DNA from: a virus
Direction: 5' to 3' (one strand)
IMG/VR virus record: IMGVR_UViG_3300008114_000178
Span: 1-32,719 of that record
Length of the DNA stretch: 32,719 nt
Part shown: positions 1-32,719 of the stretch, one piece after another
How the letters are laid out: the number at the start of each line of letters is the position of its first letter
Numbering within the stretch: the first letter of the stretch is position 1
Translations under genes and position numbers: made by a program
The notes under the pieces: generated by a model
What the model saw: the letters and a program-made list of their open reading frames with translations, nothing else
What the model was told of the DNA's origin: nothing
The model's database searches: none

Positions 1-1
1 T

Positions 2-1900
2 GGTGGTGTTATTGATTTACTAAATAATGGTACAAGAGTAGGTACATTTTTTAATACAGCATCTGATGTTAATTTAGGAAGCATAACGAGTGTTCCATTA
101 ATTTTTTATACTGCTAATACTGAGAAAATGCGACTCACCTCTGGTGGAAGCCTTGGTATTGGTACGACATCGCCCGGAGGAACTTATGGCAAACTATCTG
201 TAGCAGGTGGTATAAGAATACTTGATGATAATAATGGTAAATTAGAAATCGGTAGATATTCAGCAGGTGCTTCTAACTCTTATATAAAGTTAGGTGCTAA
301 TAGTAATTCATTGAGATTTACTAATGCAGCTGACTTAGCTGATATAATGGAATTAACTAACTCCGGCAACCTCGGCTTGGGTGTTACTCCGAGTGCGTGG
401 AGTACATTGACTGGGTTTCAAGTTAAAAATGCAGCATTATCTGGTTATTTAAATAGAATGTATTTATTTGGAAACGCTTACTATGGAAGTGGCGATTTTA
501 GATATATTGCTTCTGATTATGCAACATTGTATCAACAATCAGATGGAGAACATAGGTTGTTCACCGCCCCCTCCGGCACCGCAGGAAACGCTATATCGTT
601 CACCCAAGCGATGACACTTGATGCGAGTGGGAATCTCATGGTGGGTACTACTACATCATCTGGTAAACTAACTGTTAGTGGAACTTCATATTTGGATGGA
701 GATGTAACAGTAGCAGCAGCCAAACAACTTTATCTCACAAGCGGTGATTTAAGGTATAGTTCAAACGCAGGATTCGGTATTGTTTCGCAGAATGGAACAA
801 GGCTCGTATCTATACAAAATGGTGCTTTTGGGGTTACAGGTGTAGCTACGTTTAGTTCAAGCGTAACGGCAGGTCAATTATACACTTATTCAAATGCTGC
901 TGCAAGTGGATTTTTGCAATTTCTTTATGCATCCGCTAATTCATCAAGTAGAAGTTGGAGATTACTTAACGACCATGTTATATATGGAGATTTTGGTATT
1001 CAGCAATCCACAACACAAACTGGAAGCACTTATCAAACAAGGCTCTACATAAATGATGTTGGTAATGTCGGCATCGGTGTTACTGCGACAGATTACAAGC
1101 TCGAAGTGAATGGTGCTATAAAAGCCAAAGGAAATATAGTAACTGACTTAAACTCACAAATTGATAGTGCATTATACGGCACGGGTCAATTACTTACATC
1201 TGCAACTGAACAACCAATTATCTATTTAGAATCCACATGGAACACCACAGGTAACGCAAGAGGCATTGAATACCGAGTTACCAATACTGCGAGTGGTGCA
1301 TCATCCAAGTTGTTGAACTTGTTGGTTGGTGGAGTAAGTATGTTTAATGTTTCAAAGAATGGTAATACAGTCATCGGTGGAGATTTGCTTGTAGGAACTA
1401 CTAGTGAAGCAGGATATGTTACAATTCAAAATCCAACTGCTAATAAAAACGGACTTAATGTAATATGTAGTGCAACAACTGCATCAAATTATGTTCTAAA
1501 TTTACAAAGTAATGCATCAGTTGCAAATACTGCATATTTAATAAGAGGTTATTCAAACACAAGTACTGGAGTATTTTTTGTAGCTGGTAATGGTAATGTA
1601 ACTAATACAAACAATAGTTACGGAGCAATTTCTGATGTTAGTTTAAAAGAAAACATTATTGATGCTACTTCTAAACTTAATGACTTGTTAAAAGTTAAGG
1701 TTAGAAACTACAATCTAATAGGAGATGATAAAAAGCAAATAGGTGTAATAGCACAAGAGCTTGAAACTATATTTCCTTCAATGATTGATACTGATAAAGA
1801 AACAGGATTGAAATCAGTAAAATATTCCGTTTTTGTACCAATGCTTGTTAAAGCTATCCAAGAACTCAAAGCAGAAATAGAACAACTTAAAAACAAATAA
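2..1900 (+). CDS. Tail fibre/tailspike C-terminal part with S74 intramolecular chaperone (5' truncated by window edge)
   Basis: The frame is open from base 2, so the first ATG at 128 is internal and the true start lies outside the window. The body is a chain of modules of the form G(N/S)(L/V)GIGTT...KLxVxG, a beta-rich repeat style common in phage and bacterial fibres. The last 89 residues are a peptidase S74 / endosialidase-type chaperone: it begins Ser-Asp-Val-Ser-Leu-Lys (codons 1631-1648), giving the Ser and the Lys five residues later that form the catalytic dyad in known members, and continues with IGVIAQELE, KSVKYS and a C-terminal helix. In the family, cleavage occurs just before that Ser after trimer folding, releasing the chaperone. 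It likely forms the host-receptor-binding fibre. It may be the continuation of the open frame at 31400-32719. Confidence 0.9.
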   Translation, partial: GGVIDLLNNGTRVGTFFNTASDVNLGSITSVPLIFYTANTEKMRLTSGGSLGIGTTSPGGTYGKLSVAGGIRILDDNNGKLEIGRYSAGASNSYIKLGANSNSLRFTNAADLADIMELTNSGNLGLGVTPSAWSTLTGFQVKNAALSGYLNRMYLFGNAYYGSGDFRYIASDYATLYQQSDGEHRLFTAPSGTAGNAISFTQAMTLDASGNLMVGTTTSSGKLTVSGTSYLDGDVTVAAAKQLYLTSGDLRYSSNAGFGIVSQNGTRLVSIQNGAFGVTGVATFSSSVTAGQLYTYSNAAASGFLQFLYASANSSSRSWRLLNDHVIYGDFGIQQSTTQTGSTYQTRLYINDVGNVGIGVTATDYKLEVNGAIKAKGNIVTDLNSQIDSALYGTGQLLTSATEQPIIYLESTWNTTGNARGIEYRVTNTASGASSKLLNLLVGGVSMFNVSKNGNTVIGGDLLVGTTSEAGYVTIQNPTANKNGLNVICSATTASNYVLNLQSNASVANTAYLIRGYSNTSTGVFFVAGNGNVTNTNNSYGAISDVSLKENIIDATSKLNDLLKVKVRNYNLIGDDKKQIGVIAQELETIFPSMIDTDKETGLKSVKYSVFVPMLVKAIQELKAEIEQLKNK

Positions 1901-1902
1901 AT

Positions 1903-2241
1903 ATGATACAATTCAAATGGGTTATTAGCAGTATGGATGAGTACCCATCATCCGAAGGTCTAAGCGATGTGGTTTTTAATGTGCATTGGAGGAGACAAGC
2001 AAGTGAGGTAGATGGCGATAAGTCCTACTTCGCAGACACCTACTCCGTACTCTCCGTATCCGCACCCGACCCGTCCTCATTCGTGCCTTATGACCAACTG
2101 ACCGAGCAAATGGTGGAAGGATGGCTCAATAGCGGATTGGATGTGGCTTCAATAGATGCCTCTTTGACCGCACAAATAGAGGAGCAAAAAAACCCAAAAG
2201 TTGTGTCTTTGCCCCTACCTTGGAATCAAAATAATGCTTAA
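1903..2241 (+). CDS. Small fibre-associated phage protein (DUF7936-like)
   Basis: 112 residues, starting two bases after the fibre stop codon. The pattern (FKWVISSMDEYP near the start, SDVVFNVHWRR, PYDQLTEQMVEGWL, and a closing KNPKVVSLPLPW) matches, from memory, a widespread short family found directly after tail fibre genes in many phages; I believe it is Pfam DUF7936, but could not check. No signal peptide or membrane segment. Its position suggests a fibre-linked structural or assembly role, but the function is unknown. Its GC-richer codon use (tcc, acc, ccg) differs from the AT-rich fibre end upstream, as expected in a mosaic fibre region. Confidence 0.75.
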   Translation: MIQFKWVISSMDEYPSSEGLSDVVFNVHWRRQASEVDGDKSYFADTYSVLSVSAPDPSSFVPYDQLTEQMVEGWLNSGLDVASIDASLTAQIEEQKNPKVVSLPLPWNQNNA

Positions 2242-2262
2242 TTTAGAGTAAAATTTAAAACT

Positions 2263-2397
2263 ATGAACTTAGTAGAACTAAAGGCGGAAGCCTACGACAT
2301 TCTCGCTCAAATTGAATTCTTGCAAAAGAAATTACAAGAAACCAATCAAGCCATAGCGGCCGAGCTGCAAAAGGCTAATGATGAAAAACCTCAATAA
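2263..2397 (+). CDS. Short coiled-coil protein, 44 residues, unknown function
   Basis: Reads MNLVELKAEAYDILAQIEFL and then a charged helix ending NDEKPQ. Almost the whole peptide has heptad-like spacing of hydrophobics (L, I, L, I) with Gln, Lys and Glu, so one amphipathic helix or coiled coil is likely. It starts 21 bases after the previous gene in an A-rich leader and its end overlaps the next gene by 20 bases. Similar short peptides sit ahead of lysis genes in Bacteroidota phages, from memory. I cannot assign a function. Confidence 0.6.
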   Translation: MNLVELKAEAYDILAQIEFLQKKLQETNQAIAAELQKANDEKPQ

Positions 2398-2572
2398 AAT
2401 GATACATGGCGTTGACCAACGTAGTATTGGTATGTGCATAGGCACTATCGTGCTTAAAATATGGAGCGATATTAATGTCAACGAGGTCGGAGCCTATGTA
2501 GCCATTTTTGCGGGTATGACCACGATAGCCTATAACATTTATCGGCTGATCAAGGAAATAAAGGACAAATGA
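2378..2572 (+). CDS. Small membrane protein, possible holin or antiholin
   Basis: 64 residues with two hydrophobic stretches, roughly 16-28 (SIGMCIGTIVLKI) and 37-57 (VGAYVAIFAGMTTIAYNIYRL), and a basic tail. The start could be the ATG at 2378 or the adjacent ATG at 2381. It overlaps the coiled-coil gene upstream and its stop overlaps the next start (ATGA at 2569). Position directly before a second two-segment membrane protein, a spanin and an endolysin supports a role in lysis, as holin, co-holin or antiholin. The family itself is not recognised. Confidence 0.65.
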   Translation: MMKNLNKMIHGVDQRSIGMCIGTIVLKIWSDINVNEVGAYVAIFAGMTTIAYNIYRLIKEIKDK

Positions 2573-2784
2573 AGCAATTTTTTAGCGAGGATAATGACCG
2601 CTTGTCAATGAAAAGACTTTGCGGTTTCCTTTGCGTAGTGATGCTTTGCGTTACTATGTACCATAACTCGTTTAAAGAAACCAAACCAAGTGAGGCTCTC
2701 GTGTATGCGGTAGCCTCTCTTGCGTTTGGATGCCTTGGCCTTACCTCTATTGAGAAAATATTCAGGAAAGATGATAAGAATTAG
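2569..2784 (+). CDS. Putative holin, two transmembrane segments
   Basis: 71 residues. Two membrane segments are visible: about 17-32 (LCGFLCVVMLCVTMYH) and about 43-61 (EALVYAVASLAFGCLGLTS), joined by a short polar turn (NSFKETKPS) and followed by a charged tail (EKIFRKDDKN). This fits a two-segment (class II-like) holin with both ends in the cytoplasm. Overall layout (acidic start, RLS, hydrophobic hairpin) resembles small membrane proteins next to endolysins in Bacteroidota phages. It would permeabilise the inner membrane so the endolysin, which lacks a signal peptide, can exit. The gene overlaps the spanin gene by 14 bases. Confidence 0.7.
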   Translation: MKQFFSEDNDRLSMKRLCGFLCVVMLCVTMYHNSFKETKPSEALVYAVASLAFGCLGLTSIEKIFRKDDKN

Positions 2785-3223
2785 CTTAATACTCTTACTA
2801 TTTGTCTCTTGCAATCCGGTTAAAAAAGTTCTAAATAATAGAACTATGTTTGACCAGGTTGCCAAAGAGGTTATTAAGGCTGGGCTTTGCGCTAACGATA
2901 CAACTATTATCACCAAAAGCGACACAACGATAAAAGTGGACACTTTAACCATTGTGGATGAGCAATTGGAGGTTAAGGTGTTCAATGATACTACTTATAT
3001 CACTAAGTGGAGTACAAATGTGGTGACAAAAACGCTCACCATCCATGATACTATCAAACGATACATAGTTGATAATGCACGGGTCAACATCCTACAAGCC
3101 GAGCTCACAAGTTCTAAAGTAGAGGCTGACAATTGGAAAGGAAGGGCAAATAAGGCCTTTGGTTGGCTTATAGTTGTATTTTTGGGCATAGGTGCTTACT
3201 TGTACTTAAAACTTAAAAAATGA
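2771..3223 (+). CDS. Putative unimolecular spanin (lipoprotein with C-terminal membrane anchor)
   Basis: 150 residues from ATG 2771; a longer in-frame start at 2720 would bury the signal sequence, so 2771 is preferred. The N-terminus is a lipoprotein signal (MIRISLILLLFVS then Cys14-Asn), and the last 20 residues are one membrane segment with a basic end (GWLIVVFLGIGAYLYLKLKK). Between them is a Thr/Asp-rich, beta-prone stretch (DTTI, DTLTI, DTTY) followed by a helix. A lipid-anchored N-terminus plus an inner membrane C-terminus is the arrangement of u-spanins such as phage T1 gp11, which bridge and fuse the inner and outer membranes in the last step of lysis. It sits between the holin and endolysin genes, overlapping the latter by 4 bases. 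Function is inferred from architecture and context. Confidence 0.75.
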   Translation: MIRISLILLLFVSCNPVKKVLNNRTMFDQVAKEVIKAGLCANDTTIITKSDTTIKVDTLTIVDEQLEVKVFNDTTYITKWSTNVVTKTLTIHDTIKRYIVDNARVNILQAELTSSKVEADNWKGRANKAFGWLIVVFLGIGAYLYLKLKK

Positions 3224-3660
3224 GCCTTAATCTGGACATTATTAAGCAATTTGAGGGATTGAGTCTAAGCGCCTACAAATGCCCTGCCGGAAAGGTCACA
3301 ATTGGCTTCGGGAACACCTTCTATGAGGATGGAAAGCCAGTCCTTATGGGCGATAAAATAACAAGAGATAGAGCCGATTTCTTACTCGCAAAGGTAGCCG
3401 AGCAATTTGCCAATAGGATGGCTAAGTATATCAAATCGCATATAAATGACAACCAAAGGTCGGCATTACTCTCTTTTGCATATAATTGCGGCATTGGCAA
3501 CTTTAGCGGTAGCACATTGCTAAAGAAAGTGAACGCCAACCCAAACGACCCCACCATTAGGCAAGAGTTCATGAAATGGAACCGATCAAGTGGCAAAGTA
3601 TTAAATGGGCTTACGAGGAGGCGAGAGGCCGAGGCTAACTTGTACTTTAAAACCCCTTAA
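3220..3660 (+). CDS. Endolysin, T4-type lysozyme (glycoside hydrolase 24)
   Basis: 146 residues. It hydrolyses the glycan strands of peptidoglycan. The catalytic Glu12 lies in FEGLSLSAY and Thr27 in KVTIGFG, with exactly the Glu-8-x-5-Thr spacing of T4 lysozyme (Glu11, Asp20, Thr26). The middle position, normally Asp, is Cys21 here. Further family marks are LLSFAYNCGIGNFSGSTLLKK and the end GLTRRREAEANLY. There is no signal peptide or SAR anchor, so release must depend on the holin upstream. Length and end motif are complete for the family. The start overlaps the spanin stop (ATGA). Confidence 0.93.
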   Translation: MSLNLDIIKQFEGLSLSAYKCPAGKVTIGFGNTFYEDGKPVLMGDKITRDRADFLLAKVAEQFANRMAKYIKSHINDNQRSALLSFAYNCGIGNFSGSTLLKKVNANPNDPTIRQEFMKWNRSSGKVLNGLTRRREAEANLYFKTP

Positions 3661-3661
3661 T

Positions 3662-4648
3662 ATGGCGAACAACCCACTTTTTAGCAAAGCCAATGTTGCC
3701 GAGGAATACCGCAAAAAATATGGTTGGGAGATGCCTACCCTTAAATTAGCAAGAATCATGCAAAAGGAGAACCCATTGCTATTTAATACTGTTGAAAGGT
3801 CAAGAGATACTCTACGAGCTATTGAAGGTAAGCATGGTAAAAATGGAGATAGAGTTAGAAAATTAGTAGATGAAAGACCACGCAACCCATACAACCTACC
3901 TAAGTCGGAGGAGGCTAATTATGAGCCATATGTAATTAAAGCCAAGCGATTATTGGTACTTTCCGACATTCATATACCTTATCACTCAATCGACGCTTTA
4001 ACCGCGGCTTTTGACTACGCAAAAAAGGAGAAGCCAGATGCTATCCTTCTCAATGGAGATACAATTGACTTTTTCCAATTGAGCCGCTTTGTGAAAGACC
4101 CAAAAGCCAGGTCATTTGCACATGAGCTATTGGCTTTTAAAGAGTTCATGGATGTACTAAAAGATACGTTCAAATGTCAAATTTACTTTAAGACTGGTAA
4201 CCACGAGGAGCGCTACTTTCATTACCTTTGGATGAAAGCGGGGGAGTTAAATGGAGTAGATGAGTTTGAGCTTGAGAACATCATCAAGTCAAGAGCGGAA
4301 GGAATAGAGATAATTAAAGACAAGCGTATCATTAAAGCTGGTGCTCTTAATATCATCCACGGACACGAGTTTGGTGGATCGGTCTTTAGCCCTGTTAATA
4401 TTGCTCGTGGTTTGTTCTTAAGAGGTAAGGTTAGTGCCATGCAAGGCCACAACCACCAGACAAGCGAACACACGGAGAGCAATATGAATGGGGAAATAGT
4501 GACAACATTCTCTTTGGGATGTTTGTCCGAGTTGAACCCTGCCTACTTGCCAATTAACAAATGGAATCACGGCTTTGCAATGGTTGACATTGATGGTGAT
4601 AGCTTTGATGTAAGAAACAAGAGGATTTTTAAAGGGAAAGTATTATGA
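3662..4648 (+). CDS. Calcineurin-like metallophosphoesterase
   Basis: 328 residues from ATG 3662, one base after the endolysin stop; the in-frame codons upstream from 3605 overlap the endolysin and look non-coding. The full metallophosphoesterase signature is present: Asp102-x-His104 (SDIHIP), Gly132-Asp133 (NGDTIDF), Gly-Asn-His181-Glu182, His233-Gly-His235, and Gly262-His-Asn-His265. These bind a di-metal centre for phosphoester cleavage. The first 90 residues are a charged helical extension. Such enzymes are frequent among early genes of phages, where they may act on DNA ends, RNA or nucleotides; the substrate here is unknown. Confidence 0.88.
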   Translation: MANNPLFSKANVAEEYRKKYGWEMPTLKLARIMQKENPLLFNTVERSRDTLRAIEGKHGKNGDRVRKLVDERPRNPYNLPKSEEANYEPYVIKAKRLLVLSDIHIPYHSIDALTAAFDYAKKEKPDAILLNGDTIDFFQLSRFVKDPKARSFAHELLAFKEFMDVLKDTFKCQIYFKTGNHEERYFHYLWMKAGELNGVDEFELENIIKSRAEGIEIIKDKRIIKAGALNIIHGHEFGGSVFSPVNIARGLFLRGKVSAMQGHNHQTSEHTESNMNGEIVTTFSLGCLSELNPAYLPINKWNHGFAMVDIDGDSFDVRNKRIFKGKVL

Positions 4649-4857
4649 GTGCATTAGACCACCAAGAAGGAGGCTCTCATTATAAGAGGCATAAGATACA
4701 ACCAATTGATTTTATTTATGACAATGAGATTGGTTTCATTGAGGGCAATATCATTAAGTATGTAATGAGACACAAACATAAGAACGGATTAGAGGATTTA
4801 AAAAAAGCATTGCACTATTTACAAATACTAATAGAGAAAGAATATGAAGATAGATGA
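4645..4857 (+). CDS. DUF3310 family protein (T7 gp1.7-like)
   Basis: 70 residues with the complete DUF3310 pattern: GSHYKRHKIQPIDFIYDNEIGF, EGNIIKYVMRHKHKNGLEDLKKALHYLQ. The family is widespread in phages; T7 gp1.7 from the same family is reported as a nucleotide kinase, but this copy is only the short core, so that activity should not be assumed. It overlaps the metallophosphoesterase by 4 bases (ATGA) and is itself overlapped by a small downstream gene, in keeping with one early operon. Confidence 0.88.
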   Translation: MSALDHQEGGSHYKRHKIQPIDFIYDNEIGFIEGNIIKYVMRHKHKNGLEDLKKALHYLQILIEKEYEDR

Positions 4858-5008
4858 ACAAGAGGCCCTACTTTGTACTTTATTTATGAGACTGGACAAG
4901 GATTTGGAAGTAATTAAAAAGATGTTGGCAATGGTTAGAGGAGGCAAGAGAATAGATGATGAGTCACTACTCATGATATATAAAAAGTATGCGAAGGATA
5001 AAGGTTAA
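4844..5008 (+). CDS. Hypothetical protein, 54 residues
   Basis: Starts MKIDEQEALLCTLFMRLDKD inside the end of the DUF3310 gene (14-base overlap) and ends 20 bases inside the next gene. It is a charged, helix-prone peptide with no membrane segment and no motif I recognise. The tight overlaps at both ends fill what would otherwise be a 131-base gap in a densely packed operon, which is the main support for it being real. Confidence 0.55.
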   Translation: MKIDEQEALLCTLFMRLDKDLEVIKKMLAMVRGGKRIDDESLLMIYKKYAKDKG

Positions 5009-5255
5009 ATATACAAAGCTTGGTAGGCAAAAGGCTTGGGGCATGGCTCACTCTGAGGGATTGGTTGAGTTGGATGAGAGGATAAAGGGTAAGAAGCACC
5101 TTGAGATTTTGATACATGAGTGTTTGCATATTTTATACCCAATGGATAGTGAGGAGGAAGTCGTAAAGAATAGTATTATTTTGACAAACACCCTTTGGCA
5201 CGAAGGTTATAGACGGGTTGATAATAAGGATACAATACCTTTACAAAGTCAGTAA
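4989..5255 (+). CDS. Small putative zinc metallopeptidase (HExxH)
   Basis: 88 residues. A zincin-type motif His-Glu-Cys-Leu-His sits near residues 43-47 within EILIHECLHILYP, preceded by a short beta-like region (RRIKVKYTKLGRQ, GLVELDERI) and followed by an acidic helix (DSEEEVVKNSIILTNTLW). This resembles the minimal SprT/ImmA-like zincin proteins often seen in phage early regions. The two His and the Glu are present; a third metal ligand is not obvious (the Glu-Glu-Glu run at about 53-55 is a candidate). Target unknown. It is the last gene before the terminator at 5280. Confidence 0.65.
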   Translation: MRRIKVKYTKLGRQKAWGMAHSEGLVELDERIKGKKHLEILIHECLHILYPMDSEEEVVKNSIILTNTLWHEGYRRVDNKDTIPLQSQ

Positions 5256-5279
5256 TTGTTGCTTTTTTAGTGTTTTTTC

Positions 5280-5309
5280 GCCCTTTGTTTCTACAAGGGG
5301 CTTTTTTTT
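5280..5309 (+). terminator. Intrinsic terminator
   Basis: GCCCTTTG (5280-5287), a 6-base loop, CAAGGGGC (5294-5301; one G-T pair) and then eight T (5302-5309). It lies 25 bases after the mini-zincin stop and ends the operon that runs from the fibre and lysis genes. A change of transcription unit here agrees with the 160-base gap before the next gene. Confidence 0.85.
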
Positions 5310-5362
5310 GTTATTGATAATCAATAACTTACAAAAAATAGAAAAAAAATTACTAAAAATAG

Positions 5363-5393
5363 TTTTTTATATCAAAAGTTTGATTAGTTTTAC
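5363..5393 (+). promoter_or_regulatory. Candidate promoter of the leftward-most early unit
   Basis: The AT-rich gap after the terminator holds TAGTTTTA at 5385-5392, one mismatch from the Bacteroidota -7 box TAnnTTTG, with a T-rich block at 5363-5368 at about the right distance for the -33 element. Start of the next gene is 24 bases downstream. The -33 match is poor (no TTG), so this is a location guess backed mainly by context: right after a terminator and just before a short gene and a regulator. Confidence 0.35.
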
Positions 5394-5415
5394 ATCACAC
5401 TAAAAAACACACAAA

Positions 5416-5502
5416 ATGAAAAACAAAGACTTTACTTACCTCATGATTGTACTTACAATTCTCACATTTGGCCTTGTCTTGGCCGGAAACCTAAACTTTT
5501 AA
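5416..5502 (+). CDS. Membrane microprotein, 28 residues
   Basis: ATG in an A-rich leader (CACACAAAATG) encodes a short charged start (MKNKDFTY) followed by a single hydrophobic segment (LMIVLTILTFGLVLAG) and NLNF. It is the first reading frame after the candidate promoter and ends 3 bases before the XRE-type regulator. Good leader, membrane-like composition and operon position support it; there is no recognisable family. It could also be a non-functional leader peptide. Confidence 0.5.
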   Translation: MKNKDFTYLMIVLTILTFGLVLAGNLNF

Positions 5503-5505
5503 AAG

Positions 5506-5724
5506 ATGGATATTAGACAAACAAGAAGAGCATTAAACTTAACGCAAACGCAACTCGCCGACATGACGGGGCTATCTATTGGCACTATCAATAGAGCCGA
5601 AAAGACGGGCAAAATAACACTCAAGAACCATCGCTTAATAACCCAAAAACTCATGGACTATGCTGCCAATTTTAATACTGGTTACGTTAGCATCGGTAAT
5701 GCTAATAATATCTTTAATATCTAA
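5506..5724 (+). CDS. XRE/Cro-C1 family DNA-binding regulator
   Basis: 72 residues with one helix-turn-helix at roughly 10-33: LNLTQTQLADMTGLSIGTINRAEK is a typical Cro/C1 pattern (Q-x-x-LA-x-x-x-G-x-S-x-x-T-I-x-R-x-E). The rest is a short helical tail, so it is a DNA-binding domain without a ligand or cleavage domain, as in Cro-type phage regulators. It sits near the start of the early unit after the terminator and promoter region, so it probably controls early phage transcription. No integrase is seen, so a lysogeny repressor role is not supported. Its last 65 bases are also read in another frame by the next gene. Confidence 0.85.
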   Translation: MDIRQTRRALNLTQTQLADMTGLSIGTINRAEKTGKITLKNHRLITQKLMDYAANFNTGYVSIGNANNIFNI

Positions 5725-6028
5725 GTTCAAAAGAAATAGGGAATACCTACCACCTCTAAAAGCAGAGGCACGGTTCCGAAAGTATCTTATCCCCAAATCC
5801 TTTTGGGATGATGTAAACAAAATTGATTTAGCTATCTATCAAATGGGATACGATGAGCTTGACCATGTGGTCTTTTTAATTGATCAATTCTGCGATAAAT
5901 ATGGAGAGATTAGTGACCACAACACTTATAGACAAAGAGTGGCCACCATGCTCACCAACTACCAAACACGCAAAAAATGGATATTATCAAAACATTCTTT
6001 TAATCACCAAAACCAATACAAATGTTGA
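5660..6028 (+). CDS. Membrane-anchored hypothetical protein
   Basis: 122 residues. From ATG 5660 the first 20 residues form one membrane segment (PILILVTLASVMLIISLIS) followed by basic residues (KFKRNRE), then a soluble acidic/aromatic domain (FWDDVNKIDLAIYQMGYDELDHVVFLIDQF). This start overlaps the regulator gene by 65 bases; the alternative ATG at 5699 would overlap by 26 but leave only half a membrane segment, so 5660 is preferred. Topology would be N-out, C-terminal domain in the cytoplasm. No family recognised. The gene overlaps the next by 7 bases. Confidence 0.65.
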   Translation: MLPILILVTLASVMLIISLISKFKRNREYLPPLKAEARFRKYLIPKSFWDDVNKIDLAIYQMGYDELDHVVFLIDQFCDKYGEISDHNTYRQRVATMLTNYQTRKKWILSKHSFNHQNQYKC

Positions 6029-6570
6029 CAAATTCAAGTCAAGGACAAAACGTGGTATTTTTATCTATTAGCAATGGTAAGCTCTGCCGCCGCGTTGATG
6101 CGGGAACACCAAACGCCATTGAACGCACCACAAAAACTGGCAAACAAGTGCATGAGCTATTTTTTACTGGAGTAATGGGTCATATTGTCAATCTTGACAT
6201 TAAAGAGAACGATTATGGCAAGTTCCTACTCGTTACCATCAAAGACGCCGGAAGTGACCAAAAGTGTATCTTAGAGATGAACTTCTCCTCTGGTTACTCA
6301 ACCACCTTTCTCAAAACATTGCCTAATGTTGACCTTGGGCAAAATGTAGAGATTAACCCCGCCCTCATCATTGATGGGGACAAGAAAAAGTCGGTTATCT
6401 TTCTCAAGCAAAGTGGTCAAACCATTAAACACGCCTATACCAAAGACAACCCTAAAGGGATGCCAGACATGGTGAAAGTGAAGGTCAAAGGCAAGGAGCA
6501 ATGGGATGATACCGATAGAATTGAATGGCTTTATCAAAAAGCAAAAAGTATTATTAACCTTCCTTTTTAA
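6022..6570 (+). CDS. Conserved phage protein, possible OB-fold ssDNA-binding protein
   Basis: 182 residues, beta-rich, no membrane segment. The layout (VHELFFTGVMGHIVNLDIKEN, YGKFLLVTIKD, FLKTLPNVDLGQNVEINPAL, then a YTKDNPKGMP linker and WDDTDRIEWLYQKA at the end) resembles, from memory, a conserved family encoded in replication/recombination regions of many phages and thought to have an OB-like fold. Its place directly before a RecB-like nuclease and a helicase gene would suit a single-strand DNA-binding role, but I see no diagnostic motif. Treat the function as a hypothesis. Confidence 0.55.
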   Translation: MLTNSSQGQNVVFLSISNGKLCRRVDAGTPNAIERTTKTGKQVHELFFTGVMGHIVNLDIKENDYGKFLLVTIKDAGSDQKCILEMNFSSGYSTTFLKTLPNVDLGQNVEINPALIIDGDKKKSVIFLKQSGQTIKHAYTKDNPKGMPDMVKVKVKGKEQWDDTDRIEWLYQKAKSIINLPF

Positions 6571-6587
6571 TTACATCCAATGTGTTA

Positions 6588-6612
6588 GCCGAGCATGGTC
6601 GGCCATTTTTTA
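6588..6612 (+). terminator. Hairpin with T-tract, possible weak terminator
   Basis: GCCGA (6588-6592), 6-base loop, TCGGC (6599-6603), then CATTTTTT. It sits in the gap between 6570 and the nuclease gene. A possible ATG (6595) falls inside the loop, which argues that translation of the nuclease begins at 6631 instead. The stem has only five pairs, so partial termination or mRNA-end protection is as likely as full termination. Confidence 0.5.
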
Positions 6613-6630
6613 AACATTAAATTAAGCAAC

Positions 6631-7368
6631 ATGAAAAATTTTAACATTGACCAAGAGAAAGGTCGCATTGAGTTTATTGACACTCGTTTTTATGGCACAA
6701 GTGAGGGTGGTTACGTTCCATCCGTCACAACAATCTTAGAAGCATACCCTAAAGATGCCTCTTATTTTAAATGGCTTAAAGATGTCGGAGGCGATGCCGA
6801 TGCCATCCGTGATGAGGCCGGAAGGAGAGGAAGCCTGGTGCATGAGCTTACCGAAAGGTATGATAGTGGTGAAGAGGTTAGTTATATTGATGAGAATGGC
6901 CGTCCAAAGTACAAAATGCTCGAATGGAGTATGTTTGAGAGGTATGTTGACTTTACCGAGAACCATAAGCCAAATATTGACATGATAGAAGTACACATGG
7001 TAAGTAGTGAGCTTGGCTATGCTGGGACTCTTGATCGTATCCTAAGTATTGATGGTAAGACCTATCTTGTGGACATTAAGACCTCTGGTAGTATCTATCC
7101 CTCCTATTGGCTGCAACTTGCCGCCTATCGTGAGCTATTGGCAAAAGGTGGAGTTCTCGTTGATGAGGTAGCTATTTTGTGGCTCAATGCTAAAACAAGG
7201 ACAAGAGGAAAGAAAGGAGACATTCAAGGAGTGGGTTGGCAATTCGTAAGCAAAGAGGACACAACACAAGAGATAAAGCTTTTCAATGCCACTTATGAGC
7301 TATGGAAAAGCATAAACGATGACATTAAGCCAAAGAAATTTTCTTACGAATTAACTCATAAAAAATGA
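6631..7368 (+). CDS. RecB/Cas4-like PD-(D/E)XK exonuclease
   Basis: 245 residues from ATG 6631, which has an A-rich leader; the earlier in-frame ATG at 6595 lies in a hairpin loop. The nuclease core is clear: RRGSLVHEL with His71, GYAGTLD with Asp135, LVDIKTS with Asp148 and Lys150, and WLQLAAY with Gln162 (the QxxxY motif of RecB-family nucleases). These coordinate two metal ions for DNA cleavage. PSVTTIL near the start is also common in this family. Neighbours (possible ssDNA-binding protein before, SNF2-type helicase after) suggest phage recombination or replication-end processing. Confidence 0.85.
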   Translation: MKNFNIDQEKGRIEFIDTRFYGTSEGGYVPSVTTILEAYPKDASYFKWLKDVGGDADAIRDEAGRRGSLVHELTERYDSGEEVSYIDENGRPKYKMLEWSMFERYVDFTENHKPNIDMIEVHMVSSELGYAGTLDRILSIDGKTYLVDIKTSGSIYPSYWLQLAAYRELLAKGGVLVDEVAILWLNAKTRTRGKKGDIQGVGWQFVSKEDTTQEIKLFNATYELWKSINDDIKPKKFSYELTHKK

Positions 7369-7574
7369 AAATTACCAATTCGGTAACCGAGTACATCCAA
7401 AAGAACCTAATGCGTAAAAATGCGCATTGGGCTCTAAAGGATGGTAAATGGTTTTTTGAGATATTCCCAGGAATATGGGCTCACCAAGAGAGCTTTGATG
7501 AGTTTTTCCCTAAGTACGAGTATAGGCGCAATCCAAGGAGTGGTGAGAATCCGGATAAAACTTATGTATTATGA
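7365..7574 (+). CDS. Hypothetical protein, 69 residues
   Basis: Small basic, aromatic-rich protein (HWALKDGKWFFEIFPGIWAHQE, FFPKYEYRRNPRSGENPDKTYV) without membrane segments. It overlaps its neighbours by 4 bases on both sides (ATGA at 7365 and 7571), so it is translated as part of the nuclease-helicase operon. I recognise no family; it may be an accessory factor of either neighbour. Confidence 0.7.
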   Translation: MKITNSVTEYIQKNLMRKNAHWALKDGKWFFEIFPGIWAHQESFDEFFPKYEYRRNPRSGENPDKTYVL

Positions 7575-8806
7575 CCTTACGCGACTATCAAGTTAGAATT
7601 AGTGATGAGGCGGTTGAAATACTAAAAGAGCATGGATTGGTTTACTTAGCAATGGAGCCAAGAACCGGAAAGACTCTTACATCTATAGTTACTGCCTACA
7701 AAGCAGGAGCTAAGAATGTTTTATTTGTGACCAAGAAAAAAGCCATTGATGATATTGTATTACAAGCAAAAGACCTTGGTTATCAAATTTTACTAAATGT
7801 GGTAAACTACGAGCAATTGCACAAGGTTAAAGATGAGTATGATTTGGTCATTTGCGATGAAGCGCATAGCATCGGAGCGTTTCCAATGAAAAGTAATAGG
7901 TGCGAGGAGCTTAAAAGGATTTGTGAGGATAAAAAAATTATATACTTATCTGGTACTCCATCACCAGAATCGTATAGTCAATTGTACCACCAGTTCTTTA
8001 TCTCATCTTTCTCTCCCTTCAAAAAGTGGCCTACCTTCTACAAATGGGCGCATGAGTTTGTGGCGATCAAGAAAGTGATGATAAATGGACAATCGTTCAA
8101 TGATTATAAGAACGCCGACCATCAAAAGGTTAGAGAGCATTGCGCACACCTATTTATCTCGTTCACCCAAGAACAAGCTGGGTTTACATCTTTTGTAGAT
8201 GAGGAGATACATTATGTGAAAATGATGGACTCAACGTATAGACTCGCAAATAGGCTTAAAAATGACAAAGTGGTCACTAATGCCGATGGTGATAAGGTGA
8301 TATGCGAGACAGCCGTTAAGCTCATGCAAAAGCTTCACCAAATTTATAGTGGTACCATTATCATTGATGAGCCGGAGCGAGAGAGTCGTATTATTGATAA
8401 TAGTAAGGTAGATTATATAAAAGAACGATTTAAATACCTTAAAAAATACGCTATCTTTTATAAGTTCAAGCAAGAGGGCTTATTACTAAAGACATTGTTT
8501 GATGAACCAGTTTTTGACGATGCAATGGAATTTGAAAGGGCAAGTAGGGGTATTTTCATTTCGCAAATTGTAAGTGGTAGGGAGGGTATCAACTTACAAT
8601 CTGCAGAGGCTCTTATAATGTATAATATAGACTTTTCAGCTACCTCCTATTGGCAGACAAGGGCTAGGATACAAACAAGGGATAAAGAGTTGGAATGTAA
8701 GGTACATTGGCTATTTTCGGTAAATGGCATTGAGGATAAAATACACAAAGCGGTGAGTGATAAGAAGGATTATACCATTAGGTACTTTAAAAATGATTTT
8801 TTGTGA
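7571..8806 (+). CDS. SNF2/SF2-type DNA helicase
   Basis: 411 residues. ATP-binding motifs: MEPRTGKT (Walker A, about 28-35), VICDEAH (DEAH box, 93-99) and YLSGTP (motif III, 125-130). In the second domain FISQIVSGREGINLQSAEALIMYNI and YWQTRARIQTRDK correspond to motifs V and VI of phage SNF2-like helicases. LRDYQ at the start is the usual Q-like motif. It is shorter than cellular SWI/SNF proteins but normal for phage versions. Probable role: ATP-driven DNA translocation in replication or recombination, with the nuclease upstream. Confidence 0.88.
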   Translation: MTLRDYQVRISDEAVEILKEHGLVYLAMEPRTGKTLTSIVTAYKAGAKNVLFVTKKKAIDDIVLQAKDLGYQILLNVVNYEQLHKVKDEYDLVICDEAHSIGAFPMKSNRCEELKRICEDKKIIYLSGTPSPESYSQLYHQFFISSFSPFKKWPTFYKWAHEFVAIKKVMINGQSFNDYKNADHQKVREHCAHLFISFTQEQAGFTSFVDEEIHYVKMMDSTYRLANRLKNDKVVTNADGDKVICETAVKLMQKLHQIYSGTIIIDEPERESRIIDNSKVDYIKERFKYLKKYAIFYKFKQEGLLLKTLFDEPVFDDAMEFERASRGIFISQIVSGREGINLQSAEALIMYNIDFSATSYWQTRARIQTRDKELECKVHWLFSVNGIEDKIHKAVSDKKDYTIRYFKNDFL

Positions 8807-9618
8807 TAAAAATTAACAGTTTATCCGGTGGTAAGACAAGCTCTTACATGGCTATTCACTATCCCGCCGATTATTACATATTTGCATTGGTTACAATACA
8901 AGACATATCTTGTAAGCCTAAAGATGACTCTATTATTAAATATGTATCAAATAAGATAGGTAAAGAGTTTGTCGCAACAGCCGAGGATGATAAAACACTA
9001 ATAGTCTTGCGAGATTTAGAACAAATGATGGGTAAAGAAATTATTTGGGTAACTGGTCACTCATTTGAGAAAGTAAATAAAAAAATGACAGGAGGCAAAG
9101 GATTGCCCAACCAAATGTGGAGATTTTGCACAACAGAAATGAAAATGAGACCCATTTTTGATTGGTGGTATAAGAATATTAATGAGAAAGTTATTATGAA
9201 CATTGGCATTAGATATGATGAGATGGAAAGGGCAGAAAGGATAAAAAACACATTTAAAGGCATAGTTGGTAGTCGTGGTACACGCAATAAATGGGAGGAA
9301 ATAGAGTGGAGAGAGGCCGCTTTTCCTATGGTAAATGATAAAATTATACATCCAAAAGTTGTTAATTGGGCTAATTCAACTAATTTAACCTTCCCAACCG
9401 ACTCTAATTGTGTAGGATGTTTTTGGAAAAGTATTAACCAACTGCGTAAAAATTGGGAGGATAACCCACAAAAAATGCAATGGTTTGCCGATCAAGAGAA
9501 TGATAAAAAGAGGTGGAAAAAGGAGATGAGTTATAAGCAAATATTAAATGTTGGCTTACAAATGGACTTTGATTTTGGTGAGGGTGCCGGATGTCAAGCT
9601 GGTTTTTGTACCGATTAA
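8803..9618 (+). CDS. PAPS-reductase/adenine nucleotide alpha-hydrolase-like protein
   Basis: 271 residues. It begins at GTG 8803, overlapping the helicase stop (GTGA). The PP-loop SGGKTSS (residues 8-14) is the adenylate-binding signature of the PAPS reductase / N-type ATP pyrophosphatase superfamily. Cys109 (WRFCTTEMK), Cys203 and Cys206 (NCVGC) and Cys264/Cys269 near the end (GCQAGFC) could hold an iron-sulfur cluster or act in sulfur transfer, as in the DndC/TtcA-like branches. Phage members are common but their reaction is mostly unknown; DndB, DndD or DndE partners are not seen here, so phosphorothioation is only a speculation. Confidence 0.8.
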   Translation: MIKINSLSGGKTSSYMAIHYPADYYIFALVTIQDISCKPKDDSIIKYVSNKIGKEFVATAEDDKTLIVLRDLEQMMGKEIIWVTGHSFEKVNKKMTGGKGLPNQMWRFCTTEMKMRPIFDWWYKNINEKVIMNIGIRYDEMERAERIKNTFKGIVGSRGTRNKWEEIEWREAAFPMVNDKIIHPKVVNWANSTNLTFPTDSNCVGCFWKSINQLRKNWEDNPQKMQWFADQENDKKRWKKEMSYKQILNVGLQMDFDFGEGAGCQAGFCTD

Positions 9619-9627
9619 TTATTGATT

Positions 9628-9768
9628 ATGATAAAGACAATTTTCGCTTACTTTTGGTTTTTTTGCATAAGTTTACCAATCGCTGGGCTTTTGCTTATAC
9701 TTTTAGAAATTGTTTATTCACTTAAAACTATCACTAAATGGACTTCAAAACGACAAAGTTCGACGTAG
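9628..9768 (+). CDS. Small membrane protein, 46 residues
   Basis: Starts 9 bases after the PAPS-reductase-like gene (ATG 9628, leader ATTATTGATT). It has a long hydrophobic stretch (FAYFWFFCISLPIAGLLLILLEIVY), enough for one membrane pass, followed by a basic tail (KTITKWTSKRQ). It overlaps the next gene by 31 bases. Membrane-like composition and fill of an otherwise empty 119-base gap support it. No family recognised. Confidence 0.5.
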   Translation: MIKTIFAYFWFFCISLPIAGLLLILLEIVYSLKTITKWTSKRQSST

Positions 9769-10154
9769 ACGCATCGGGACTTAATTACCATCTCGGCCTC
9801 CGTTCCTCAATAGATATAGACTATTGGGTTGACAAAACAAATCAATTCTTAGAGTGGAAAGCCACTGTTATTAGCAACACACAAGGCATTACCAATCTTT
9901 ATGGCTATGCAAAAGGAGCACACTTTTGGATAAGATTTAGAATTGACATAGATGACCTCTCAACCAAAGAGGAGGAGTCACTTATCAAAGAGTGGGATGG
10001 TGAGGTGCATAGAGGCTATCTTGAGGGTACGTTCTGCGTTAGTACGTTCACCGAGAAGGATTGGCAAATAGAATTTAGCGTTGAGCCAAAGCCATCAATG
10101 ATACCTCAAGAGCTGCGAGTCAATTTCATGGATAAACTAATGGAGGTGGTATGA
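9738..10154 (+). CDS. Hypothetical protein, 138 residues
   Basis: Mixed alpha/beta soluble protein without membrane segment or signal peptide (IDIDYWVDKTNQFLEWKATV, FWIRFRIDIDDLSTKEEES, GYLEGTFCVSTFTEKDWQIEF). It ends with a 4-base overlap (ATGA) with the methyltransferase gene. No family or motif recognised. The operon position links it to DNA modification or nucleotide functions, which is not evidence of a role. Confidence 0.7.
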   Translation: MDFKTTKFDVDASGLNYHLGLRSSIDIDYWVDKTNQFLEWKATVISNTQGITNLYGYAKGAHFWIRFRIDIDDLSTKEEESLIKEWDGEVHRGYLEGTFCVSTFTEKDWQIEFSVEPKPSMIPQELRVNFMDKLMEVV

Positions 10155-11215
10155 AACATGGCTCATTATTTAGTGGCATTGGAGGCTTTGACCTGGCTGC
10201 CGAATGGATGGGATGGGAGAATGTTTTCCATTGTGAGTGGAACAAATTTGGACAGCAAGTATTAAAATATTATTGGCCTAATTCAATTAGTTACGATGAC
10301 ATCACCAAAACAGATTTTACTATTCACAGAGGAAAAATTGACATCATCACCGGAGGATTCCCATGTCAACCATACTCAAGTGCAGGAAAGCGACTTGGCA
10401 AAGAGGATGAGAGACACCTCTGGCCGCAAATGCTTAGAACGATTAGAGAGGTTCAGCCACGTTGGGTCGTGGGCGAAAACGTTCTCGGCCTTGTTAATTG
10501 GTCAGGAGGGTTGGTTTTCCACGAGGTGCAAGCTGACTTGGAAGCTGAAGGGTACGAAGTACAACCGTTTGTACTTCCAGCTGTTTCCGTCAACGCACCC
10601 CACCGAAGAGACCGAGTTTGGTTTGTTGCCCACTCCAAAAACAATGGATGGAATGGCGGAGAATTTGAACAGCGGGAAGGAATTGAAACTAATCAATGGA
10701 AGTTTTGTGAACATAAGACAAAAGGACGGGATGAGGTTTGGCCCGAGTCTCAACGACATAGCCAAAATGGGAATGTTGCCGACACCGAATGCACAAGATT
10801 GGAACACAGGAACGAAACCAGAAACTTATCAAACGAGAAAAGAAAGACATCAACAGAAAGGAGTCAATTTGCAAATGAGTTTGAGACAGATGGCGATGGG
10901 GAGCGGTTGTCTGCCAACTCCGATGGCATCGGATTGCGGAGAGAAAGTAACTGGTCTGGAAAATCAAGATTCATTAGTAAAAATGACAAGAGAAATGACT
11001 GGCAAACCTTCCCAACTGTCTCCCCAATTTGTTCTGGAGATGATGGGATTTCCGACCGATTGGACTCTATTACCTTTCCTAAATGGAGAAATGAATCAAT
11101 CAAAGCCGGAGGAAATGCAATAGTTCCTCAAGTAGTTTACCAAATATTTAAAACAATCGAACAATATGAGAGAATCACTAATACAAGGCGCGATCCGCGC
11201 TCACCTCATCAATGA
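10151..11215 (+). CDS. DNA (cytosine-5) methyltransferase
   Basis: 354 residues. Motif I FSGIGGFD (7-14) binds S-adenosylmethionine; motif IV GGFPCQPYS has catalytic Cys72; motif VI GEN-V at 108-111; motif VIII RRDRVWFV (152-159); motif X GNAIVPQVV (321-329). It transfers a methyl group to cytosine C5, probably protecting phage DNA from host restriction or marking it. No cognate restriction gene is seen. The region between motifs VIII and X (about 160-318), where the target recognition domain should be, is hydrophilic and low in hydrophobic residues, with AHS (160-162), ADT (210-212) and ANS (255-257) repeats each followed by a G-L/W context. That whole stretch is also open in another frame (10296-11123), which may explain the odd composition. 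Confidence 0.93.
   Translation: MKHGSLFSGIGGFDLAAEWMGWENVFHCEWNKFGQQVLKYYWPNSISYDDITKTDFTIHRGKIDIITGGFPCQPYSSAGKRLGKEDERHLWPQMLRTIREVQPRWVVGENVLGLVNWSGGLVFHEVQADLEAEGYEVQPFVLPAVSVNAPHRRDRVWFVAHSKNNGWNGGEFEQREGIETNQWKFCEHKTKGRDEVWPESQRHSQNGNVADTECTRLEHRNETRNLSNEKRKTSTERSQFANEFETDGDGERLSANSDGIGLRRESNWSGKSRFISKNDKRNDWQTFPTVSPICSGDDGISDRLDSITFPKWRNESIKAGGNAIVPQVVYQIFKTIEQYERITNTRRDPRSPHQ
10296..11123 (+). CDS. Overlapping reading frame nested in the methyltransferase gene (LPTP-repeat protein)
   Basis: A 275-codon frame wholly inside the methyltransferase gene. Unlike a random shadow it has protein-like order: a Trp/Leu-rich part (FSHVGSWAKTFSALLIGQEG, CKLTWKLKGTKYNRLYFQLFP), three spaced repeats GLLPTPKTMDG, GMLPTPNAQDW and GCLPTPMASDC (LPTP at 10626, 10776, 10911), and an end LSPQFVLEMMGFPTDWT. 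From memory, proteins with these same features recur in sequence databases beside or overlapping phage cytosine methyltransferases, suggesting both frames are conserved. It may be a separate protein translated from an internal start (ATG 10296), or a pattern forced by the methyltransferase sequence. No function is known to me. Confidence 0.45.
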   Translation: MTSPKQILLFTEEKLTSSPEDSHVNHTQVQESDLAKRMRDTSGRKCLERLERFSHVGSWAKTFSALLIGQEGWFSTRCKLTWKLKGTKYNRLYFQLFPSTHPTEETEFGLLPTPKTMDGMAENLNSGKELKLINGSFVNIRQKDGMRFGPSLNDIAKMGMLPTPNAQDWNTGTKPETYQTRKERHQQKGVNLQMSLRQMAMGSGCLPTPMASDCGEKVTGLENQDSLVKMTREMTGKPSQLSPQFVLEMMGFPTDWTLLPFLNGEMNQSKPEEMQ

Positions 11216-11435
11216 GGGATGGTTTGTAGTTAAGCTTATCAATACCTCAAAGCCAGGGATGCCTGACCTTATGGCACTAAAAGATGGCAAAGTAATATTC
11301 TTTGAGGTTAAGACCGATAAAGGCCGAGTGAGCAAACTACAGGAGCATCACATTGAAGGATTGAACACGATGGGTGTTCCGGCTCATGTCGTTAGGTCAG
11401 TTAGTCAAGTTAAAGACATACTTTCGCAACTATAA
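11166..11435 (+). CDS. VRR-NUC domain nuclease
   Basis: 89 residues, the usual size of a stand-alone phage VRR-NUC protein. It starts with MRESLIQGAIRAHLINEGW, has the active-site core GMPDLMALKDGKVIFFEVKTDKGR (Asp, then Glu-x-Lys, a PD-(D/E)XK arrangement), and ends GVPAHVVRSVSQVKDIL. Known members are Holliday-junction-like or flap nucleases. It overlaps the methyltransferase end by 50 bases and lies 12 bases before the primase-helicase gene, suiting a role in replication intermediates. Confidence 0.9.
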   Translation: MRESLIQGAIRAHLINEGWFVVKLINTSKPGMPDLMALKDGKVIFFEVKTDKGRVSKLQEHHIEGLNTMGVPAHVVRSVSQVKDILSQL

Positions 11436-11447
11436 ACTTTTTACTTA

Positions 11448-13934
11448 ATGAACTACTTAGACTTAGGCATTAATGCTATTGCCGTTAATGATAAAAAACA
11501 ATCACTTTACCCTTGGAAAGAATACCAGACACGACAAATAACAAAAGAGGAGTTCGACAAGCAAATGTCCGACCCACGAGCCAAAGGGATGGCTATTATT
11601 TGTGGTGGTGTCTCCTCAAACCTTGAGGTCATTGACATAGACACTAAATACGAGACCTACCCTCTTTGGGAGGAGATACAAAAGGCAATCCCTCAAGACA
11701 TCTACAAAAAGCTTCATATTGTCAACACCAAATCAAATGGTAAGCACTTATATTATCGTTGCGAATGCATACAAGGAAACCAAAAGTTGGCTCTTCGCCA
11801 TGCCACTCCGGAAGAGTTAACACAAAACCCTCACAATAAGACTTATTGCATCATTGAGACTCGTGGTGAGGGTGGCTACGTTGTAGCACCCCCAAGTGAA
11901 GGGTACACCATCTTGCAAGAGGGTATTAATGTGCTTAGTGTAGAGGAAAGAATGCAACTATTTGAGGTTATGGGTGCATTTAATGAGGTTATTGATGAGG
12001 TGGTAATCGAAGCACACCATAGGCCAAGCACTAAAGATTATGGAGTCTCACCTTTTGATGACTATAACAAAAGAGGGGATTTGCGAGGGTTATTAGAAGG
12101 GTATGGTTGGGAAATAGTTAAAAGCAATAGTGAGAGGGATTATTACCTACGCCCTGGTGGCACATCCTCTCACTCCGGCTCATTTAATAAGTCTCTTGGT
12201 CTATTTTCCGTGTTCTCTACCAATACACCTTTTGAGCCAAATAAAGGCTATAAATTGGCTCATGTCTTCACCATATTGGAGTGTAATGGAGATTGGAAAA
12301 AGAGCGCTAAAAAGCTACTCGAAAATGGCTATGGTGAGAAGCGTATCAACTTCGGTGATAAACTTGAAAAAGAGTTATTTGAGAAAAAAAAGGATGGTGC
12401 TACCAATGATGACTTAATTACCATTTTGGTAAAAAAATATGATAAAGACCTCACCAACGCTAAAGAGATAGTTGATGACCTTGAACAAAGGTGGGGGGAC
12501 AAGATTTGTACCTTTTGGGACATTGATAAGAATGGTAACCCACAAATTAGTAAGTACAAACTTCAAATATTCCTAACCGAGCAAGGAGGATTTAGGCTTT
12601 ATTTCTACGATAAACAATCCACCTCTTATAGGTTGGTTAGAATAAAAGATGGTTTTGTTGAGGAGGCATCAAGTGAACAAGTAAAAAAGTTTATTAAGGA
12701 CTATATTGATAGACTCCCAGATAGCTTTGATGGCGGTATCACCCCACAAGATTTGTTGGAGTTGGTCTATAAAAATGCCATCTCGCTATTTAGTGATGCC
12801 TTTTTTGAGTTTTTTACTCGTGCAGATATTGACTTTCTAAAAGACACCAAAGACATTGCTTTTTTTCCATTTATCAATGGAGTGGTACAAATTACCAAAA
12901 ATGATATAAAACTTGTTACCTATGGCGAATTAGGTAAGGTTATTTGGAAAACACAAGTTATCAACCACTTTATTCATGTGGATCAAGATGGTATTGACCC
13001 AGAGAGTATTGAATATTTTAGGTTTCTAAAGCGTATTAGTGGAGATACACCCGAGAAGTATATGTACGCTCTTAGCCTTATCGGTTACCTTTTGCACCAA
13101 TACAAAGACCCCGCAAGACCATTCGCCGTAATTTTAGCCGAGGAGACCGACAATGAGGAGAAAGGAGGAGGTACCGGAAAGGGTATTTTTGTCAAAGCTC
13201 TTAGTTACATAGTCAAAACCATCCGAGTTGATGGTAAGAACTTTAAGGTTGACAAAAACTTTGCCTTCCAACGGGTTGACCTTGACACTCGAATAGTAGC
13301 CATAGAGGATACTCGTAAAAAGGTAGATTTTGAGGGATTTTATAGCATTATAACCGAAGGTATAACCGTAGAGAAAAAGAACAAGGATGAGCTCTTTATA
13401 CCCTATAAGGACTCTCCTAAGATACTTTTTACCACTAACTACTCTATCCCACAAAATGGTATCCATGCCAAAAGGAGACAAAGAGTCTTTGAGTTTGCCC
13501 CATACTTTGGTGCAACCAAGACCCCAGAGGATGAGTTTGGACATAAACTTTTTGATGATTGGGATAAAGATGAATGGAATAGGTTTTATAACCTCTTATT
13601 CTTCTCTTTAAGCGACTATTTGGCTAATGGTGTAGTCAATATACCATTTAGTGAAAAGATGGCAAGGAAAGCCCTTAAAAATCAGTTTGGTGATGAGTTC
13701 GTAGAACACTTTGAGGAAATCATCAAAAATGGTGATTGGGTGAGTATAGACCAATTGCATCAAGAGTTCTTAAATATGTATGGAATGGATAAAAAAGACT
13801 ATACCAGAATACGGTACAAGAGGGGAATTAAAAGTGGTACAGAATTGTATGGAATTGAGTATTTGGAACAAAAACATCAGGTTGAGAGAGGTAAAATAGC
13901 TATAAGATTTAGTAGTTTACCCTTAGATTTTTGA
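11448..13934 (+). CDS. Primase-polymerase / superfamily 3-like helicase fusion
   Basis: 828 residues. The N-terminal part is a prim-pol domain: metal-binding Asp63-Ile-Asp65 (LEVIDIDT), SNGKHLYYR (96-104) and ETRGEGGYVVAPPS (137-150). The C-terminal part is a D5/DUF5906-type helicase: P-loop GGGTGKG (573-579), Walker B-like VAIEDT (617-622), KILFTTNY sensor region and RRQRVFEF arginine region. Position 579 is Gly where Ser/Thr is common, a variant I know from DUF5906 proteins. The middle (about 200-550) is a less conserved linker domain. It probably makes primers and unwinds DNA at the phage origin; the iterons start 3 bases after its stop codon. Confidence 0.9.
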   Translation: MNYLDLGINAIAVNDKKQSLYPWKEYQTRQITKEEFDKQMSDPRAKGMAIICGGVSSNLEVIDIDTKYETYPLWEEIQKAIPQDIYKKLHIVNTKSNGKHLYYRCECIQGNQKLALRHATPEELTQNPHNKTYCIIETRGEGGYVVAPPSEGYTILQEGINVLSVEERMQLFEVMGAFNEVIDEVVIEAHHRPSTKDYGVSPFDDYNKRGDLRGLLEGYGWEIVKSNSERDYYLRPGGTSSHSGSFNKSLGLFSVFSTNTPFEPNKGYKLAHVFTILECNGDWKKSAKKLLENGYGEKRINFGDKLEKELFEKKKDGATNDDLITILVKKYDKDLTNAKEIVDDLEQRWGDKICTFWDIDKNGNPQISKYKLQIFLTEQGGFRLYFYDKQSTSYRLVRIKDGFVEEASSEQVKKFIKDYIDRLPDSFDGGITPQDLLELVYKNAISLFSDAFFEFFTRADIDFLKDTKDIAFFPFINGVVQITKNDIKLVTYGELGKVIWKTQVINHFIHVDQDGIDPESIEYFRFLKRISGDTPEKYMYALSLIGYLLHQYKDPARPFAVILAEETDNEEKGGGTGKGIFVKALSYIVKTIRVDGKNFKVDKNFAFQRVDLDTRIVAIEDTRKKVDFEGFYSIITEGITVEKKNKDELFIPYKDSPKILFTTNYSIPQNGIHAKRRQRVFEFAPYFGATKTPEDEFGHKLFDDWDKDEWNRFYNLLFFSLSDYLANGVVNIPFSEKMARKALKNQFGDEFVEHFEEIIKNGDWVSIDQLHQEFLNMYGMDKKDYTRIRYKRGIKSGTELYGIEYLEQKHQVERGKIAIRFSSLPLDF

Positions 13935-14111
13935 TTTTGTACTACTTTGTACCACTTTTGTACCACTTTTGTACCATTTTGCTTTTTTTATTACTTATTG
14001 ATTTATAATACTTTATAATCCTTGTACCACTTGTACCATATTTTTTACATATTTTGAAGTGAAAAAGTTAAAAAGGTAAAAAATAGAGGTGGGGGGGGAA
14101 GAAAGAAAAAG
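13935..14111. other. Putative phage replication origin region
   Basis: The longest true non-coding gap in the replication block. It holds iterons on both sides of an AT-only-like stretch (13983-14020, a candidate unwinding element), then an abrupt switch to a purine-rich + strand (14056-14111) including a run of eight G (14091-14098). It is flanked by the primase-helicase gene and a DnaA-domain gene, the two functions needed at an origin. No direct proof of origin activity is visible. Confidence 0.6.
13937..14039 (+). repeat. Iteron array TTGTACCAC (6 copies in two clusters)
   Basis: Copies of TTGTAC(C/T)A(C/T) begin at 13937, 13947, 13958, 13969, 14022 and 14031. Spacings within clusters are 10, 11, 11 and 9 bases, close to one helical turn, so bound proteins would line up on one DNA face. 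The clusters are separated by an AT-rich stretch (13978-14021). An inverted copy, AAAAGTGGTACA, is at 13830-13841 inside the end of the primase gene and ACGGTACAAG is at 13811-13820. Confidence 0.85.
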
Positions 14112-14519
14112 ATGAAAAACATGGAACAGCTTAAAATGTTATTAGGAATTTGTGCCGAGGTCATGGATACCACACCGGAGAAAATTATCGGTAAAGAGAG
14201 ATTCAGAAAGACCGTAGTAGCAAGACAAATCTATTGCTATATTTCAAGGAGGTTTTTGAACTATAATTTGGGTGAGATAGGTAAGTCCATAAACAAAGAC
14301 CATACCACCGTGATACACTCAACGAGATTCGTGGCTAATATGCTTGAGATGGATGACCCAATAATATCCATCCCTTATGGTAAAATAATGGAAAAACTAA
14401 AAGAGAACAACTACACCGAAATAAAGCTCTCAATAATGGTCAACGACATTATTAATCCAAACATAATAATAAACGATATCCAAAATAGATATGATTGCAT
14501 CATAACTCCGATTTATTAA
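14112..14519 (+). CDS. DnaA domain IV-like DNA-binding protein
   Basis: 135 residues. The centre matches the DnaA C-terminal DNA-binding domain: FRKTVVARQIYCYISRRFLNYNLGEIG, then INKDHTTVIHS, the DnaA signature (DHTTV-H). AAA+ domains are absent, so it binds DNA but cannot itself melt it by ATP-driven assembly. The last 50 residues (from about PYGKIMEKL) are not DnaA-like. It probably binds the iterons just upstream and recruits host or phage replication proteins, or competes with host DnaA. ATG 14112 is preferred; ATG 14121 is possible. Confidence 0.85.
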   Translation: MKNMEQLKMLLGICAEVMDTTPEKIIGKERFRKTVVARQIYCYISRRFLNYNLGEIGKSINKDHTTVIHSTRFVANMLEMDDPIISIPYGKIMEKLKENNYTEIKLSIMVNDIINPNIIINDIQNRYDCIITPIY

Positions 14520-14572
14520 CAAACCATGTTAATTGAGTTAGTTGATGTAATAAAAACATTTAATTTTACTAT

Positions 14573-14770
14573 ATGCAAAAGAAAGGCTTTTACTTTAGGC
14601 AGAACGAGAGAGATGGCTCTCTCATGCTTAATGTGAATGTAGGCGATTTTAAGGCGTTTTTAGACACCTTGCCTAATAAGGATGGGTGGGTAAAGCTTAG
14701 GATATTTGAGCGCGATAAAAAGGACGAGAAGGGCTTTACGCACAATATGGAGGTGATACATCAACACTAA
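14573..14770 (+). CDS. Hypothetical protein, 65 residues
   Basis: Small soluble protein (FYFRQNERDGSLMLNVNVGDF, KAFLDTLPNKDGWVKLRIFERDKKDEKG) of mixed beta and charged composition. It sits in the short interval between the DnaA-like gene and the small terminase. A TTG-N16-TAATTTTAC element (14542-14569) directly upstream could be a weak promoter, but it would leave almost no leader. No family recognised. Confidence 0.65.
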   Translation: MQKKGFYFRQNERDGSLMLNVNVGDFKAFLDTLPNKDGWVKLRIFERDKKDEKGFTHNMEVIHQH

Positions 14771-14797
14771 AGGCTTTTTTAACCAAATTTTATCAAG

Positions 14798-15088
14798 ATG
14801 GCAGGATGGGGTGGACCAAGACCAGGGTCGGGAAGGCCAAGGAGAAAATCGGAGGAGGAGTTGCTTGAGAGGTTAAGTCCTCTTGAGCCTTTGTGGTATG
14901 AGGCAATGGAGGCTAATTTGAAGAAAAGAGATATGAAGGCCGTGGAATTATACACTAAGTATTTTTTCGGTGAGCCAGTAAAAAGAGTTGAGTCTAAAAT
15001 TGAAGGCAGCATTAGTGGACTGACCGTAGAGGTTATAAATGGACTGAAAAATGATGAGGCCAAAAATACAGACATCCAAGGTCTTTGA
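14798..15088 (+). CDS. terS: Terminase small subunit
   Basis: 96 residues. It starts with a Gly/Pro/Arg-rich AT-hook-like tail (GWGGPRPGSGRPRRKS), typical of many small terminases, followed by a helical domain (EELLERLSPLEPLWYEAMEANLKKRDMKAVELYTKYFFG). It recognises phage DNA and regulates the large subunit during packaging. It is shorter than many homologues but is directly followed by, and overlaps by 38 bases, the large terminase gene, which fixes the identity. Confidence 0.82.
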   Translation: MAGWGGPRPGSGRPRRKSEEELLERLSPLEPLWYEAMEANLKKRDMKAVELYTKYFFGEPVKRVESKIEGSISGLTVEVINGLKNDEAKNTDIQGL

Positions 15089-16196
15089 CATACTGCGTAC
15101 AAGTGATAAGAGGATAACCGTGATGCAAGGTGGTAGCCGTTCGGGCAAAACCTACAACATTATCCTTTGGTTCATAGTCAAATTGCTCCAAGAAAGGGGG
15201 CAAACTTTGTCTATTGTAAGGCAAAGCTTACCATCTATCAAAGGGTCGGTGTTGCGTGATTTTATCGAAATATTACTAAAATTGGGCATCTATTCGGAGG
15301 ATAACCATAATAAGACCGAGCAAACTTACAACCTAAATGGCAACTTGGTTGAGTTCGTGAGCGTTGATCAGCCACACAAGATAAGGGGTCGTAAGAGGCA
15401 ATACCTATTCATGAACGAATGTACCGAGATGTCTTATGAGGCATGGGTGCAGCTCACTATGAGGACAGAAAGTAAGATTATCTTGGACTATAACCCATCG
15501 GATGAGTACCATTGGGTATTTGATAAGGTGATACCTCGTGATGATGCCGACTTTTACATAACGACATATAAAGACAATCCTTTTCTACCAAAAGAGTTGG
15601 TTGAAGAGATTGAGAGGCTAAAGGATGCCGATGAGAATTACTGGTTAATCTATGGCCTTGGTCAAAAGGGCAACTTACACGACACCATTTACACTCATTG
15701 GCGTTATTGCCATGACTTGCCACAAGGTGAGGTTGTTTATGGCTTAGATTTTGGTTTTAACAATCCATCTGCCATGACCAAAGTGGTTTTTTATGAGGGA
15801 GGTATTTATGTTGATGAGGTTATTTACGAGACAAAGCTAACGACTAACGACTTGGTTGAGAAGGTTAAGAGTTTAGGGATATCTCAATATGATGAGATTT
15901 TTTGCGATAGTGCAGAGCCTAAAACCATTGAGGAGCTTTGTCGTTGTGGTCTAAATGCCAAACCAAGCAACAAGGATGTTACCGAAGGTATTAAGAAGAT
16001 TAAAAGTGTGCCGATGTATGTGACGGAGAAAAGTCATAACTTAGTGAAGGAATTAAGAAACTATAAATGGAAAACGGATAGGAATGGCAAGAAGTTGGAT
16101 GAGCCAGTTAAGTTTAATGACCACCTTTGCGACTCTCTTAGATACGCAGTATTTACGAAATTAAATGCGCCTCAACTAACTTGGGGCATGATATAA
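15051..16196 (+). CDS. terL: Terminase large subunit
   Basis: 381 residues; packages DNA into proheads through the portal. ATPase domain: Walker A GGSRSGKT (27-34), Walker B-type YLFMNE (118-123, with Asn before the Glu as usual in the Terminase_3/PBSX type), coupling motif DYNPS (146-150). RNase H-like nuclease domain: GLDFGF (Asp233), FCDSAEP (Asp286) and HLCDSLRYA (Asp361) supply metal-binding acids. All motifs are intact and length is normal for this type. The reading frame begins ATGATG inside the small-subunit gene. Confidence 0.95.
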   Translation: MMRPKIQTSKVFDILRTSDKRITVMQGGSRSGKTYNIILWFIVKLLQERGQTLSIVRQSLPSIKGSVLRDFIEILLKLGIYSEDNHNKTEQTYNLNGNLVEFVSVDQPHKIRGRKRQYLFMNECTEMSYEAWVQLTMRTESKIILDYNPSDEYHWVFDKVIPRDDADFYITTYKDNPFLPKELVEEIERLKDADENYWLIYGLGQKGNLHDTIYTHWRYCHDLPQGEVVYGLDFGFNNPSAMTKVVFYEGGIYVDEVIYETKLTTNDLVEKVKSLGISQYDEIFCDSAEPKTIEELCRCGLNAKPSNKDVTEGIKKIKSVPMYVTEKSHNLVKELRNYKWKTDRNGKKLDEPVKFNDHLCDSLRYAVFTKLNAPQLTWGMI

Positions 16197-16197
16197 T

Positions 16198-17628
16198 ATG
16201 GGAATCATAGATAGGTTTGTAGAGGGTTACATGAAGCGTAAGGGTTTAAATCCTTATCCCGTTAACCAACCAAAGATACAAGGCATTAATAACTCCGTCC
16301 TTCAGCAATATGGTGCCGATAGTTATGTCGCGGAAGGATACTTGAGTAATAGCGATGTTTACGCTATTGTATCCTTTTTGGCAAGGAAGGCGGCTTCTAT
16401 TCCTTGGTATGTGTATAAGATGAAACCAGGGGAGAAGGCACAAACATCTTTGCACCAATACAAGCAACTAACTAAAGGTTTACAACATAAGGGCGCTTAC
16501 GAACAAGCTTTGCTTAGGCGTAAGAATGCATACGAAGAGAACATGGTGACTAACTCACCTCTTGCTAAACTTTTGGAACAACCTAACCCACAACAAGCAC
16601 AAGACCAATTTTTTGAGAATCTATATGGTTATCGTATATTATCTGGAGAAGGGGACATATATGGAAATGACGGTGGAGTTGAGGGAGGAAAGTTCGTTGA
16701 GCTTAACGTATTACCAACCCAGTTCTTGGACATTTACCCCGACCCAAAGGATTTGTATGGAATATTGGGTTACAAGTTGATGGTTGGAGCGGGTATTGAT
16801 CTACCAAAAGATGTGGTGTGCCAATGGAAGAGTTGGAACCCAGAGTTTAACGCCGACACAAGGACACACTTGAGGGGCTTGTCACCATTGAGGCCAGGTT
16901 GGAAGTTATTGAGGATGAGCAATAATGCCGCCGATGCGAGTGCCGCCATGACCGCCAATGGAGGAGCTAAAGGTGCTATTGTGCCTAAAGCCATTAATAA
17001 TTCTATCCCAACCTTGACACCGGAACAAGCCTCTTTGGTGCAAAGGATGGTCAATGATAGGGTTAATAACAAAGACCAAAAGGGTGCTATTGGTGTTTTC
17101 CAAACTCCTTGGGATTATTTAAACTTTGGTTTGAGTAGTGTGGATATGGAGTTGGTTAAGACAATGCAGATGACCCTTCACCAATGGTGTAGATTGTTTG
17201 GTTTGCCAGTTGTCTTGTTTGACACGGATAGCAGCTCATATAATAACTATTCAAATGCAATGAGGGATTTGGTTACAAATACCATCATGCCTCTCAATTG
17301 TCAATTGAGGGATGAGTTGAACAAGTGGTTAGTGCCAAGGTTTGGTGAGGATGTTTATATAGACTTTGACATCACGGCCCTACCGGAGATGCAACAAGAC
17401 TTCGAGAAAATGGTTAACCAACTAAGGATGGCCGACTGGTTGACATTTGATGAGAAGAGGAGTGCTATGAATTATGAGGAGAGAGGTGGTGCTTATGAGT
17501 ATAGCTATGTCAATCAAGGGTTGATACCTTTGGAGCAAGTAATGATGGATTTGAGCGTTAGCAATGACCAAAGTATGAGCAATGACCAAAACGGAGATAT
17601 GGACAATAGTGATGACCAAATATCCTAA
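16198..17628 (+). CDS. Portal protein (HK97-like)
   Basis: 476 residues. Family marks include SNSDVYAIVSFLARKAASIPWYVYK in the N-terminal part, LPTQFLDIYPDP, LRGLSPLRPGWKLLRMSNNAADA, KGAIGVFQTPWDYLNFG, and the wing/crown region MQMTLHQWCRLFGLPVVLFD. It forms the dodecameric vertex ring through which DNA enters and leaves. The C-terminal tail is acidic and Ser/Asn/Gln-rich (SNDQSMSNDQNGDMDNSDDQ), of unknown importance. It starts one base after the terminase stop. Confidence 0.93.
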   Translation: MGIIDRFVEGYMKRKGLNPYPVNQPKIQGINNSVLQQYGADSYVAEGYLSNSDVYAIVSFLARKAASIPWYVYKMKPGEKAQTSLHQYKQLTKGLQHKGAYEQALLRRKNAYEENMVTNSPLAKLLEQPNPQQAQDQFFENLYGYRILSGEGDIYGNDGGVEGGKFVELNVLPTQFLDIYPDPKDLYGILGYKLMVGAGIDLPKDVVCQWKSWNPEFNADTRTHLRGLSPLRPGWKLLRMSNNAADASAAMTANGGAKGAIVPKAINNSIPTLTPEQASLVQRMVNDRVNNKDQKGAIGVFQTPWDYLNFGLSSVDMELVKTMQMTLHQWCRLFGLPVVLFDTDSSSYNNYSNAMRDLVTNTIMPLNCQLRDELNKWLVPRFGEDVYIDFDITALPEMQQDFEKMVNQLRMADWLTFDEKRSAMNYEERGGAYEYSYVNQGLIPLEQVMMDLSVSNDQSMSNDQNGDMDNSDDQIS

Positions 17629-17773
17629 AACACCAAGCGAGAGGACTTGCTTGATAGAGAAGAGGATGATGGATAAGGTGAGGGAGGGTTATCGTAAACG
17701 ACTTGAAAATGAATGGGAAGCAAAGGCGAGAATATTGGAGGAAAGTGGAGAGACTAAGGGCGCAATTGGATAG
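17612..17773 (+). CDS. Possible small charged protein, 53 residues
   Basis: From ATG 17612 (overlapping the portal end by 17 bases) to a stop inside the next gene (65-base overlap). The peptide is charged and helix-prone (CLIEKRMMDKVREGYRKRLENEWEAKARILEE) with good alpha-helix heptads. It covers the 74 to 80-base gap between the portal and the Mu F-like protein. An alternative is that the gap is non-coding; the long overlap with a conserved gene lowers confidence. Confidence 0.4.
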   Translation: MTKYPKTPSERTCLIEKRMMDKVREGYRKRLENEWEAKARILEESGETKGAIG

Positions 17774-18563
17774 CAAATACTTCAATGCGACTAAAGACTC
17801 AATACTCAAACAATTTAAACGCTTTGCTAAAGATATTGAGCTTTATGGTGTGGATGTGGCAAGGACAAGGTTAGGACTTGACTTGTGGGAGAAAGAATTA
17901 ATTAAGGTCTTTGAGGATTTATATAAGGAAGCAACCATCCTTTTTGGCAATGCCACTTATAGGATGTTAAAGATAGAGGCTAACCGTAAAGGTGAGACTT
18001 TTGGCTTTAATAGGGAGTGGACAAAAGAGATACTTACTTTCCTTATGCAACAAGGCTTTGTTTTGGTTTCGGACATAACTAAAACAACTAAGGACAAGCT
18101 TTTGGCTATTGTGAGTAAGGCTATTGAGGATGGATTGGGTGTGGATGAGATAGTCAAGCAAATACTTAGCGATGACCAATTGGCATATGCAGCCTTTAGG
18201 GCGAGGAGGATAGTTAGGACTGAGGTGATGAGGGCGAGTAATATGGCCGCAATGATGGGGGCTCAAGCTCACAATTTTGAGGTGGACAAAATATGGATTA
18301 GCGCTAAGGACAATAGGACAAGGAGGATACCAAAGGATGAGTTCGACCATTGGGAGATGGATGGTGTGGTAGTTCCTTACAAAGAGCCTTTTACTTCAAC
18401 TGGCAAAAAGGGTGAGCCCGTAGTAGCCATGCAACCTGGGGATTTGAGCGCACCTCCTGGGTTTACTATCAATTGTCGTTGTACGGTTGGATTTATACCC
18501 AAGAGGGATGGCAATGGAAACCTTATTTTTAAACCTAAGCTAAATGTAGCTACAATAGATTAA
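17709..18563 (+). CDS. Minor head protein, Mu F/SPP1 gp7-like
   Basis: 284 residues from ATG 17709; a TTG start at 17703 is also possible. The C-terminal half has the Mu F-type pattern: RARRIVRTEVMRASNMAAMMGAQ, KIWISAKDNRTRRIPKDEFDHWEMDGVVV, and the closing Cys-containing PPGFTINCRCTVGFIP. Proteins of this type sit beside the portal and are thought to guide assembly or be ejected with DNA. The N-terminal part is a helical segment with many charged residues. It directly precedes the prohead protease gene. Confidence 0.88.
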   Translation: MNGKQRREYWRKVERLRAQLDSKYFNATKDSILKQFKRFAKDIELYGVDVARTRLGLDLWEKELIKVFEDLYKEATILFGNATYRMLKIEANRKGETFGFNREWTKEILTFLMQQGFVLVSDITKTTKDKLLAIVSKAIEDGLGVDEIVKQILSDDQLAYAAFRARRIVRTEVMRASNMAAMMGAQAHNFEVDKIWISAKDNRTRRIPKDEFDHWEMDGVVVPYKEPFTSTGKKGEPVVAMQPGDLSAPPGFTINCRCTVGFIPKRDGNGNLIFKPKLNVATID

Positions 18564-18565
18564 TT

Positions 18566-19711
18566 ATGCCAGTAGAAAGTTGCGGAAATGGTCTTTGGAG
18601 AATTGGGGATGGTGAGTGTATGTATAGAAGCGAAGAAAGTGCAAATAGGGCTTATAGAGCTTATTTGGCACAAGAGGAGGATGAGGATGAGTACATGGAC
18701 AAAAAAGAAGAGACTTACAATGATTACCCAGAGGCAGCGACTAACAATGCCAAAAGGGCTTTGAAATATAAAGAGGAGAATGGCAGCAGTTGCGGCACTC
18801 CTGTTGGTTGGACAAGAGCAAGGCAACTCGCAAACAGAGAGAAGATAAGTAGAGACACGATAGCGAGGATGGCATCATTTAAAAGGCATCAACAAAATAA
18901 GGACGTGCCTTATGATGAGGGATGTGGAGGCATCATGTGGGATGCGTGGGGCGGTGATGCCGGAATAGAATGGGCAATAAGAAAATTAGACCAAATAGAT
19001 AATAAGAAAAGTATGATATACGTTTACAAAAACCAAAGCCTTGAGGTAAAAGATGTTGATGCCAAACAAGGTATTGTTAGTGGCTATTTTAGTGCTTTTG
19101 GCATGGTTGACTCCGATGGGGATATAATGATGCCAGGAGCTTTTAAAAGGTCAATCCAAGATTGGGGGCCGGATGCCAAGGGAAGGATTAAGCATTTGCT
19201 TAACCATGACCCATCTAAGCCATTGGGCAAGATAATGGAACTCAAAGAGGACAATTATGGCCTTTTCTATCGTTCACAAGTAGGTAAACATCAATTGGGC
19301 CAAGACTTTGTAAAGATGGTTGAGAGTGGCCTAATTAGTGAACATTCCATTGGCTTTAGGACTTTGCGTGAGCAAAAAAACGATAGCGCCAATGAGATAC
19401 ATGAGGTTATGTTGTTCGAAGGTTCATCCTTGACCGCTTGGGGTGCTAATGAGCATACACCAATGTTGGGTATCAAGTCAATAAAAAATATTGATGAGAT
19501 TAAAGAACAAATTCGTAATTTCGAGAAGTTCATCCGTAATAGCGATGTTACAGATGAGACAATAGAACTTTGCCTTATTAAAGTAAGGCAATTGGCACAA
19601 GCCGTTGAGCAAATGAGTAGCACGAAGGCCACCGTTGAGGAGCCCAAGCAGCAAAAAGGAGAGGAAAGGGTTGATGTGTCATCACTCATATCAATAATTA
19701 ATAAAATCTAA
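18566..19711 (+). CDS. Prohead protease (S78) with N-terminal accessory module
   Basis: 381 residues. The HK97-type prohead protease domain is at about 155-300: GIVSGYFSAFGMVDSDGDIMMPGAF, His214 in LLNHDPSKPLG, and Ser261 in EHSIGF, the catalytic pair. It cleaves scaffold/capsid N-termini during maturation. The first 145 residues are another module: YPEAATNNAKRALKYKEENG, VGWTRARQLANREKISRDTI, MASFKRHQQNK and GGIMWDAWGGDAGIEWA. From memory, this unnamed module is fused to diverse phage proteins. The C-terminal tail (from about 305) is helical, charged and possibly scaffold-like, which would suit a gene without a separate scaffold. Confidence 0.87.
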   Translation: MPVESCGNGLWRIGDGECMYRSEESANRAYRAYLAQEEDEDEYMDKKEETYNDYPEAATNNAKRALKYKEENGSSCGTPVGWTRARQLANREKISRDTIARMASFKRHQQNKDVPYDEGCGGIMWDAWGGDAGIEWAIRKLDQIDNKKSMIYVYKNQSLEVKDVDAKQGIVSGYFSAFGMVDSDGDIMMPGAFKRSIQDWGPDAKGRIKHLLNHDPSKPLGKIMELKEDNYGLFYRSQVGKHQLGQDFVKMVESGLISEHSIGFRTLREQKNDSANEIHEVMLFEGSSLTAWGANEHTPMLGIKSIKNIDEIKEQIRNFEKFIRNSDVTDETIELCLIKVRQLAQAVEQMSSTKATVEEPKQQKGEERVDVSSLISIINKI

Positions 19712-19715
19712 CAAA

Positions 19716-20885
19716 ATGGAAAATTTGAAGCAATTTGAAGATGCCTTGGCATCTAAGTTGGCCGAGCAAAAGGCCGAGGTTGTAGCTGCTACCGAGAAAG
19801 CCGCTAAAGCATTTGAATCTCGCGTTGAGCAAATCAACGAAGAGATGGTTAAGGCAAACAAGACCGCTGCTGAAGCTGTTGCCGAAGTTAAAGAAGCTAA
19901 AGCTGCCTTTGGTAAGCTCCAAGCTAAAGAAGAGAAGAAGGTTGCCGTTTCTTACGCTGACCACATCAACAACATCAAGAGCGAAATTGGTGCTGCTATC
20001 GAAAAGGGTTGGAACGACATTAAGTCTGCCGCTCGTGGTAACGGTAAAGGTTTCTCTTACGAGATGGATTTGAAGGCCGTAGGTACTATGACCATTTCTA
20101 ACAACCTTACTGGTTCTGTTTACACCTCTTATGTTGACAACCCAGCTCTCCGTAGCTTTGTTAACCCTCACCTGAGAAGTGTGTTCAACATCATCCCCGT
20201 ATCAACTGGTTCTGTATCTTTCCCTCGTGGCAACAGCCCCGTTGGTGAAGGTTCTTTCGGTAAGCAAACTGAAGGTTCTGCAAAGCCTCAAGTTGATTAC
20301 GATGTAACCGTAGTAAACACCGCGTTGTCTTTCATCGCTGGTTACGCTAAAGTATCTCGTCAGATGATTGATGACCTTCCTTTCTTGCAAGCTTATTTGC
20401 AGCAGTCTTTGATCGAAGACTTCCAAAAGGCTGAAGATACATATTACCTCAACGCCATCGCCGCTTCTGCTACCGCAGGTTCTTCTTCTGGTGCTAACAC
20501 CGCTGAGAAGTTCATTGATTATGTAGCTCAATTGGGCGCGTTGAACTGGACTCCAAATCTTTCCTTGACCACACACGCTGGTTGGGCTGGTTTGTTGAAA
20601 ACCAAGCCATCCGATTACTCTATCCCTGGTGGCATGGTTATCGACCAGAATGGTAACGTTCGTATCGTAGGCGTTCCCGTTATCCCTCATAGCTTGGTTA
20701 CTGCTTCCAAGATTTATGTGATGGATACCACTAAGTTTGCTATCGCACAACAAAGTGGTCTCGCGGTTCGTTCTACCGAGTTCGACCAAGATGACTTTAT
20801 CAAAAACCTCATTACCTTCCGTTGCGAGGCTCGTTGCGAACTCCTCCAGTTCCAACCAACTGCCGCTGTTTACGGAGCTATCTAA
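19716..20885 (+). CDS. Major capsid protein (HK97 fold)
   Basis: 389 residues. Residues 1-75 are an Ala/Lys/Glu-rich coiled coil, the usual delta domain that acts as scaffold and is removed by the prohead protease; the mature part begins somewhere near 80-110. The later region (SVYTSYVDNPALRSFVNPHL, VSFPRGNSPVGEGSFGKQTEG, SFIAGYAKVSRQMIDDLPFLQAYLQ, DTYYLNAIA, CEARCELLQFQPTAAVYGAI) is standard for HK97-type capsids. The leader TCTAACAAAATGG is A-rich with no Shine-Dalgarno. Codon use (CGT for Arg, AAC, TTC, GCT) is visibly unlike the neighbours (AGG/AGA, AAT), consistent with very high expression. Confidence 0.93.
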   Translation: MENLKQFEDALASKLAEQKAEVVAATEKAAKAFESRVEQINEEMVKANKTAAEAVAEVKEAKAAFGKLQAKEEKKVAVSYADHINNIKSEIGAAIEKGWNDIKSAARGNGKGFSYEMDLKAVGTMTISNNLTGSVYTSYVDNPALRSFVNPHLRSVFNIIPVSTGSVSFPRGNSPVGEGSFGKQTEGSAKPQVDYDVTVVNTALSFIAGYAKVSRQMIDDLPFLQAYLQQSLIEDFQKAEDTYYLNAIAASATAGSSSGANTAEKFIDYVAQLGALNWTPNLSLTTHAGWAGLLKTKPSDYSIPGGMVIDQNGNVRIVGVPVIPHSLVTASKIYVMDTTKFAIAQQSGLAVRSTEFDQDDFIKNLITFRCEARCELLQFQPTAAVYGAI

Positions 20886-21499
20886 TCGGGTTTGATTGTT
20901 ATGGTTCTAAATGGGGGCGGCATGCAGTTATTATAGGAGCTATGGATGGGGTATCATTTGATGATATATTTGATACCTTAAATAATTACAAAAAAGTATT
21001 ATTTGTTGAACCTGTACCGCATTATTTTAATTTATTAAAATTAAATGCACATAGATTAAATACTGAAGTTTGTTTTGAAAATTCACCAATAAGCGACAAA
21101 CATGAAAATATTGAATTAGCATATTTAGATATAAATTCATTAAATAATTACGAATATTTTTATAAGGGTTGCAGTAGTGTTATAGAAAACGGCGAACCAA
21201 TAAATAAATATTTAAAAAAAGTTGATAATAAAGACTTAGTAATACTTTCTTGTAAAAGTTTGACATTTAATGATTTATGCGAAAAATGGGATATTAAAGA
21301 GATTGAATATCTACAAATAGATTGTGAAGGATATGACCAAAGAATTGTAAATAGCATAGATTTAGAAAAGTATAATATAAAAAAATTGAAATTCGAAACA
21401 CACTATTTAGATAGTGATTTCATAAGTATATTTTCCAATAAGTGGCCTAATTATAAATATGAATTGATTGAAGCAGATATAATATACTATAAACTATGA
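20885..21499 (+). CDS. FkbM-type methyltransferase, apparent ATC start
   Basis: 204 residues if initiated at ATC 20885, which shares its A with the capsid stop TAA. No ATG or GTG lies in a useful place: the next ATG (20941) would remove the AdoMet loop VIIGAMDGVSFDD (residues 15-27 from ATC), and the TTG codons at 20822/20834 lie inside capsid sequence. Other motifs: FVEPVP (40-45), and LQIDCEGYD (Asp146-Glu148) typical of Methyltransf_21. FkbM enzymes methylate sugar or other hydroxyls. The gene is strikingly AT-rich compared with the capsid gene. It is followed by a glycosyltransferase gene with a 4-base overlap (ATGA). Function: probably finishes a glycan; target inferred. Confidence 0.8.
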   Translation: MGFDCYGSKWGRHAVIIGAMDGVSFDDIFDTLNNYKKVLFVEPVPHYFNLLKLNAHRLNTEVCFENSPISDKHENIELAYLDINSLNNYEYFYKGCSSVIENGEPINKYLKKVDNKDLVILSCKSLTFNDLCEKWDIKEIEYLQIDCEGYDQRIVNSIDLEKYNIKKLKFETHYLDSDFISIFSNKWPNYKYELIEADIIYYKL

Positions 21500-22467
21500 A
21501 CTTTCTATTAAGCGTACATCTTTATCCACCTAAGCATCTTTGCGGAGCTGAAACCATGATACATGGGATAGCAAAACATTTGATTAGCAAAGGCCATAAT
21601 GTGCGAGTTTTATTGCATCAAGCAAATCATTATAAAATAAGTAATAATTACACTTTTGACGGGGTGGATGTGTTCCCTCCTAATACTAATGTAATAGATG
21701 GGTTGATGAGGTGGTGCGATGGGGTATTTACCCATTTGGATTACACAAGATGGACAATACACACGGCAAAAATGTATAAAAAGCCTGTTTTTCATCTTAT
21801 ACATAATAGCCATCCATACCCAGAGATTATAATGGCCGAGAAGCCACAACACATTATTTATAATTCTTTTTGGTTAAAAGACTTACTTAATTATAATTTT
21901 AGTAACTTTATATTGCCTCCACCTACCGACTATCGTTATTTTGACTTGGGCATAGACCCTATCAAAAATGAGTACATTACTTTGATTAACTTGAACAAGA
22001 ACAAAGGTGGGGAGATATTTGAGCAAATAGCGAAAGCGATGGCAAATAAGAAGTTCTTAGGTGTCATTGGCTCTTATGATGAGCAAATCATACCTAAGTT
22101 GCCAAATGTGAGGATAGTTGAGAAAAGTGTGAACATTAAGGATTATTATGCTATCACTCGGATACTTGTTATGCCAAGTGAGTATGAGAGTTGGGGCATA
22201 ACGGCAACAGAGGCTATGAGTAGTGGTATTCCGGTGATATGCACCGAGACACCTGGCCTTTTGGAGAACTGCGGTAAAGCTGCTATTTATGTCAAAAAAC
22301 GAGATGATATTAAAGCTTGGGTTAAAGCGATTAGCGACTTGGATGATGAAAAGAAATATAGAGAGTTTAGTCGAAAAGCAAAAGAGAGAGCAAAGGAACA
22401 CGACCCAAGAAAAAAACTCGATGAGCTTGAGCCATGGATTAGAGAAAAGGTTTATCAATACAAATAG
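21496..22467 (+). CDS. Glycosyltransferase family 4
   Basis: 323 residues. The N-terminal Rossmann domain begins MNFLLSVHLYPP and has GAET (17-20) and ISKGHNVRVLL; the C-terminal nucleotide-sugar domain has EYESWGITATEAMSSGIPVICTETPGLLENCG with the Glu231-x7-Glu239 motif of GT4 retaining enzymes. HNSHPYPE (103-110) may contribute to the acceptor site. It probably transfers a sugar to a virion protein or host glycan. It sits between capsid and connector genes with FkbM upstream, a place that suggests capsid decoration. Codon use is mixed: AT-rich at the start and closer to phage average towards the end. Confidence 0.87.
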   Translation: MNFLLSVHLYPPKHLCGAETMIHGIAKHLISKGHNVRVLLHQANHYKISNNYTFDGVDVFPPNTNVIDGLMRWCDGVFTHLDYTRWTIHTAKMYKKPVFHLIHNSHPYPEIIMAEKPQHIIYNSFWLKDLLNYNFSNFILPPPTDYRYFDLGIDPIKNEYITLINLNKNKGGEIFEQIAKAMANKKFLGVIGSYDEQIIPKLPNVRIVEKSVNIKDYYAITRILVMPSEYESWGITATEAMSSGIPVICTETPGLLENCGKAAIYVKKRDDIKAWVKAISDLDDEKKYREFSRKAKERAKEHDPRKKLDELEPWIREKVYQYK

Positions 22468-22469
22468 CG

Positions 22470-23027
22470 ATGATTTATATAAATAGCGTTAGTGTTCTAT
22501 CGGATTCGGTTGTAGAGCCAGTAAGTAGGACGGATGTAAAGAATTGGTTGAGGATTGACTATACGAGCGATGATAGCCTCATTGATAGCCTTATCAACGC
22601 GGCAAGGGTACATATTGAGAAACTAACGGGGAGGAGCTTGGTTAATAAGAAACTAAGGGCTAATATTGAGCTTAGTGGATATGTGCCAAATGTTTGGATT
22701 ATAGACCTACCTTATAGTCCTATGATTTGTGTAGATGAGGTAAAAATAAAGGAAGGTATTAACGATTATGATACTTTGACCGTTAACGATGACTATGAGG
22801 TTATAGGTGGCAAACTTTGGATGTACAATAGGGGTATTTTTAGCGTTACATACCAAGCAGGATATGGAACAATCCCTCAAGACCTAAAAAACGATATTTT
22901 GACACTTGTATCTTGGATGTATGAGAATAGGGGTAAAAAGATGAATGCCGATCCGAAACAATCGGTTCAACAATATCCAATGTGGGAAGGACTTAACTAT
23001 CACCAATATAAACAAGTGGTTATTTAG
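22470..23027 (+). CDS. Head-tail connector, HK97 gp6-like
   Basis: 185 residues. Pattern: SRTDVKNWLRIDYTSDDSLIDSLINAARVHIEKLTGRSL, the typical helix pair of the gp6 / phage_connect family, then a beta-rich insert (IIDLPYSPMICVDEVKIKEG, YEVIGGKLWMY, FSVTYQAGYG) and helix IPQDLKNDILTLVSWMYENRG. It forms the ring below the portal. It starts 2 bases after the glycosyltransferase stop, so the head-to-tail gene order resumes right after the FkbM-GT insert. Confidence 0.9.
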   Translation: MIYINSVSVLSDSVVEPVSRTDVKNWLRIDYTSDDSLIDSLINAARVHIEKLTGRSLVNKKLRANIELSGYVPNVWIIDLPYSPMICVDEVKIKEGINDYDTLTVNDDYEVIGGKLWMYNRGIFSVTYQAGYGTIPQDLKNDILTLVSWMYENRGKKMNADPKQSVQQYPMWEGLNYHQYKQVVI

Positions 23028-23467
23028 TGGCTACCGGAATAAAATTAGAGATTAGTGACAAGAACTTCCGTGATGTTCTCAATAGCTTCAAAGATGAGGT
23101 TAGTAAGAGAACTGCCATGATTGACCAAGAGATAGCAGCTCATGGTGAGTTGATGGCTACGAGTGCGAAGCAATTGGCACCATTTGACACGGGAAGGCTA
23201 AGAGGGTCAATCTCTCTTAAAAAGGAGGGATTTATGAGGTATCAATTGGTGGCTCAAACCGACTACGCCGCTTATATGGAATTCGGTACCGGAAGGTATG
23301 CCGCGAGTTATGTACCTACATTGGATGAGGAGTGGCAAAAGATAGCGGCACAATTTAAAAGAGGGCCAGGTAGTAATGTGCCTCCTTTTGGCTATATGAA
23401 TAGGAGCGTAAAAGCTTATTTACCATCTTTGATTAAGGCTATTAACAAAGTGTTAAAAAATAATTGA
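23027..23467 (+). CDS. Head-tail joining protein, HK97 gp10-like
   Basis: 146 residues from GTG 23027, overlapping the previous stop by one base (taGTG). Family pattern: MATSAKQLAPFDTGRLRGSISLK and AQTDYAAYMEFGTG followed by a helical C-terminus (PPFGYMNRSVKAYLPSLIKAINKVL). It helps complete the neck between head and tail. Length is normal for this family. Confidence 0.88.
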   Translation: MATGIKLEISDKNFRDVLNSFKDEVSKRTAMIDQEIAAHGELMATSAKQLAPFDTGRLRGSISLKKEGFMRYQLVAQTDYAAYMEFGTGRYAASYVPTLDEEWQKIAAQFKRGPGSNVPPFGYMNRSVKAYLPSLIKAINKVLKNN

Positions 23468-23898
23468 TGAGGGATAGCAGTAACAATGTGAGGACTATTT
23501 ATGTGACTGCCTTGAATGGTAATTTAACCTATAATGGCAAGGATGTGCCAGTGTATGGACAAACTCCTTTTAGGACTACCCCTCAAAACTATGTGGTTAT
23601 TTCGGCTATTAGTGAGACTGCGGCAAATACTAACCATAACTTTGGCAATGAGGTAGAGGTAGTAATTGACATTTTTAGTGAGCAATACCGCATTTATGAC
23701 AATGCGGTGGTGGACAACATAGCGGGGCAAATCCTCAATATTTTGATACCCGATCCAGGAGTCAATGGTTTTAGTGATAGCTACTTTGAGGTTTTCCCAA
23801 TGGCAAGGATAAGCTCAAGCTATTTACCCCTCCAAAATGGAGATAATTTTGTAGCGAGAAAGTTAATAACAATTAGTAATTTAGTAAACGAAAAATAA
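23467..23898 (+). CDS. Tail terminator/completion protein (DUF3168-like)
   Basis: 143 residues from ATG 23467, which overlaps the previous stop by one base; a TTG three bases upstream is less likely. The sequence alternates strands and helices: TIYVTALNGNLTYNGKDVPVYG, NYVVISAISETAANTNHNFGNEVEVVIDIFSE, AVVDNIAGQILNILIPD and a closing strand (FVARKLITISNLV), as in tail terminator proteins that cap the tail tube. Identified by pattern and synteny between gp10-like and tail tube genes. Confidence 0.8.
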   Translation: MRDSSNNVRTIYVTALNGNLTYNGKDVPVYGQTPFRTTPQNYVVISAISETAANTNHNFGNEVEVVIDIFSEQYRIYDNAVVDNIAGQILNILIPDPGVNGFSDSYFEVFPMARISSSYLPLQNGDNFVARKLITISNLVNEK

Positions 23899-23905
23899 AA
23901 CAAAA

Positions 23906-24337
23906 ATGGGACAAATTCAAGGTTCATTGCAGAATGTAGAGATAGATGTAGCTGGTGGCTCATCTTACAAAAATCTCGTTTGTCTGCGCACATCATCCGT
24001 CAATACAACTATTGACTCCACCACCGAGCAAACCAACTGCGGAGCTTTGACTTCCGTAGGTGAGCCAACAATGAGTATAGATTTTGATGCACTTTGCGAA
24101 GTTTCACCAAGTGTATCTCAAGTATCTTACGAGGACTTGTTGAGCGCAATGGTTAACAAGACTTTGGTAAATGTAAGGGTACAAAATCCAGCAGTAACAG
24201 GAGCAAGTGTTGGTGCTGCTTATTACCACCAATTTAGTGGTTATATTACCGACCTTACTTTGAATCAATCAACTACCGAGTTCATCAACTTCTCTGGAAG
24301 CATCGCCTCTTCCGGCACTCTTGACATAACCGCTTAA
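23906..24337 (+). CDS. Major tail tube protein
   Basis: 143 residues, with leader AAAATAAAACAAAAATGG. Beta-rich and Ser/Thr-rich: SYKNLVCLRTSSVNTTIDSTTEQTNCG, EPTMSIDFDALCEV, DLLSAMVNKTLVNVRV, HQFSGYITDLTLNQ, INFSGSIASSGTL. This is the TP901-1/phi13-like tail tube pattern in a short version. It polymerises into the tail tube. Position between the tail terminator and tail chaperone genes agrees. A second protein of similar kind lies at 29278. Confidence 0.87.
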   Translation: MGQIQGSLQNVEIDVAGGSSYKNLVCLRTSSVNTTIDSTTEQTNCGALTSVGEPTMSIDFDALCEVSPSVSQVSYEDLLSAMVNKTLVNVRVQNPAVTGASVGAAYYHQFSGYITDLTLNQSTTEFINFSGSIASSGTLDITA

Positions 24338-24339
24338 TA

Positions 24340-24717
24340 ATGAATTACTGCACTATTACTATTAAAGACCAAAAGATTGGACTTAAATTCGGCATGGCAT
24401 CATTTAGGTATCTAAGTGATGGCAAATTGGTGGAAGGCAAGAGCTTTGTGAATAATGAGTTAAATGAGGTTGGAATAGCTCACATCCTTTATAGCGGATA
24501 TTATAATAATTGTCTCGTAAAGGATGTTGAGCCTACCTTGACATTTGAGAACTTTGTTGAGCATATTGAAGGAATTTTAATGAGCAAAGGTGACTTAGAA
24601 GAGGTCACCAATGCCATTAAAGTTTGGGCCGATAATGACTTTATAAAGCAAACTCAAGTACAAGAGGATACAAAAAAAAAGACCTCTCGTGGGAGCAAGT
24701 CGAAGCGTTTGGATTAG
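24340..24717 (+). CDS. Tail assembly chaperone, frame 0 product (gpG-like)
   Basis: 125 residues: a beta-helical start (CTITIKDQKIGLKFGMASFRYL), helices (NEVGIAHILYSGYYNN, FENFVEHIEGILMSKGDLEEVTNAIKVW) and a basic tail after the shift site (KKKTSRGSKSKRLD). Corresponds to lambda gpG by place (between the tail tube and tape measure) and by a slippery site near its end. Most ribosomes make this product; a minority slip to give the longer gpG-T form. It coats the tape measure during tail assembly. Confidence 0.85.
   Translation: MNYCTITIKDQKIGLKFGMASFRYLSDGKLVEGKSFVNNELNEVGIAHILYSGYYNNCLVKDVEPTLTFENFVEHIEGILMSKGDLEEVTNAIKVWADNDFIKQTQVQEDTKKKTSRGSKSKRLD
24675..24681 (+). promoter_or_regulatory. 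-1 ribosomal frameshift slippery site A AAA AAG
   Basis: Codons ACA AAA AAA AAG at 24670-24681 end in the heptamer A AAA AAG in the correct phase (A24675, AAA, AAG). The -1 frame continues from GAC 24681 without a stop to 24977. A short stem (CTCT/GGAG, 24684-24695) follows, and GAGG lies 8 bases upstream; both are weak stimulators at best. The conserved place of this site in siphovirus tail genes strengthens the call. Confidence 0.88.
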
Positions 24718-24977
24718 GTGAGTTGGGATTGAAGCCTAATGAGTTTTACTCTTTGAGTCCAAGGCATTTTAGCCTTATGTCTAAAGGTTATGAGGACAAG
24801 AAAGTGGATGGATATAGACAAACAAGGCTATTGATGTTCACGATGGTTAGGCTTATGGGTGACCCTAAGAGTGCACCAAAGACACCGGAGGCATTGTGGG
24901 AGTTACCTGGTGATGAAGTAAAAAATGGCATGAGTGAGGAGGAGATGAGGGAAATATTTAAAAGGTTAGCAAAATGA
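24681..24977 (+). CDS. Tail assembly chaperone, -1 frame extension (gpT-like)
   Basis: 98 residues read only after slipping at 24675-24681; there is no good independent start (only TTG at 24723). The sequence begins DLSWEQVEAFGLGELGLKPNEFYSLSPRHFSLMSKGY, the typical start of the C-terminal tail chaperone part, and ends in a charged helix (EEEMREIFKRLAK). The fused product would have about 212 residues (114 from frame 0 plus 98). It overlaps the tape measure start by 4 bases. Confidence 0.85.
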   Translation, partial: DLSWEQVEAFGLGELGLKPNEFYSLSPRHFSLMSKGYEDKKVDGYRQTRLLMFTMVRLMGDPKSAPKTPEALWELPGDEVKNGMSEEEMREIFKRLAK

Positions 24978-26815
24978 GTGGATACGTTTTCGATTTAGGG
25001 ATGAATATAGAAAACTTCACTAAGTCAATTAGTGAGGTTGAAGATGAACTCAAACGGTTAAAAGATTCACTCAAAACCGCTACAGGACAAGGCATTGTTG
25101 AGACTAACGTACAAATTAAGCAACTAGAAAAAAGCTTAGTTGATTTAAAAAAGGTTGGTTTAGACAAACTACCAGGAGGTATTACTAATGCCTCCAATGC
25201 TCTAAATTCTCTTAGCCAAGTAACAAGGGATTTGCCTTTTGGATTCGTTGCGATACAGAACAACTTGCCACTTGTTGTAGATTCTTTTGGGCAATTGACA
25301 AGACAAGCGGGAGGCTTAGGCCCAGCGTTAAAAAGTATCGGAGCATCGTTGATCGGCCCAGCTGGTTTGTCTTTTGCTTTTGGTGCTATCATTGCCGGAG
25401 TTACTGCGCTCATACAAAAGTATGGTTCTCTTAGTGAAGCATTAACTCAAATATTAGGTGGAACAAAAAAGATAACTGCTGAACAAAAGTTATTTAACGA
25501 AGAGACGGCAAAGGCTACTGGTAATGTTGCAGCAGAAGAGGCAAAAGTTAAAATTTTAACTAAAACATTAATTGATAATGACAAGCCCCAAAAAGATAGA
25601 TTGGCGGCTTATAGTGAATTAAAGAAAATTGCTCCAGAAGTAGTAGCTGGTATAAGAGAAGAAAATATTGGTACTCAAATATCAAATGAGTTAATAGACT
25701 CAAATGCTAAGAAAAGAATTGAATTAATTAAACTTAAAATAAGAGAGACTGGTATTAATGCTGTACTTGCTAAAAACTCACAAGATATTGCAGTTGAGCA
25801 AGACAAATTGAATCAATTAATTGATGAGAGAAGGTTATTATTAGAAAAGCAAAAAAAGGGTGATAAATATGTTGACCCAGAAACTGGTAAAGTATTTGAT
25901 GTATTATCGGCAGTAATTAGAGAAAATGAATTAAGATTAGTTGCACAAAGAGTAGCTGTTGAAAATTTATATAAAATAAATGGTAACTTTTTAACTCAAC
26001 TTGACCCTATTGTTAATGGAATTGCAAAGATTAATGAGGAGACAAGAATTAGGATTGAAAATTTAAAGAAAGAAGACCAAGCTTTAAAAGATAGTGCAAA
26101 AGATGGCCAACAAAAATATAAAGAAGGTTGGCAAGGTATTATATCAGAACTAAAAGAATTTGAGGCGTTCCAAAAAGCTAATGCTGCCGCAAATCAAAGA
26201 GCTGCTGCAATAAATGCTCAAATAAGCCAAGCAAAAGCATTAAAAGCAAGGACTGAAGCACAAAAGAAAGCAAACGAAGAGACTAAAAAGGCTGAGGATG
26301 CTGCTTTAGCTTTGGCAATTGCAGAAGGTGAAGCATCATATCAAGCTCCTAACTTTTTAGAAGGTTTTAAGAATTTAGGTCCAAAACTAATACAAGAAAC
26401 AAATGCAGCGGCAGGGCTTGAATTGTTTAAAAATACATTTACAAATCCTTTGAGTGATTTGTTTACTACTTTTTTAGATACTGGTAAGTTAGCTTTTAAA
26501 GAATTTGGTAAAGCAATACTTCAAACAATTAACCAAGTTGTTGCAAGAATTATAGCTACTGGTATTGTTAATTTACTTGGTTCAATATTATTCCCAGGAG
26601 CACCAGGTGCAACTAAAGGTGTTGGTGGAGCATTTAAAGCAGCTTTTGGAAGCATATTAGGTATCAACTTTGGTGGTGGTATTGCCGCACCATCGTTCGC
26701 TGGTGTTGGTGGTGGCTCATTGGGTATGAGTGGGCAAGTGAACCTTGTTTTGAGAGGTCAAGATTTGGTAGGGTCATTGAATAGGACAAACACACTAATT
26801 AATCGCGTTGGCTAA
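24974..26815 (+). CDS. Tape measure protein
   Basis: 613 residues. Starts with a short domain (YVFDLGMNIENFTKSISEVEDELKRLK), has the phrase LSQVTRDLPFGFVAIQNNLPLVVDSF common in Bacteroidota phage tape measures, a hydrophobic stretch (about 115-148), a long Lys/Glu/Ala-rich helix (about 165-440) and a hydrophobic end region (ILQTINQVVARIIATGIVNLLGSILF). It sets tail length; at about 0.15 nm per residue this would be a tail near 90 nm. The middle part uses more AT-rich codons than flanking genes. No lysozyme or peptidase domain is visible. Confidence 0.9.
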   Translation: MSGYVFDLGMNIENFTKSISEVEDELKRLKDSLKTATGQGIVETNVQIKQLEKSLVDLKKVGLDKLPGGITNASNALNSLSQVTRDLPFGFVAIQNNLPLVVDSFGQLTRQAGGLGPALKSIGASLIGPAGLSFAFGAIIAGVTALIQKYGSLSEALTQILGGTKKITAEQKLFNEETAKATGNVAAEEAKVKILTKTLIDNDKPQKDRLAAYSELKKIAPEVVAGIREENIGTQISNELIDSNAKKRIELIKLKIRETGINAVLAKNSQDIAVEQDKLNQLIDERRLLLEKQKKGDKYVDPETGKVFDVLSAVIRENELRLVAQRVAVENLYKINGNFLTQLDPIVNGIAKINEETRIRIENLKKEDQALKDSAKDGQQKYKEGWQGIISELKEFEAFQKANAAANQRAAAINAQISQAKALKARTEAQKKANEETKKAEDAALALAIAEGEASYQAPNFLEGFKNLGPKLIQETNAAAGLELFKNTFTNPLSDLFTTFLDTGKLAFKEFGKAILQTINQVVARIIATGIVNLLGSILFPGAPGATKGVGGAFKAAFGSILGINFGGGIAAPSFAGVGGGSLGMSGQVNLVLRGQDLVGSLNRTNTLINRVG

Positions 26816-29277
26816 TGGCATTCCAAGAAAAGTATAGGATTGACTTTAAGAGTTTGGATGGTTATGATTGTCGTGTTGGCTTTTGGTATGATGGATATAC
26901 CGGAAGCGTTAACTCCATTCGCGGTGGTGCAAGGCCATTTGTATTAAAAGAGTTTAATACCGATGAGGACTTGTTCAAGCCCATTAGACCACAATTAGCC
27001 GAGATTGAGATATTAGCAAGTGCGAGTGGTGTAAGTATAGATAACTTTTTGGCCGATAATGATACAGATATTTATGTCACTTTTGCTTATAATAATACAA
27101 GTATAGGATATTGGAGGGGTTACCTTTTACAAGATGAGTTCCAAGAAGTTTGGCAAGATACTAACCATACTATCATGCTAAGAGCGATGGAAGGTCTTGG
27201 ATATATGAAAAACTTTCCTATATCTAATGGTGGTAGTGAGATAACGGCAAAAACGACACCTCTTGACTTTCTTCAATATGCCACAAGCACGGCGGCTCAA
27301 GGATGGACAAAGTTTACCATTTTTAACAACTTGTTCCATGATGCGATGACAGATAGCCTCACCTATACGAGTCTTGATCAATGCAAACTTGACCCAAAGA
27401 CTTTCCAAATAGAGTCCACGCAATATGAGGATAGTTATAAGGTTACCGAAGAGATAAATAGAGCATTCAATCAAACTTTGTTCATGTATAATGACACATG
27501 GCATATTTTGAGATTGGAGGAGCTTTATGTGCCTAAGACGGACAATTTAAGAGGTTTTACATCTAATCTTGGTACAAGGACTGCCGTACAAAAGAGATTT
27601 GATGTTAGTGTAGGTGTAAATGAGGAGGTTAAGCCCATTAGTCCTGATATGTTGCGTTATATTAAGAGAAGGACTAAAATAGATAATGTTCTCTTTAATT
27701 ATGAGCAAATAAGTGAGTTGTTGGTCAATGGTACTTTTAGTAGGGGTTCATTGCTCACAACTACCGGAACTCTAAAGCAATACAATGTTGATAGTTGGGA
27801 TTTCAAATACACTTTGGCTGGGCCATCGGATACACCCGATTATGTGACGGGGACAACCGTGCCAAGTGGTAGTGTTACAAGAAATGAAATATACACAAGC
27901 ACCTCCTATGGTTATATGACCGATAACTATGTGAGGATGCCTGGTGCCGATGGTAGCAATTATAACTACTATTTAAGGAGTCAATCCATTGGTGTATTTG
28001 CTGGGGAGAAATTAAATATATCTATTGACTATCGTTTTGAAAAGGCTTTTGCCGATGATGGCAACATGAACCAAATGGTTGTTATGTTGACCGGAGCGGC
28101 TGGTAATTATTGGCTTAAAAACGATGGCTCATGGGTGTCAACAAATGGTACTTTCACGAGTAATTATACTTATTTATTTACCGAGTATAATAACGCTGGT
28201 AATCCCGATGAACAAGACTGGATTACCGTAAGTGTAGAAAGTACGGACATCCCCGATAATGGAACTATTAAGATAGCCATTATATCCGATTACCATACCT
28301 ACCCAACAACGGGCCAAAATGAGGCATGGTTCAAAGCCTTAAAATTTGAGATTATTGAGTCTTTCAATGGCCAAAGTACCCAACCATTACAAGGTGTTAA
28401 GTCTATTTTTACCAAAAGCGCAAATATTAAGGTAAATAGTGATAATGAGATTTACTTGCAAGATGGCTTCTCTAAGAACTACAAAGGGACTATATACCAA
28501 AGTGATGGCACTACTATTACCGATGCCGATTGGTATAGGTATAGGTATTCTGCCGAGACTTTTAGCTTTAGAAGGCAGAACTTAACCGCATATTGGGAGA
28601 ACAATAGATTTAACCGAAATAAAATAGATGCCACCTTTTATGGGCTTACTTTCAATGGTGGCGATAGAATTGGGTTGATCAACACAGTCATTTTTGAGGA
28701 TGATGACCCCAACAAGATTTATGCCATTTTGAATATGAAGGAGATTGACTTTGCGGCGGGTATTTGGACGGCCACTCTTTTGGAGGTTTGGGATGATGAC
28801 AAGGATGGTGGAGGGTTGGTAGCCAAGTCTTTAGAGCTTGATGCCACTACCGGAACTTACAATAATCCCACATATATTCCTTGGACAAGTGTGAGCCTTG
28901 CGGATTTCACTTTGACGGGTGGAAATTTGATAACTTACACGGGTTCTATTTCATTAAGTGTGCCAATAGTTGTATCTTTAGCAGGTAATATCAATACGAC
29001 TACTACGACTCCCGTTACTACTACTTTTAGGGTATTGCAAAACGGAACGGCGATAAAAACACAGAATTATCCTGTTACGGTAAACCCACAAGCTTTTACT
29101 TTTAATTTGTCACCAAGTGGTAATATTACCATTAACCCTGGCGATACTTTCCAAGTGAGCGTGAGCAATAATATCACTCAATTGAACATAACAAGTGGCC
29201 AATTTAATATTGACTACACCGCTCCTGGGTCATTGACATATGATACATATAGCGAACAATTTATATACAATACATAG
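26815..29277 (+). CDS. Tail tip/hub protein (Tal-like)
   Basis: 820 residues, starting at taATG overlapping the tape measure stop. The N-terminal ~280 residues (YRIDFKSLDGYDCRVGFWYDG, PQLAEIEILASASG, YWRGYLLQDEFQE, LRAMEGLGYMKNFP) look like the tail hub domain found after tape measures in Bacteroidota phages. The middle (about 300-520) resembles a carbohydrate-binding type beta-sandwich (FSRGS, VRMPGADGSNYNYYLRS, FKALKFEI). The C-terminal ~130 residues are Thr/Asn-rich beta repeats (SLSVPIVVSLAGNI, TFNLSPSGNITINPGD). Probably closes the tube and carries receptor or glycan contacts. I see no peptidase motif. Confidence 0.78.
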   Translation: MAFQEKYRIDFKSLDGYDCRVGFWYDGYTGSVNSIRGGARPFVLKEFNTDEDLFKPIRPQLAEIEILASASGVSIDNFLADNDTDIYVTFAYNNTSIGYWRGYLLQDEFQEVWQDTNHTIMLRAMEGLGYMKNFPISNGGSEITAKTTPLDFLQYATSTAAQGWTKFTIFNNLFHDAMTDSLTYTSLDQCKLDPKTFQIESTQYEDSYKVTEEINRAFNQTLFMYNDTWHILRLEELYVPKTDNLRGFTSNLGTRTAVQKRFDVSVGVNEEVKPISPDMLRYIKRRTKIDNVLFNYEQISELLVNGTFSRGSLLTTTGTLKQYNVDSWDFKYTLAGPSDTPDYVTGTTVPSGSVTRNEIYTSTSYGYMTDNYVRMPGADGSNYNYYLRSQSIGVFAGEKLNISIDYRFEKAFADDGNMNQMVVMLTGAAGNYWLKNDGSWVSTNGTFTSNYTYLFTEYNNAGNPDEQDWITVSVESTDIPDNGTIKIAIISDYHTYPTTGQNEAWFKALKFEIIESFNGQSTQPLQGVKSIFTKSANIKVNSDNEIYLQDGFSKNYKGTIYQSDGTTITDADWYRYRYSAETFSFRRQNLTAYWENNRFNRNKIDATFYGLTFNGGDRIGLINTVIFEDDDPNKIYAILNMKEIDFAAGIWTATLLEVWDDDKDGGGLVAKSLELDATTGTYNNPTYIPWTSVSLADFTLTGGNLITYTGSISLSVPIVVSLAGNINTTTTTPVTTTFRVLQNGTAIKTQNYPVTVNPQAFTFNLSPSGNITINPGDTFQVSVSNNITQLNITSGQFNIDYTAPGSLTYDTYSEQFIYNT

Positions 29278-29901
29278 ATGGCAGACGTAGTAAAAGCGGA
29301 AGGATTAGTAATAGCGGTCACCAACACAAGTGGTGGGGTCTATCCTTTTGCTTGTGCTAAAGATGCCAATATTACTATCTCAAGGGATGTGATAGAATTA
29401 GCACCTAAGACCAATAATGTCTATCGTGAGTATATTAAAGGGCGTCAATCATTTAGCATTAGTGGAAGTGGGTTGGTCAAAATGAGCGAAAGCTATTTGC
29501 AACCAATAACATTTTTTGATGATTATATTGATGGGACTGATAGTGAGATAGTAGGATATTTGGACATTATTGATGCCCAAAATAATTATAGAGTCTATCA
29601 ATTTAACGCTATCATCACCGAGTTGGCTTTGGCATCAACAATTGGCTCTTTGGCTCAATATAATTACTCATTGCAAGGGTCTGGGCCTTTTACCGAGCTT
29701 AGTGTGGTTGACACCTACACGGTGACAAGCGGCAAGATTACGGCAAGAAGCACGGCAACACATAAGCTTGTTGCTATTGGATTTGGTGGCAAATGGTACT
29801 ATAATTATAGCGTTACCGATGAGGGTGGTGGAGTTTTTACTATCACTATTGGCACGGCTTATAATGGAGTGAGTGTGAAGGCGGTTTATATAGCATTATA
29901 A
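29278..29901 (+). CDS. Second tail tube-like protein (TP901-1 type) with C-terminal beta domain
   Basis: 207 residues. Residues 1-145 look like a tail tube protein: FACAKDANITISRDVIELAPKTNNVYREYIKGRQSFSISGSGLV, FFDDYIDGTDSEIVGYLDI, YQFNAIITELALASTIGSLAQYNYSLQGSGPF. The rest (VDTYTVTSGKITARSTATHKLVAIGFGGKWYYN..) is a short beta domain. It is placed after the hub and before baseplate/fibre genes, not where the tube gene belongs. It may be a tail-tip ring or collar protein derived from the tube fold. Confidence 0.72.
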   Translation: MADVVKAEGLVIAVTNTSGGVYPFACAKDANITISRDVIELAPKTNNVYREYIKGRQSFSISGSGLVKMSESYLQPITFFDDYIDGTDSEIVGYLDIIDAQNNYRVYQFNAIITELALASTIGSLAQYNYSLQGSGPFTELSVVDTYTVTSGKITARSTATHKLVAIGFGGKWYYNYSVTDEGGGVFTITIGTAYNGVSVKAVYIAL

Positions 29902-29911
29902 AAGAAATAAA

Positions 29912-30250
29912 ATGATACCAGAGTTCAACCTACGACCCATAAAAAAAGGAGATACTTATGTATTTCCATTGTCTTTTTATACCGACCAATGTGAGGAGAC
30001 GGCTAAGAACGTAAGCACTTATGTTTTTAAATTGATGGCTAAGAATAGCGCCGGAACCACAATTTTCACGTGGAACAATGCCGATTTTGTGCAAGGAGCT
30101 ACCAATGAAAGGACGGTTACTTTGAGCGCTGTTACTACGGCTACATACACCGTTGGTGAGTTCAACTATGAGTTGCAAGTAACTACCGACACCGGAACCT
30201 TTACATGGATGCAAGGATATGTTCAAGTGGTTGACCAAATAACAAGTTAA
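29912..30250 (+). CDS. BppU-like baseplate protein, N-terminal domain type
   Basis: 112 residues, all beta: FNLRPIKKGDTYVFPLSFYTD, YVFKLMAKNSAGTTIFTWNNADF, ERTVTLSAVTTATYTVGEFNYELQVTTDTGTFTWMQGYVQV. This is the immunoglobulin-like fold of the BppU N-terminal domain in lactococcal phages, which joins receptor-binding proteins to the baseplate. It is followed by two fibre genes, so it probably is an adapter for fibres. Confidence 0.8.
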   Translation: MIPEFNLRPIKKGDTYVFPLSFYTDQCEETAKNVSTYVFKLMAKNSAGTTIFTWNNADFVQGATNERTVTLSAVTTATYTVGEFNYELQVTTDTGTFTWMQGYVQVVDQITS

Positions 30251-30253
30251 GAG

Positions 30254-31390
30254 ATGGTTGTCATTAAAGTCAATTATACCACCGATCAGCCTATCATTAA
30301 GGTCAACTACGATGAGAGCCCCGTGTACATAAGTACAACGGTTGATGCTACTTATATCTCCGTTGACTATGGTGGCACGGGTGAGATGGGAACGGTTACG
30401 AGTGTTGATGCCGTTGGTGGAACGGGTATAAGCGTGACCGGAGGGCCTATCACCGAGTCGGGTACTTTTACTATCACCAATACCGCTCCCGATAGAATAG
30501 TAACATTAACAGCAAGTGGTGGTACAGTCATTACCGGAACCTATCCTAATTTTACTATCTACTCCGACGAATCGAGTGGATATGTGCCATATACGGGCGC
30601 TACCCAAGACCTAAACATGGGTACTTATGGTGTGGTAGGTGACTTTACGCAATACAACACTACCAATAGTAGCATACCATCGGCAGCAGGGGTGGTATCG
30701 TGGGACGATACTAATGGCACTTTGAGGCTATCAATGAAAGGCAACACCTACAATTTGCCTATTGGTGAGAGCTTGGTGTCAAGAGTTGTTAACAAGACCG
30801 GAGCCACTCTTAATAGGGTTGACTATAAGGTTGTGAGGGTTGCTGCCGCTCAAGGTCAAAGGTTGGCGGTAGAGTTGGCACAAGGCAACAATGATGCCAA
30901 TAGCAAAGACACTCTTGGTGTGGTTTGTGAGAACATAAGCAACAACCAAGAGGGGTTTATTGTTAATGTGGGCCAAATTACGGAGATAAATACCACAGGC
31001 TCATTGCAAGGTGAGACATGGGCGGATGGTGATTTGATTTATTTGAGTCCGTTCACGGCTGGTAAGATGACCAACATTAAACCGACCGCACCAAACCACA
31101 CGGTTATCCTTGGATATGTTGAGTATGCGCATAGTCAGCATGGAAAGATATACATTAAGATTGACAATGGTTACGAGATAGGTGAGCTCCATGATGTGTA
31201 CGCACCTAATCCAACTAATGGTCAAGGCCTCTTTTGGAACGCTACTAACTCAAGGTATCAATTGTCAAGTGTGAGTGGGGTTATAGGATATACTCCGGTG
31301 CCGGAGAGCCGTACTTTTACCATCAATGGTGTGGTGTACGACATGAGCGCTAATAGGACATGGGAAATAGGAGATTACGGGACATTTTAA
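30254..31390 (+). CDS. Tail fibre protein, repetitive
   Basis: 378 residues, starting 3 bases after the adapter gene. N-terminal KVNYTTDQPIIKVNYDESPVYISTTVD is a strand-rich repeat; then GTVTSVDAVGGTGISVTGGPITESGTFTITN, YVPYTGATQDLNMG and a globular region (residues about 165-330; AQGQRLAVELAQGNNDANSKDTLGVVCENIS) typical of Bacteroidota phage fibres. The end, GYTPVPESRTFTINGVVYDMSANRTWEIG (about 31280-31378), is a module also found inside the next fibre gene. Receptor-binding or shaft function inferred. Confidence 0.82.
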   Translation: MVVIKVNYTTDQPIIKVNYDESPVYISTTVDATYISVDYGGTGEMGTVTSVDAVGGTGISVTGGPITESGTFTITNTAPDRIVTLTASGGTVITGTYPNFTIYSDESSGYVPYTGATQDLNMGTYGVVGDFTQYNTTNSSIPSAAGVVSWDDTNGTLRLSMKGNTYNLPIGESLVSRVVNKTGATLNRVDYKVVRVAAAQGQRLAVELAQGNNDANSKDTLGVVCENISNNQEGFIVNVGQITEINTTGSLQGETWADGDLIYLSPFTAGKMTNIKPTAPNHTVILGYVEYAHSQHGKIYIKIDNGYEIGELHDVYAPNPTNGQGLFWNATNSRYQLSSVSGVIGYTPVPESRTFTINGVVYDMSANRTWEIGDYGTF

Positions 31391-31399
31391 AAATAAGAA

Positions 31400-32719
31400 A
31401 TGGCTTATAAATTACAATTGAAAAGAGGTCTTTTAGCATCATTGCCTAATGGTAGTGTTGGTGAGCCTCTTTTCACTACAGATACATTTGACCTCTATGT
31501 TGGCAAGGGTGATGGGAGCAATATTAAGTTGCAGAAGTTCATCGCCTCCGGATCCTCTTCGCAGTTTCTTAAGGGTGATGGCTCTCTTGATAGCACTACC
31601 TATCAAGGAGTCTTGTCGGGTAGTGGTATCGTTAAGAGCACTGGAGGAACTATCTCATACCTCACCGACAATAGCTCCAATTGGGATGCGGCTTATAATG
31701 ATAAGATTAATAGTGCGAGTGTAAGTGGAACCACAACAAAAACATTAACGCTCACCCAACAAGATGGTGGGACTATCACGGCGAGTTGGAGCGACTACGA
31801 TACGGCTCCCGTGACAAGTGTTTTTGGTAGGACTGGTGATGTGATAGCCGTAAGTGGTGATTACACGACATCTTTGGTTACTGAAGGAACAAACCTTTAT
31901 TTCACCGATGCAAGAGCAAGGGCCGCCATTACTTTGACAACTACGGGGTCAAGTGGATCGGCCACCTATGTCGGAGGCACTCTTAATGTCCCTACCTACA
32001 CTTTGAGCGGGTTGGGTGGTGTGCCTACGAGCCGAAGCCTAACCATCAATGGCACATCTTACGACTTATCAGCCGATAGGTCATGGAGCGTGGGTACGGT
32101 AACAAGTGTGGATTTAAGCGTTCCAACTGGGTTCGCTATTAGTGGCAACCCCATCACCTCAAGTGGGACATTGGCTCTTGCCTTTGCGAGTGGCTACTCT
32201 TTGCCAACAAATGCCTCCCAAACCAATTGGGATGCTGCCTATAATGACAAAATAAATAGTGCGAGTGTAACGGGTACGACAACCAAGACACTTACCCTTA
32301 ACCAACAAGATGGTGGCACGATCACGGCTTCTTGGACGGATGACAACACCGATGCCGTAACGAGTGTGTTCGGTAGGACGGGTGCGGTTGTGGCAGCGAG
32401 TGGGGACTACACCACTACGCAAGTAACGGAGGGGACGAACCTCTACTACACAGAGGCGAGGGTTAGTGCCAATACCGATGTGGCAGCGAACACCGCAGCG
32501 AGGCATAATGCAGTTACTTTGGGGACGGCTAATGGTCTTAGCCTAAGCACTCAACAATTGAGCCTTGCTTTGGCAAGTGGTTCAACAACTGGTGCTTTGA
32601 GCAGCACCGATTGGACTACTTTTAATTCCAAACAAGCTGCCCTCAATGGAACGGGTTTTGTTAAGATTAGCGGAACGACAATAAGCTATGATAATAGCAC
32701 ATATTACTTGGCATCTAAT
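31400..32719 (+). CDS. Tail fibre protein, N-terminal part (3' truncated by window edge)
   Basis: Open from ATG 31400 (leader AAAAATAAGAAATGG) for exactly 440 codons to the last base; no stop is reached. It starts MAYKLQLKRGLLASLPNGSVGEPLFTTD, the N-terminal domain common in fibres, and continues with shaft modules: FGRTGDVIAVSGDYTTSLVTEGTNLYFTDAR, SRSLTINGTSYDLSADRSWSVGTVTSVD, NNLYYTEAR-like and TGALSSTDWTTFNSKQAAL. The same kind of protein is expected to carry on into a fibre end such as that at 2-1900. It probably determines host binding together with that part. Confidence 0.85.
   Translation, partial: MAYKLQLKRGLLASLPNGSVGEPLFTTDTFDLYVGKGDGSNIKLQKFIASGSSSQFLKGDGSLDSTTYQGVLSGSGIVKSTGGTISYLTDNSSNWDAAYNDKINSASVSGTTTKTLTLTQQDGGTITASWSDYDTAPVTSVFGRTGDVIAVSGDYTTSLVTEGTNLYFTDARARAAITLTTTGSSGSATYVGGTLNVPTYTLSGLGGVPTSRSLTINGTSYDLSADRSWSVGTVTSVDLSVPTGFAISGNPITSSGTLALAFASGYSLPTNASQTNWDAAYNDKINSASVTGTTTKTLTLNQQDGGTITASWTDDNTDAVTSVFGRTGAVVAASGDYTTTQVTEGTNLYYTEARVSANTDVAANTAARHNAVTLGTANGLSLSTQQLSLALASGSTTGALSSTDWTTFNSKQAALNGTGFVKISGTTISYDNSTYYLASN
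31679..31915 (+). repeat. Fibre shaft module, copy 1
   Basis: Codes NWDAAYNDKINSASVSGT, TLTLTQQDGGTITASW, SVFGRTGDVIAVSGDYTT and VTEGTNLYFTDAR. It aligns with copy 2 (32225-32461) without any insertion or deletion, offset 546 bases (182 codons), with mainly synonymous or conservative changes. Confidence 0.85.
32225..32461 (+). repeat. Fibre shaft module, copy 2
   Basis: Codes NWDAAYNDKINSASVTGT, TLTLNQQDGGTITASW, SVFGRTGAVVAASGDYTT and VTEGTNLYYTEAR, in phase with copy 1. Copy 2 uses more GC-ending codons (acg, gcg) than copy 1, so the duplication is not very recent or one copy came from another fibre by recombination. Confidence 0.85.

Follow-up and report, generated by a model that had tools for sequence, protein, structure and literature searches.

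A reading frame nested at +1 in a phage cytosine methyltransferase gene as the probable target-recognition and motif IX subunit of the enzyme

The window analysed here, the complete 32,719-nucleotide viral record IMGVR_UViG_3300008114_000178, contains a C5 cytosine methyltransferase gene (A) that entirely encloses a second open reading frame (B) in its +1 frame. B is a genuine protein-coding gene, conserved and nested at +1, rather than a chance opening. We consider it highly likely that B carries an array of target-recognition cassettes followed by methyltransferase motif IX, which would join the product of A in a two-subunit methyltransferase. The two frames and their parts are located in Table 1.

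Table 1. Positions of the two overlapping frames and their parts in the window
Feature	Position	Strand	Basis
A, C5 cytosine methyltransferase ORF, 354 aa, proposed catalytic subunit (motifs I–VIII and X)	10151..11215	+	PF00145, phrog_363, invariant motif residues
A motif I (LFSGIGGFDLA), outside the overlap with B	10166..10198	+	Read from sequence; invariant in alignment of 67 homologues
A motif IV (GGFPCQPYS, catalytic Cys), overlapped by B	10352..10378	+	P71, C72, Q73 invariant (67 homologues)
A motif VI (ENV), overlapped by B	10475..10483	+	E109, N110, V111 invariant (67 homologues)
A motif VIII (RRDR), overlapped by B	10604..10615	+	R153, R155 invariant (67 homologues)
A passenger linker opposite the cassettes, open, hydrophilic, unconserved	10634..11020	+	Substitution ratios; composition
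A motif X (AGGNAIVPQV), begins shortly before the B stop	11105..11134	+	A319, G321, N322, A323, V325, P326 invariant
B, nested +1 ORF, 275 aa, ATG start, proposed target-recognition/motif IX subunit	10296..11123	+	phrog_1008; +1 conservation; purifying selection
B N-terminal conserved domain, residues 30–112, same bases as A motifs IV–VIII, truly dual-coding	10383..10631	+	C46, G69, W73, W82, R91 etc. invariant; both frames constrained
B cassette 1 (LPTPKTMD...KMGM), family F6, 50 codons	10626..10775	+	Cassette clustering
B cassette 2 (LPTPNAQD...GSGC), family F2, 45 codons	10776..10910	+	Cassette clustering
B cassette 3 (LPTPMASD...KPSQ), family F1, 35 codons	10911..11015	+	Cassette clustering
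B motif-IX-like end LSPQFVLEMMGFPTDWT	11016..11066	+	Invariant residues; aligns to LSPSFVELLMGFPLGWT of L387/L389

A matches the PF00145 (E 1.4e-46) and phrog_363 (E 2e-73) families, and its profile can be aligned to residues 15–176 of M.HhaI. Motifs I, IV (PCQ), VI (ENV), VIII (RxR) and X of C5 cytosine DNA methyltransferases are all present. A conserved target-recognition region of its own between motifs VIII and IX is absent from A, as the consensus of 67 homologues contains no conserved residues there. Since A shows no amino-acid-level constraint in this stretch, we regard it as a catalytic subunit and not as a complete single-chain enzyme. As the original prediction had remarked, the methyltransferase frame is hydrophilic between motifs VIII and X: the residues AILMFVWCY make up 22% of this region in 105 homologues, compared to 44% in motifs I–VIII and 41% in the C-terminal part. 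The genes around the A/B pair are phage replication and structural genes. A PAPS-reductase-like gene (phrog_424) is located upstream of A at 8803–9618, and a PAPS reductase is likewise found near the methyltransferase of Bacteroides phage BS-TP4. Directly upstream of A is a 138-residue ORF without a family match (9738–10154), whose 4-base overlap with the start of A (ATGA) suggests translational coupling.

The opening of the +1 frame is rarely reproduced by the codons of A. Synonymous shuffling of these codons in 105 distinct homologues retained a +1 opening of the length of B in 104 of 10,500 trials. In the +1 frame, a median of 81% of the A gene is open, compared to 11–30% for the other four alternative frames. 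All 156 IMG/VR loci retrieved with A or B as the query have B at +1. In a set of 382 diverse loci drawn from wider sources (Bacteroidota prophages, Paenibacillus and Lactobacillus phages, and others), a tally of classes places the N-terminal profile of B at +1 to A in at least 350, and the same nesting is present in prophage-like loci of many Bacteroidota. One frame is interrupted in three of the 156 loci (B early in L008 and L106, A early in L120), which are possibly decayed copies or sequencing errors. The openness could in theory be an artefact due solely to the codon bias and conservation of A, and the window by itself is not overwhelming in this respect, as 20 of 5,000 synonymous shuffles of its A gene reach the observed +1 opening. 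However, the conservation across many loci, the B-specific substitutions, the existence of cassette families and the Shine-Dalgarno-like starts all argue against an artefact, and the cassette changes refute it, being concentrated at third codon positions of the B frame rather than the A frame; we consider this explanation hardly credible. Conservation, substitution patterns and the single-frame relatives thus support the proposal that the 275-codon frame is a real overlapping protein.

The third position of a B codon is the first position of an A codon, so that the two frames predict distinct substitution patterns. Across 92 independent pairs of homologous cassettes (mean divergence 10%), changes per codon amount to 0.218 at position 3 of B, compared to 0.050 and 0.030 at positions 1 and 2. 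Under a simple neutral model (transitions weighted 4:1) with single-change classification, which gives indicative ratios and not maximum-likelihood estimates, nonsynonymous changes, synonymous changes and stops in B occur at 0.39, 2.55 and 0.21 times the neutral expectation; the corresponding values for A are 1.28, 0.28 and 0.28. Coding constraint in the cassettes thus lies on B; A is carried along there as an open passenger whose main requirement is to reach motif X, which also explains its hydrophilic composition. Opposite motifs IV–VIII, changes that are synonymous in A show ratios, indicative in the same way, of 7.1 when they are also synonymous in B, 2.3 when they are nonsynonymous in B and 0.44 when they create a stop in B; the A-only N-terminal control gives 2.8, 2.8 and 4.8 for these classes. 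The third-position rate of A also falls, from 0.217 per codon in the A-only control to 0.150 opposite motifs IV–VIII. We conclude that both frames are constrained where A encodes motifs IV–VIII. The suggestion that both frames may be under selection holds over these motifs; in the cassettes, it holds for B alone and fails for A at the amino-acid level.

Near its N-terminus, B has an in-frame ATG in 106 of 106 aligned loci, compared to 64% expected from synonymous shuffling, and these ATGs sit at a handful of recurring positions. In Paenibacillus-type loci, an in-frame stop lies a few codons upstream of the start of B, whose ATG or TTG is preceded by GGGAGGTG- or GGAGG-type sites. Direct reading of the window identified no clear Shine-Dalgarno site ahead of 10296; the absence of a clear site is common in Bacteroidota. 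Alternatively, a programmed +1 frameshift near the end of motif VIII could produce an A-B fusion, a methyltransferase with the B cassettes, as an alternative to A. Such a fused order is workable in principle, as judged by the single-chain relatives described below, and conservation is high in the codons that close motif VIII. However, the B segment opposite motifs IV–VIII, which is under selection, would be left untranslated in this fusion, indicating that B is translated from there and arguing against a shift after motif VIII. The clustered start codons of B, together with the upstream stop and Shine-Dalgarno-like sites of the Paenibacillus-type loci, also count against it; the fusion would lack motif X, which the window type keeps in the A frame, and no slippery site was recognised on inspection by eye. 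We regard the frameshift as improbable. Two proteins and a frameshift fusion had both been envisaged at the outset, and two proteins fit better, given the start region of B itself, the Shine-Dalgarno-like sites of Paenibacillus-type loci and the selected N-terminal part of B.

B matches phrog_1008, a phage family labelled ‘DNA methyltransferase’, with an E of 6.7e-25. Pfam and NCBIfam gave no match to B, and a sequence search of the PDB with the B profile returned nothing up to an E of 10. A tblastn search with B found matches in 74 phage records, with relatives in phages of Paenibacillus, Escherichia, Salmonella, Klebsiella, Edwardsiella, Mycobacterium, Pseudomonas and others; the E. coli phages Bas73 and Bas74, which carry the pair, are among the hits. 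In Paenibacillus phages, both frames are annotated as DNA cytosine methyltransferase, and a nested ORF of phage K1ind1 is annotated as ‘Mte8-like’; the original prediction was right in kind to mention LPTP-rich, MMGFP-ending proteins near phage methyltransferases.

The probable role of B emerges from two related phage loci, L387 (IMGVR_UViG_3300025141_000274) and L389 (IMGVR_UViG_3300030329_004210), in each of which motifs I–VIII, PTP cassettes, LSPSFVELLMGFPLGWTDL and motif X share one uninterrupted frame. That frame includes the B-type ending LSPxFVExxMGFPxxW (motif IX), and the +1 frame of both loci is full of stops. The end of B, LSPQFVLEMMGFPTDWT, with invariant residues L241, P243, F245, V246, M249, M250, G251, F252, P253, W256 and T257, aligns to LSPSFVELLMGFPLGWT of the two single-chain enzymes. 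With the database size set to 1,000, the B profile detects both enzymes (E 6.8e-8 for L389 and 3.1e-7 for L387) over a span of one cassette and the LSPSFVELLMGFPLGWT-type motif. phrog_1008 matches residues 133–387 of L387 (E 3.9e-15), on which the Pfam methyltransferase model can be aligned to residue 323, through the motif-IX-type sequence. LSPQFVLEMMGFPTDW presumably resembles motif IX of M.HhaI, and the homology tests are independent of that likeness. A split layout is seen in L364, L368 and L369, where A ends right behind motif VIII and the +1 ORF holds the cassettes, motif IX and motif X. The single-frame and split layouts lead us to read B as the variable region plus motif IX. Sequence comparison shows B to share homology with its single-chain relatives over their recognition region and motif IX, and B is most likely a target-recognition array and motif IX half that, as a separate subunit, would complete A with its motifs I–VIII and X. 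The suggestion that the nested frame supplies target-recognition parts is supported by this homology and by the selection on B.

In L367 and L386, the cassettes and motif IX are apparently fused in the A frame behind a relic +1 first cassette, with a damaged motif X; this is possibly a recent frame switch or a sequencing error. We did not adopt L367 as a natural single-frame fusion, for which it is weak evidence, with motif X damaged and a +1 relic remaining.

B could also be a real protein with a role unrelated to the recognition step, such as an anti-restriction or regulatory protein, nested by happenstance. It possesses an extra N-terminal domain that is missing from the single-chain relatives, it lacks a match to a solved structure, and its AlphaFold model is poor: for B alone (96 homologues), the mean pLDDT is 57, and only cassette 1 (about residues 121–160) is locally confident. 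The model of L387 has a pLDDT of about 97 for the catalytic domain and <50 for the C-terminal half, from an input alignment in which the B rows were misplaced; both models were set aside. However, the cassettes are homologous to the recognition region of single-chain methyltransferases and the C-terminal motif to their motif IX, and some loci have motif X in the B ORF as well, which makes an unrelated role very improbable.

Cutting B at its LPTP anchors in 97 loci yielded 314 cassettes, mostly of 30–51 codons, which group into 64 families. Each locus carries two to five cassettes, and 79 different arrays are present in the 97 loci; that of the window is F6-F2-F1. The same family can be found at differing places (F0 in positions 1 to 3), and F0-like cassettes are present in distant phages, with DTFTANLKSSQQRIGSRHSVTL in Lacticaseibacillus phage R9.1, DTFTNNLKSSQQKLGSMHSVNL in L368 and DSTNATATMKSTQVKEGSMHSVTL in the relatives of the window. 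The LPTP stretches are modular, exchangeable cassettes swapped between phages. The repeats were initially noticed in the window as three LPTP starts that coincide in register with the methyltransferase-frame triplets AHS, ADT and ANS, followed by an ordered C-terminus; these are indeed the starts of the three cassettes and the motif-IX-like end in Table 1. L387 and L389 are 86% identical, and their last cassettes before motif IX are wholly different (ASPVKVDGDK... versus QTPTTQDASN...), which is a direct view of one cassette exchange.

We propose that B is translated from its own start codon within the methyltransferase gene and would constitute the small-domain half of the enzyme, an array of recognition cassettes, each headed by the LPTP signature, followed by motif IX. 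A would be the catalytic half (motifs I–VIII) with motif X, its stretch opposite the cassettes serving as an open linker only. Together, the two proteins would form a two-subunit methyltransferase acting on phage DNA, in which B provides the small domain that reads DNA. Gain, loss or exchange of B cassettes would alter the methylated sequences, as in the multispecific Bacillus phage enzymes. Each cassette may have one target, both subunits would be needed, and the benefit may be protection against restriction. On a broader scale, we lean slightly towards a widespread phage system in which the recognition array lies in the +1 frame of the catalytic gene and cassettes that are open in both frames recombine, resulting in combinatorial multi-target specificity through a trans-acting subunit.

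Some observations speak against the two-subunit reading. AlphaFold yielded no confident fold for B or for the C-terminal half of L387, and the published placement of the M.EcoHK31I recognition domain in the large subunit differs from our reading. In some loci of the Bacteroides group, A contains in-frame TGA codons and B is intact, as might be seen if B were retained without A. L221, L224, L225, L232, L233, L235 and L236 have two to three in-frame TGA codons in A (e.g. L224:2904–2906). Several of these fall at Trp positions of relatives, and W19 is common to two clades. Between L221 and L224, the A-only N-terminal codons differ by 20 synonymous and 6 nonsynonymous changes, still a coding-like evolution despite the TGAs. 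TGA is possibly read as Trp, or it may permit TGA/ATG reinitiation (GAATGAATGG); no tRNA was found in the TGA-bearing Bacteroides-group loci.

Among known systems, M.EcoHK31I is a characterised two-polypeptide C5 methyltransferase (YGGCCR) with motifs I–VIII and X in the large polypeptide and motif IX only in the small one, and its predicted recognition domain is placed in the large subunit (PMC3404938). The window is similar in that A holds motifs I–VIII and X and B ends in a homologue of single-chain motif IX. The small-subunit frame of M.EcoHK31I, which Lee et al. reportedly described in 1995, is said to overlap that of the large subunit in another frame within its gene, much as B is nested at +1 in A, and both subunits are said to be required in vitro. 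In contrast to M.EcoHK31I, the putative recognition array of the window lies in the nested frame, with two to five exchangeable cassettes and selection on B, not A; the pair is phage-borne, and no restriction partner was identified beside it. As cassette selection acts on B, whereas the M.EcoHK31I recognition domain is predicted in the large subunit, we describe the pair as working like M.EcoHK31I and not as a member of that type, likened by layout and not by sequence. The catalytic and motif IX halves of M.AquI are also separate polypeptides, alpha and beta (PMC3404938). M.AquI resembles the layout of L364, L368 and L369, being split within the variable region with motif X in the small subunit, whereas motif X of the window is in A and B is wholly nested. 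Between motifs VIII and IX, the C5 methyltransferases of Bacillus phages SPR, phi3T, rho11 and H2 carry recognition domains in tandem, each some tens of residues long. Like these, the window type has tandem exchangeable modules ahead of motif IX (two to five cassettes, 64 families), but its array is in the +1 frame, whereas theirs are in frame with the catalytic motifs. Work on multispecific phage methyltransferases is cited in PMC8936443. The family and nesting of B recur in phrog_1008, in the ‘Mte8-like’ ORF of K1ind1 and in the ORF that Paenibacillus larvae phages have as a second ‘DNA cytosine methyltransferase’, as annotations only; in the literature searched, we found no function assigned to the nested frame.

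Nested or split C5 methyltransferases, multi-domain phage methyltransferases and individual annotated nested ORFs are known already. In the literature searched, which left out most subscription journals and REBASE, we found no description of a nested recognition frame in phages; new against that literature is the combination of recognition cassettes in a nested frame, a passenger outer frame, cassette shuffling and a spread over hundreds of phage loci. The pair is an unusually clean natural example of a long same-strand overlap, with one half constrained in both frames and the other in the nested frame only, and its cassette modules must remain open in both frames upon recombination. As single-frame, split and nested layouts exist side by side, the origin of the overlap is testable. 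If the proposed reading is true, many phage genes annotated as ordinary single methyltransferases, in which the recognition domain is hydrophilic or absent, would be halves of two-protein enzymes, whose specificity would be encoded in a frame left out of most annotations. This would have consequences for methyltransferase prediction, for cloning, where A without B would be expected to fail, and for the interpretation of methylomes.

Follow-up and report, generated by a model that had tools for sequence, protein, structure and literature searches.

The direct repeats that follow the primase-helicase gene in the window (the whole analyzed stretch of viral DNA, 32,719 nucleotides) are very probably the site at which a phage of the Bacteroidota starts its replication. 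With a probability of about 70%, we consider them to be an iteron origin of the type known from phage P4 and from PICIs, present here in a tailed Bacteroidota phage and served by an initiator that combines PrimPol, helicase and winged-helix domains, with the DnaA domain IV protein encoded next door as a conserved accessory factor. Mechanistically, the primase-helicase encoded directly upstream would bind the iterons through its C-terminal winged helix, assemble on both iteron clusters, open the AT-rich DNA, and prime synthesis, as do the alpha protein of P4 and the Pri-Rep proteins of PICIs. The domain IV protein would bind DNA at a different target, which might resemble a DnaA box and be situated in the promoter of its own gene or in the host DNA. 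The assignment to the Bacteroidota is based on related prophages of Niabella and Chitinophaga and on matches to flavobacterial phages, and not on the window itself.

Iterons and the primase-helicase gene

The sequence TTGTACCAC occurs in six direct copies on the plus strand, each with at most one mismatch, at 13937-13945, 13947-13955, 13958-13966, 13969-13977, 14022-14030 and 14031-14039, with start-to-start spacings of 10, 11, 11, 53 and 9 bp. These iterons are located 3 to 105 nt past the stop of the primase gene (13934), which is also the place of the repeats in relatives, and their two clusters (13937-13977 and 14022-14039) flank an AT-rich core at 13978-14021 (G+C 0.23 in 60-nt windows). 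Dinucleotide shuffling of the region 13935-14111 yields on average 0.05 copies of TTGTACCAC (maximum 1), and even if any 9-mer may be chosen post hoc, the shuffled sequences reach a mean of only 2.05 copies (maximum 4). In the whole window, there are 26 copies versus 7.5 expected. The first-pass annotation had described six direct repeats in two clusters around an AT-rich core, and had placed inverted copies in the end of the primase gene; the direct repeats are confirmed by these counts, and the inverted copies are indeed present on the minus strand at 13834-13842 (one mismatch) and at 13811-13819 (two mismatches). The former looks functional, as it covaries with the iterons: in L015, which has TGTACCGC iterons, AGCGGTACA replaces AGTGGTACA by a silent change of a serine codon from AGT to AGC. 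The inverted copy matches the iteron type in L224 as well, where it is present twice. The weaker copy at 13811-13819 encodes a conserved R-Y-K and may be coding sequence only. The cumulative GC skew, proposed earlier as a check, rises all through this region and does not switch at 14 kb, and thus neither supports nor refutes an origin.

The gene upstream of the iterons (11448-13934, plus strand) encodes a replication protein with Pfam and PHROG matches, whose N-terminus is a PrimPol domain (PF09250, E 1.4e-12) and whose second domain matches DUF5906 (PF19263). This second domain is probably a superfamily-3-like helicase, as judged from its position and from the GGGTGKG motif, which as GGGTGKGIF is invariant among the relatives. 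The C-terminal segment, encoded by 13647-13919, is predicted to fold as a winged helix and is the proposed reader of the iterons. Its AlphaFold2 model has a pLDDT of about 64-89 (mostly 72-89), the rest of the primase model being poor, and its structural matches are winged-helix domains with Z-scores of 6-7.8. The P4 alpha domain is absent from this match list, which is uninformative either way, and a sequence search with the full-length primase alignment gave no relative of solved structure.

Which protein the iterons follow

The primase was found in about 80 virus contigs, and covariation was analyzed on 69 distinct loci. The recurrent order in these relatives is the primase-helicase gene, about four iterons, the AT-rich core, two more iterons that are 8-9 bp apart in nearly all cases, and the DnaA domain IV gene, which is present in all 73 loci that extend for at least 900 nt downstream of the primase. 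In a crude repeat statistic, the values of 49 of 69 loci lie above those of every shuffle, versus 2 of 61 control stretches. Most clades have an additional inverted pair upstream of the DnaA domain IV gene, and the clade of the window has the inverted copy in the primase gene end instead. The iteron sequence itself varies by clade, with TGTACCAC, TGTACCGC, GTACGCGA, GTACACGA, ACGTCATT and TAACATCA in some clades and GTAGNSCA, GTANTCGA, TGCRCGAT, GTAGCGGA and TGTTCCAC in others, and the protein that reads it can therefore be sought by comparison.

Across the 69 loci, iteron distance correlates with the distance of the primase C-terminus at r 0.64, versus 0.38 for the DnaA domain IV protein. In partial Mantel tests, whose p-values are approximate as the loci are related, the correlation with the primase C-terminus is 0.61 when the DnaA domain IV protein is given (p 0.001), and the correlation with the latter is -0.29 when the primase is given. 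In 35 pairs of loci in which the primase C-termini differ by at most 5% and the DnaA domain IV proteins by at least 30%, the mean iteron distance is 0.03, whereas in 42 pairs with the reverse constellation (domain IV at most 20%, primase C-terminus at least 15% different) it is 0.30, and no such pair falls below 0.05. Natural exchanges agree with these numbers. L038 and L043 share an identical 165-nt origin and an identical primase C-terminus, but their DnaA domain IV proteins are different, with the recognition helices RHHSTVIH and RDHATVMN, and L075 and L068 likewise have identical iterons and swapped DnaA domain IV genes. L066 combines a domain IV protein of the L029 type with the primase C-terminus and the iterons of the L053 type. 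The loci with AACATCA iterons (L061, L069 and L077) are set apart from their clade by fixed changes at five positions of the primase C-terminus (four of them in the wing) and at seven of the longer primase core, and by none in the DnaA domain IV protein. The changes of iteron type counted by parsimony (15 on the tree of the primase C-terminus, 13 on that of the primase core and 18 on that of the DnaA domain IV protein) are too close to decide by themselves.

Taken by sequence comparison, the covariation indicates that the winged-helix C-terminus of the primase recognizes the iterons, and not the DnaA domain IV protein. As the iterons abut the 3' end of the primase gene, physical linkage alone could in principle cause such co-inheritance. 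However, in L066 also the downstream inverted cluster is of the L053 type, although the preceding spacer is L043-like, which argues against linkage alone, and this cluster, together with prophages that have no DnaA domain IV gene nearby, reduces the linkage objection but does not remove it.

Repeats and domain IV genes do in fact occur apart from each other. Four prophage relatives in bacterial genomes (L303, L307, L310 and L300) have significant repeats 3' of the primase, and no DnaA domain IV gene was found within the 14.5-19.5 kb that were fetched around each of them. A Chitinophaga locus (L204/L298) presents a similar case, with repeats of borderline significance and no DnaA domain IV gene nearby. 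In L198, this gene is absent from the 33-kb contig, and its repeats are not significant by the crude repeat statistic; in the distant relatives L295, L301, L302 and L304, repeats after the primase were not detectable. Conversely, the Olleya phage Harreka_1 encodes a DnaA domain IV protein without this primase as neighbor, and in the L197 contig several kb separate the domain IV gene from the primase gene downstream of it.

These observations bear directly on the reading of the first-pass annotation, which had proposed a probable phage origin with its initiator and had suggested that the DnaA domain IV protein may bind TTGTACCAC, regarded as an altered DnaA box, and bring the primase-helicase to it. 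Of this, the iteron origin beside the primase-helicase is supported, and the role of the domain IV protein as iteron binder is not, as the iterons track the winged helix of the primase instead. The constant adjacency of the gene, the true domain IV fold, the exclusive invariance of the counterparts of two E. coli DnaA residues (see below) and the CCAC that TGTACCACT and TTATCCACA have in common would all agree with an initiator function, but the exchanges that leave the iterons identical, the iterons found with no such gene nearby, and the shift of the iterons from ACGYSATT to AACATCATT, which no fixed change of the domain IV protein accompanies, make this model unlikely, also in a version in which both proteins share the repeats.

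It is quite unlikely, too, that the repeats serve transcription only, as an operator of the DnaA domain IV gene or of the late operon, and have no role as origin. They are intergenic and upstream of a gene for a protein with a DNA-binding fold, and in relatives there are clade-specific motifs just before the start of this gene; the repeats themselves, however, adjoin the primase stop, usually at a distance of 100-400 nt from the domain IV start, they are kept where no DnaA domain IV gene follows, and an AT-rich core between two clusters fits known iteron origins (PMC6092414). An initiation of phage replication by host DnaA, with the repeats as its binding sites, is highly improbable: TGTACCACT weakly resembles a DnaA box and the adjacent gene encodes a DnaA-like protein, but from phage to phage the repeats are widely divergent (GTACGCGA, GTAGTCCA, TAACATCA and others), which is unexpected for sites of a conserved host protein, and only 4-8 of 75 intergenic regions contain standard DnaA boxes.

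The DnaA domain IV protein and the central palindrome

If the primase-helicase reads the iterons, the question arises why a DnaA domain IV protein that apparently does not read the origin is retained in every close relative. The gene at 14112-14519 (plus strand) encodes 135 residues, and the only match of the protein is Bac_DnaA_C (PF08299, E 3.4e-16, residues 13-72); an AAA+ ATPase domain was not found. This match, together with the predicted fold, bears out the earlier statement that the neighbor of the primase encodes DnaA domain IV only. The AlphaFold2 model (pLDDT 91) superimposes with 1.3-1.4 Å rmsd on the domain IV-DNA complexes 3pvp and 1j1v. Among 24 diverse members, R30 and H64 are the sole invariant residues, and they align with R399 and H434 of E. 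coli DnaA, which are known as base-contacting residues. The protein thus shares with DnaA the domain IV fold and two invariant contact residues, and differs from it by the absent AAA+ domain, as the iteron box differs from TTATCCACA. In open-access papers, to which our search was confined, no study of a phage protein consisting only of DnaA domain IV was found.

In one clade, TTATCAACA or TTATCCACA lies 26-57 nt before the start of the DnaA domain IV gene, and intergenic regions are enriched for both boxes, of which an exact copy is absent from the window. Positions like these would be compatible with autoregulation or with a target in the host. In L047, L060 and L170, several copies of a second, different repeat (ATTTAGTAAA-like) immediately precede the DnaA domain IV gene as a candidate operator. 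Downstream of the gene, many relatives encode a conserved small protein that weakly matches DUF6911 (14573-14770, plus strand, in the window). A more far-reaching idea is that the phage splits the job of DnaA, with private iterons being read by the primase-helicase and the ATPase-less domain IV protein occupying host DnaA boxes, at oriC or at DnaA-regulated promoters, and thereby blocking or redirecting host initiation. We regard this as rather doubtful; if it were true, the phage replication would escape its own inhibitor.

Between the two clusters, most relatives have a palindrome, TTGATWATCAA, which is found with at most one mismatch in 56 of 75 loci versus 1.7% of background stretches. In five genomes with relatives of the primase, it is rare. 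The window has a degenerate copy with three mismatches at 13998-14008 (plus strand). We considered the palindrome as a site for the DnaA domain IV protein, but this link is unsupported, since the palindrome is degenerate in the window and also occurs in L296, L306 and L312, which have no DnaA domain IV gene in the fetched stretch. In these three prophage-like loci, CTGATAATCAA- or TTGATAATCAA-like palindromes are situated near the primase-proximal repeats, and such palindromes therefore look like a deep feature of the origin. Elsewhere in the window, the intergenic region before the HTH_3 regulator gene at 5506-5724 contains a perfect palindrome, TTATTGATAATCAATAA (5311-5327), which shares its core with the inter-cluster palindrome of most relatives.

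Comparison with known origins

What known systems resemble the origin proposed here? In PICIs, the origin directly follows the 3' end of the initiator gene and consists of two iteron sets around an AT-rich region, and the initiators, which are of the Pri-Rep type (PICI/SaPI), exist in several allelic variants (PMC6092414), all of which is also the case here. The P4 alpha protein, likewise a single primase-helicase, binds its origin repeats via a winged-helix domain (PMC4234260). The window has the repeats directly 3' of the gene, the two sets around an AT-rich region and, as a predicted fold, the winged helix. The differences are that P4 alpha has a Toprim-type primase whereas the protein of the window has a PrimPol domain, and that, in contrast to the PICI/SaPI systems, the window belongs to a tailed Bacteroidota phage with structural genes of its own, a PrimPol-type primase and an added DnaA domain IV gene. 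PICI satellites have no full virion gene set, whereas the window has open reading frames that, by reading of the sequence, resemble terminase, portal, capsid and tail genes. The ORF904 protein of pRN1 (PMC4234260) also unites PrimPol, helicase and a C-terminal winged helix in one polypeptide, with the origin downstream of its gene, but pRN1 uses a large stem-loop and no iterons. A pRN1-like stem-loop origin is not favored for the window, which has iterons and no unusually stable single-strand fold at 13900-14120 (z 0.59).

An origin of this kind would extend the PICI/P4 type to tailed phages and prophages of the Bacteroidota, and the about ten natural iteron types with sequenced initiators would be enough to derive recognition rules for the winged helices of PrimPol-helicases from sequence.

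Two further arrangements in the window lie apart from the origin. A 275-aa open reading frame at 10296-11123 is located wholly inside, and in another frame than, a C5 cytosine methyltransferase gene (10151-11215); the main frame matches PF00145 (E 1e-46) and the inner frame PHROG 1008 ("DNA methyltransferase", E 7e-25), so that the two are likely a long overlapping gene pair. At 20822-22467, genes for an FkbM-type methyltransferase and a group 1 glycosyltransferase are located between the major capsid-like and the head-tail genes.

Follow-up and report, generated by a model that had tools for sequence, protein, structure and literature searches.

The junction between the genes for the major capsid protein (MCP) and the gp6-like head-tail connector in a group of HK97-type siphophages carries a fixed GT4 glycosyltransferase gene, preceded by a slot in which enzymes of unrelated families replace each other as alleles. 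The best reading of this island, held with moderate confidence, is that its enzymes form a modular pathway for a glycan on a head protein of the virion, probably the MCP, with synteny pointing to the acceptor. The placement of the island is well supported; its acceptor, sugar and benefit are what we infer around it.

Genes at the capsid-connector junction

The analysed stretch (referred to as the window) is a virus record of 32.7 kb, an HK97-type siphophage contig, in which the head cluster runs in the order terminase, portal, MuF, S78 protease, MCP, FkbM, GT4, gp6-like connector and gp10-like protein. The island and its borders consist of the following features:

19716..20885, + strand: HK97-fold MCP, the probable acceptor (PF05065, E 5e-15; TIGR01554, 48.4 bits against a cut-off of 27.5)
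20913..20921, + strand: 5' arm (GGGGGCGGC) of the post-MCP terminator hairpin, with the 3' arm and U-tract missing here (comparison with relatives L001, L083 and L081)
20921..20922, no strand: point of a 32-bp gap relative to L001, L081 and L083 (alignment to these relatives)
20922..21499, + strand: FkbM-family SAM methyltransferase gene, without a start codon here (PF05050, 36.7 bits against a cut-off of 22.7; first in-frame ATG at 20942)
21496..22467, + strand: GT4 (retaining GT-B) glycosyltransferase, intact and fixed in the locus (PF00534, 60.1 bits against a cut-off of 26.4; phrog_26352, E 7e-63)
22470..23027, + strand: gp6-like head-tail connector, which bounds the island (PF05135, E 5e-13)

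The preliminary description located FkbM and GT4 genes between the MCP and connector genes, coupled by ATGA; the Pfam identities were all confirmed, and the GT4 start overlaps the FkbM stop by ATGA. It also took both enzyme genes to be intact, which is correct for GT4, but the start codon of the FkbM gene has gone with the 32-bp gap.

The FkbM protein fell marginally short of the cut-off of TIGR01444 (NCBIfam; 35.4 against 37.7). Its frame is open from upstream of the MCP stop and contains no ATG, GTG or TTG from that stop (20885) up to the ATG at 20942, which falls 3' of the SAM motif I strand VIIGA. In L001, L081 and L083 a usable start codon precedes the complete SAM motif I (the intact start in L083 reads MNAVIIGAMDG), which is not so in the window; the conserved motifs of the FkbM proteins are IIGAMDG, DxEGxD and KFExHY. 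The window is 100% identical to L001 over 13.1 kb (flanks of 7,206 and 5,929 bp) save for the 32 bp, and the same difference was observed against L081 (100% identity) and L083 (99.96% downstream). The missing 32 bp hold the 3' arm of the hairpin, its U-tract and the FkbM start codon. Because the contig was assembled from a metagenome and the lesion coincides with a hairpin, a very recent deletion and an assembly error are equally likely. Should the gap be genuine, GT4 would be the only acting enzyme in this record.

The relatives were gathered by capsid and GT4 searches of viral contigs. In all lineage-A loci whose sequence extends far enough past the MCP, GT4 directly precedes the connector. 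The catalytic motif E231-x7-E239 was invariant in 23 GT4 sequences. An AF2 model of GT4 (pLDDT 91.6) matched MshA, BshA and PglA in Foldseek (E down to 5e-15); the donor sugar cannot be read from these nearest predicted folds.

The GC content of the FkbM gene (25%) is low compared with MCP (46%), GT4 (37%) and the window (39.5%), as had been stated in support of a foreign origin. The low value stands, and a recent arrival does not follow from it: FkbM genes of this slot are AT-rich throughout (median GC 31%), which makes composition weak evidence for recent foreign origin.

Elsewhere in the window, a C5-cytosine DNA methylase gene (10151-11215; PF00145) contains in another frame an ORF of 275 amino acids (10296-11123, + strand), which may be due to chance. 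The early region encodes a phosphoadenosine phosphosulfate reductase-like protein (8803-9618; phrog_424, E 7e-24). An endolysin gene (3220-3660) and a metallophosphatase ORF (3605-4648) overlap by approximately 55 bp, and the true start of the downstream ORF may be later than its first ATG.

The exchangeable slot and the hairpin before it

The slot between MCP and GT4 was never empty in the relative group. Its proteins (approximately 165-205 amino acids) belong to unrelated families: GT25-like, class I SAM methyltransferase and FkbM. Among 105 non-redundant loci, the slot type (HNH genes being ignored in these counts) was GT25 in 42, methyltransferase in 31, FkbM in 22 and GT25 together with FkbM in nine, while in the one other locus FkbM accompanied a GT25 gene that was duplicated or split. 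An ATGA overlap of the slot gene with GT4 was frequent in all three enzyme families (FkbM, 18 loci; GT25, 18; methyltransferase, 17).

The GT25-like family had no match to PF01755 or any other Pfam family in nine lineage-A members, and in lineage B PF01755 matched weakly, under the cut-off. An AF2 model (pLDDT 92.8) matched COLGALT1 (E 2e-8), LgtB-type galactosyltransferases (E 8e-8) and A064R of chlorovirus PBCV-1, and the motif FEDDV was invariant; the predicted GT-A fold close to GT25 enzymes, together with the conserved EDD motif, places the family with GT25.

The MCP tree implied 24 changes of slot type and the GT4 tree 21, counts that could be inflated by MCP recombination; comparisons of close pairs need no tree. 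The MCP proteins of L184 (GT25) and L019 (FkbM) are identical, and their MCP genes are 99.2% identical. In close pairs with different slot enzymes, homology is lost about 50-70 nt past the MCP stop, just beyond the hairpin, and returns at or near the GT4 start. Between L229 and L202, the difference is an FkbM gene that lies in L229 exactly between the GT25 stop and the GT4 start, where L202 has nothing. A single sample (3300031758) yielded both an FkbM allele (L001) and GT25 alleles (L004 and L086).

These comparisons bear on three statements of the preliminary description, namely that conserved gene order allows nothing at the junction, that the two genes were inserted there as a pair, and that the insert is moron-like. 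The junction carries enzymes throughout the relative group, GT4 is constant across the group and the slot gene alone varies, so that the locus is better described as a fixed one with a swappable enzyme. The comparison of relatives with and without the insert, which had been suggested as a check, returned none with an empty slot, and an insertion into an empty junction is thereby rejected. Nor does the island behave as a moron (an extra gene absent from close relatives, at a site otherwise empty), GT4 being universal and the slot always filled.

Median dN/dS values (pairs with 0.1<dS<1) were 0.11 for FkbM, 0.10 for GT25, 0.14 for methyltransferase, 0.08 for GT4 and 0.13 for MCP; judged by these sequence comparisons, the slot enzymes, GT4 and MCP are under purifying selection. 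That the enzymes are drifting cargo with no conserved function, the FkbM gene being in decay, could be argued from the lost start codon of this record and the AT-richness of the gene, but median dN/dS lies near 0.1 for GT4 and each of the slot enzymes, GT4 is universal in the group, and the start is intact in otherwise identical contigs. This explanation, largely contradicted already, is scarcely credible.

NUMOD4/HNH endonuclease genes were found inside the slot beside one of these enzymes in eight loci (L017, L035, L036, L037, L038, L039, L054 and L130). In L035 and L037 two NUMOD4+HNH genes flank GT25, and L017 has an HNH gene plus a GT25 broken in two. Slot exchange may be driven by these endonucleases.

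The hairpin marks the other side of the slot. L001, L083 and L081 carry it complete (GGGGGCGGC-loop-GTCGCTCCCTATTTTT), followed by a U-tract, and the folding energy of the 60 nt after MCP was -21.1 kcal/mol in L001 and -18.7 kcal/mol in L083 (z about -2.6), compared with a z of -0.4 for the equivalent region of the window. A hairpin with a T-run within 90 nt of the MCP stop was present in 92 of the 105 non-redundant loci and in none of 105 shuffles, and 41 distinct versions of the hairpin occurred among these loci. The terminator-like element is upstream of the enzyme island, not downstream; the capsid would thus be transcribed in excess and the enzymes reached by read-through, as far as the sequence allows us to infer.

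Distant relatives and the probable acceptor

GT4 relatives at 33-66% identity, in Bacteroidota operons and Streptomyces-type prophages, keep the order MCP-GT4-connector. The Bacteroidota phage operons have five to seven enzymes at the junction: phage regions of a Taibaiella MAG and a Saprospiraceae MAG run MCP, GT25, a further protein, an FkbM-like protein (motif recognized by eye, no Pfam match), GT11, GT4 and connector, and this operon recurs in viral contigs L262, L264 and L299, with the addition of GT2, an FkbM-domain protein (19.9 bits, under the cut-off) or a possible epimerase. The lineage-B operon also encodes a conserved protein of 245-264 amino acids (L262:3736-4470 and L253:2132-2923) with a GFWLWKP motif, which was seen in L262, L264 and L299; it had no Pfam or PHROG match and is probably another glycosyltransferase. 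In a six-frame search, the GT4 frame of the Taibaiella MAG (L252:6001-6993) held an internal TAA, and this copy may be decaying or mis-assembled. The MCP scan with the Taibaiella prophage gave no match, and no GT4 match at E 1e-25 was found in 395 other genomes of the order of this MAG.

Streptomyces-type prophages and contigs have MCP, GT4 and connector, often followed by a second GT4, as in the S. prasinopilosus prophage (L255), and MCP adjoins GT4 in all 12 of the Streptomyces homologues with 62-67% identity. The lineage C GT4 is a member of phrog_26352 by profile (E 2e-104). On the other hand, five Streptomyces GT4 homologues at 55-57% identity had no recognisable MCP within about 8 kb, and viral locus L303 had none within 7 kb of GT4; therefore, the GT4 family is not exclusively head-linked. 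No such enzymes were present at the junction of the related HK97-type phages Cellulophaga phi10:1 and Flavobacterium 11b.

A head protein fits better as the acceptor than the host surface or DNA, given that the position next to MCP is conserved in phages of different hosts and the partner enzymes are not. Late in infection, the enzymes might instead modify glycans of the host surface, for superinfection exclusion or for serotype conversion. Such a role would suit GT4, GT25, GT11 and FkbM enzymes, which are typical of LPS and capsule pathways, and the NCBIfam matches were mostly to LPS/capsule-type enzymes, under the cut-off. However, both Bacteroidota and Streptomyces-type phages keep the locus confined to the MCP-connector interval of the head cluster, the gene lists of the window show no recognised flippase or integrase, and slot exchange beside MCP would have no obvious reason; we regard this explanation as unlikely.

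The virion itself offers a second candidate, a tail protein or fibre in place of the capsid, and in mycobacteriophage virions the capsid as well as the tail tube carries glycans (PMC12619734, PMC12363180). In lineages A and B, however, the island is found to the head side of the connector, and in lineage C it adjoins MCP, in each case away from the tail genes; only the Streptomyces phage TurkishDelight has a (double) GT4 adjoining the major tail gene. A tail acceptor is about as improbable as the host surface.

Glycosylation or hypermodification of phage DNA could draw on the C5-cytosine DNA methylase of the window, on a GT4-conflict Pfam match and on the DNA-modifying phage glycosyltransferases known from Pyle 2024, as cited in PMC12619734. 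Against this, a scan of window proteins revealed no TET or hydroxymethylase gene product, the replication genes lie far from the island, and the partners FkbM, GT11 and GT25 suit saccharide chemistry; DNA as the target is very improbable.

Proposed pathway and comparison with known systems

For the favoured reading, a glycan on the head protein, GT4 would be the constant enzyme, transferring a sugar from a host nucleotide-sugar to the head protein, most likely MCP, or to a sugar already on MCP, and the slot enzyme would then alter or lengthen the glycan: FkbM or the class I methyltransferase by O-methylation, the GT25-like GT-A enzyme by adding another sugar, and GT25 and FkbM together in some phages. 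The terminator after MCP would leave the capsid in large excess, with read-through supplying catalytic amounts of enzyme. Recombination in the conserved flanks, with the hairpin upstream and the GT4 start downstream, would exchange the slots, and in some loci an HNH endonuclease gene is close by. We propose more tentatively, as a possibility below even odds, a capsid "serotype" locus, in which a recombination-driven allelic slot, possibly HNH-aided, switches the capsid-glycan chemistry (methylated or extended) and leaves the capsid protein unchanged.

A glycan pathway on the virion, as put forward in the preliminary description, persists as the best-supported reading, with synteny evidence far stronger than could have been known from the window. 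Its methyl cap applies to the methyltransferase alleles only; in other alleles a second glycosyltransferase replaces or accompanies the methyltransferase. Virion glycosylation has been documented in a few mycobacteriophages, and here it would be fixed and modular in a common environmental group of uncultured freshwater phages; Bacteroidota and Streptomyces-type phages have a homologous GT4 at this junction too. The slot alleles are natural sets of near-identical capsids with different predicted glycans, which offer a direct test of the role of phage capsid sugars. These results suggest that the phages of this group decorate their shells with changeable sugars.

Phage-encoded glycosyltransferases glycosylate the capsid in mycobacteriophages Che8 (gp110) and Corndog (gp38) (PMC12363180), and virion glycosylation in mycobacteriophages including Myrna is attributed to Freeman et al. 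2023 in PMC12363180 and PMC12619734. The island shares with these systems a phage-encoded glycosyltransferase, here linked to structural genes, the capsid being the named substrate there and the suspected one here. It differs in that the enzymes lie at the MCP-connector junction, are swapped as alleles and include methyltransferases, and tblastn with GT4 against 50,697 phage records found no mycobacteriophage relative: only TurkishDelight and two gut phage fragments matched, TurkishDelight alone over the full length. Gp20 of this phage is of the same GT4 family (32% identity) and is also encoded in the head-tail region after MCP, but it has two GT4 domains in one protein, adjoins the major tail gene and has no recognised slot enzyme.

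In PBCV-1, virus glycosyltransferases and SAM methyltransferases likewise build and methyl-cap a capsid glycan, with A064R and A061L first attaching sugars and then methyl caps (PMC9614988). The likeness between the GT25-like slot enzyme and domain 1 of A064R is one of predicted fold. PBCV-1 differs as a large virus of eukaryotic algae. To our knowledge, its glycan genes include no capsid-linked swappable slot.

The GT4 proteins of the window and of lineage C both belong by profile to PHROG 26352, a family without a name or any annotation of junction linkage or partner enzymes, for which the locus suggests a function. No earlier description of the slot was found in literature searches. Virion glycosylation is already known; the fixed junction and the swappable enzyme would set this form of it apart.
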